This document shows, one piece after another, positions 1 through 39,586 of a stretch of DNA of 39,586 bases. The position numbers were made by a program, and so were the translations under genes. How positions within the stretch are numbered: the stretch's first letter is position 1; the number at the start of each line of letters is the position of its first letter. The notes below the pieces were generated by a model. It was not told where the DNA came from and searched no databases. It saw only the letters and a list, made by a program, of their open reading frames with translations. The stretch is from Flavobacteriaceae bacterium (lineage in GTDB: Bacteria; Bacteroidota; Bacteroidia; Flavobacteriales; Flavobacteriaceae), in NCBI GenBank assembly GCA_027080135.1, contig JALWUJ010000144.1:1-39586 (forward strand), in the 5' to 3' direction.

Positions 1-275
1 GCTCTAGCTTCATTTTTAATTTTTGCATCAGAGCCGTTATACATTTTTTCTGAAATTTCATTTAATTCTTCCATTGAAATTTTATTTAAATTCTTACATA
101 ATAATCGCCAATTTGGATCTTTAATATTGAAAAAACTTGTAGGGTTTATCCAAAGTGAATCTAATAAAAATTCAGTAGTATCCTCGTTTTTAGTTATTGA
201 TAAACTTCCTTGACTAAAGGAGTTATAGCTAGAAAACAGAAGAGTAATAATTAGTGTTTTTAAAATATATTTCAT
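1..275 (-). CDS. Secreted hypothetical protein, N-terminal part only
   Basis: An open frame on the minus strand starts with ATG at 275 and runs off the left edge, giving 91 visible residues. It begins MKYILKTLIITLLFSSYNSF followed by SQG, a typical Sec signal peptide: basic start, hydrophobic core and a flavobacterial-style cleavage region ending in SFSQG. The mature part is polar (DSLWINPTSFFNIKDPNWRL) and I do not recognise a family. The C-terminal part lies outside the window, so the function cannot be judged. It diverges from the csaA-like gene across a 137-base spacer. Seen: frame and signal peptide. Inferred: export to the periplasm or outer surface. Confidence 0.7.
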   Translation of the reverse strand, partial: MKYILKTLIITLLFSSYNSFSQGSLSITKNEDTTEFLLDSLWINPTSFFNIKDPNWRLLCKNLNKISMEELNEISEKMYNGSDAKIKNEAR

Positions 276-412
276 TCTATATTTTTTTTATATTAGAGTG
301 TTATTATGCTAATTCCTTACATTAAAATTTGGAAGAAATATTTGTTGTAATTTGCTTTGAATTTATTGTTGATTCAAATGGTAAAAAATAAATGATATCA
401 AAATAAGAGAAA

Positions 413-748
413 ATGAATAAACTTACTTGGAAAGAATTTGAAAAAGTAGAAATGCGAGTAGGAACTATTATTGATGCTCTATATTTCCCGGAAGCTAGAA
501 ACCCTTCCTATAAATTAACCATCGATTTTGGAGAAGAATTAGGCATCAAGAAAACATCAGCACAAATCACTGTTCTTTATAAAAAAGAAGATTTAATAGG
601 AAAGCAAGTTATTGCCGTTGTTAATTTTCCGAAAAAACAAATTGCCAATTTCATGAGCGAATGCTTAGTTTTAGGGGCTGTTGATGGCAATGAAGTGAAT
701 TTACTTCAGCCAAACTTTAATACTAAAAACGGACTACGGATTTTATAA
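413..748 (+). CDS. csaA: CsaA-like tRNA-binding-domain protein
   Basis: A 111-residue protein made of one tRNA-binding OB-fold (EMAP-II/CsaA/Arc1p type). The segment VGTIIDALYFPEARNPSYKL, then DFGEELGIKKTSAQIT and NFPKKQIANFMSECLVLG follow CsaA end to end, and the length fits the usual 107-112 residues. The family binds tRNA as a homodimer and was described as a secretion-linked chaperone in Bacillus; the role in Bacteroidota is not settled. It stands alone on the plus strand. Its TAA (746-748) is immediately preceded by TTA (743-745), which is the tryptophanase stop on the other strand, so the two genes overlap tail to tail by 6 bases and no terminator fits between them. Confidence 0.88.
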   Translation: MNKLTWKEFEKVEMRVGTIIDALYFPEARNPSYKLTIDFGEELGIKKTSAQITVLYKKEDLIGKQVIAVVNFPKKQIANFMSECLVLGAVDGNEVNLLQPNFNTKNGLRIL

Positions 749-2119
749 TTTTTCTAGTTTTACCGTAAAGTGTCGCATAATAGGTGCTTCATCTACAATT
801 TTATAACCACGTTTTGCTTCTTTTCTAGAATCGTAAATATTTTTTAAAACCGCAGCTATATATCGCATATGATTTAATGAATAGGTTCTTCTAGGAATTG
901 CCAAACGTACCAATTCCAATTCAGGATAACGATTTTTATGAGTAAAAGGATCACGGTCGGCTAAAATGGTTCCTATTTCAACACCTCTAATTCCGCCAAT
1001 AATATATAGTTCTATTGCCAATGCTTGTGCTCTATATTCGTCACGAGGAATGGTTGGTACAAATTTATTAGCATCCAAAAAGATGGCGTGACCACCAAAA
1101 GGTTGTTGAACAGGAATTCCGTAGTCAACTAACTGTTTCCCTAAAAAGGCAACTTGTTCAACTCTAGTTTCAAGATAATCAAACTCGGTTGCTTCGTCCA
1201 AACCAACGGCTAAAGCTGCCATATCTCTACCATTCAATCCGCCGTAAGTAATAAATCCTTCATACATAATATTAAAGACGGTAGCTTTTTTAAAAACTTC
1301 TTCATTGTTTAAAGCAATAAAGCCACCCATATTTACCAAGCCATCTTTTTTGGCACTCATGGTCATTCCGTCTGCATACGAAAACATTTTCTTAACGATT
1401 TCTTTGATGGAATAATCTTTATATTTTTCTTCTCTTATCTTTATAAAATAAGCGTTTTCAGCAAAACGAGCTGCATCAAAATAAAGAGGAATGTCGTACT
1501 TTTTACAAACTTCTGAAGCCTCTTTAATATTTTTAAGAGAAACAGGTTGACCTCCAGCAGAATTACAAGTAACCGTAATAATTACAAAAGGAATTTTTTC
1601 CTTCGGATGGGTTTTTAAAGTTTCTTCTAATTTCTGAATATTTACATTTCCCTTAAAAGGATGAAAAACCGAAGTGTCAAAAGCTTCATCAATTGTACAA
1701 TCACAAGTGGTTGCTTTTCTGAATTCGATATGACCTTTGGTAGTATCAAAATGAGAATTTCCTGGAACGATATCGCCTTCATTTACTAAAACTGAAAACA
1801 GAACATTTTCGGCTGCACGACCTTGATGTGTTGGTAAAAAGTACTCAAAACCAGTAATTTGTTTTACCGTTTCTCGAAGCTTTAAAAAAGATTGTGAACC
1901 TGCGTAACTTTCGTCTCCTTTCATCATTTCTGCCCACTGGTTATCGCTCATAGCGCCTGTACCTGAATCTGTCAATAAATCAATAAACACCTTGTCTGAA
2001 GTAAGATTAAATAAGTTATAATCGGCTTCTTTAATCCATTGTTTACGTTGTTCGACTGTAGATGGTTTTATATATTCAACCATCTTAGTTTTGTAAGGTT
2101 CTGCGTAGGGTAATTTCAT
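743..2119 (-). CDS. tnaA: Tryptophanase (L-tryptophan indole-lyase)
   Basis: A 458-residue PLP-dependent beta-eliminating lyase of fold type I that splits L-tryptophan into indole, pyruvate and ammonia. It aligns with TnaA over the whole length: FIDLLTDSGTGAMS near residue 46, PTHQGRAAE near 96, NSAGGQPVSL near 186, FDAARFAENAYFIK near 214 and the PLP-lysine motif SAKKD at about 255-259. Two positions separate it from the sister enzyme tyrosine phenol-lyase: Asp125 in HFDTTKGH (Thr in phenol-lyase) and His450 in the C-terminal MRHFTVKL (Phe in phenol-lyase). Both favour tryptophanase. No TnaC-like leader peptide or tryptophan permease is visible nearby. The gene is single and converges on csaA. 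It implies indole production. Confidence 0.93.
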   Translation of the reverse strand: MKLPYAEPYKTKMVEYIKPSTVEQRKQWIKEADYNLFNLTSDKVFIDLLTDSGTGAMSDNQWAEMMKGDESYAGSQSFLKLRETVKQITGFEYFLPTHQGRAAENVLFSVLVNEGDIVPGNSHFDTTKGHIEFRKATTCDCTIDEAFDTSVFHPFKGNVNIQKLEETLKTHPKEKIPFVIITVTCNSAGGQPVSLKNIKEASEVCKKYDIPLYFDAARFAENAYFIKIREEKYKDYSIKEIVKKMFSYADGMTMSAKKDGLVNMGGFIALNNEEVFKKATVFNIMYEGFITYGGLNGRDMAALAVGLDEATEFDYLETRVEQVAFLGKQLVDYGIPVQQPFGGHAIFLDANKFVPTIPRDEYRAQALAIELYIIGGIRGVEIGTILADRDPFTHKNRYPELELVRLAIPRRTYSLNHMRYIAAVLKNIYDSRKEAKRGYKIVDEAPIMRHFTVKLEKL

Positions 2120-2136
2120 CTTTTTTAAATTTAAAG

Positions 2137-2144
2137 CAAAGATA
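2137..2144 (-). promoter_or_regulatory. Candidate -7 element for tnaA
   Basis: Read on the minus strand this is TATCTTTG, an exact match to the Bacteroidota -7 consensus TAnnTTTG, 17 nt before the tnaA start. No TTTG is found at the ideal distance upstream, so only the -7 half is supported. Confidence 0.4.
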
Positions 2145-2312
2145 AGATTACCTTAATTTATTAGTATGATAATTGTCAGTTGGGAAGATTTTTAAATAAA
2201 CTTTTTTAACAATCTTTTTTTATAATTAAAACTAATTGAATTAAAGCTTGTTAGGTTTAAAAAGGGAAACAAAATATAAATTTAAATAGATTAGAATTCC
2301 TCTAATAAAGTT

Positions 2313-2343
2313 TTTGAAAATCAATAAATAAGCAGTAGTTTTG
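2313..2343 (+). promoter_or_regulatory. Bacteroidota-type promoter of rpsA
   Basis: TTTG at 2313-2316, a 19-nt spacer, then TAGTTTTG at 2336-2343. This matches the housekeeping sigma consensus TTTG-N19-TAnnTTTG exactly and is the best promoter in the window. It predicts a start near 2347-2349 and a leader of about 115 nt before the rpsA ATG. The rest of the 342-base spacer between tnaA and rpsA is AT-rich and I see no gene in it. Confidence 0.8.
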
Positions 2344-2346
2344 CAC

Positions 2347-2377
2347 TCCCTTTTACGAGTATAGATATGAAAAGGGA
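2347..2377 (+). promoter_or_regulatory. Stem-loop at the 5' end of the rpsA leader
   Basis: TCCCTTTT (2347-2354) pairs perfectly with AAAAGGGA (2370-2377) around a 15-nt loop. It begins at the predicted transcription start, so the rpsA mRNA would open with this hairpin. S1 autoregulates its own mRNA in Escherichia coli, so this is a natural candidate site for feedback or mRNA protection. That function is inferred. Confidence 0.5.
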
Positions 2378-2461
2378 TTATAAAAAATAAACAAAACTTT
2401 CTCTTTGAGTTGTTTTCGTTAAATATCTAAGCAACAAAAAGATACAAATTATTATAGTCAG

Positions 2462-4630
2462 ATGACTAAAACAGAAGAAAAAATTGAATTTTACATCGCT
2501 GAGATGGAAAAATTAGGAGTAAATTTTAATAAAGATTTATTCACAAATGTAGCAAAAGGATTAGGACCAGCACTTTTTAATAAAGATGCAGAAATTGTTT
2601 CTTGTACCGATGCTGCAGAAGTTTTAACAGTTAAGAAAAATTTCTTAATCAAAAAACACGGTTTAGAAGATTCAGAAAAATTAGATGCTGCTATTACTGC
2701 GGTATGTGAAAAAATGGGAACTTCTAATCGAAATAAATACCGTGCTATTTTTTACTATTTATTAGTTGAAGATTTAGGTTTAGCAGGTAATTATGAAAAC
2801 AAAAGTGAAGAAAAGTCTGTAGAAAAAACAGAAGAAAAAACAGTAAAAGAAGAACCAAAAAAAGAACTTTCTCTAAAAGAAACAAATCCAGAAAAATTTC
2901 TTACAGATTTTAACTGGCACAATTATCAAGAAGGTATTGACCCAATTGATGATGGTAAATTAGAGGAATTCGAAAAATTAGTTGCAGACAATTTTGTAGA
3001 TACTTTAGATAATGAAGTAGTTGAAGGAGAAGTTGTTTATATAACAGACCGCGATGCCATTATCGATATTAATGCAAAATCTGAAGGAGTTATTTCATTA
3101 AATGAATTCCGTTACAATCCAGATTTAAAAGTAGGTGATAAAGTTGAGGTTTTAATTGATGTTCGTGAAGATGCAACTGGACAGTTAATCCTATCTCACC
3201 GTAAAGCAAGAACCATTAAAGCTTGGGAGCGTGTTAATAAAGCACACGACGAAGGAACAATTGTTAATGGTTTTGTTAAATGTCGTACTAAAGGAGGTAT
3301 GATTGTAGATGTTTTCGGAATAGAAGCATTCTTGCCAGGTTCTCAGATAGATGTAAAGCCTATTCGCGATTACGATGTGTATGTTGACAAAACAATGGAA
3401 TTCAAAGTGGTAAAAATTAACCACGAATTTAAAAACGTAGTTGTTTCGCATAAAGCACTTATCGAAGCAGATATCGAAGAACAAAAGAAAGAAATTATTG
3501 GTCAATTAGAAAAAGGACAAGTATTAGAAGGTGTGGTTAAAAACATTACTTCTTACGGTGTCTTTGTTGATTTAGGAGGTGTAGATGGATTAATTCATAT
3601 CACAGACCTTTCTTGGTCTCGTATTAACCACCCTAATGAAATTGTAGAATTAGACCAAAAATTAAATGTTGTAATTCTTGATTTTGACGAAAATAAATCA
3701 CGTATTCAATTAGGTCTTAAACAATTAAGTAAACATCCTTGGGATAACTTAGGAGAAGATGTAAAAGTTGGCGATAAAGTAAAAGGTAAAGTAGTTGTTA
3801 TTGCAGATTACGGTGCATTTATTGAAGTTGCAGACGGTGTTGAAGGATTAATTCACGTTAGCGAAATGTCTTGGTCAACTCACTTACGTAGTGCTCAAGA
3901 TTTTGTAAGCGTTGGTCAAGAAGTTGAAGCAGTTATTCTTACTTTAGATCGCGAAACAAGAAAAATGTCTTTAGGTATCAAACAAATTACTCCAGATCCT
4001 TGGACAGATATCACCAAAAAATATCCTGTCGGTTCTACCCATAAAGGTATTGTGCGTAATTTCACAAACTTTGGAGTTTTTGTAGAAATGGAAGAAGGTA
4101 TTGATGGATTAATTTACATTAGTGATCTTTCTTGGACTAAGAAAATCAAACATCCTAGTGAGTTCTGTAATATCGGAGACGAATTAGATGTAGTAGTGCT
4201 AGAATTAGATGTAGAAGGACGTAAATTAAGCTTGGGTCATAAACAAACTACCGAAAATCCTTGGGATAAATATCAAGACGAATTTGCAGTAGGAACCAAG
4301 CATACAGTTACTATTTCTGATATAGTTGACAAAGGTGCAACCATCGTATTTAACGACGATATTACTGCTTTTGTTCCAACTCGCCACTTAGAAAAAGAAG
4401 ATGGAACCAAGTTAGGAAAAGGTGAAGAAGCAGAATTTGAAATTATTGAATTTAATAAAGAATTCAAAAAAGTTGTAGCTTCACATATGACAATTCATAA
4501 AGAAGAAGAAGCTAAAATTGTAAAACAAGCTGTTAAAAAGCAAGCAGCACAAGCTGCAGAAGCTAAACCAACACTTGGTGATGCAAACGATGCTCTTCAA
4601 GCTCTTAAAGATAAAATGGACGGAAAATAG
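2462..4630 (+). CDS. rpsA: 30S ribosomal protein S1 with extra N-terminal DUF2853-like domain
   Basis: A 722-residue S1, the mRNA-binding protein of the small subunit. Six S1 OB-fold repeats are visible, starting near residues 185, 265, 352, 437, 524 and 611; repeats 3-5 carry signatures such as GVFVDLGGVDGLIHITDLSW. From about residue 143 (FLTDFNWHNYQEGIDP) the sequence follows flavobacterial S1 proteins of about 590 residues, which as I recall them begin there. The first 107 or so residues are extra: FNKDAEIVSC, VKKNFLIKKHGLED and GTSNRNKYRAIFYYLLVEDL match what I know of DUF2853, normally a free-standing small protein of unknown function. A Lys/Glu-rich linker (about 111-140) joins the two parts. 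The frame is continuous and the start is the first ATG after a strong promoter. The gene is monocistronic with its own terminator. Confidence 0.95.
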   Translation: MTKTEEKIEFYIAEMEKLGVNFNKDLFTNVAKGLGPALFNKDAEIVSCTDAAEVLTVKKNFLIKKHGLEDSEKLDAAITAVCEKMGTSNRNKYRAIFYYLLVEDLGLAGNYENKSEEKSVEKTEEKTVKEEPKKELSLKETNPEKFLTDFNWHNYQEGIDPIDDGKLEEFEKLVADNFVDTLDNEVVEGEVVYITDRDAIIDINAKSEGVISLNEFRYNPDLKVGDKVEVLIDVREDATGQLILSHRKARTIKAWERVNKAHDEGTIVNGFVKCRTKGGMIVDVFGIEAFLPGSQIDVKPIRDYDVYVDKTMEFKVVKINHEFKNVVVSHKALIEADIEEQKKEIIGQLEKGQVLEGVVKNITSYGVFVDLGGVDGLIHITDLSWSRINHPNEIVELDQKLNVVILDFDENKSRIQLGLKQLSKHPWDNLGEDVKVGDKVKGKVVVIADYGAFIEVADGVEGLIHVSEMSWSTHLRSAQDFVSVGQEVEAVILTLDRETRKMSLGIKQITPDPWTDITKKYPVGSTHKGIVRNFTNFGVFVEMEEGIDGLIYISDLSWTKKIKHPSEFCNIGDELDVVVLELDVEGRKLSLGHKQTTENPWDKYQDEFAVGTKHTVTISDIVDKGATIVFNDDITAFVPTRHLEKEDGTKLGKGEEAEFEIIEFNKEFKKVVASHMTIHKEEEAKIVKQAVKKQAAQAAEAKPTLGDANDALQALKDKMDGK

Positions 4631-4655
4631 TAAGTTCATTTATAACTATGCAAAG

Positions 4656-4684
4656 GCCTCTCTTTTTAAAGTGAGGCTTTTTTT
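4656..4684 (+). terminator. Intrinsic terminator of rpsA
   Basis: GCCTC-T-CTTT, a TT loop, then AAAG-T-GAGGC followed by seven T residues (4678-4684), starting 26 nt after the rpsA stop. Strong stem and U-tract in the right orientation. Confidence 0.9.
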
Positions 4685-4718
4685 ATGCTTGTAAATAAAC
4701 AAAACCTAAAAAAAATAG

Positions 4719-4726
4719 TATTTTTG
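4719..4726 (+). promoter_or_regulatory. Candidate -7 element for the pyrR operon
   Basis: TATTTTTG matches TAnnTTTG and lies 31 nt before the pyrR ATG, just after the rpsA terminator. No clear TTTG at -33. The remaining leader is too short for a PyrR-type antiterminator/terminator switch. Confidence 0.4.
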
Positions 4727-4757
4727 TTCCCTGAACAATAGTTTAGAACTTTCTAAT

Positions 4758-5297
4758 ATGAGCCAAAAAGTGTTACTCAACAAAACCGAAGTACAAATAG
4801 CACTTCATCGTTTGGCTTGTCAATTAATCGAAAATCACGATACCTTTTTTAATACTGTTTTAATAGGGATACAACCTAGAGGGATTTTTTTGGCGGAACG
4901 AATTAAATCTTTGCTTGAGAAAGACTATCAAGTAAAAAACATTCAATTGGGGTATCTAGATATTACTTTTTATCGCGACGATTTTAGAAGAACAGAAAAA
5001 GCTATAGAAGCCAATAAAACCAACATCAATTTCCTCGTAGAAGGAAAAAAAGTGGTGTTTATAGATGATGTATTATATACAGGAAGAAGCATTCGTGCAG
5101 CATTAACAGCAATTCAGTCTTTTGGAAGACCTTTAGAAATAGAGTTGCTCACCTTTATTGACAGACGTTTTAGTAGGCATTTACCCATTCAGCCTGACTA
5201 TAGAGGAAGACAAGTAGATGCTATAAATAACGAAAAAGTTAAAGTTTGTTGGAAGGAAAATGATGGTGAAGATGCAGTATATTTAATAAATAATTAA
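4758..5297 (+). CDS. pyrR: PyrR: pyr regulator / uracil phosphoribosyltransferase
   Basis: A 179-residue type I phosphoribosyltransferase. The PRPP-binding loop VVFIDDVLYTGRSIRAAL is at about 99-116, the substrate region IGIQPRGIFLAERI at about 36-49, and the PyrR-typical LTFIDRRFSRHLPIQPDYRG near 136-155. In Gram-positive bacteria PyrR binds pyr mRNA leaders and weakly converts uracil to UMP. Here the gene leads the run pyrR-pyrB with only 5 nt before pyrB, so it belongs to pyrimidine synthesis. The leader is about 31 nt and shows no attenuator hairpin, so a uracil phosphoribosyltransferase role, or regulation of other transcripts, is as likely as control of this operon. Identity is clear; regulatory function is inferred. 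Confidence 0.93.
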   Translation: MSQKVLLNKTEVQIALHRLACQLIENHDTFFNTVLIGIQPRGIFLAERIKSLLEKDYQVKNIQLGYLDITFYRDDFRRTEKAIEANKTNINFLVEGKKVVFIDDVLYTGRSIRAALTAIQSFGRPLEIELLTFIDRRFSRHLPIQPDYRGRQVDAINNEKVKVCWKENDGEDAVYLINN

Positions 5298-5302
5298 TTA
5301 AT

Positions 5303-6241
5303 ATGAAGGAATTAAGTGTAAAACACTTATTAGGTATTAAATACATCACCGAAGATGATATTCAATTAATCTTCGAAACAGCAGATCATTTTAAAGAAGT
5401 AATTAATCGCTCTATTAAAAAAGTACCTTCCCTTAGAGACATTACCATTGCCAATCTGTTTTTCGAAAACAGTACACGAACAAGACTCTCTTTTGAATTA
5501 GCTGAAAAAAGACTATCGGCAGATGTGATAAATTTTTCAGCTGCTTCCTCTTCTGTAAAAAAAGGAGAAACTTTAGTCGATACTGTAAACAATATTTTAT
5601 CTATGAAAGTAGATATGATAGTAATGCGACATCCCAATCCTGGAGCGGGAATATTTCTGTCCAAACACATTAATGCAAGCATTATTAACGCAGGTGACGG
5701 TGCACACGAACACCCTACACAAGCCTTGTTAGATGCTTATTCTATTCGAGAAAAATTTGGCGATGTTTCAGGAAAAAATGTGGTAATTGTAGGAGATATT
5801 CTTCATTCAAGAGTAGCTTTGTCTAATATTTTTGCCCTTCAGAAATTAGGTGCAAATTTAAAAGTTTGTGGACCAAAAACGTTACTTCCTAAATATATTG
5901 AATCTTTAGGTGTAGGGGTTGAAACCAACCTTAAAAAAGCATTACATTGGTGTGATGTGGCCAATATGTTGCGTGTTCAGAACGAACGAATGGATATTAG
6001 TTACTTCCCAACCACTAGAGAATACACACAACAGTTTGGTTTAAATAAAAAACTTTTAAACTCATTGGATAAAGAAATTGTTGTAATGCATCCGGGACCT
6101 ATTAACAGAGGCGTAGAAATTACAAGCGATGTGGCTGATTGCAAACAAGCAATTATATTAAACCAAGTAGAAAATGGAGTTGCAATACGAATGGCAGTAT
6201 TGTATTTATTAGCTTCAAAAATTGAGCGAAATGAAAATTAA
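5303..6241 (+). CDS. pyrB: Aspartate carbamoyltransferase, catalytic chain
   Basis: A 312-residue cytosolic enzyme that joins carbamoyl phosphate and aspartate to carbamoyl aspartate, the committed step of pyrimidine synthesis. The carbamoyl-phosphate loop FFENSTRTRLSFE (STRTR at 57-61), HPTQALLDAY in the middle and MHPGPINRGVEI near the C-terminus are all intact. Length is normal for the class lacking a regulatory chain, and no pyrI is seen here. It lies 5 nt after pyrR and its last codons overlap the start of the next gene by 11 nt, so the three are very likely cotranscribed and the third translationally coupled. Confidence 0.96.
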   Translation: MKELSVKHLLGIKYITEDDIQLIFETADHFKEVINRSIKKVPSLRDITIANLFFENSTRTRLSFELAEKRLSADVINFSAASSSVKKGETLVDTVNNILSMKVDMIVMRHPNPGAGIFLSKHINASIINAGDGAHEHPTQALLDAYSIREKFGDVSGKNVVIVGDILHSRVALSNIFALQKLGANLKVCGPKTLLPKYIESLGVGVETNLKKALHWCDVANMLRVQNERMDISYFPTTREYTQQFGLNKKLLNSLDKEIVVMHPGPINRGVEITSDVADCKQAIILNQVENGVAIRMAVLYLLASKIERNEN

Positions 6242-6554
6242 AAACCACGAAACGTTTAGTTTATTTATACCTGAAAATGAATCATTAGAAGAAATAATTT
6301 CCTTTCTTTCAAAAAACATTTCAGATAAAAATATTGCTTTAGATTTATTAAAAAACAAAAGGTTTTTATTAGAAGATTTATTGCTGTTTTTAGAAATTTC
6401 AAACAAGCACCGTTCTGAAAATCATTCATTTGTACTAATAAATAATAACATTAACCCCAACGATATTCCCGATGAAATTGTTGTGGTTCCTACAATGCAA
6501 GAGGCTGAAGATATTATTGAAATGGAAGAAATAGAGAGAGAACTTGGCTTTTAA
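6231..6554 (+). CDS. Conserved small protein between pyrB and rnz (STAS-like?)
   Basis: A 107-residue acidic protein of unknown function. I start it at ATG 6231 (MKIKNHETFSLFIPENE); a TTG three codons upstream is the only in-frame alternative. The start overlaps the pyrB stop by 11 nt and the stop lies 9 nt before rnz, so it is locked into this operon. The pattern of a short beta-rich start, LLLFLEISNKHR, then SFVLINN and a very acidic end VVPTMQEAEDIIEMEEIERE resembles small STAS-type proteins found at this place in flavobacteria, which tend to be labelled after the neighbouring ribonuclease Z. It has no metallo-lactamase motif, so that label would be wrong. STAS-like fold is inference. Confidence 0.8.
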   Translation: MKIKNHETFSLFIPENESLEEIISFLSKNISDKNIALDLLKNKRFLLEDLLLFLEISNKHRSENHSFVLINNNINPNDIPDEIVVVPTMQEAEDIIEMEEIERELGF

Positions 6555-6563
6555 AATCTACTT

Positions 6564-7469
6564 ATGGAGTTAACTATTTTAGGTTGTCACTCTGCAACTC
6601 CAAAAACAAATACCCACCCAACAGCTCAGGTATTAAACATTAAAAATCACCTTTTTTTAATAGATTGTGGAGAAGGTACGCAGGTTCAATTAAGACGCTG
6701 TCGTATAAAATTTTCTAGAATTAAACACATATTCATTTCTCATTTGCACGGTGATCATTATTTTGGACTTATTGGATTAATTTCAACATTTATGTTACTT
6801 GGCAGAGATACCGATTTACATATTTACGGTCCAAAAGGGATTAAGGAAGTTATAATGCTTCAATTAAAATTAGGGAAAGCATGGTTTAATTACCCTATTA
6901 TATTTCATGAATTAGAATCAAAAAGTTCGGAACTTATTTTTGAAGACGATAAAGTTTCTGTTCATACGGTTCCTTTAAAACATAGGGTTTACACAAATGG
7001 ATTTGTTTTTAAAGAAAAACTTGGTGAAAGAAAAATTAATATCGAAGCAGTTAAAAATGCAAATATAGATTTGAGTTATTTTCAAAAAATTAAACAAGGT
7101 GCAGATATTAAAAATGAAATGGGAAAAATGATAAAAAATAAGAGCATTACATTTGATCCTGAGCCTCCTAAATCCTATGCCTTTTGTAGTGATACACAAT
7201 ATTTTCCAGAGTGCATTCCTACAATTAAAAACGTCACTGTACTTTATCATGAATCTACTTTTTTAGAAGAACACAAGGCATTATGTGCAAACACAAGACA
7301 TAGCACAGCAAAAGATGCCGCAAAAATAGCAAAAGAAGCATCGGTTAAACAATTAATTTTGGGGCATTATTCTACTAGATATTCCAATATTGAAGCATTT
7401 AAAGAAGAAGCAAAAGAAGTTTTTGACCAAGTAGAATTAGCTAAAGACGGAAAAGTGTTTCAGATTTAA
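6564..7469 (+). CDS. rnz: Ribonuclease Z (tRNA 3' endonuclease)
   Basis: A 301-residue metallo-beta-lactamase-fold nuclease that removes 3' trailers from tRNA precursors. The zinc motif SHLHGDH is at 59-65, FCSDTQYF carries the metal-bridging Asp, and LGHYSTRYSN near residue 269 supplies the last His and the RNase Z-specific tail. Length fits the short, dimeric bacterial form. It follows the small protein by 9 nt in the pyr operon. The adjoining RNA genes of the window (rsmD, miaE, rnpB, yebC) are separate units. All catalytic residues I can check are present. Confidence 0.95.
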   Translation: MELTILGCHSATPKTNTHPTAQVLNIKNHLFLIDCGEGTQVQLRRCRIKFSRIKHIFISHLHGDHYFGLIGLISTFMLLGRDTDLHIYGPKGIKEVIMLQLKLGKAWFNYPIIFHELESKSSELIFEDDKVSVHTVPLKHRVYTNGFVFKEKLGERKINIEAVKNANIDLSYFQKIKQGADIKNEMGKMIKNKSITFDPEPPKSYAFCSDTQYFPECIPTIKNVTVLYHESTFLEEHKALCANTRHSTAKDAAKIAKEASVKQLILGHYSTRYSNIEAFKEEAKEVFDQVELAKDGKVFQI

Positions 7470-7531
7470 TTTTTATAAATTTCAATTTTTGTTATCTCTC
7501 AAATTTGTAAATTGCAGTACAAAATTTAGCT

Positions 7532-8176
7532 ATGTCTCAAAACCTTTATAACTATCGTAAAACCTATAAAAAAGGAATTTTAACCAAAAAAGCGGTAGAT
7601 GCAAATCCGTTACAGCAATTTAGAACTTGGTTTTATGAAGCAAAAGATGCCGATGATGTAAATGAAGTAAACGCAATGACGTTAACAACTATTGGATTAG
7701 ATGGTTTTCCTAAAGGGAGAGTAGTGTTATTAAAACAATATGATGAGTATGGATTTTATTTTTTTACTAACTATAAAAGCGAAAAAGGAAAAGCGATAGA
7801 AGCAAATCCCAACGTATCCTTATCCTTTTTTTGGCCTGCTTTAGAAAGGCAAGTAATAATTAAAGGAATTGCTTCAAAAACATCAGATGATTTTTCTGAA
7901 AATTATTTTAATTCAAGACCCAAAGGTAGCCAGTTAGGTGCGTTGGTTTCTCGTCAAAGTTGTGTAGTAAAAAACAGAGAAGAGTTGGATAATAGACTCC
8001 TTGAATTAGAAAAAAAATATAAAAATAAAGAAGTAAAAAAACCACCATTTTGGGGAGGCTATATAGTTAGTCCTATTTCTATAGAATTTTGGCAGGGAAG
8101 ACCCAATAGATTGCACGATAGAATTCGTTATACCTTAGAAGGTTTAGACTGGAAAATCGAACGCTTGGAGCCTTAA
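7532..8176 (+). CDS. pdxH: Pyridoxamine/pyridoxine 5'-phosphate oxidase
   Basis: A 214-residue FMN flavoprotein that oxidises PNP or PMP to pyridoxal 5'-phosphate, the last step of vitamin B6 synthesis and salvage. Diagnostic segments are NAMTLTTIGLDGFPKGRVVLLKQ cut across residues 49-71, the FMN-binding FYFFTNYKSEKGKAIEAN near 80, SRQS near 145 and the C-terminal WQGRPNRLHDR. Length is normal. It lies 62 nt after rnz and may have its own weak promoter or continue the same transcript. PLP made here would serve the PLP enzyme tryptophanase of this window, but that link is only metabolic. Confidence 0.95.
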   Translation: MSQNLYNYRKTYKKGILTKKAVDANPLQQFRTWFYEAKDADDVNEVNAMTLTTIGLDGFPKGRVVLLKQYDEYGFYFFTNYKSEKGKAIEANPNVSLSFFWPALERQVIIKGIASKTSDDFSENYFNSRPKGSQLGALVSRQSCVVKNREELDNRLLELEKKYKNKEVKKPPFWGGYIVSPISIEFWQGRPNRLHDRIRYTLEGLDWKIERLEP

Positions 8177-8224
8177 TAAATACTTTAATAAAAACCTGTA
8201 TACTTCATAAAACCAGAACTATAA

Positions 8225-8722
8225 ATGAAAACATTGTATATCCTCCGACACGCAAAATCTTCCTGGGGAGAGAATATAGAAGATCATAAACGAAGATTAA
8301 AATCTCGTGGTGAAAACGATGCTGTTTTGGTTTCAAATTATGTAAAAAATAAAGTTAAAGCCCCACAAAAAATACTTTCAAGTGATGCAACAAGAGCACA
8401 AAAAACTGCACGATATTTTAAAGAAGCTTTTCAAGTTTCAGATACAGATTTTGTATTAAAATCTGAATTGTATGATTTTGAAGGTGAACAGGTTTTAAAG
8501 GTTATTAAAGGATTAGATAATATTTTGGATTGTGTGATGATTGTTGGTCATAATTTTGCACTTACTTCCATAGTAAATACAATAGGAAGTCAAGAAATAA
8601 ACAATCTTCCAACTTGTGGTTTTGTTGAAATTCAGTTTAATATAGATTCTTGGAAACATATTTATTACGGAAATACTACAACCGTTGTTTATCCAAGAGA
8701 TTTAAAACCTAAAGAATTTTAA
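8225..8722 (+). CDS. sixA: SixA-type histidine phosphatase
   Basis: A 165-residue short member of the histidine phosphatase superfamily. The catalytic RHA motif is at residues 8-10 (TLYILRHAKSSWGE), the second conserved Arg lies in SSDATRAQKTARYF, and the second catalytic His is in MIVGHNFALT. SixA removes phosphate from phosphohistidine in HPt proteins or the nitrogen PTS in Escherichia coli; the substrate in flavobacteria is unknown. It sits 48 nt after pdxH and 4 nt before the exopolyphosphatase gene, a pairing that hints at phosphate or polyphosphate handling. Confidence 0.88.
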   Translation: MKTLYILRHAKSSWGENIEDHKRRLKSRGENDAVLVSNYVKNKVKAPQKILSSDATRAQKTARYFKEAFQVSDTDFVLKSELYDFEGEQVLKVIKGLDNILDCVMIVGHNFALTSIVNTIGSQEINNLPTCGFVEIQFNIDSWKHIYYGNTTTVVYPRDLKPKEF

Positions 8723-8726
8723 ATGT

Positions 8727-9617
8727 ATGCTAAAAATTGAAAAATATGGAGCAATAGATATTGGCTCTAATGCCATTAGATTGCTTATAAGTACAGTAAT
8801 TAAAGAAGAAGGTAAAGATCCTTTGTTTAAAAAAACTTCTTTGATTCGTGTTCCAATTAGATTAGGTGCAGATGTATTTTTAAATGAAAAAATTTCAAAA
8901 ATAAACTATTTAAGAATGAAGGATTCAATGAAAGCATTTCAGCTTTTAATGAAAACCCATAATGTAGTTAAATATAGAGCTTGTGCAACTTCGGCAATGA
9001 GGGAAGCTAAAAACGGTCTGAAAATTTCAAAAAAAATATGGAAAAAAACTGGGATAAATATTGAAATTATAAATGGAAACGATGAAGCCAAAATTATTGC
9101 TTCTACCAATATTAAAACTTATTTAACACACGATAAAGTTTTTTTGTATGTAGATGTAGGAGGAGGAAGTACAGAACTTACTATTTATGCCAACGGAAAA
9201 ACAGTTATTTCAAAATCCTTTAAAATAGGAACGGTAAGGTTAATAAATAATATGGTAAAAGAATCTATGTGGGAAGAAGTAAGAAATTGGATAAAAGAAA
9301 ATACAAAACACTACAACCACATTACACTTTTAGGAACAGGAGGTAATATTAACAGTACTTACAAATTTAGCGGAACAAAAATAGGAAAACCTTTGAGCTA
9401 TGAATATTTAGAAGAGTATTATACAATGGTAAAATCGGTGAGCTATGAAGAAAGAATTTCTAAATTAAATATGAATCCTGATAGAGCAGATGTTATTGTT
9501 CCAGCTTTAAAAATTTATATTTCAGCTATGAAATGGAGTGGAGCAAAATGTGTATATGTTCCTAAAATAGGACTTTCAGATGGAATTATAAGGAGTTTGT
9601 ATAATGAGAAAGTGTAG
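8727..9617 (+). CDS. ppx: Ppx/GppA family phosphatase (exopolyphosphatase-like)
   Basis: A 296-residue sugar-kinase/actin-fold protein. Both phosphate-binding motifs of Ppx/GppA are present: AIDIGSNAIRLL near residues 9-20 and YVDVGGGSTEL near 141-151. It is the short form without the C-terminal HD-like domain of the Escherichia coli enzymes. Substrates could be polyphosphate or (p)ppGpp; the sequence does not decide. The start is ATG 8727; an ATG four bases earlier is out of frame and soon stops. It is 4 nt after sixA and the last gene of this plus-strand run, converging on miaE. No clear terminator is visible in the 33-nt gap. Confidence 0.9.
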   Translation: MLKIEKYGAIDIGSNAIRLLISTVIKEEGKDPLFKKTSLIRVPIRLGADVFLNEKISKINYLRMKDSMKAFQLLMKTHNVVKYRACATSAMREAKNGLKISKKIWKKTGINIEIINGNDEAKIIASTNIKTYLTHDKVFLYVDVGGGSTELTIYANGKTVISKSFKIGTVRLINNMVKESMWEEVRNWIKENTKHYNHITLLGTGGNINSTYKFSGTKIGKPLSYEYLEEYYTMVKSVSYEERISKLNMNPDRADVIVPALKIYISAMKWSGAKCVYVPKIGLSDGIIRSLYNEKV

Positions 9618-9650
9618 TGTCATTTGCAGTGTTTTGAGATTCCATTCTTG

Positions 9651-10232
9651 TTATCCGTGAACAGTTTCTTTGGTTCCTAAACTTTTCATTATTTCAGCTT
9701 CAAAAACAAGTAGTTCTTGCCATTTTTTGTCAACCTCCTCACGGTTGCCATATTTTCTAGCAAAGTTTAAAAATAACATATAATGTCCTGCTTCGCTAGC
9801 CATAAGGCTTCTGAAAAATTCTGAGAGTTCTTTATCTTTAAGATTATCAGCCAAGACTTTAAAACGTTCGCAACTACGAGCTTCAATTAAAGCAGCATAT
9901 AATAATCTGTGTATTAATTGTGTAGTTCGGCTTCCTCCTTTAGGAAAAAAAGTGAGTAATTTTACAACATATTCATCTTTTCTATCTCTACCTAATACCC
10001 AACCTCTTTTTGTAATAATGTCATGAACCAATTCAAAATGGCACATTTCTTCTTTGGCAAGTTTTGGCATTTCTTTTACCAATTCGGTATATTCAGGAAA
10101 TGAAACCATTAAAGATATTGCTGTAGAAGAGGCTTTAATTTCACAAAAAGCGTGATCGGTTAAAATTTCTTCAATATTTTTTTCTACGATATTTACCCAA
10201 CGTGGATCGGTTGGTAATTTAAGTCCTAACAT
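9651..10232 (-). CDS. miaE: tRNA-(ms2io6A) hydroxylase MiaE
   Basis: A 193-residue ferritin-like diiron monooxygenase that hydroxylates 2-methylthio-N6-isopentenyladenosine at tRNA position 37. Iron ligands are visible as EEMCHFELVHD near 62-72, LIEARSCERF near 115 and SLMASEAGHYMLF near 141, two Glu-x-x-His type pairs plus extra Glu, and the order fits MiaE. It begins 12 nt after the dnaX stop on the same strand, so the two probably form one transcript. The reaction needs oxygen, in keeping with an aerobic marine or freshwater flavobacterium. Confidence 0.92.
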   Translation of the reverse strand: MLGLKLPTDPRWVNIVEKNIEEILTDHAFCEIKASSTAISLMVSFPEYTELVKEMPKLAKEEMCHFELVHDIITKRGWVLGRDRKDEYVVKLLTFFPKGGSRTTQLIHRLLYAALIEARSCERFKVLADNLKDKELSEFFRSLMASEAGHYMLFLNFARKYGNREEVDKKWQELLVFEAEIMKSLGTKETVHG

Positions 10233-10243
10233 AGTTTTTTATT

Positions 10244-12022
10244 TTAAAGTTCTAAACCAAATTCCTTTCGTAAGGTTTCAATAAGCGGATTTTTTTCTTT
10301 TAATTTTTCAAATTTTTCCAAAGGTGTGTAAGCAAATTTTTTCTTAATTTTTTCATTAACAGTTATTTCAATGTCAATATCATAATTTTGAAGTTTTTCC
10401 TTAATGTATAATAAAATATCGTGTTGGGCTCTTTCTACTTCAGTTTTTATGGTATGGTTTGGGAACTCTAAATGTATGGTAGTTCCTTTTAAAACTGGTG
10501 TTCCCATGGTTAAATGAGAATGTAAATTATACTTCCCTTCTTTTGAAATTTTTTCTGAATATTTCTTCCAAACATCCAACATTTCCTTTTGTGTAAAGGT
10601 TTTTTTAGGTAGTTCTTTTTCTTCAGTTTGATTGCTATTAAATTCCTTTTCAATTTTCTTTTTGTGTTCAATACTTTTTATTGCATATGCCGAGACTCGA
10701 TTTCCTAGATTCTCTGAAGTTTTTTTTAGTTCCGTTATAGTTTTTTTTTCAATCTTTTTAGGAGTTTTTATTTCTTCCTTTTCTTCTCTATTTGAAATGG
10801 ATTCTACAGAAGAAGTATTTTGATAGGAGGGTTCTTTTTCAGATACTAATTTTACTTCCTTAGTAGAAACGTTATTACTTTCCGATTTATAATAAGAAGG
10901 AGGAATAACAAAAGGGGTTTCCTTAATGTTTAAACTAAGCTTTTTTTTTTCTTCTGAATTTGAAGATTCAAAAGTTAAAGAAGCCAATTGCATTAAACAA
11001 AGTTCGATGAGTAAACGTTGGTTTCGACTAGTCTTATATTTTAAATCGCTTGAATTTGCTATGTCTATTCCTTTAATTAAAAACGATTGGTCTGTATTTT
11101 TAGACTGTTCTAAATACATTTTTTTTACTTGTTCTCCAACCTCTAAAAGTGATATGGTTTCGGGATTTTTACAAACCATTAAATCTCTAAAGTGGGAGGC
11201 AAGTCCCATAATAAAATGGTGTCCGTCAAATCCTTTTGCTATTATATCATTAAATAAAAGCAACACATTTGGGATGTCGTTAGCTAATAATAATTCGGTT
11301 ACTTTAAAAAAGTAGGTATAATCTAAAACGTTTAAGTTTTCGGTAACGGCTTTTCGGGTGAGCTTATTTCCTGAAAAACTTACCACTCTGTCAAATATAG
11401 AGAGTGCATCACGTAAGGCACCATCTGCTTTTTGAGCAATAATGTGTAAGGCATCGTCTTCAGCTTCAATTCCTTCAGATTTGGCTATTTCGGTTAAGTG
11501 GTTTTTGATGTCTTTTACGGTAATTCTTCTAAAATCGAAAATCTGGCAACGTGATAATATAGTAGGTATTATTTTATGCTTTTCGGTAGTTGCAAGAATA
11601 AAAATTGCGTGTTTAGGAGGTTCCTCTAATGTTTTTAAAAAAGCATTAAAAGCTGCAGATGAAAGCATGTGTACTTCATCTATAATATATACTTTGTAAT
11701 TTCCAACCTGTGGTGGAATACGAACTTGATCAATTAAATTTCGGATATCATCTACCGAGTTATTAGAAGCTGCATCTAATTCAAATATGTTAAAGGCAAA
11801 ATCCTCATCGGTTTGTTCGGTTCCGTCTTGATTTATTTTTTTGGCAAGAATCCTAGCACAAGTAGTTTTGCCTACACCACGAGGCCCTGTAAAAAGTAGT
11901 GCTTGTGCAAGATGATTATTTTCGATGGCACTTTCTAAAGTATTGGTAATAGCCTGTTGCCCCACCACATCTTTAAATTGTGAGGGTCTGTATTTTCGGG
12001 CTGATACTATAAAAGGTTCCAT
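10244..12022 (-). CDS. dnaX: DNA polymerase III subunit tau/gamma
   Basis: Clamp-loader ATPase of 592 residues counted from ATG 12022 (MEPFIVSARKYRPSQF). An in-frame ATG six codons earlier would add MFAFKY, but family members start at the later site. Walker A GPRGVGKT is at 46-53, Walker B IIDEVHML follows, and the sensor-1 and SRC arginine-finger motif (ILSRCQIF) are present. The stretch that normally carries four zinc-binding cysteines is replaced by KINQDGTEQTDEDFAFNIFE with none, a trait I associate with flavobacterial DnaX. Residue 361 marks the end of domain III; there the coding strand has an A10 run with heptamer A AAA AAG (plus 10940-10950). Beyond lie a Lys/Glu-rich linker and the tau-specific region to the C-terminal LRKEFGLEL. 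Cotranscribed with miaE. Confidence 0.95.
   Translation of the reverse strand: MEPFIVSARKYRPSQFKDVVGQQAITNTLESAIENNHLAQALLFTGPRGVGKTTCARILAKKINQDGTEQTDEDFAFNIFELDAASNNSVDDIRNLIDQVRIPPQVGNYKVYIIDEVHMLSSAAFNAFLKTLEEPPKHAIFILATTEKHKIIPTILSRCQIFDFRRITVKDIKNHLTEIAKSEGIEAEDDALHIIAQKADGALRDALSIFDRVVSFSGNKLTRKAVTENLNVLDYTYFFKVTELLLANDIPNVLLLFNDIIAKGFDGHHFIMGLASHFRDLMVCKNPETISLLEVGEQVKKMYLEQSKNTDQSFLIKGIDIANSSDLKYKTSRNQRLLIELCLMQLASLTFESSNSEEKKKLSLNIKETPFVIPPSYYKSESNNVSTKEVKLVSEKEPSYQNTSSVESISNREEKEEIKTPKKIEKKTITELKKTSENLGNRVSAYAIKSIEHKKKIEKEFNSNQTEEKELPKKTFTQKEMLDVWKKYSEKISKEGKYNLHSHLTMGTPVLKGTTIHLEFPNHTIKTEVERAQHDILLYIKEKLQNYDIDIEITVNEKIKKKFAYTPLEKFEKLKEKNPLIETLRKEFGLEL
10935..10950 (-). promoter_or_regulatory. 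Candidate programmed frameshift / slippage site in dnaX
   Basis: The coding strand reads GAA GAA AAA AAA AAG CTT AG. A -1 shift on A AAA AAG, or one extra A, gives GCT TAG, a stop after one codon and a product of 362 residues. One A fewer gives AGC TTA GTT TAA, a stop after three codons. This parallels Escherichia coli dnaX (ribosomal shift on the same heptamer) and Thermus dnaX (polymerase slippage on A9). A possible downstream stem (AGGAA/TTCCT) is weak. Confidence 0.5.
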
Positions 12023-12037
12023 ATATTTGAATGCAAA

Positions 12038-12045
12038 CAAATATA
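12038..12045 (-). promoter_or_regulatory. Candidate -7 element for dnaX
   Basis: Minus-strand TATATTTG matches TAnnTTTG. Transcription would then begin just before or at the upstream ATG (12040), which supports 12022 as the true dnaX start. No good -33 TTTG is seen. Confidence 0.35.
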
Positions 12046-12114
12046 GAAATTGTCTTGTTTTAAGAAGATAAATTTAATTCAAAATTTATGTTTTTTATTA
12101 ACAATAAATAGTTC

Positions 12115-12144
12115 TTTTTATATGCAAGTTTTCAATTACTTTTG
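12115..12144 (+). promoter_or_regulatory. Promoter of the RNase P RNA gene
   Basis: TACTTTTG at 12137-12144 matches the -7 consensus, with a TTTT at the -33 distance. The predicted start falls at about 12149, exactly where the RNase P RNA helix P1 begins. Confidence 0.65.
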
Positions 12145-12148
12145 CAAT

Positions 12149-12450
12149 AGCAGACCGTCTCATCGTCCCATTTTATTTTGGGGAGGAAAGTCCGGACACC
12201 ATAGGGAAGCATAACGGCTAACGGCCGTCATCCGTTTTTGGCGGATAGGACAAGTGCAGCAGAAAGAATGTACAGGTAATGCTGTAGTGAAATCAGGTAA
12301 ACTCTATGCGGTGCAATGCCATGTAAACTTGCGTTTGAGGGTTCCCGCCCAATGCAAGAGGGTAGGCAGATAAAAAATATTGGTAACAGTATTTTTAGAT
12401 AAATGATGAGATTCACTTAGGTGAAACAGAATCCGGCTTATAGGTCTGCT
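12149..12450 (+). ncRNA. rnpB: RNase P RNA (bacterial type A)
   Basis: The catalytic RNA of RNase P, which matures tRNA 5' ends. Universal blocks are present: GAGGAAAGTCCGGACACC near 12182 (CR-I), GTGCAGCAG then ACAGG in the specificity part, GAAATCAGGTAAACTC near 12290, GAGGGTTCCCGCCC near 12338, and near the end ACAGAATCCGGCTTATAG (CR-V). The ends pair as helix P1: AGCAGACC at 12149-12156 with GGTCTGCT at 12443-12450. A run of T from 12450 ends the transcript. A short open frame on the opposite strand inside it is not a gene. It lies between dnaX and rsmD, both on the other strand. Confidence 0.97.
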
Positions 12451-12500
12451 TTTTTTAATTCTTTCGAATGAATCTTTAAAATTATTTTATTAAAGAGATG

Positions 12501-13034
12501 CTATTCAAAAAAACTAAAAACAGAACCTCCATAGCGTCTTGAATCTACAAAATTATTTACTTCTGAAAGATCGGTATGTTTGGAGTGTTCTATTATTAAA
12601 AACCCCTCTTTTTTTAATAAATTTCTATCAAACGTTTTATTTACGAGGGATTCAAATTCTTCTTGTTTCAAGTTATAAGGAGGGTCTGCAAAAATGATAT
12701 CGAAAGTATATGGAGTCTTTGATAGATATTTAAAAACATCGGACTTTATGGTTTTGATTGAAAAATCCAATTTTTCAGAAATTTGATTAATATATTTTAC
12801 ACAGCCATAATGAGCATCTACAGAGGAGATATTTTTGGTACCTCTGGAGGCAAACTCAAAACTGATATTTCCAGTTCCAGAAAATAAATCTAACAATGAG
12901 ATATTGCTAAAATTAATTTTATTATTTAATATATTAAAAAGAGCTTCTTTTGCAAAATCTGTAGTAGGTCTTACGGGTAAATTTTTGGGTGCTATTAGTC
13001 TTTTACCTTTGTATGTTCCAGAAATAATTCTCAC
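12501..13034 (-). CDS. rsmD: 16S rRNA (guanine966-N2)-methyltransferase RsmD
   Basis: A 177-residue class I SAM-dependent methyltransferase that modifies G966 of 16S rRNA. It starts MRIISGTYKGKRLIAPKNLP, typical of RsmD, with the SAM loop LLDLFSGTGNISFEFASRG near residue 47 and the catalytic DPPY motif (IIFADPPYNL) near 115. The ATG overlaps the stop of the DUF3822 gene by 4 nt, so it is the last gene of a three-gene operon. RNase P RNA converges on it, with 50 bases between. Short for the family but complete. Confidence 0.94.
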   Translation of the reverse strand: MRIISGTYKGKRLIAPKNLPVRPTTDFAKEALFNILNNKINFSNISLLDLFSGTGNISFEFASRGTKNISSVDAHYGCVKYINQISEKLDFSIKTIKSDVFKYLSKTPYTFDIIFADPPYNLKQEEFESLVNKTFDRNLLKKEGFLIIEHSKHTDLSEVNNFVDSRRYGGSVFSFFE

Positions 13035-13852
13035 TGTAGGCTGAGTTTTAAAAGTAAATTTTTGTGGGAAGAATTGTTGATACCTAATTTTATTTCTTTT
13101 TTATAATTATTAAATGAAATATTTCGGATGTAATTATACAATATTTTGTAGGTGCTATCTTTTTCTTCAATATATCCTGAAATTATAGTGTCTATAGTTT
13201 CGGGGTTAAGTTTAAGTTGTTCTAATACAAATAAAATATAGTAAATAAAATCTTCGGGAGTTTTATAATCATACGAGTTACTAATTAATAGTGTTCCGTT
13301 TTTAATAATTGTTAAGTAATAAGAATCGTTTAGTACATGAAGGTATAATTTTGGAAGCGAGTAATGTTTTTCATTGTTATAAATATGCTTTAGTAGAATG
13401 GTAGTTGCATGAAAATAATTAAAATCGCCAAAACGATCAAAAATAAAGTTGTTAATATTAATATAAGGAATATAAACAGTGGTAATATCTAATTCTTCTA
13501 AAGTATCGTAAGCAATAAAATCGTTGACTAATATTTTAGAATTAAATTTTAAATAATCACTCGCTTTTGTTGGGTCAAAAAGCGAAGTAGGAACTTGATT
13601 AAATAAGTTGGTAACATAAATAACATTAATTTCTTTAAAATAGGATTGAAGCTCAGTAATTTCAGAGAAACAGTTTTGCAAGTTACCTAAAAGCTCTTCG
13701 GGAGTGGAAGCAATGCCTTCAAGTTTTTCTTTAAAAAAAATGACTTCATTGGAAACAGAATTGGTTATTAAAAAAGAAAGTCCGGACAAAGAAATTTGAA
13801 CGGACAGACTTTTATTATTGTTAAGTATATTACTATTGCTTTGGAGTGTCAT
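13031..13852 (-). CDS. DUF3822 family protein
   Basis: I place the start at ATG 13852 (MTLQSNSNILNNNKSLSVQI), giving 273 residues; a longer reading from 13900 adds a poor, unrelated leader that lies within the preceding gene. The LSVQISLSGLSFLI start, the middle segment with TTVYIPYININNFIFDRFG and the end with INNSSHKN fit DUF3822, a Bacteroidota family predicted to have an actin-like ATPase fold, whose function is unknown. It overlaps the upstream gene by 20 nt and rsmD by 4 nt, so translation is probably coupled on both sides. The steady linkage to rsmD suggests, but does not show, a role in rRNA modification or ribosome assembly. Confidence 0.85.
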   Translation of the reverse strand: MTLQSNSNILNNNKSLSVQISLSGLSFLITNSVSNEVIFFKEKLEGIASTPEELLGNLQNCFSEITELQSYFKEINVIYVTNLFNQVPTSLFDPTKASDYLKFNSKILVNDFIAYDTLEELDITTVYIPYININNFIFDRFGDFNYFHATTILLKHIYNNEKHYSLPKLYLHVLNDSYYLTIIKNGTLLISNSYDYKTPEDFIYYILFVLEQLKLNPETIDTIISGYIEEKDSTYKILYNYIRNISFNNYKKEIKLGINNSSHKNLLLKLSLQ

Positions 13853-14582
13853 AAATCTTAGGCCAATTTCCACTAGTATCAATATCATCCATAGATCCAA
13901 CTTTTACTGTAGGTCCATTAATTCCATCTACAGAAACCAGTTGTTCTTCTTGAGCAACTAAATCAGGATCTTGATCGCTTAATATTACTTTTTTAGCTAC
14001 ACTAGCTTCAAATACAGAGTAGGTAGATTCATTCTTTATAAATTTACCTGCTTTAAGAGTAAATTTCTTATCTTTTGCAATTTCTAAAGGAATATTCATC
14101 ATGGTTTTGTAACGATCTGTAGTTCCGAAAAGGGAGTCCTTTACAGATTCAAAACGTAATGTATCAATAATGATATCTTCTTTATAATAACCTCCCTTTT
14201 CAGGGTCTAAACCAAAAGCTTTGTTTTTTTCAACATCTGCATAACTAGTATCTCTTCTTTCAATAATAGCGTATTGTGCCGTATCGATGAATCTTACTAA
14301 GCTATCAAAACTTCCTGTAAATTTACCTTCAATTTCTTGGTATGCAAGTTCAGAAGCTCTTATATCTTTTAGGTTTTCAATAACTTTAGCATAACGTGCT
14401 TCTTTTACTTTGTTAAATTCTACGGGTCCTATTATCGATTTGTAAAGGTTGTAGCCTAAAAATAGGATAATAATCCAAAGAATAACAGAGATTACAGGAT
14501 TCAATTTTAAAGGAATATATTTATCAATTAAAACTGCTAATCCAATACAAACTAAAGTGCCAAGAATAATATTTAAAATCAT
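13833..14582 (-). CDS. Conserved membrane-anchored protein upstream of DUF3822-rsmD
   Basis: A 249-residue protein with two hydrophobic segments at the N-terminus (about residues 2-19 and 30-47: LNIILGTLVCIGLAVLI, then VISVILWIIILFLGYNLY), followed by a soluble domain of about 200 residues. The soluble part contains ENLKDIRASELAYQEIEGKF then TGSFDSLVRFIDT, which recalls pseudopilin-like or hypothetical flavobacterial proteins, but I cannot name a family. It is the first gene of the operon with DUF3822 and rsmD and overlaps DUF3822 by 20 nt. The likely location is the inner membrane with the large domain outside or inside; topology is not decided by the sequence. Confidence 0.8.
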   Translation of the reverse strand: MILNIILGTLVCIGLAVLIDKYIPLKLNPVISVILWIIILFLGYNLYKSIIGPVEFNKVKEARYAKVIENLKDIRASELAYQEIEGKFTGSFDSLVRFIDTAQYAIIERRDTSYADVEKNKAFGLDPEKGGYYKEDIIIDTLRFESVKDSLFGTTDRYKTMMNIPLEIAKDKKFTLKAGKFIKNESTYSVFEASVAKKVILSDQDPDLVAQEEQLVSVDGINGPTVKVGSMDDIDTSGNWPKIYDTPKQ

Positions 14583-14628
14583 AATTTAAAAAATGAGGAT
14601 TGTTTTTACTAATTATATGCTTTAAACG

Positions 14629-14636
14629 CAAATCTA
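14629..14636 (-). promoter_or_regulatory. Candidate -7 element of the DUF3822-rsmD operon
   Basis: Minus-strand TAGATTTG matches TAnnTTTG, 46 nt before the start of the 249-residue protein. The -33 region is T-rich without a clean TTTG. Confidence 0.4.
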
Positions 14637-14712
14637 CAATTTTTTTTCAATCGTAAAAGTAATTTCTGAAAAAAACATAACTATATTTAAACCCTCGTAC
14701 TAATAAGAGCTA

Positions 14713-16143
14713 ATGAATACATCAAAATTCTACTTAGAATTAATAAAAGATTTCCCTCACAGTCCTACAAATAAGCAGGATAGAACAATAAATTTGTTAG
14801 CAGATTTTATTTTAAGCAAAAACAATAAAAAATTATTTTTATTAAAAGGTTATGCTGGAACTGGAAAAACAACCATTGTTGGAACTTTGGTAAAAAATAT
14901 AAAAAAGGCTAAGCAATCTGTTGTTTTATTGGCACCTACAGGACGGGCAGCAAAAGTTATTAGTAATTACTCGCATAAAGAAGCATTTACTATTCATAAA
15001 AAAATATACTATCCAAAATCTAAAAAAGGGGAAGGAGTATCTTTCTCTCTTCAAAAAAACAAACATCGACACACCATTTTTATAGTAGATGAAGCTTCGA
15101 TGATTCCAGATAATAATACAGAATCAAAAATTTTTGAAAATGGTTCCTTACTAGACGATTTAATACAGTATGTTTATAACGGAAACCAATGCAAATTACT
15201 TTTAATAGGTGATACCGCTCAATTACCACCTGTAAAATTAGATGTAAGCCCTGCCTTAGACAAATTTACTTTAGAGAATTATTACGGCAAAAATGTTATT
15301 TCGATAGAACTAAATGAAGTAGTAAGACAACAAGAAAATAGTGGAATCTTATTCAATGCTACCAAAATTAGAAATAATTTAGATGAAGGATTTTATGAAA
15401 GTTTTAAACTTCAATCAGAAAATTTTCCCGATGTAATTCGTCCATTAGACGGTCAAGAATTAATGGATGCCTTAGACGATTGTTACTCAAATCAAGGAAA
15501 CGAAGAATCTGTTTTTATTGTTAGATCCAACAAAAGAGCATATTTATACAACCAGAATATCCGAACTCGAATTCTTTATCAAGAAAGTGAATTGGCAACA
15601 GGAGATTATTTAATGGTAGTAAAAAACAATTATTTTTGGTTAGAAACTAATAGTGAAGCTAGTTTTATAGCCAATGGAGATATTATTGAAGTATTAGAAA
15701 TATTTAGTATAAAAGAATTATACGGTTTTAAATTTGCAACTGTAATAATTAGAATGATAGATTATCCTAATATGAAACCTTTTGAAACAGTTTTATTATT
15801 AGACACTCTTTCTTCTGAAACCCCATCTCTTTCTTATGAAGAATCCAACAAGTTATATCAAGAAGTAATGAAGGATTACGAGCACGAAACTTCCAAGTAC
15901 AAAAAGTTTATGGCGGTAAAAAAGAATATTTATTTTAATGCTTTACAAGTAAAGTTTTCCTATGCAATTACCTGTCATAAATCACAAGGAGGGCAGTGGG
16001 ATACCGTTTTTGTAGAACAACCTTATTTGCCCAACGGTATAGATAAAGAATATTTACGTTGGTTATACACTGCCATAACAAGAGCCAAAAAAAAGTTATA
16101 TTTAATTGGTTTTAAAAACGATTTTTTTGAAGAAGCTTATTAA
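14713..16143 (+). CDS. RecD-like superfamily 1 DNA helicase
   Basis: A 476-residue ATP-dependent helicase of the SF1B RecD/Pif1 type. Walker A GYAGTGKT is at 46-53, Walker B IVDEASMI near 130, motif III LLIGDTAQLPPV near 158, motif V/VI as SYAITCHKSQGGQWD near 417 and WLYTAITRAKKKLYLIG near the end. The UvrD_C_2 type C-terminal module is therefore present. It is much shorter than RecD of RecBCD, so it is best called a RecD-like or exonuclease V subunit-like helicase, active in DNA repair or recombination. It diverges from the DUF3822 operon across 130 bases and precedes kdsB by 69 bases. Confidence 0.9.
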   Translation: MNTSKFYLELIKDFPHSPTNKQDRTINLLADFILSKNNKKLFLLKGYAGTGKTTIVGTLVKNIKKAKQSVVLLAPTGRAAKVISNYSHKEAFTIHKKIYYPKSKKGEGVSFSLQKNKHRHTIFIVDEASMIPDNNTESKIFENGSLLDDLIQYVYNGNQCKLLLIGDTAQLPPVKLDVSPALDKFTLENYYGKNVISIELNEVVRQQENSGILFNATKIRNNLDEGFYESFKLQSENFPDVIRPLDGQELMDALDDCYSNQGNEESVFIVRSNKRAYLYNQNIRTRILYQESELATGDYLMVVKNNYFWLETNSEASFIANGDIIEVLEIFSIKELYGFKFATVIIRMIDYPNMKPFETVLLLDTLSSETPSLSYEESNKLYQEVMKDYEHETSKYKKFMAVKKNIYFNALQVKFSYAITCHKSQGGQWDTVFVEQPYLPNGIDKEYLRWLYTAITRAKKKLYLIGFKNDFFEEAY

Positions 16144-16158
16144 TTGTATAATCTTCCT

Positions 16159-16199
16159 TATTTTTGAAAACCGTTTATAAGAAATAGGTTTCTATTTCT
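16159..16199 (+). promoter_or_regulatory. kdsB upstream region: -7 element and leader hairpin
   Basis: TATTTTTG (16159-16166) matches the -7 consensus. Downstream, AGAAATAG (16180-16187) pairs perfectly with CTATTTCT (16192-16199) around GTTT, 13 nt before the kdsB ATG. It is followed by A-rich sequence, so it is not a terminator on this strand; it could affect translation. Confidence 0.4.
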
Positions 16200-16212
16200 A
16201 CAAAAAAAAAGT

Positions 16213-16956
16213 ATGAAAATTATAGCCATGATTCCGGCACGTTATGCTGCTACAAGATTTCCAGGAAAACTAATGCAAGACTTAGGGGGTAAATCGGTAA
16301 TAGTTAGAACCTACCAAGCCACTAAAGCAACCCAATTGTTTGATGAAGTTTATGTAGTTACCGATAGCGATATAATTTTTAACGAAATACAAACCAATGG
16401 AGGAATTGCCATAAAAAGTATTAAACAACACGAATGCGGAAGCGACCGAATTGCAGAAGCCATTGAAAATATGGATGTGGATATTGTAGTTAACGTTCAG
16501 GGAGACGAACCCTTTACTACAAAAGAAGATTTAGAAAAAGTATTAAATTTATTTGAAGATGAAGATGCAGACCAAATAGATTTAGCTTCCTTAATGACAA
16601 AAATGACCGATTGGAACGAAGTAAATGACCCTAATTTTGTAAAAGTGATTGTTAATAAAGACAACTATGCGTTGTATTTTTCTCGATCACCCATCCCATA
16701 CCCTCGTGACCGAAGTATTCCAATGGAATACTACGAACACAAAGGAATTTATGCATTTAGAAAACAAGCTTTAATGGATTTTTATCGTTGGCCAATGCGA
16801 AACTTAGAAGCTTCAGAAAAAATAGAATGTTTGCGTTATTTAGAATATGGTAAAAATATAAAACTGGCCATTTCTAATACCAACAATGCAATTGAAATAG
16901 ATACCCCTGAGGATTTGTTGAAAGCCAATAAGGTGATGAAAGGTAGTAAGGAGTGA
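16213..16956 (+). CDS. kdsB: CMP-Kdo synthetase (3-deoxy-manno-octulosonate cytidylyltransferase)
   Basis: A 247-residue cytidylyltransferase that activates Kdo with CTP before transfer to lipid A. The nucleotide-binding start [20 protein letters not shown] and the segment [10 protein letters not shown] near 94-103 are diagnostic, and [17 protein letters not shown] and EIDTPEDL complete the family pattern. It acts in the cytosol. The next gene on the strand is kdnB, the Kdo 8-oxidase. In Shewanella the kdsB gene next to kdnAB activates 8-amino-Kdo, so this enzyme may use Kdo8N rather than Kdo; the sequence alone does not prove the substrate. Confidence 0.95.
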
Positions 16957-17113
16957 AGAGTTATGAGTGCGGAGTTATAAGTGAGTGGTGAGTGAAAAAT
17001 TAAATTTTGTGATCTTTGTGTAAAACCTCAGAGAACTTTGTGGTTAATAGAATAAAAATATAAATAAATAATATTAAAATTTCATTTCGACTCCGCTCAA
17101 TGAACGAGATTGG
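16942..17113. repeat. Mosaic of dispersed intergenic repeats between kdsB and kdnB
   Basis: Three repeat-like blocks fill the spacer. First, GAGT-rich degenerate tandem units (16942-16996), beginning inside the last codons of kdsB. Second, CTTTGTG ... AACTTTGTGGTTAA (about 17006-17048). Third, TTCATTTCGACTCCGCTCAA then TGAACGAGA (17081-17108), whose ends TTCATT/AATGAA are inverted. The second and third resemble short repeats I know from many Bacteroidota intergenic regions; read on the minus strand the third gives the familiar nonsense peptide FIERSRNE. None is present elsewhere in this window as far as I can see. Confidence 0.6.
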
Positions 17114-17152
17114 TTTTAATTTTAAAATGTAGAATATAAATAAACAATAACA

Positions 17153-18247
17153 ATGTCTGTAAACAACGAATATAGAAATTTTCCGATGGTACCAAGGGTG
17201 GTTTTTGGAAAAGGAAGTTTTAACCAATTGTCCAGTATTTTAGACAAAAAAAGAGAAGAAGGTGCACCATTTATTTATTTGGTTGATGATGTTTTTGATA
17301 AAACAGGCTCTTTAGTAGAACGAATTTCACTTAAATATAACGATAAATTAATATTTGCTTCTGCTGCAGAAGAACCCAAAACTTCACAAGTAGATGCAAT
17401 TGTAGCGGATATTAAAAATGAGTTCGATAAATTACCTTCAGGAATTATAGGAATTGGTGGAGGTTCTGTAATGGATTTGGCAAAAGCTGTTTCGTTAATG
17501 CTTACTAATGAAGGAAGTGCAGCTGATTATCAAGGTTGGGATTTAATAAAAAACAAATCTATTTACCATGTGGGTATTCCTACAATTTCTGGAACAGGAG
17601 CCGAAGTTTCAAGAACTTGTGTGCTTTCTGGTCCTGTACGTAAACTAGGAATTAATAGCGATTATACCACTTTTGATCAAGTAGTTTTAGACCCCTTATT
17701 ATTAGAAGGTGTTCCTAAAAATCAATGGTTTTATACAGGAATGGATTGTTTTATTCATTGTGTAGAGTCCTTAGAAGGAACATTTTTAAACGATTTTAGC
17801 CAGAGTTACGGCGAAAAAGCATACGACCTTTGTTTGGAAGTTTATCTGGAAGATAATAATTTAACAGAAGCTCAAAAGCAAGGAAAATTAATGATGGCTT
17901 CTTGGCACGGAGGTATGAGTATTGCTTATTCACAAGTGGGTGTTGCACACGCGATGAGTTACGGTTTAGGTTTTGTATTAGGAACCAAACACGGAATAGG
18001 AAACTGCATCGTATTTAATTACTTAGAAGATTATTATCCAGAAGGAGTTGCTATTTTTAAACAAATGGTAGAAAAACATCAGGTTGAAATTCCCACTGGT
18101 ATTTGTGCAAACCTTAGCGATGAACAAATGGAAACCATGATTAATGTTGCTTTAAGCCTAGAGCCACTTTGGGAAAATGCTTTGGGAAAAGATTGGAAAT
18201 CTAAAATGACTCGCGAAAAATTACGTGAAATGTATTTAAAAATGTAA
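17153..18247 (+). CDS. kdnB: Kdo 8-oxidase KdnB (iron-dependent alcohol dehydrogenase family)
   Basis: A 364-residue type III (iron-containing) alcohol dehydrogenase fold. NAD-binding GIGGGSVMDLAKA is near 100-112 and the metal ligands are D198 and H202 (GMDCFIHCVE), H266 (VAHAMSYGLG) and H280 (GTKHGIGNC). The whole sequence, starting RNFPMVPRVVFGKGSFNQL, fits 3-deoxy-alpha-D-manno-octulosonate 8-oxidase KdnB, which makes 8-oxo-Kdo that the aminotransferase KdnA turns into 8-amino-Kdo. It follows kdsB on the same strand after a repeat-filled 196-base spacer. No kdnA lies in the window. A generic alcohol dehydrogenase is the alternative, made less likely by the kdsB neighbour. Confidence 0.82.
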   Translation: MSVNNEYRNFPMVPRVVFGKGSFNQLSSILDKKREEGAPFIYLVDDVFDKTGSLVERISLKYNDKLIFASAAEEPKTSQVDAIVADIKNEFDKLPSGIIGIGGGSVMDLAKAVSLMLTNEGSAADYQGWDLIKNKSIYHVGIPTISGTGAEVSRTCVLSGPVRKLGINSDYTTFDQVVLDPLLLEGVPKNQWFYTGMDCFIHCVESLEGTFLNDFSQSYGEKAYDLCLEVYLEDNNLTEAQKQGKLMMASWHGGMSIAYSQVGVAHAMSYGLGFVLGTKHGIGNCIVFNYLEDYYPEGVAIFKQMVEKHQVEIPTGICANLSDEQMETMINVALSLEPLWENALGKDWKSKMTREKLREMYLKM

Positions 18248-18283
18248 TAGTATCCATGAGAAAATTCGTAATATTTAATAATT

Positions 18284-18321
18284 GCCTAAAGTTGATTGCT
18301 TTATAACTTTAGGCTTTTTTT
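18284..18321 (+). terminator. Intrinsic terminator of kdnB
   Basis: GCCTAAAGTT (18284-18293) pairs with AACTTTAGGC (18305-18314) around an 11-nt loop and is followed by a run of T. Strong and correctly oriented. Confidence 0.9.
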
Positions 18322-18344
18322 AATACCTTAAATTTTAACTTTAA

Positions 18345-18884
18345 ATGAATATTTATAAGTACATTTTTACCCAACTTATGGGGTGGAAAATTGTTGGTGA
18401 TTTTAATGAAAATAAAATTAAAAAAGTAGTAATAATTGTAGTGCCACACACTAGTTGGCACGATTTTTATATTGCTTTATTAACTCGAAAATCATTAGGT
18501 GTAATGGTTAATTTTGTTGGTAAAAAAGAACTTTTTGTATGGCCTTTTGGCTATTATTTTAAATGGGTGGGAGGAGCTCCATTAGATAGAACTTCGGGTC
18601 AAAATAAAGTAGAAGCCATTGCTCAAATATTCAATTCAAAAGATGAATTTAGACTAGCCATGTCCCCCGAAGGTACTCGTAAAAAAGTAAAAGAATGGAA
18701 AACGGGTTATTATTATATTGCTCATTTAGCCAAAGTACCTATTATGCCAATATCATTTAATTACAAGACAAAAACGGTTACTATTGGTAAAGTATTTTAT
18801 ACAACTGGCGATATTAAGAAAGATACTGCTTTTTTAAAAGATTTTTATAAAGGAGTTGAAGGAAAAGTAGCTAAATATTCCTGA
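18345..18884 (+). CDS. PlsC-like glycerolipid acyltransferase family protein
   Basis: A 179-residue member of the 1-acyl-glycerol-3-phosphate acyltransferase superfamily. Motif I appears as HTSWHD (H35 to D40), motif II region as FVGKKELFVWPFGYYFKW, and motif III as SPEGTR (107-112), with VPIMPISFN as motif IV. Catalytic His and Asp are intact. It has no long membrane helix at the N-terminus and is short, as seen in a flavobacterial subfamily of PlsC-like enzymes. Acceptor and acyl donor are unknown; phospholipid, ornithine lipid or lipid A related roles are possible. It comes after the kdnB terminator, so it is probably transcribed separately, and it converges on yebC. Confidence 0.85.
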   Translation: MNIYKYIFTQLMGWKIVGDFNENKIKKVVIIVVPHTSWHDFYIALLTRKSLGVMVNFVGKKELFVWPFGYYFKWVGGAPLDRTSGQNKVEAIAQIFNSKDEFRLAMSPEGTRKKVKEWKTGYYYIAHLAKVPIMPISFNYKTKTVTIGKVFYTTGDIKKDTAFLKDFYKGVEGKVAKYS

Positions 18885-18905
18885 TTAAAAAGTGTCCATA
18901 AGCCT

Positions 18906-19622
18906 CTAGTCAGTCTCATCCATTGTATGATAAACGTTTTGTACGTCATCATCGTCATCTAATTTTTCTAAAAGTTTTTCAACATCTGCTTGTTGTTCGG
19001 GTGTAAGTTTTTTGGTTACTTGAGGAATACGTTCAAAACCAGAAGATAATATCTCAAATCCTTTTTCTTCTAATGCTTTTTGAATGCTTCCAAAACTTTC
19101 AAAAGGTGCATAAATTAAAACCCCATCTTCATCTTCAAAAACTTCTTCAACTCCATAATCTATTAACTCTAATTCTAATTCTTCTAAATCTACTTCGTCT
19201 GGATTAATTCTAAAATTACAAGTATGGTCAAACATAAATATAACAGAACCTGATGTTCCCATATTTCCATCACATTTATTAAAACAAGCACGAACATTAG
19301 CAACTGTTCGAGTGTTGTTATCGGTAGCAGTTTCGACTAAAATAGCAATTCCGTGGGGAGCATACCCTTCAAAAAGTACTTCTTTAAAATCGCCTTGTCC
19401 TTTTTCGGTGGCTTTTTTAATGGCTCTTTCTATATTGTCTTTAGGCATATTTACTGCCTTTGCATTTTGTATTACAGCCCGTAAACGAGAGTTAGAGTCG
19501 GGGTTGGGACCTCCTTCTTTTACAGCCATTACAATGTCTTTACCAATGCGAGTAAATGCTTTAGACATTGCTGCCCAACGTTTCATTTTTCTTGCCTTTC
19601 TGAACTCAAAAGCTCTTCCCAT
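18906..19622 (-). CDS. yebC: YebC/PmpR family protein
   Basis: A 238-residue YebC/TACO1-type protein. It opens MGRAFEFRKARKMKRWAAMS, with the basic N-terminal domain, then MPKDNIERAIKKA, YEGY-like FEGYAPHGIAILVE and NVRACFNKCDGNMGTSGSV in the middle. Members were called transcriptional regulators; recent work on YebC and TACO1 ties them to translation through difficult (proline-rich) stretches. The acidic C-terminus (KLDDDDDVQNVYHTMDE) is typical. It has its own good promoter (19646-19675) and converges on the acyltransferase gene with 21 bases between. Confidence 0.95.
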   Translation of the reverse strand: MGRAFEFRKARKMKRWAAMSKAFTRIGKDIVMAVKEGGPNPDSNSRLRAVIQNAKAVNMPKDNIERAIKKATEKGQGDFKEVLFEGYAPHGIAILVETATDNNTRTVANVRACFNKCDGNMGTSGSVIFMFDHTCNFRINPDEVDLEELELELIDYGVEEVFEDEDGVLIYAPFESFGSIQKALEEKGFEILSSGFERIPQVTKKLTPEQQADVEKLLEKLDDDDDVQNVYHTMDETD

Positions 19623-19645
19623 AATTTAATTTGTTTAAAGTGATA

Positions 19646-19675
19646 CAAAAATATAAAAATGTAGGAAACCGCAAA
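19646..19675 (-). promoter_or_regulatory. Promoter of yebC
   Basis: On the minus strand TTTG (19675-19672), 18 nt, then TATTTTTG (19653-19646), 23 nt before the start codon. Close to the TTTG-N19-TAnnTTTG consensus. Confidence 0.7.
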
Positions 19676-19719
19676 GGAATGTTTGTTTTCTTATTAAAAA
19701 GAAACAACTATTTTTTTAA

Positions 19720-20562
19720 TTATTTTAAGGAAGTGATTTCTTCTTTTAAAGTACAGTTTTCTATAACTTCTTCGATAGTAATTTGATAGTTTTTTGGAAG
19801 GGGATTGTATTTTGGAAGAATTGCCAAATATGTATCGTGTTCCGAAAAATAAATCTGTTTAAAAATGATGTTTTGAAGTTTTAGTTTTTTGGTTATCTCT
19901 TCAAATAATTCAGCGTGATGGATAATATTGTTACTTGCTAAATGAAAAATTCCTGATAGATTTTTATTAATAATATAATGTACTTGTTGAACTAATTTAG
20001 CAGCTGAAGTAACACTAATTATTAAATTGGGATAAATTTCAAATTCTGATTTGTTTTTTGATGCTTCTTTTAATTGTTTTATTCTGGGGGAGTTTACTCC
20101 TAATACTATGGGTAACCTTAAAATTAGATATTTTGATTTTGGAAGTTTTGAAATTATTTTTTCAATGGTATGTTTCATTTTTCCATAGTCACTTTTTGCA
20201 GACAGAACATCGTTTTCGTAGGAAGGGTATTTTTCTTTTGCATCAAAAACATTTACAGTAGATAAATATATTATTTTACAATATTTAGTCCTTGAAACAT
20301 GTTCAATAATGGCTTTATGTTTTTTAATTTGTAAGTTAGATTCTCCTCTTAAACATGATATTATAAAGTTTGGCTGGATATGATTTAGTAAATCTGCAAT
20401 TGAATCTTTTTCAATTTGAAAAGAAAACATTACTTGGTTCTCTTCTAATTCTGGAGATGAAGTAGCATACGTTCCATAAACATCAAAATAAGGAAGTAGT
20501 TCTTTGTAAATTTTGTTTCCAATAAATCCACTCGCCCCTAAAATTAGAATTTTATTTTTCAT
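19720..20562 (-). CDS. NAD-dependent epimerase/dehydratase (SDR, RmlD-like)
   Basis: A 280-residue extended short-chain dehydrogenase. The Rossmann motif GASGFIG is at 9-15, the catalytic region is IIYLSTVNVFDAK (Ser/Thr near 101-102), and YGKMK gives Tyr126 and Lys130. FHLASNNIIHHAELFEEITK near 205 and the overall layout resemble dTDP-4-dehydrorhamnose reductase (RmlD) or sugar-nucleotide epimerases, but no rhamnose genes are near. It lies 70 bases downstream of gcvT on the same strand. A strong hairpin stands in that gap but its T-run points the other way, so read-through from gcvT is possible. Substrate unknown. Confidence 0.82.
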   Translation of the reverse strand: MKNKILILGASGFIGNKIYKELLPYFDVYGTYATSSPELEENQVMFSFQIEKDSIADLLNHIQPNFIISCLRGESNLQIKKHKAIIEHVSRTKYCKIIYLSTVNVFDAKEKYPSYENDVLSAKSDYGKMKHTIEKIISKLPKSKYLILRLPIVLGVNSPRIKQLKEASKNKSEFEIYPNLIISVTSAAKLVQQVHYIINKNLSGIFHLASNNIIHHAELFEEITKKLKLQNIIFKQIYFSEHDTYLAILPKYNPLPKNYQITIEEVIENCTLKEEITSLK

Positions 20563-20571
20563 TTATTTTAT

Positions 20572-20610
20572 AAGCCCTGCCAGAATTAATAATTCTAACA
20601 GGGCTTTTTT
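20572..20610 (+). terminator. Strong hairpin with T-run on the plus strand, between two minus-strand genes
   Basis: AAGCCCTG (20572-20579) pairs with CAGGGCTT (20599-20606), inside which AGAATT pairs with AATTCT; six to seven T follow on the plus strand. Read on the minus strand, the direction of gcvT, the hairpin is followed by ATAAAATAAA, a poor U-tract. It may still end gcvT transcripts, or it may end an antisense RNA. Confidence 0.6.
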
Positions 20611-20631
20611 TAAGGTTTTTTTGATTAATAA

Positions 20632-21717
20632 TTAACCTTTATAAAAAGGAAGTTTTACTACGGTTGCGGGAACTGCTTTTTTACGAATTTGAATGTTAAT
20701 TTGAGTTCCTACCTTTTTAAATTCTGAATTTACGTATCCCATTCCAATTCCAACTCCTAAAGAAGGAGACATAGTTCCGCTGGTAACAATACCTATACTA
20801 TTTCCATTTTCATCAACAATTTGGTAATCGTGACGAGGAATTCCTCTTTCGTTTAATTCAAAAGCAATTAATCTTCTGGAGGTTCCTTCTTCTTTTTGTT
20901 TTTTAAGAGCTTCCCAATTGGTAAATTCTTTGGTGAATTTGGTTATCCAACCCAATCCTGCTTCAATTGGTGAAGTGGTGTCGTTTATATCGTTTCCATA
21001 AAGGCAGTAGCCCATTTCTAATCTTAGTGTATCTCTTGCTGCCAGACCTATTGGTTTAATTCCAAAATCTTTACCTGCTTCCAAAACTTTGTTCCAAATT
21101 TGTTCTACTTCACTGTTTTTACAATAAATTTCAAAACCACCACTTCCTGTGTATCCTGTTGCACTAATAATGGTGTGCTCTATTCCAGCAAAATCTCCAA
21201 CTTTAAAATGGTAAAATTTTATTTCAGATAAATTTACTGAAGTTAAAGATTGCATTGCTTCAACAGCTTTTGGACCTTGAATGGCAAGCAATGAATAATC
21301 TTCAGAAAGATTTTTTAATTCTGCATTCATAGTATTTTTACTATTAATCCAGTTCCAATCTTTTTCAATATTAGAAGCATTTACAACTAATAACCACTTT
21401 TCTTGGTTAAAACGATAGACAATTAAATCGTCAACAATTCCTCCATCATCATTAGGAAAACAACTGTATTGAGCTTGATTATCTACAATTTTAGAAGCAT
21501 CGTTACTAGTTACTTTTTGTATTAGATTCAATGCGTTTGGACCCATTACTAAAATTTCGCCCATATGTGAAACGTCAAAAACACCAACAGCCTTTCGTAC
21601 TGTTTCATGCTCTATATTAACCCCTTCGTAAGAAACTGGCATATTATAACCAGCAAAAGGAACTATTTTAGCACCTAATGCTTTATGAATGTGTGTTAAT
21701 GCGATGTCTTTGCTCAT
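20632..21717 (-). CDS. gcvT: Aminomethyltransferase (glycine cleavage T-protein)
   Basis: A 361-residue T-protein that transfers the methylene group from the aminomethyl-lipoyl H-protein to tetrahydrofolate and releases ammonia. It starts with [20 protein letters not shown] and [15 protein letters not shown], has [13 protein letters not shown] in the middle, [20 protein letters not shown] near 225-244 and the C-terminal domain ending [19 protein letters not shown]. Length is normal. The other glycine cleavage genes (gcvH, gcvP) are not here, as is usual when the genes are scattered in flavobacteria. No glycine riboswitch is seen upstream. Confidence 0.96.
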
Positions 21718-21760
21718 AATTTATTTGTGTTTTAAGAAAAATTAATTTTAAAATGCCTTG

Positions 21761-21791
21761 CAAAGATATTATAATATATAAATGAAACATA
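21761..21791 (-). promoter_or_regulatory. Candidate promoter of gcvT
   Basis: Minus-strand TATCTTTG (21768-21761) matches the -7 consensus; at the 19-nt distance the -33 reads TATG, three of four bases of TTTG. The leader would be about 40 nt. Confidence 0.5.
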
Positions 21792-21798
21792 CTATAAA

Positions 21799-21830
21799 TT
21801 TGATTCTTTAAAACAGGCTTACTAACTTGC
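21799..21830 (+). promoter_or_regulatory. Candidate promoter of nnr
   Basis: TTTG (21799-21802), 20 nt, then TAACTTGC (21823-21830), a TAnnTTG variant, 19 nt before the ATG at 21849. Confidence 0.5.
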
Positions 21831-21848
21831 AAAATAAATATTAGTTTT

Positions 21849-23393
21849 ATGAAAATTCTTTCCTCAAAACAGTTTTACGAAGCTGATGCCTATACTATTA
21901 AAACTCAAAATATAAAAAGTATCGATTTAATGGAACGTGCTTCACAGCAATGTTTTCATTGGTTGGATAGTAACTTAAAAGGTTCTCCAGTACCCATTCA
22001 TATTTTTTGCGGAATTGGAAATAATGGAGGCGATGGATTGGCTTTAGGTAGAATGTTGATAAAACACGGATATAATGTTACGGTTTATATTGCAAATTTT
22101 ACAGACAAACGCTCCCCCGATTTTTTAATTAATTATAATTTAATACGAGAGGTAAGAGACGATTGGCCAATTTTAATGACTTCGGATGATGATTTTCCTA
22201 ATGTAAATAATGAAGATATTATTGTTGATGCTCTCTTCGGAATTGGATTAAACCGACCGCCAGATGGATGGTTAAAAAAATTAATTGAATATTTAAACAG
22301 TACTGAAGCATTTATTTTATCTATTGATATTCCAAGTGGTTTGTATCCAGAAAAACCTGTAAGTCATTCTGAAGCAATTATAAATTCAAGTTTTACACTT
22401 ACATTTCAGAACCCAAAATTTGCCTTCTTTTTAGCAGAAAACAATCAATATGTTCCTTCATTTAAAGTGTTAGATATTGGATTGGATTTTAATTTTATTG
22501 AAAGTTTACAGCCATTAGCGATAACTTTTGGTAGGTTTGAAATGCAACATTTATATAAACCAAGATATAAATTTGACCATAAAGGTGATTTTGGTTATTC
22601 AACTATAATAGGAGGGAGTTACGGTAAAATTGGAGCGGTTTATTTAGCGACTAAAGCAGCTTTAAAAGTGGGAGCAGGAGTGATGACAGTATTTGTTCCT
22701 AAGTGTGGTTATTCCATACTTCAAACTTCACTTCCCGAAGCGATGGTAGTTACAGATGTTTCTGAAAAAATAATTACAAATATTCAGTTAGAAAACGCTT
22801 CAAATGCCATAGGTATTGGTCCAGGAATTGGTAAAGATTTAAAAACAATACAAGCATTTAAGAATTTTTTAAATAACACAAAAGAAAGTAAACTTGTCAT
22901 CGATGCCGATGCCTTAAATATTCTTTCTGAAAATAAAAAACTTCTAGATTTACTTCCCGAAAACACTATTTTAACACCTCATTTAGGAGAGTTAAAACGC
23001 TTAATTGGAGAATGGAAAAACGATTACCATAAAATTGAACTCGTTAAAAAATTTTCAAAAAAACACAAAGTAATAGTGGTTGTAAAAGGTGCCAATACGT
23101 TAATAATAAGCAATAGCGATATTTACATAAATACAACAGGAAATCCAGGTATGGCAACTGCAGGGAGCGGTGATGTATTAACAGGAATGATTACAGGTTT
23201 GCTATCTCAAAAATACAATGCACTAGATGCTGCAATTTTAGGTACTTATCTTCACGGAAGTGCTAGTGATATTGCAGCAAGTTATTTAGGTTTTGAAGCG
23301 GTAATAGCTTCAGATATTATTGATAATATAGGTAAAGCTTATGTTGCGTTGTTGAATGATGAAATTCCTTCTGAACCCACAAAACAGGAATAA
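21849..23393 (+). CDS. nnr: Bifunctional NAD(P)H-hydrate epimerase / ADP-dependent NAD(P)H-hydrate dehydratase
   Basis: A 514-residue two-domain metabolite-repair enzyme. The N-terminal YjeF-type epimerase (about 1-215) contains GIGNNGGDGLALGRML and VDALFGIGLNR and equilibrates R- and S-NAD(P)HX. The C-terminal carbohydrate-kinase-like dehydratase (about 225-505) has GGSYGKIGAVYLATKAALK, TPHLGELKRL and the hallmark NPGMATAGSGDVLTG, and restores NAD(P)H using ADP. Both halves are complete. The gene diverges from gcvT and its stop codon overlaps the A-run that serves as the U-tract of the terminator of the converging lipoprotein gene. Confidence 0.95.
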   Translation: MKILSSKQFYEADAYTIKTQNIKSIDLMERASQQCFHWLDSNLKGSPVPIHIFCGIGNNGGDGLALGRMLIKHGYNVTVYIANFTDKRSPDFLINYNLIREVRDDWPILMTSDDDFPNVNNEDIIVDALFGIGLNRPPDGWLKKLIEYLNSTEAFILSIDIPSGLYPEKPVSHSEAIINSSFTLTFQNPKFAFFLAENNQYVPSFKVLDIGLDFNFIESLQPLAITFGRFEMQHLYKPRYKFDHKGDFGYSTIIGGSYGKIGAVYLATKAALKVGAGVMTVFVPKCGYSILQTSLPEAMVVTDVSEKIITNIQLENASNAIGIGPGIGKDLKTIQAFKNFLNNTKESKLVIDADALNILSENKKLLDLLPENTILTPHLGELKRLIGEWKNDYHKIELVKKFSKKHKVIVVVKGANTLIISNSDIYINTTGNPGMATAGSGDVLTGMITGLLSQKYNALDAAILGTYLHGSASDIAASYLGFEAVIASDIIDNIGKAYVALLNDEIPSEPTKQE

Positions 23394-23422
23394 AAAAAAC
23401 TCCCTTCAGAACGAAAGGAGTT
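23391..23422 (-). terminator. Intrinsic terminator of the TlpA-like gene
   Basis: On the minus strand AACTCC...GGAGTT (23422-23398) forms a hairpin and is followed by eight U (A at 23392-23399). It begins 23 nt after the stop of the lipoprotein gene and its tail overlaps the TAA of nnr. Confidence 0.8.
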
Positions 23423-23444
23423 TGGTATAGTTTCAATAAATATT

Positions 23445-24812
23445 TTACATTAACAAACTATCTAGTGTTTTTCTTATTTCAGAACTTGAAGGTCTTGGAG
23501 CATCAGAATTAATAATTTTTCCTTCAGTATCTATAAGTATAAATCTAGGAATTCCTCTTATTCCGTAGTCGGTTACAAATTTAGATTTCCAATCGTTATC
23601 TGCTATTAATTGGATACCACCTAATTCCTTTTCAGTAACCATTTTTCTCCACGTATCGTAGTCTTTTTTCTCATCTATTGAAATACTTACCATAGCTATG
23701 TTTTTGTTTTTATAATCTTCATCTAATTGTTTTAAGAAAGGAATTTCTCTTTTACAAGGTCCACACCAAGTAGCCCAAACATCTACATAAACTAATTTTC
23801 CTTTTAAATCTTCCAAACTCGTTTCTCCACCTTTATGATTTTCATACGTAAAAGTGGGTGATATATTTCCAGGGGTTAAATTTTTTAACAACTCGTAGCG
23901 TGTGGTAATTGAGGCAAGGTTTTTAGAATTAGGATTGGTTGTTTTATAAAGGTTATAAACTTCCTCTAAATCTTTGTCGGCTTTCATTCCATAGCGTAAA
24001 TAGTTGCTCATTAGTTCTTCTTTTTCATTTCCATCGGGTACATTTTTATTAACGACTTCCAAATAAGCTAAGGCTTCACTTTTACCTTCTTTTTCTTTAA
24101 TTTTATTAGATAATCTGTAAAAATGAGTTTCTAGTAAAGCTTTATATGCGTTGGATGAATTATAAGCTTCCATATTTGAAAAATTAAAATCTTTTATAGA
24201 ATTGTAAAAAGTATCTGATACTTTAAAGTTATTGTCTTTAGTGAAATACTTGTGATATTCTTGAAAGTTTTCAATATTATTAATATGTGCGTATTCCAAT
24301 TCTTTTTTTTCTTTTGCTAAAAATTCTTCAGATATGTTTTTAATAGCATTTAAATTAGAAAGATATTTTTCGTTTAGTTGGTTAATTTCTTTCATAAATG
24401 CAGTTTCATCCAAAGAGTACATTTGGTCCACAGGCATTCCAGTTTCAGATAGCAAAAATTTTCCAGCTAAATAATTATTTTCTGGTGCTAAGCTTCCTGT
24501 GTATTTTACAGTTTCATCAAATTCATTTGCATTGATAGTAACACCGACAGTATTTCCTTTTGTTAAATAAAGAGGAGTACTTTCACGACCAATTCGCAAA
24601 GTGTAATAACCATTGTTAGTTATGTTTAAAGTATCGCTAAAATTGCCTTGGTCTGAAATTGCCATTTCTTTTTCAAAATTGTTTCCAAATAATTTAACAC
24701 TATTGGCATTGCTGTTTTCAACAGTACCATTTATTAATACATAGGTTGGATTTTCTTGATTTTGACAAGCAAAAAGACTGATAACTGTTAGTAGTAGGAT
24801 TAGTTTTTTCAT
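23445..24812 (-). CDS. TlpA-like thiol:disulfide oxidoreductase lipoprotein
   Basis: A 455-residue exported lipoprotein. The signal ends at the lipobox LFAC (Cys16). Residues about 25-115 form a beta-rich domain like DUF4369, about 120-310 a helical middle, and 315-455 a thioredoxin-fold AhpC/TSA-redoxin domain with active site WCGPC (349-353) in VYVDVWATWCGPCKREIPFL and the cis-Pro loop GIRGIPRFILID. This architecture is common in Bacteroidota and probably reduces or oxidises envelope cysteine proteins; the partner is unknown. The residues after the lipobox Cys (QNQE) give no export rule I can use. Single gene, diverging from hutH. Confidence 0.9.
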   Translation of the reverse strand: MKKLILLLTVISLFACQNQENPTYVLINGTVENSNANSVKLFGNNFEKEMAISDQGNFSDTLNITNNGYYTLRIGRESTPLYLTKGNTVGVTINANEFDETVKYTGSLAPENNYLAGKFLLSETGMPVDQMYSLDETAFMKEINQLNEKYLSNLNAIKNISEEFLAKEKKELEYAHINNIENFQEYHKYFTKDNNFKVSDTFYNSIKDFNFSNMEAYNSSNAYKALLETHFYRLSNKIKEKEGKSEALAYLEVVNKNVPDGNEKEELMSNYLRYGMKADKDLEEVYNLYKTTNPNSKNLASITTRYELLKNLTPGNISPTFTYENHKGGETSLEDLKGKLVYVDVWATWCGPCKREIPFLKQLDEDYKNKNIAMVSISIDEKKDYDTWRKMVTEKELGGIQLIADNDWKSKFVTDYGIRGIPRFILIDTEGKIINSDAPRPSSSEIRKTLDSLLM

Positions 24813-24894
24813 TAGATTGTTTATTTAAATTTTTGCTAAAGTAATATATAATTTATTCCGCAGAAAATTATTAATAATCTTAACAAGTTATTAG

Positions 24895-24902
24895 TACTTT
24901 TG
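24895..24902 (+). promoter_or_regulatory. Candidate -7 element for hutH
   Basis: TACTTTTG, identical to the -7 of the RNase P RNA gene, 26 nt before the hutH ATG. No TTTG at -33. Confidence 0.45.
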
Positions 24903-24928
24903 CGTTTGTAAAAAAAGTATATTACAAG

Positions 24929-26437
24929 ATGTCAAAAACTCATTATATAAGTACTGAATTACTAAATTTACCAAAGATTAAATCTATTATCGAAGAAGAT
25001 AAGCCTCTTGAACTTTCAGAAGAATCTGTCTTAAATATAAAAAAATCTAAACAATATTTAAATAAAAAAATTGAAGAAAATAAAACTCCTATATATGGTA
25101 TAAATACGGGTTTTGGCTCATTATATAATGTAAAAATTGCTAAAGATGATCTCACTCAGCTACAAGAAAATATTGTAATGTCTCACGCTTGTGGAACGGG
25201 AGATTTAGTACCCAAACCTATTATAAAATTAATGTTATTATTAAAAATTCAATCTTTGAGTTATGGGCATAGCGGTGTGCAATTAGAAACAGTACAGCGA
25301 TTAATAGATTTTTATAACAATGATGTGCTTCCTGTTGTATATGAATTAGGAAGTTTAGGGGCTTCAGGAGATTTAGCACCTTTGGCACATTTAGCATTAC
25401 CATTAATAGGAAAAGGAAAAGCATACTATAAAAATAAAGTTGTAAATGCCGAAGAAATATTAATACAAAACAATTGGGAACCCATAAAACTGCAAGCAAA
25501 AGAAGGTTTAGCACTGCTTAATGGAACTCAGTTTATGAGTGCTTATGGTGTATATTGCTTAATTAAAAGCCACAAACTTTCCTATTTGTCGGATTTAATT
25601 TCTGCGGTTTCTTTAGATGCTTTTAATTGTAATATGAGCCCTTTTAATCCTTTGGTTCATTTGGTTCGTCCACATCGTGGACAAGTGAAAACTGCTGAGA
25701 GAATTTTGAATTTATTAGACGGAAGTGAGATTGGAAAGGCAGAAGGAAAAATGGTTCAAGACCCGTATTCTTTTAGATGTATTCCTCAAGTTCATGGAGC
25801 ATCAAAAGATACGATTGTATTTACGACTAAAACCTTTAAAACTGAAATTAATTCGGTTACTGATAATCCTAATATTTTTATTGAAGAAGATCAAATTATA
25901 TCGGGAGGAAATTTTCACGGACAGCCTTTAGCTTTAGCATTGGATTACTTAGGAATTGCGATGGCAGAATTGGGAAATATTTCGGAAAGAAGAACTTATC
26001 AATTAATTTCAGGACTTAGAGATCTGCCTGCTTTTTTAGTGAAAAACTCTGGACTTAATAGTGGGTTTATGATTCCACAATACACCGCCGCAAGTATTGT
26101 AAGTGCTAACAAACAATTGGCTTCACCTGCATCTATAGATTCTATTGTATCTTCTAATGGGCAAGAAGATCACGTAAGTATGGGGGCAAATGCAGCCACA
26201 AAATGCTTGCGAATTGTAAATAACTTGGAACGTATTTTAGCTATTGAATTAATGAATGCTTCACAAGCATTATCATTTAGATTACCACTAAAATCTTCTG
26301 AATCTGTAGAAAATTTTATTAAATTATATAGAAGAGATGTACCTCTAGTAGAAGAGGATAGGATATTAGCTAAAGATATTGAAAAAACGGTAATGTTTTT
26401 AAATACTATGAATATTGAAAATGAAGTATTGTTTTAA
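24929..26437 (+). CDS. hutH: Histidine ammonia-lyase
   Basis: A 502-residue lyase that converts L-histidine to urocanate and ammonia. The Ala-Ser-Gly triad that cyclises to the MIO cofactor is at 145-147 in GSLGASGDLAPLAHLALPLI. YGINTGFGSL near 56-65, NGTQFMSAYG, SVTDNPNIF and the MGANAATKCL segment near 415 are further family marks. Tyrosine or phenylalanine ammonia-lyases share the fold, but the layout is that of the bacterial histidine enzyme. Other hut genes (hutU, hutI, hutG) are absent here. Its TAA directly abuts the stop of the converging small gene with no base between. Confidence 0.92.
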   Translation: MSKTHYISTELLNLPKIKSIIEEDKPLELSEESVLNIKKSKQYLNKKIEENKTPIYGINTGFGSLYNVKIAKDDLTQLQENIVMSHACGTGDLVPKPIIKLMLLLKIQSLSYGHSGVQLETVQRLIDFYNNDVLPVVYELGSLGASGDLAPLAHLALPLIGKGKAYYKNKVVNAEEILIQNNWEPIKLQAKEGLALLNGTQFMSAYGVYCLIKSHKLSYLSDLISAVSLDAFNCNMSPFNPLVHLVRPHRGQVKTAERILNLLDGSEIGKAEGKMVQDPYSFRCIPQVHGASKDTIVFTTKTFKTEINSVTDNPNIFIEEDQIISGGNFHGQPLALALDYLGIAMAELGNISERRTYQLISGLRDLPAFLVKNSGLNSGFMIPQYTAASIVSANKQLASPASIDSIVSSNGQEDHVSMGANAATKCLRIVNNLERILAIELMNASQALSFRLPLKSSESVENFIKLYRRDVPLVEEDRILAKDIEKTVMFLNTMNIENEVLF

Positions 26438-26809
26438 TTAATAATTTTCAATAATTTTATTTATCCAAAAAATTGCTTCCTCTAAAATATAAAATTGTTT
26501 AAAGGGTTTTTTAAAAAACAATTTCTCTATTTGAGTATTAGAAAGTGCTAAGTGATTGTTTGAAACTACTGCAAAAGCAGCTAAATTTTCAATTTTTGAT
26601 GTTTCTAAATATATTCTTGGATCTACGGCATATGAGTTTATTCTATGAGTAACATAACCAAAAGTTTTGTTTTTAAAATAAGTTTCAGAAACACTTACTA
26701 AAACATCGTTTTTATCTGGTGTAAGTGATATTCCTTCATTCATTCTAACAACAATGTAATTTTGATGTATATCAATTTCACAAAAATCATATTTTAAAAA
26801 ATCTAACAT
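26438..26809 (-). CDS. Conserved small protein, STAS-like
   Basis: I choose ATG 26809 (MLDFLKYDFCEIDIHQNYIV, 123 residues); an in-frame ATG eight codons earlier adds MFLNGFLF, which lacks family-like character. The pattern ICEIDIHQNYIVVRMNEG-like beta strands, then VLVSVSETYFKNKTFGYVTH, LAAFAVVSNN and a last helix AIFWINKIIEN resembles small SpoIIAA/STAS-type proteins found singly in flavobacterial genomes. No catalytic residues are apparent. The gene converges on hutH with adjoining stop codons and shares no operon. Function unknown. Confidence 0.75.
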   Translation of the reverse strand: MLDFLKYDFCEIDIHQNYIVVRMNEGISLTPDKNDVLVSVSETYFKNKTFGYVTHRINSYAVDPRIYLETSKIENLAAFAVVSNNHLALSNTQIEKLFFKKPFKQFYILEEAIFWINKIIENY

Positions 26810-27195
26810 GAATAAAAAACCATTTAAAAACATTTAAAGTTACGAAAAGTATTTAAAATATACTTTAACGTTCACATTTTGCAGAAATAATCGCCTGAGT
26901 GAGCATTAATAATATTCGTCTTAAATGGATGAGGATTTTACATCGACCATAAATTTCAAAATCAGAATCGTTTACTTATTAATTGGAATTTTTTTTAGTT
27001 AGTTTAATTTAATTTCGAAATCTTTAAAGAAACTAAATATACAGTTTTGCTATTAGTATTATTCAATCTAAAGATCCCATTAATAGTATTTTTTGAAGAA
27101 AGGGTTGGAGTTAAATGAATGAATTTTTTAGCCAATTTAGTATGGTTTCAATTTCTTCTTAAATCTAATTTATTTTTTTTGTAACCCATATAAAA
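26810..27195. other. Gene-poor stretch between the STAS-like gene and clpC
   Basis: I see no convincing gene. The region is AT-rich. A short open frame at 26925-27002 (plus) would encode 25 residues ending FKIRIVYLLIGIFFS, like the first membrane helix of flavobacterial sensor kinases, and then stops, so it may be the trace of a lost gene. No repeats or transposase fragments are recognisable. Confidence 0.5.
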
Positions 27196-27261
27196 GGCTG
27201 TCTGAAAAAGATTCTTTTAATTTTAGTAAAAAGAATAGAAAGTATTGGTTTTCAAACAGCC
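27189..27261 (-). terminator. Large nested hairpin after clpC
   Basis: GGCTGTCTGAAAA (27196-27208) pairs, with small mismatches, with TTTTCAAACAGCC (27249-27261). Inside, ATTCTTTT pairs with AAAAGAAT. On the minus strand the clpC stop (27278) precedes it and TTTTATA follows it. Most likely the clpC terminator with an elongated arm; a MITE-like element is the alternative. Confidence 0.6.
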
Positions 27262-27277
27262 ATATATTAATTTATTA

Positions 27278-29830
27278 TTAGGAGTCTGCTTTTTTCTTCT
27301 TTTTAACAATTTTTATCGTAAGCTCGTTTTTGTTTTTATCAAGATCCATAGTTATTTTATCTCCTTCTTTTAACTTGGTATTTATAATTTCTTCTGCTAA
27401 GGCATCTTCAATATATTTCTGAATAGCTCTTTTAAGGGGTCTGGCTCCATATTGTTTATCAAATCCTTTTTCGGCAATGTAGTCTTTCGCTTTTTCAGTT
27501 AATTTCAAAACATATCCTAAACCATCAATGCGGTTGTATAATTTTGAAAGTTCAATGTCTATAATTTTATGAATATCTTCTCTTTCTAAAGCATTAAATA
27601 CAATTACATCGTCTATTCTATTTAAAAATTCAGGTGCAAATGTTTTCTTTAAAGCATTTTCTATAACACCTTTTGCATGTGCATCTGCTTGACTAGTTTT
27701 TGCTGCAGTACCAAATCCAACACCTTGCCCAAAATCTTTTAACTGACGAGAACCTATATTAGATGTCATTATTATTATGGTGTTTCTAAAATCTACTTTT
27801 CTTCCTAAACTATCTGTTAAAAAGCCATCATCTAATACTTGAAGCATCATATTAAATACATCTGGATGAGCTTTTTCAATTTCATCTAAAAGAATAATAG
27901 AATAGGGTTTTCTTCTTACTTTTTCGGTAAGTTGCCCGCCTTCTTCGTAACCAACATACCCTGGAGGAGCACCTACCAAACGCGAAATGGCAAATTTCTC
28001 CATATATTCACTCATATCTATCCTAATTAAGGCATTGTCTGAATCAAAAAGTTCTTGAGCTAATACTTTGGCTAACTGCGTTTTACCAACACCTGTTTGA
28101 CCTAGAAATATAAACGATCCAATAGGTTTGTTTGGGTCTTTTAAACCTGCTCTATTTCGCTGAATTGCTTTTACAACTTTTGCAACTGCACCGTCTTGAC
28201 CAATTACTTTTCCTTTTATACGGTCTGGCAATGCAGCAAGTTTGGTGCTTTCTGTTTGAGCAATTCTGTTTACAGGAACACCTGTCATCATTGAAACTAC
28301 TTCGGCTACATTGGCTTCAGAAACAGTTTCTCTATGCAATTGCGATTCTTTTTCCCAAATTTCTTGTTCGGTAGCTAATTCTTTTTCAAGGTTTTTTTCA
28401 TCATCTCGTAGTTTTGCAGCTTCTTCGTATTTCTGTTTTTTTACAACAGAATTTTTAAGCTCTCTAACCTCTTCTAATTGTTTTTCTATTTTTAAAATTT
28501 TATCGGGTACATTAATATTGGTAATGTGTACTCTGGATCCAGCTTCGTCTAAAGCATCTATGGCTTTGTCTGGTAAAAACCTATCGGTCATATACCTATT
28601 AGTTAATTTTACACAAGCTTCAATAGCTTCATTTGTGTAAATTACATTGTGATGAATTTCATACTTATCTTTAATATTTTGAAGTATTTCAATAGATTCT
28701 TCAACCGAAGTAGGTTCAACAATTACTTTTTGGAAGCGTCTTTCTAAAGCACCATCTTTTTCAATATATTGTCTATATTCATCTAAAGTTGTAGCACCTA
28801 TACATTGCAATTCGCCTCTTGCTAAAGCGGGTTTAAACATATTGGAAGCATCTAACGAACCTGTAGCCCCACCTGCACCTACAATAGTGTGAATTTCATC
28901 AATAAACAGGATGATATCGTCATTTTTTTCAATTTCGTTCATCACGGCTTTCATCCGTTCTTCAAACTGACCTCTATATTTTGTTCCTGCAACAAGGCTT
29001 GCTAGGTCTAGAGTAACTACTCTCTTATCAAATAAAATACGAGAAACTTTTCGTTGTACAATTCGCAATGCTAATCCTTCAACAATGGCAGATTTTCCTA
29101 CACCAGGTTCACCAATTAAAAGAGGATTGTTTTTTTTACGTCTAGAAAGTATTTGCGAAACTCGTTGTATTTCGCCTTCACGACCAACTACAGGATCTAA
29201 TTTTCCGTCGATTGCAAGAGAGGTTAAATCTCTACCAAAATTATCTAATACAGGAGTTTTAGATTTTTTGTTAGGTTTTGTAGTACTTCCAGAAAATATA
29301 TTTTCTTTACCAGATTGTTCTGCAGGTAAATCATCGTCTCCTGGAAACGATTCTGAAGTTGGGCTATCAATATAGTCTTCATCGTTTGAAATTAACGATT
29401 TAAATTGGTCTTTTACACCGTCATAATCTATTTTCATCTTGTTTAATAATTTTGTTGTGGGGTCATTTTCGTTTCGCAGAATGCATAGTAATAAATGTGC
29501 TGTGTTTATGGATGAACTTTGAAATAGTTTTGCTTCTAAAAATGTGGTTTTTAAAGCACGTTCTGCTTGACGAGTTAGATGAAGGTTTTTCTTTTCGTTT
29601 TGACTATTTATTAAATTTGGGTTAGCAGGACTTAAAATTTCTACTTTTCTTCGCAAATGATTTAAATCTATTTCTAAGGTATTTAATATAGAAACAGCTT
29701 TGCCATTTCCATCACGAAGAAGCCCTAACATTAAATGTTCGGTTCCTATAAATTCATGACCTAATCGCAACGCTTCTTCTTTGCTATAAGCGATTACATC
29801 TTTTACTCTTGGGGAAAAATTGTCATCCAT
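27278..29830 (-). CDS. clpC: ATP-dependent Clp protease ATP-binding subunit ClpC
   Basis: An 850-residue class I Hsp100 unfoldase. Two Clp_N repeats occupy about 1-150, the first AAA+ module has Walker A GEPGVGKS at 240-247 and Walker B ILFIDEIH, the UVR-like coiled middle region is [19 protein letters not shown] (about 467-485), the second AAA+ module has GQTGVGKT at 577-584, and the ClpB_D2 small domain ends the protein. The UVR motif and short middle domain mark ClpC rather than ClpB (long M-domain) or ClpA. It should hand substrates to ClpP; no adaptor gene is near. A charged, poorly conserved linker lies at about 150-195. It diverges from gyrA. Confidence 0.95.
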
Positions 29831-30016
29831 ATTGATAAAATACTAAAGGTCTAAAATAAGTATATTTCTTTAAAATAGGCAAAAATTATACCTAATGATA
29901 TGTATAGTAGTAAAAAGACAAAAATTCTTACTAAAAACAAAACTTAAAAAGCGATAGTTATTAACGTTTTTACTACTTTTTTTTGTTAATAAAATAGTTA
30001 TTTTTTGAAGTGTTTT

Positions 30017-30049
30017 TTTGCTCTAAAATATACAATTAATGTATCTTGC
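30017..30049 (+). promoter_or_regulatory. Candidate promoter of gyrA
   Basis: TTTG (30017-30020), 21 nt, then TATCTTGC (30042-30049), the same TAnnTTGC variant seen upstream of nnr. The start lies 40 nt before the ATG. The remaining clpC-gyrA spacer (29831-30016) is AT-rich with no gene. Confidence 0.4.
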
Positions 30050-30088
30050 TTTTTTTAGAAATAATAATTAAAATTAAAGAAAATATTT

Positions 30089-32635
30089 ATGACTGAAGGC
30101 GAAAAATTAATCCCTATTAATATTGAGGATGAAATGAAATCGGCTTACATTGATTATTCAATGTCAGTTATTGTGTCACGTGCATTACCAGATGTAAGAG
30201 ATGGAATGAAACCTGTGCACAGAAGAGTTTTGTTTGGAATGCATGAATTAGGAATTCGAGCAACTGGTGCCCATAAAAAATCGGCAAGAATAGTTGGAGA
30301 AGTGCTGGGTAAATATCATCCACACGGAGACACCTCTGTTTATGATGCAATGGTGCGTATGGCACAAGAGTGGAGTTTAAGGTATATGTTAATTGATGGT
30401 CAAGGAAATTTTGGTTCTATTGACGGTGATAGTCCGGCTGCCATGCGTTATACAGAAGCACGTATGCAGAAGATTTCGGAAGACATGATGGCAGATATAG
30501 ACAAGGATACCGTAGATCATCAACTTAATTTTGATGATACTTTAAAAGAACCCACTGTTTTACCTACCCGTGTACCCGGATTATTAATTAATGGAGCTTC
30601 AGGTATTGCCGTTGGTATGGCAACCAATATGCCTCCTCATAACTTAACGGAAGTAATAAATGGTACCATTGCTTATATTGAAGATAATGACATCGATATT
30701 GATGGTTTAATGCATCATGTTAAAGCTCCAGATTTTCCAACTGGCGGAACAATTTATGGTTATGAAGGAGTAAAAGATGCTTTTCATACAGGAAGAGGAA
30801 AAATAGTAATGCGTGCCAAAACTTCTTTTGAAGAAGTAAACGGAAGAGAATGCATTATTGTTAGTGAAGTTCCTTATCAAGTTAATAAGGCAGATATGAT
30901 TAAAAAAACTGCAGACCTTGTTAATGAAAAGAAAATAGATGGCATTTCAAATATTAGAGACGAATCCGATAGAAAAGGAATGCGTATTGTTTATATCTTA
31001 AAACGAGATGCAATACCAAATATCGTACTTAATACGTTGTACAAATATACGGCACTCCAGTCTAGTTTTAGTGTAAACAATATTTGTCTAGTTAACGGAA
31101 GGCCAAAGTTATTAAACCTAAAAGAACTTATACACTATTTTGTTGAACACCGCCATGATGTAGTGGTACGTCGAACTAAATATTTACTTAAAAAGGCAGA
31201 AGAAAGAGCTCATATATTAGAAGGGTTAATTATAGCTTCCGATAATATAGATGAAGTTATACGATTAATTAGAGCTTCTAAAAACGCAGATGAAGCTAGA
31301 GAAAAGCTAGTTAAAGCATTTGAACTTACCGAAATCCAAGCAAAAGCTATTGTTGAGATGCGATTGCGACAGCTTACTGGTCTAGAACAAGACAAGCTAC
31401 GTTCGGAGTTCGAGGAGTTAATGAAAACCATTCAAAATTATAAAGACATTCTAGCATCTAAAGATCTTAGAATGAATATCATTAAAGAGGAACTTGAAGA
31501 GATTAAAGCAAAATATGGTGATGAAAGACGCTCACAAATAGAATATGCAGGAGGTGATGTAAGTATTACCGATTTAATTCCAGATGAAAAAGTAGTTATT
31601 ACAATATCACATGCAGGTTATATAAAAAGAACTTCCCTTACCGAATACAAAAAACAAAATAGAGGTGGAGTAGGAGCCAAAGCAAGTTCTACTCGTAATG
31701 AAGATTTCTTAGAACATCTGTTTGTTGGTACCAATCATCAATATATGCTATTCTTTTCTCAAACAGGAAAATGTTTCTGGATGCGTGTTTTTGAAATTCC
31801 TGAGGGAACAAGAACCTCAAAAGGTAGGGCTATTCAAAACTTAATAAATATAGGTCAAGAAGATAAAGTGAAAGCATTTATATGTACTCAAGATTTAAAA
31901 GATGAAGAATATATAAATAGTCATTATGTAATAATGGCAACTAAAAAAGGGCAAGTTAAAAAAACTTCTTTAGAGCAATATTCAAGACCAAGAACCAATG
32001 GTATTAATGCCATAACTATTAAAGAAGGAGACGAACTTTTAGAAGCTAAACTTACTACAGGCGATAGCCAAGTAATGTTAGCAGTACGTTCTGGTAAAGC
32101 CATTCGTTTTGAAGAAGAAAAAACTCGATCTATGGGTAGAAATGCCTCAGGAGTAAGAGGAATTAGACTTAACAATGAAACTGATGAAGTTATAGGAATG
32201 ATAACAATTAACGATTCAGAATCTGATGTTTTGGTAGTTTCAGAAAATGGTTACGGAAAACGTTCAAGCTTAGAAGACTACAGAATTACTAATCGTGGTG
32301 GAAAAGGAGTAAAAACCATTAGTATTACCGAAAAAACAGGTAATTTAGTGGCTATTAAAAATGTGACAGACCAAAACGATTTAATGATTATTAATAAATC
32401 GGGTATAGCTATCAGGTTAGAAGTAGCAGGATTGCGAGTTATGGGAAGAGCAACACAAGGGGTTCGACTTATAAAAGTAAGAGATGGTGATGCTATTGCA
32501 GCAGTAGCAAAAGTAGTTCACGATGAAGATGAAGTAGAATTGGATGAAGACGGAAACATAATTGTTTCGGAAAATGAATTATCTGAAAACCAATCCGAAG
32601 ATTCAAATACCGATGTAACAAACGAAGAAGAATAA
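30089..32635 (+). CDS. gyrA: DNA gyrase subunit A
   Basis: An 848-residue type IIA topoisomerase subunit. The breakage-reunion domain carries the catalytic Tyr121 in [10 protein letters not shown]. The quinolone-determining loop reads [10 protein letters not shown]: Thr82 stands where Escherichia coli has Ser83, and Asp86 matches Asp87. The C-terminal beta-pinwheel has the GyrA box as [11 protein letters not shown] near 530, which marks gyrase rather than topoisomerase IV. The last 35 residues are strongly acidic ([14 protein letters not shown] onward), as in other gyrases with regulatory tails. It is followed by a TPR protein 35 nt later, probably in the same transcript. Confidence 0.96.
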
Positions 32636-32670
32636 AAATAAATTCAAATAATTCAATTAAAAATAACAAA

Positions 32671-33933
32671 ATGAAAAAGCAAATATTAATAGCTGGACTT
32701 TTATTGATTTCAGCAATAACATTTGGACAAAAAAAAGAAATTAAAATAGCACAAAAATTAGTAAAATCTAATAACTTTTCTGAAGCTATTTCAACTTTAA
32801 AACAAGTAGAAAGTACAATTTCTAGTGCAGATGCCAGTACAGAACAACATTATTATACCTTATTAGGTCAAGCATATTTAGGTGATGCTGGAAATGACTT
32901 TGATAAAATGAATAAAGCTGGAGATGCTTTTGAAAAAGCACTAGCTGTAGATAAAAAAGGAAAATATAAAACGGATATTGAAAAAGGATTAAATGATTTA
33001 AAAAATGCATTGATAGAAAGTGCAAAATTGGATCAAAAATCTAAAAACTATATAGATGGTTCAAAAAAACTTTATAAAGGTTATACCTTAAGTAAAACAG
33101 ATACTATCTTTTTATATTATGCTGCATCGTTTGCAACAGATGGAAAAAGTTATGACGATGCAATTAAGTACTATTCAGAATTGTTAGATCTTGGCTATAC
33201 AGGTATAACTACTCAGTATTATGCAGTTAAAAAAGGAACTAATGAAGAAACTTTGTTTAACACAAAAAAAGAAAGAGATTTAGTAGTTAAAAGTAGAGAA
33301 TATGTATTGCCAAAGGATAAAAAAACCAAATCTAAAAAAGCAGACATATTAAAAAGTTTGACCTTTATATATAGTATAACAGGAGATTTAGAAAAGGCAA
33401 AAGAGTTAATTAAAGATGCTAAAAAAGAAAATCCAGATGACATGGATCTTTTAAATGTTGAAGCTAATATGTATTATAAAGCCAACGATTTAGTTAGTTA
33501 TAAAAAAGTGGTTAACGAAATGATTGCAAAAGATCCTAAAAACCCACAATTATATTATAATCTTGGTGTAGCTAGTAAAAAAAATGGTGAAATTGAAGAC
33601 GCTTCAAATTATTATAGCAAAGCAATAGAATTAAAACCTGATTATGTTGAGGCACTAATTAATAAATCTCAAATAATTTTAGATGATGAAGCTGCTATTA
33701 TAGAAGAGATGAATAGTTTAGGTACATCTAAAGCAGATTACGATCGTTATGATGAATTAAAAGAAGTTAAAAATGGAATATATAAAGAAGCTTTACCTTA
33801 TTTAGAGCGAGCTCTTGAAATTCGTAAAGACGATGTAGATATTATTAGAACTCTTAAAAGTATGTATGATCTTTTAGGAATGGATGATAAAGCAAAAGAA
33901 ATGAGAGCCAGATTGGCAAAATTAGAAGAATAA
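32671..33933 (+). CDS. Secreted TPR-repeat protein downstream of gyrA
   Basis: A 420-residue protein with a Sec signal peptide (MKKQILIAGLLLISAITFGQ, cleavage after the Gly-Gln region is typical for flavobacteria). The rest is helical and carries tetratricopeptide repeats; the clearest are near residues 32-66, 145-175 and 285-325 (PQLYYNLGVASKKNGEIED then ASNYYSKAIELKPDYVEALI). No enzymatic domain is visible, so it is likely a periplasmic scaffold for protein-protein contacts. It shares an operon with gyrA (35-nt gap) and ends at a strong terminator. The link with gyrA is probably positional rather than functional. Confidence 0.88.
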   Translation: MKKQILIAGLLLISAITFGQKKEIKIAQKLVKSNNFSEAISTLKQVESTISSADASTEQHYYTLLGQAYLGDAGNDFDKMNKAGDAFEKALAVDKKGKYKTDIEKGLNDLKNALIESAKLDQKSKNYIDGSKKLYKGYTLSKTDTIFLYYAASFATDGKSYDDAIKYYSELLDLGYTGITTQYYAVKKGTNEETLFNTKKERDLVVKSREYVLPKDKKTKSKKADILKSLTFIYSITGDLEKAKELIKDAKKENPDDMDLLNVEANMYYKANDLVSYKKVVNEMIAKDPKNPQLYYNLGVASKKNGEIEDASNYYSKAIELKPDYVEALINKSQIILDDEAAIIEEMNSLGTSKADYDRYDELKEVKNGIYKEALPYLERALEIRKDDVDIIRTLKSMYDLLGMDDKAKEMRARLAKLEE

Positions 33934-33956
33934 TTCTTGTTAAGAATAAACACTAA

Positions 33957-33992
33957 AAAAACCTCTATCTATTAAAAGATAGAGGTTTTTTT
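33957..33992. terminator. Bidirectional terminator between the TPR gene and microgene 1
   Basis: AACCTCTATCT pairs with AGATAGAGGTT around ATTAAA; A-run on the left and T-run on the right, so it works for the plus-strand TPR gene and for the minus-strand microgene that ends 21 nt away at 34013. Confidence 0.92.
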
Positions 33993-34012
33993 AATTTTAA
34001 AACATAAGTAAA

Positions 34013-34114
34013 TTAATAGGTGCTTAATTTGTTAAAACGACGTTTATTATTCCAATTAAAAGACTTTGATGTTTTTACTCTTTCTGTTAATTTATTGGTA
34101 TTTAAAGTTATCAT
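34013..34114 (-). CDS. Basic 33-residue microprotein, copy 1
   Basis: A 33-codon frame starting with ATG 34114. It begins MITLNTNKLTE and its core is FNWNNKRRFNKLST. Eight Lys/Arg against one Glu give a net charge of about +7, so RNA, ribosome or membrane binding is plausible. It is not a chance frame: a second gene at 38295-38396 encodes a protein of exactly the same length with 19 of 33 identical residues in an ungapped alignment, and most differences are Lys/Arg or Ser/Thr exchanges. Both have TAATTTTG at nearly the same distance upstream and an intrinsic terminator just downstream. No Trp-less variant is seen: the WN-x-KRRF core is fixed. I do not recognise a named family. Confidence 0.75.
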   Translation of the reverse strand: MITLNTNKLTERVKTSKSFNWNNKRRFNKLSTY

Positions 34115-34169
34115 AGTATAATTATTTTAATGATTTTGAAGATTAGACGATTAAATTCTAATTTCGTTA

Positions 34170-34177
34170 CAAAATTA
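34170..34177 (-). promoter_or_regulatory. -7 element of microgene 1
   Basis: Minus-strand TAATTTTG, a full match to TAnnTTTG. Fifty-five nt separate it from the ATG, almost the same as the 56 nt in microgene 2. No TTTG at -33. Confidence 0.6.
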
Positions 34178-34256
34178 CCATAAAATAATTCGTTTTAATA
34201 AATATAACAAAATATTAACATAAAAAAATATTATAAAACTGCGAATAATATAATAA

Positions 34257-36644
34257 TTATTGAATTGGTTTAAAAATTACTTTTGTTGAAGTTGATATAA
34301 TTTCTTCCTTATTCATTTTCATCTTTCTAAATTCACCTTTATTAAACATTTTGGCTTGATCGCGGTAATGTTCGCTTAACGGGTTTCCAGATTGCCCAGT
34401 AGGATTAATACTTATGCTGTTTTCTATATCATTAAAGTCGATAATTCTTCTTGTCGAAGGACCATAAGTAACATTATATATTCCAGTTTCATCTCTGTTA
34501 TAATCTAAATTATTGATCACTTCAGCACCACCGTTTATAGGAAAAGGACCTACATTAAAAAAACTTCTTAATACTTCCACAGTACCTATTGGATGCTTGT
34601 GCTCTATAAAATGAACTCGGTTCCAAGTCCAACTAGTCATAGTTGGTCCAAGCTGTTTTTCTAAGGAAGCAACGGTTTCAATTAAAGTTTTGGATAAAAT
34701 ATCTTTTTTAGTTTCCATTACATCTTTAGTTCTTATATCGTCCCACCAAACAGACGAATCTTTCTTTATTTGAAAAGCTATTTCACGTCGTTTTAAGTGT
34801 GTTTCGTCAAAAAGTGAATAGAGTTCTTCTCCCATTTCATCTTCAAAAGTATTCTTCATATACAAATAAATAAATTTGTTATAAATAGTAGGAGCAATAG
34901 CATCTTTTGTGTATGAACCATCCCATAGTTGAAGTACATCGAAAGCTTGTTTTTCTAGTTTATTAAAGGAGTTATAATTTAGTGTTTTTGCTATATCTTT
35001 AATAATTTCTGGCGCCACTGATGAAGTGACATCGGTAATCATTTCGCTAGAAGCTTTCATGTTCCAATTATTTTTTGGTTCTAATAATCGCACAATTCTT
35101 TTGGCTCTATCTTCTGGAATATAGTATCCTGGATATAACATTCCTGCGATACTGTCGGGCTGATTGTTGGCAGAATATACATAATTCCACTCAGGATTTT
35201 CTGCCATCGGGTTTTCTGAAAAATCTAAATATTCTACAATATCATCTTCACCCGAAGTTCCATCTAAAATAAACTTTGTATTTACATGAGGTTTGTATTT
35301 GTAAAGTTTTGCAGATGCATACCAAGCAATGTTTCCTTTTGCATCTCCATACATTAAATTAAGACCTGGAGCGTGTAAAAGGGAAGCTCCTTTTTTAAAT
35401 TCTTTCATGTTATTTGCAGTGGACATTAGATGAACTACTTGAGGCAGTTTATTATCCAACTGTGTATAAGCCCAAGACATGGCAATAGGGGTTTCTTCTG
35501 TAATTCCTTCGAAAACATCATTAATAATGGGGCCATGACGGGTAAATCTTAATTTGAAGGTTACATCTTCGGCATCTTTAACTTTAATAGTTTTTGTAAT
35601 AACTTTGTAGCTTTCGTAACCATTAGGAGTTTTGTATTTTGTTTTGTCTGTTGGATGATTTTCTTCTCTATAAAGTTCAATGTCGTCGTTTTCAAACATA
35701 GTAATACCGTAGGCGATATCACGATTATGCCCCAACATAGCAAACGGAATTCCTGCCATATGATAACCATACATTTCGTAATTAGGAGTTATTGTATGAG
35801 CTTCATACCAAACCGAGGGTTGAGCAAAACCAATGTGTGGATCATTTGCTAAAATTACTTTTCCGTTGGAAGTTTTATTGGGCGAAATTACCCAACTATT
35901 AGACCCAACAAATGGAGGAATGGGATTGTTGTTTAAAATTGAATTTACTTCAGAAAGCATAGTAGTATAGTTATTTATTTCCTGTTTAGAGTTTTTAATA
36001 AACAATGTTTCTGGGCTAACTGAAATATCTAAATCATTTATATAATCGTTTCCAAGTTTTAATTGAAGTGCACTTAACAAAGGCTCAGTTTTATGAGCTT
36101 GTGCAAAACTAAATGCTAGATAACCCATAATATTATATATATCTTTAATTACAAAATGCCTCTTCTCAAGCCCTAGAATTGTATATTCTATAGGTGTTGG
36201 ACCTTCATCCATAAATTGGTTAACCCCTTTTAAATATGCTTCCATTATTTTATAAACTTCGCTATTTTTATTTAGTTCGTTTACAGATTGTTCCGAAGCT
36301 TCATCAATTCCTAATGATGCAAAAAAGGTATCATTTTTTATTAAATCTTTCCCAAATATTTCAGAAAGACGACCTGGAGATATTCTTCGCATTAATTCCA
36401 TTTGCCATAAGCGGTCTTGTGCGTGTACATAGCCTAAAGTTGTAGTGGCATCTAATCTGTTTTGAGCATAAATATGTGGTATTCCGTATTCGTCGTAATA
36501 AACGGTTGTTTCATTTTCAATATTGGCTAACGAAACTTCACCAGAATAACTAGGTTTTAAATGATTGTAATACCAAAAACCAGCAATGGAGATAAGAATA
36601 ATTAATATAAAAAGGAACTTTAGAATTTTCTTAAAAATACGCAT
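34257..36644 (-). CDS. Penicillin acylase family N-terminal-nucleophile hydrolase
   Basis: A 795-residue precursor of the penicillin G acylase/AHL acylase family. An N-terminal membrane anchor or signal (FLFILIILISIAGFWYY) leads to the alpha part with GIPHIYAQN and GYVHAQDRLWQMELMRR. Self-cleavage is expected before Ser248 in PPFVGSNSWVISP, which becomes the catalytic N-terminus of the beta part; ILANDPHIGFAQPSVWYE follows as usual. Members hydrolyse amide bonds of side-chain acylated compounds, including beta-lactams, N-acyl homoserine lactones or peptides; the natural substrate here cannot be read from sequence. It acts in the envelope. Single gene with a -7-like element at 36670-36677. Confidence 0.9.
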   Translation of the reverse strand: MRIFKKILKFLFILIILISIAGFWYYNHLKPSYSGEVSLANIENETTVYYDEYGIPHIYAQNRLDATTTLGYVHAQDRLWQMELMRRISPGRLSEIFGKDLIKNDTFFASLGIDEASEQSVNELNKNSEVYKIMEAYLKGVNQFMDEGPTPIEYTILGLEKRHFVIKDIYNIMGYLAFSFAQAHKTEPLLSALQLKLGNDYINDLDISVSPETLFIKNSKQEINNYTTMLSEVNSILNNNPIPPFVGSNSWVISPNKTSNGKVILANDPHIGFAQPSVWYEAHTITPNYEMYGYHMAGIPFAMLGHNRDIAYGITMFENDDIELYREENHPTDKTKYKTPNGYESYKVITKTIKVKDAEDVTFKLRFTRHGPIINDVFEGITEETPIAMSWAYTQLDNKLPQVVHLMSTANNMKEFKKGASLLHAPGLNLMYGDAKGNIAWYASAKLYKYKPHVNTKFILDGTSGEDDIVEYLDFSENPMAENPEWNYVYSANNQPDSIAGMLYPGYYIPEDRAKRIVRLLEPKNNWNMKASSEMITDVTSSVAPEIIKDIAKTLNYNSFNKLEKQAFDVLQLWDGSYTKDAIAPTIYNKFIYLYMKNTFEDEMGEELYSLFDETHLKRREIAFQIKKDSSVWWDDIRTKDVMETKKDILSKTLIETVASLEKQLGPTMTSWTWNRVHFIEHKHPIGTVEVLRSFFNVGPFPINGGAEVINNLDYNRDETGIYNVTYGPSTRRIIDFNDIENSISINPTGQSGNPLSEHYRDQAKMFNKGEFRKMKMNKEEIISTSTKVIFKPIQ

Positions 36645-36669
36645 AAATAGGATTCTATTTTGAATTAGT

Positions 36670-36677
36670 CAAATATA
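36670..36677 (-). promoter_or_regulatory. Candidate -7 element of the penicillin acylase gene
   Basis: Minus-strand TATATTTG, a match to TAnnTTTG, 25 nt before the start. The nearest TTTG upstream is 23 nt away, longer than ideal. Confidence 0.4.
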
Positions 36678-36708
36678 ACTTATTTCTTCAAATTTTAATG
36701 CAAATAGG

Positions 36709-37134
36709 TTATACTTTGCTAGTGAATAATGCATCAATAACTCCATTTCTTAACTGATAATCAAACGAGTCGATACAAGGGTCAATTTCCCCTAAAATAG
36801 ATTCGATTTCTGAATAGGTTTTATCTAGGGATTTATAATAATCTAACCATTTGATTTCGGAAGCATTTAGTTGATTTTGGTTGCACCAATCTAAGTAATC
36901 CAAACTGTCCTTATAAACATCTAAAGAAAATAATATTAAGTAAAAAGCAACAAGAGGTTTGTTTTTGGAGCAATCGCCATATTCATCATCCACATACACT
37001 TTCCAAGAGTGATTATCTATTGTAATTTCCGCTAATACAAATCCTTCAAAATTAGCACGTTTTAATTTTTTTATTTTAATGTTATGCGATTGATAAACAG
37101 ACTTTAACTTCTCTATTTCACGGTATGTTTTCAT
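36709..37134 (-). CDS. Hypothetical protein, unknown family
   Basis: A 141-residue acidic cytosolic protein without signal peptide or membrane segment. It begins MKTYREIEKLKSVYQSHNIK and contains FEGFVLAEITIDNHSWKVYV then DDEYGDCSKNKPL, a helix-rich middle LFSLDVYKDSLDYLDWCNQN and the C-terminal EIDPCIDSFDYQLRNGVIDA. The pattern of a short beta strand pair followed by helices does not match any family I know. It stands alone on the minus strand upstream of the penicillin acylase gene (64-base gap), so it could share its transcript. Coding is supported by length, regular codon use and the ATG start. Confidence 0.7.
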   Translation of the reverse strand: MKTYREIEKLKSVYQSHNIKIKKLKRANFEGFVLAEITIDNHSWKVYVDDEYGDCSKNKPLVAFYLILFSLDVYKDSLDYLDWCNQNQLNASEIKWLDYYKSLDKTYSEIESILGEIDPCIDSFDYQLRNGVIDALFTSKV

Positions 37135-37229
37135 ACTGTAAATTTACAAAATTGTGAAGTTTTTTAATGTGATTTTAGTTAAAATTATTTCTTGAAATTA
37201 TAGTATATTCAACTTCTAAAATATCAATT

Positions 37230-38228
37230 ATGAATAAGCAATTAATATTAGTAAAACGTCCTGAAGGAATTCCAGAAAAAGATACCTGGAAAATAGAAAC
37301 CAAACCAATTATAGAACCAAAAGAAGGTGAAATTTTAATACAACATCATTATATTTCTTTAGATCCCGCGATGAGAGGTTGGATGATGAATCGTAAATCT
37401 TATGTTCCTCCTGTAGAAATAGGAGATGTAATGAGAGCCGGAAGTATTGGTAAAGTAATAAAAGCCAACAATCATCCAGATTTTAAAGAAGGTGATTGTA
37501 TTGTAAATTGGGGAGGAGTTCAACAATACCTCACCACCGATGCTGAAAATTGTTATAAAGTAGATGATAGCTTAGTACCCATGCCAAAATATTTAGGAGC
37601 TTTAGGAATGCCAGGAATGACAGCCTATTTTGGAATTTTACAAGTAGGAAAAATTAAAGAAGGCGATATTGTTTTGATTTCTGGGGCTGCTGGAGCTGTT
37701 GGAAGCATTGTTGGACAAATTGCTAAAATTAAAAGTTGTACCGTTATCGGAATTGCAGGTGGAAAAAAGAAATGCGATTATATGATAAATGAATTGGGCT
37801 TTGATGCTGCTATCGATTATAAATCGGAAGATGTAATGGAAGCTTTAAACGAAAAATGCCCAAAAGGAATCGATGTATATTTTGATAATGTAGGAGGAGA
37901 AATTTTAGATGCTGCCCTCACCAAATTACGTCTAAATGCTAGAGTGGTTATTTGTGGTGCTATTTCGCAATACAATAATGCAAATGATATTGTAGGACCA
38001 AAAAATTATTTATCATTACTCGTAAATAGAGCTACGATGCAAGGAATGGTTGTTCTAGATTATGCAAAAGATTATAGCACTGCCACACAAGAAATGGGAA
38101 TGTGGATGATGCAAGGAAAACTAAAAAGCAAAGAAGATATATACGAAGGAATTGAAAATTTTTACGAAACCTTTATGCGTTTGTTTAATGGAGAAAAACT
38201 TGGAAAATTACTTTTAAAAGTGATATAA
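37230..38228 (+). CDS. NADP-dependent oxidoreductase (MDR, leukotriene B4 dehydrogenase/CurA type)
   Basis: A 332-residue zinc-free medium-chain reductase that saturates alpha,beta-unsaturated carbonyls with NADPH. It opens LVKRPEGIPEKDTWKIETKP and YISLDPAMRGWMMNRKSYVP, typical of the prostaglandin/leukotriene reductase group, and the Rossmann motif is ISGAAGAVGSIVGQIAK near 150-166. The KKCDY and GIDVYFDNVGGEILDAAL segments are also typical. No catalytic zinc cysteines are present, as expected. Bacterial examples include CurA and enone reductases that detoxify lipid-derived aldehydes. Single gene; it diverges from the unknown protein across 95 bases. Confidence 0.92.
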   Translation: MNKQLILVKRPEGIPEKDTWKIETKPIIEPKEGEILIQHHYISLDPAMRGWMMNRKSYVPPVEIGDVMRAGSIGKVIKANNHPDFKEGDCIVNWGGVQQYLTTDAENCYKVDDSLVPMPKYLGALGMPGMTAYFGILQVGKIKEGDIVLISGAAGAVGSIVGQIAKIKSCTVIGIAGGKKKCDYMINELGFDAAIDYKSEDVMEALNEKCPKGIDVYFDNVGGEILDAALTKLRLNARVVICGAISQYNNANDIVGPKNYLSLLVNRATMQGMVVLDYAKDYSTATQEMGMWMMQGKLKSKEDIYEGIENFYETFMRLFNGEKLGKLLLKVI

Positions 38229-38251
38229 ACAATACAATAAATTTTCATAAA

Positions 38252-38287
38252 AAGCCTCGAAAATTTAAATAATCATTCTCGAGGCTT
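38252..38287 (-). terminator. Terminator after microgene 2
   Basis: AAGCCTCGA (38252-38260) pairs with TCGAGGCTT (38279-38287). On the minus strand it lies 7 nt after the microgene stop and ends in TTTTTATG, a fair U-tract; on the plus strand the tail (CTTCATTTG) is weak. Confidence 0.75.
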
Positions 38288-38294
38288 CATTTGT

Positions 38295-38396
38295 TTAAGG
38301 AGTACTTAAAGTTCTAAATCGCCTTTTGGAGTTCCATTTAAACACCTTAGTTCTACTAGATGTTTCTGTTAACCGATTACTGTTTAAAGTTCTCAT
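38295..38396 (-). CDS. Basic 33-residue microprotein, copy 2
   Basis: A 33-codon frame from ATG 38396, beginning MRTLNSNRLTE with core FKWNSKRRFRTLST. Nine Lys/Arg against one Glu make it even more basic than copy 1. In an ungapped alignment with copy 1, 19 of 33 residues are identical, with the invariant blocks TLN-x-N-x-LTE and WN-x-KRRF. It shares a divergent control region with the DUF302-like gene: its TAATTTTG (38453-38460) is the mirror image of that gene's, about the palindrome at 38482-38497. The terminator at 38252-38287 closes a transcript of about 200 nt. Function unknown; it may be a regulator or partner of the DUF302-like product, or unrelated to it. Confidence 0.75.
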   Translation of the reverse strand: MRTLNSNRLTETSSRTKVFKWNSKRRFRTLSTP

Positions 38397-38452
38397 TACT
38401 ACAAATATTTAAATTTATTTTAAAGGAAATATCATATTCCTTCAAACTTTGT

Positions 38453-38526
38453 CAAAATTAAAAGGCAATAAATTAGTATTCTATGACCTAAGTCATACTT
38501 CTAGGTTTTTATCTCAATTAATTTTG
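38453..38526. promoter_or_regulatory. Symmetric divergent promoter with central palindromic operator
   Basis: CAAAATTA (38453-38460, the minus-strand -7 TAATTTTG), 21 nt, TATGAC-CTAA-GTCATA (38482-38497), 21 nt, TAATTTTG (38519-38526). Neither promoter has TTTG at -33. The palindrome has the TGA-N6-TCA core shared by CRP and FNR sites and would be centred near -41.5 for both promoters, the class II activator position. Confidence 0.65.
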
Positions 38527-38547
38527 TAGGAAATAAAAACCAAAATA

Positions 38548-39435
38548 ATGAAAAACTTTATAGTTATTGTCTTAATGACATTTGCCTTCGGAATGAATTC
38601 CGTTGCTCAGAAAATCGCTCCTTATATTAAAATTGGAGAAACTCATGAAAGTATTCAGAAAGCTTCAGATAATGTAATTGAAGCGTTGAAAAATAATGGT
38701 TTCACCGTTTTAGGAAATTACAATCCTTCAGAAAAAAGTACTTTAAAAGTGATTGCTTTTACTCAAAATGAATTAAAAAATACCGTAATAAAAGTAAAAG
38801 ATCGAGGTGCTTTAGCTGCTGTATTTAAAGTAGGTTTAGAATTTTCTAACGGAAAAGTAATCTTATCATACACCAATCCAGATTATATTTTAAGAGCTTA
38901 CTTAGGAGATAATTATAAAACCTACAAAAGTAAATTTGAAGCATTTAGCAAATCGTTAAAATCTACCTTTTCAACCTTAGGAAATGACTTTACACCATTT
39001 GGAGGAACCGTAGATGCAGATGAATTAGGCGAATACCATTATAAAATAATGATGCCTTATTTTTCAGACCCTATTGAATTAAAAGAGTTTTCATCTTTTG
39101 AAGAAGGAGTGAGAGTTATTGAAAAAAACCTTTCAGCTAGAAAAGGAAAAACAAAACTTGTTTATACCTTAAAGTACACTTCAAAAAAAGTTGCAGTATA
39201 TGGAATCGCCTTAGAAAGCAAAGATAATGGAGAGGCAGAATTTCTCCCAATCATAGGTGAATCACACCTAGCAGCTCTTCCTTACGAAATAATTTTACAA
39301 GGTAAAGAGACCACCATGTTACACGGAAAATACAGATTAGCACTTCATTGGCCAGAACTCTCAATGGGAACATTTATGAAAATTATGAGCACTCCTGGTG
39401 ATATAGAAGACACACTTAAAGCATTATGTGAGTAA
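38548..39435 (+). CDS. Secreted DUF302-like protein
   Basis: A 295-residue exported protein. The signal peptide is MKNFIVIVLMTFAFGMNSVA-Q. The first half, with ASDNVIEALKNNGFTVLGNY, LKVIAFTQ and KVILSYTNPDYILRAYLGDN, has the helix-strand pattern and SY-NP-Y motif of DUF302, and the second half ends LPYEIILQGKETTMLHGKYR then LALHWPELSMGTFMKI, a region I know from similar proteins but cannot name. Family function is unknown. It is driven from the symmetric promoter shared with microgene 2, which suggests response to a CRP/FNR-type signal. DUF302 assignment is from recalled motifs, not a search. Confidence 0.8.
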   Translation: MKNFIVIVLMTFAFGMNSVAQKIAPYIKIGETHESIQKASDNVIEALKNNGFTVLGNYNPSEKSTLKVIAFTQNELKNTVIKVKDRGALAAVFKVGLEFSNGKVILSYTNPDYILRAYLGDNYKTYKSKFEAFSKSLKSTFSTLGNDFTPFGGTVDADELGEYHYKIMMPYFSDPIELKEFSSFEEGVRVIEKNLSARKGKTKLVYTLKYTSKKVAVYGIALESKDNGEAEFLPIIGESHLAALPYEIILQGKETTMLHGKYRLALHWPELSMGTFMKIMSTPGDIEDTLKALCE

Positions 39436-39456
39436 CTCATTCATAATTATAATTAA

Positions 39457-39500
39457 AAAAGTCATTAATAATTTAACTTATTTATGGCTTTTATTATTTG
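39457..39500 (+). terminator. Possible terminator of the DUF302-like gene
   Basis: AAAAGTCAT (39457-39465) pairs with ATGGCTTTT (39484-39492, one G-U pair) with an 18-nt loop; the following tail is T-rich but interrupted. Moderate support. The remaining 86 bases to the window end hold no gene I can support. Confidence 0.45.
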
Positions 39501-39586
39501 TTGATAGTCTATCTGTTTTATAATTTTATAAAAAATTCTAGATATGAAAAAAATATGGATAGTGATTTTTGTTATTTGACTGACTT

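Follow-up and report, generated by a model that had tools for sequence, protein, structure and literature searches.

FbpA, FbpB and FbpC of Bacillus subtilis are small basic proteins that have been suggested to act as RNA chaperones in place of Hfq, and the section of the review that deals with them states that there is as yet no experimental evidence for RNA binding by FbpB (PMC7430163). The peptides described here, which many Flavobacteriaceae encode, resemble this account of the Fbp proteins in being very small (28-33 aa) and basic (+4 to +9) and, to judge by their promoter pattern, may likewise belong to a stress regulon. Unlike the arrays in which these peptides are encoded, the Fbp proteins, compared here by description only, come from a different phylum and are controlled by Fur rather than by an ECF sigma factor, and the section on them does not mention tandem arrays (PMC7430163). 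The suggested, itself unproven, role of the Fbp proteins would be the nearest working parallel to the mechanism that we favour for the array peptides.

A second likeness is to the LhrC multicopy sRNAs of Listeria, which are likewise several copies of one short stress-controlled transcript and are driven by envelope stress and a two-component system. LhrC is described as a regulatory RNA, whereas purifying selection acts on the peptides that the array repeats encode, and the arrays show no more folding than shuffled sequences. For the SM6 sigma-ECF promoters of Flavobacterium psychrophilum, low-nutrient induction is described, which we count as a likeness; unlike the arrays, the genes named for SM6 in Table 2 of that article are T9SS genes, and no microprotein array was seen there (PMC9723704).

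Two paralogous 33-residue proteins

An earlier note had pointed to two unannotated minus-strand frames in a 39,586-nt stretch of Flavobacteriaceae DNA, the whole of which was analysed here and is called the window. Both frames were present:

34013..34114, minus strand: copy 1, 33-aa microprotein MITLNTNKLTERVKTSKSFNWNNKRRFNKLSTY; pooled dN/dS 0.07 over six members of the copy-1 33-aa form, its own included
38295..38396, minus strand: copy 2, 33-aa microprotein MRTLNSNRLTETSSRTKVFKWNSKRRFRTLSTP; pooled dN/dS 0.17 over six members, its own included

The two proteins align without gaps at 19/33 identical residues (BLASTP E = 2e-11), and their net charges, given earlier as about +7 to +8, were counted as +7 (copy 1) and +8 (copy 2). 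When the 142 ORFs of the window that start with ATG and span 20-80 aa were all compared with one another, copies 1 and 2 were the best-scoring pair (E = 2.4e-11; runner-up pair 0.001). Both are intergenic, as had been stated, copy 1 lying inside an ORF gap at 33933-34257 and copy 2 inside one at 38228-38548. The claim that the copies share no flanking homology was nearly right: with 400 bases before and 300 after compared, the sole significant DNA match (76% over 63 nt, E = 1e-6) took in the initial 34 nt of the ORF together with 27-29 A-rich nt just ahead of it. The view of the pair as paralogous coding genes conserved at the protein level was borne out by pair identities of 0.79/0.64/0.52 at codon positions 1/2/3 and by the low dN/dS. 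Copies 1 and 2 were the only family members found in their own genome (173 contigs, 81% complete).

The pair as found is thus genuine, but its two members are single-copy, C-terminally extended outliers of a larger family. Its members are typically 28 aa long, and their genes often form multi-copy operons that have an ECF-type promoter and also encode a second peptide. The earlier note had missed the tandem arrays, the promoter elements and this second peptide.

A family of 28-residue proteins in the Flavobacteriaceae

Homologues were found in many genomes. A profile built from the two window sequences matched 18/59 genomes at E <= 0.01, their own included, and 0/23 from other families of the order; for one relative among the 18 (G004), the match was weak and contained two stops. 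With an 18-sequence profile, 126/397 Flavobacteriaceae genomes matched (own included), in 85/237 genera. About one third of the sampled Flavobacteriaceae genomes hence encode a protein that is absent from the curated family libraries searched, and, if the products are made, annotation and proteomics have missed a conserved, possibly abundant envelope-stress component. An order-wide draw gave matches in 10/395 genomes, all of them Flavobacteriaceae, the share of non-family genomes in the 395 being not stated. A scan of named genomes confirmed 220/243 stretches, and near-query sequences are over-represented below because the best 80 of these 220 were used. Carriers among the best 80 of 220 include Winogradskyella, Algibacter, Aquimarina, Hyunsoonleella, Lacinutrix, Flavivirga, Aequorivita, Ulvibacter, Psychroflexus and other Flavobacteriaceae, as well as a few MAGs labelled only Flavobacteriales, Bacteroidia or Bacteroidetes. 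One neighbouring gene family is common to 44/80 loci, across genera. We rejected an origin as a phage or plasmid gene, as one 28-aa query against each collection matched none of the 72,556 plasmid records and none of the 50,697 phage records; 43 pattern stretches were seen in viral contigs, 0 of which were confirmed.

From 227 distinct ORF hits, 17 were dropped at E >= 0.01 and one 19-aa fragment was excluded from the codon test, which left 209 members from 140 loci: 179 of 28 aa, 15 of 29 and 15 of 33. Identical loci that had been fetched in duplicate were merged, 207 sequences were distinct at 84 nt, and the array counts below rest on 210 ORFs in loci of ~3 kb that may cut arrays. The usual 28-aa form reads MRTLNxNQLT...TKxYxWNxKRRYR. 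M1, L4, W21, R25 and R26 are invariant across the 207 distinct sequences and R2, T3, N7, N22 and K24 nearly so, while positions 11-15, 18, 20 and 23 vary most. The WN-x-KRRF core reported for the window pair accordingly keeps its W, R and R family-wide, but its terminal aromatic residue is mostly Y, not F (148 Y vs 55 F of 207). The mean charge is +6.2 (range 4 to 9). The peptides are poor in cysteine and non-hydrophobic, with a mean GRAVY of -1.47 and a top 11-residue Kyte-Doolittle window of 0.5 (209 members), and an AlphaFold model of a family peptide (pLDDT 69) shows a single C-terminal helix.

Conservation was of the coding type. Codon-position entropy was 0.63/0.66/1.05 at positions 1/2/3 (207 distinct sequences), and R26 is invariant as an amino acid yet is encoded by all six Arg codons. 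Because dN/dS was well under 1 both for the whole family (0.24 pooled over 3954 pairs) and near the window copies (0.07 and 0.17), figures that pool non-independent pairs, the window frames and the family are protein-coding; dN/dS and codon pattern also led us to reject a DNA repeat only.

No significant match to a described family was seen in Pfam, NCBIfam, PHROGs or PDB, in agreement with what had been supposed for the pair. The window pair gave one chance Pfam match (DUF2701, 0.29) and no NCBIfam match, and 50 family members gave 0 NCBIfam families, one chance Pfam match (0.058), one chance PHROG match (0.068) and a best PDB E value of 2.5. At gathering score, 20 selected loci gave four tRNA matches only in Rfam. 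A known RNA was rejected, since the 14 weak Rfam matches all overlap the terminator hairpin and all fall below gathering scores. None of the open-access papers listed by our literature searches described this family of tiny basic proteins, which is apparently undescribed. The window itself gave one Rfam match:

12147-12456: bacterial RNase P class A RNA

Tandem arrays and a companion ORF

The 210 ORFs fall into 111 arrays, 44 of which hold a single copy, 46 two, 14 three, four arrays four, two five and one six. In the 67/111 arrays with 2-6 copies, the copies are mostly spaced 115-156 bp apart. Downstream of the last copy, a second ORF of 43-49 aa was found in 65/111 arrays, whereas 20 shuffles that preserve base composition only averaged 0.8 and never exceeded 3. 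This companion accompanies 52/67 multi-copy arrays and 13/44 single ones and, by the criterion used, is absent from 46/111. Its sequence evolves faster than that of the 28-aa ORF, with length and charge (mean +5.9, range 2 to 9) kept, and it often ends W-x3-KRYA; dN/dS was 0.12 for the 43-aa class (18 pairs), 0.18 for the 44-aa class (20 pairs) and 0.47 for the 45-aa class, which has one usable pair. Homology between the operon's two peptides was rejected, profile comparison aligning 6 columns at a probability of 5%. Among 44 companions, four Pfam and two NCBIfam families were each matched by one member (E 0.04-0.08), the best PDB E value was 0.63, and an AlphaFold model (pLDDT 63) shows a single N-terminal helix.

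Terminator-like hairpins lie 3´ of 48/110 arrays, versus 4-8 in mononucleotide shuffles, which preserve base composition only. By a mechanical rule that may count chance ORFs, the next gene of >= 90 aa after the array is convergent in 68/111, on the same strand in 38 and missing in 5. We regard a coding family organized as an operon as nearly certain. At two loci (L016 and L041), near-identical ORFs (113 aa in L016; the first 70 residues were compared) begin 44-52 nt past the last 28-aa ORF; they have no Pfam family, and their leader looks secreted by eye.

Array promoters and the predicted regulon

The pattern GTAAC-N16-CGTC, which we take to have the form of an ECF-sigma promoter, occurs within 300 nt 5´ of 96/111 arrays, with a spacing of 16 in 96/96 although 13-20 was permitted; the exact motif is missing in 15/111, window copy 2 included. 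The consensus of the 96 promoters reads GTTAAAAttTGTTAAAtTA.TACTTTGTTATaCATAGTACT / GTAAC...CGTCTATttAGTATAA. Upstream, a GTTAA-N5/6-GTTAA direct repeat is found in 88/96 (0.1 expected by shuffling that preserves base composition only) and a palindrome in 71/96. On this promoter pattern, the arrays are very probably under ECF-sigma control.

Ten single-contig genomes were scanned for the palindrome-GTAAC block (<=2 mismatches); nine have one site and the tenth has two. A similar palindrome, TACTTTG-N5-CAAAGTACTTT (<=1 mismatch), occurs twice in 5/6 genomes and not in the sixth. These ten loci (L180-L189) place it directly 5´ of a 202-207-aa gene or of a membrane-protein gene, and all ten hold an HTH_34-like gene (one partial at the locus end; HTH_34 Pfam-confirmed in two). 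The membrane protein is assigned by Pfam to DUF4153 in one genome and to CreD in another, and Pfam gave no family for the single 203-aa protein searched. The HTH_34-CreD/DUF4153 operon is probably an autoregulated envelope-integrity operon. Because the similar palindrome marks an operon that holds it, the HTH_34 protein would be the likely binder of the array palindrome. Little is known of stress regulation in this phylum, and the promoter block could serve there as a marker for inputs to envelope stress from ECF sigma factors, winged-helix proteins and response regulators.

GTAAC-N16-CGTCTW occurs six times in the genome of the window and the reversed pattern once. Their targets are an outer-membrane-receptor-like CarboxypepD_reg protein (two sites), a rhodanese, an ABC ATPase (L144, labelled by eye), copy 1 and another CarboxypepD_reg protein. 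Four single-contig genomes have 22 sites, one array in each included, versus 0 for the reversed pattern; the other targets labelled among the 22 include MacB/FtsX permease, ABC ATPase, DUF456, ankyrin, M61 peptidase and beta-barrel genes. The predicted regulon is envelope-leaning, with the rhodanese and ankyrin genes as exceptions. No sigma gene was seen behind the six sites of the window's genome (81% complete) or behind the other 22, for which only the first ORF over 80 aa was examined.

Surroundings and control elements of the window copies

Copy 1 is flanked by a TPR protein gene (ends 33933, plus strand) and a penicillin-amidase-family gene (stop at 34257, minus strand), and copy 2 by an oxidoreductase gene (ends 38228, plus strand) and a divergent gene for a 295-aa protein without a Pfam family (starts 38548, plus strand). 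The oxidoreductase neighbour is kept in 5/5 loci related to copy 2, and the TPR-gene neighbour in 2/5 loci related to copy 1 (L003 and L004). Neither window copy has the 43-49-aa companion ORF. The following elements surround the copies:

34146..34170, minus strand: ECF-type promoter of copy 1, GTAACGAAATTAGAATTTAATCGTC (GTAAC-N16-CGTC), beginning 56 nt 5´ of the start codon
34170..34177, minus strand: TAATTTTG, element of copy 1 that resembles a housekeeping -7 box (TAnnTTTG) and putatively acts as one, at position -63, with one base, the first of the ECF -35, in common
34205..34219, minus strand: GTTAATATTTTGTTA, degenerate GTTAA-N5/6-GTTAA direct repeat of copy 1, at position -105
33945..33995, minus strand: intrinsic-terminator-like hairpin and T-run 17 nt past the stop of copy 1, in the gap common to the convergent TPR gene
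38453..38460, minus strand: TAATTTTG, -7-box-like element of copy 2; TAnnTTTG lies at -53 to -64 in 6/6 loci, its own included
38484..38495, strand unassigned: palindrome TGACTTAGGTCA, in the interval from copy 2 to the divergent 38548 gene; TGAY-N4-RTCA is found in 6/6 loci, its own included
38246..38286, minus strand: intrinsic-terminator-like hairpin and T-run 8 nt past the stop of copy 2, in the gap common to the convergent oxidoreductase gene

TAnnTTTG is given as the housekeeping -7 box consensus in the F. psychrophilum study (PMC9723704). The ECF-type element of copy 1 has no second match in the window, where shuffling predicts 0.07, and an ECF element also lies at -55/-56 in 4/5 loci related to copy 1; GTAAC-N16-CGTC is absent upstream of copy 2. 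In one copy-1-type locus (L004), an insertion of ~60 nt with an inverted-repeat-like stretch splits the ECF promoter. The TGAY-N4-RTCA palindrome of the copy 2 loci lies at -90 to -99 in three and at -189 to -197 in three. In the window, it may, by its looks, be a Crp/Fnr-type site, and it sits between two divergent TAATTTTG boxes, that of copy 2 and, by eye, that of the 38548 gene. We infer from these elements that copy 1 would have been retained under an ECF promoter and copy 2 under a housekeeping-type promoter, both as single-gene derivatives.

Possible functions of the array peptides

In its commonest form, the array is a short unit of its own, in which an ECF-type promoter is followed by 1-6 tandem 28-aa ORFs and often by one basic ORF of 43-49 aa. 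An ECF sigma factor would switch the unit on, many of its other predicted targets being envelope genes (MacB/FtsX permease, ABC ATPase, outer-membrane beta-barrel, CarboxypepD_reg), and further input would likely come from the HTH_34 winged-helix protein and through a direct repeat that looks like a response-regulator site. Since the cistron has been multiplied rather than the protein changed, the product may be needed in large, stoichiometric amounts within a short time; the tandem layout would then be an unusual instance in which cistron number sets protein dose. We propose that the peptide acts in the cytoplasm by binding RNA or ribosomes and that, under envelope or nutrient stress, it plays an RNA-chaperone-like part or tunes ribosomes. 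The binding to RNA, ribosomes or the membrane that had first been suggested was an inference from charge. Binding to RNA or ribosomes is favoured here, because the W21-N22-x-K24-R25-R26-aromatic motif is near-invariant and there is no membrane-spanning stretch; the AlphaFold models (pLDDT 69 and 63) are weak and so show no RNA-binding fold. As a mechanism in the envelope-stress response, this proposal is tentative, and the explanation as a whole, which joins coding family, operon, ECF control and action on RNA or ribosomes, is held with the same reserve. Doubtful is the further suggestion of a stress effector of a new class, a polycistronic peptide battery, in which the ECF sigma factor would drive up to six near-identical basic 28-aa peptides and the 43-49-aa partner, which would act jointly and stoichiometrically on the translation or RNA machinery, with cistron number as the dose. 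The W-N-x-K-R-R-aromatic motif could help to identify the target.

Small proteins tune sensor kinases in other bacteria, and the array peptides could similarly be regulators with one protein partner, as feedback modulators of a sensor kinase, anti-sigma factor, protease or efflux complex that belongs to their own stress response. The strict N- and C-terminal motifs would suit a specific partner, kinase/OmpR operons adjoin two single-copy genes (L131 and L137), and arrays lie 5´ of a HlyD-ABC-MacB operon (L132) and of an ABC ATPase gene (L136). Neighbours vary by locus, however, with the next gene convergent in 68/111, the L131 kinase was found in 1/6 genomes as a partial match, and 2-6 copies exceed the need of a trace regulator, which leaves this reading possible but not probable. 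We consider it rather unlikely that a cationic peptide acts on the membrane or envelope from inside, by binding anionic lipid or LPS precursors or by sealing damage. The charge of +4 to +9, the invariant Trp, the envelope-leaning regulon and the CreD operon with its similar palindrome would fit such an action; against it, no stretch is hydrophobic (top 11-residue window 0.5, mean GRAVY -1.47), a signal peptide is not apparent by eye, and Ser, Thr and Asn abound in the central part of the peptide. The same hydrophilicity makes membrane insertion and type I toxicity unlikely. Several type I toxins are known to have a tandem layout of tiny ORFs, and a toxin family repressed by antisense RNA would be consistent with that layout and with a stress promoter. 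This is the least credible of the readings and was rejected: the peptides are not hydrophobic and membrane-inserting (mean GRAVY -1.47, 209 members) and have no transmembrane stretch, the loci keep their neighbours across genera (44/80 with one common gene family), and the plasmid and phage records, searched with one 28-aa query each, gave no match and the 43 viral pattern stretches no confirmation.

The arrays might also be dual-function or mainly RNA-level elements, multi-copy stress RNAs that also carry ORFs; tandem stress sRNAs would be the comparison. Supporting this, ATCAATCA is ~100x denser in array transcripts (6.78 per kb) than elsewhere on the same strand (0.063 per kb, mostly coding DNA) and lies 5´ of 64/99 internal ORFs, 39/65 companions, 20/111 first ORFs and 7/470 long ORFs. 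The codons for R25-R26 are, moreover, AGA/G then CGN in 172/209 members versus 113/313 background Arg pairs in neighbouring genes. These nucleotide signals beyond coding, the ATCA repeats and the R25-R26 codon order, fit an added RNA-level role. Yet the amino acids are under purifying selection, no excess RNA structure was found over 38 arrays (mean z +0.43 vs shuffles), the 20 loci searched contain no Rfam family besides tRNAs, and the spacer motif is positioned like a translation-initiation spacer, and we think this reading, dual-function or mainly RNA, improbable. The ATCA repeats of the array spacers (e.g. L030, L132) are perhaps a translation-initiation element. Attenuation of a downstream gene by leader peptides might be read from short ORFs followed by terminator-like hairpins (48/110 vs 4-8 in shuffles of base composition) and from arrays that lie 5´ of a same-strand gene such as ExbD. 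No downstream gene, however, is common to most arrays and 68/111 next genes are convergent, attenuation would have no use for tandem copies and a second ORF, and the peptide has no run of a regulatory amino acid. With no conserved downstream gene and next genes of several kinds, leader peptides are very improbable and were rejected.

Other genomic settings

Outside the usual arrangement, a single 28-aa gene lies ~100 nt 5´ of a histidine kinase/OmpR-type regulator operon at L131 and L137 (labelled by Pfam in L131 only). The L131 kinase was rejected as a widespread partner, as a search at E <= 1e-50 found it in 1/6 genomes, as a partial match. At L132 (3700-4230), three copies lie beside a sigma54 activator gene and 5´ of the HlyD-ABC-MacB efflux operon, with a sigma54-like TGGCAC-N5-TTGC upstream of the array, read by eye; the array at L136 precedes an ABC ATPase gene, also labelled by eye. 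These four loci suggest that the 28-aa ORF may have been placed under other stress promoters. At L131 and L137 (3900-6283), the single 28-aa gene is preceded by a GGTTAAC-N5-GGTTAAC-like site and followed, in order, by an inverted repeat that looks like a terminator (by eye), the kinase and the OmpR-type regulator.
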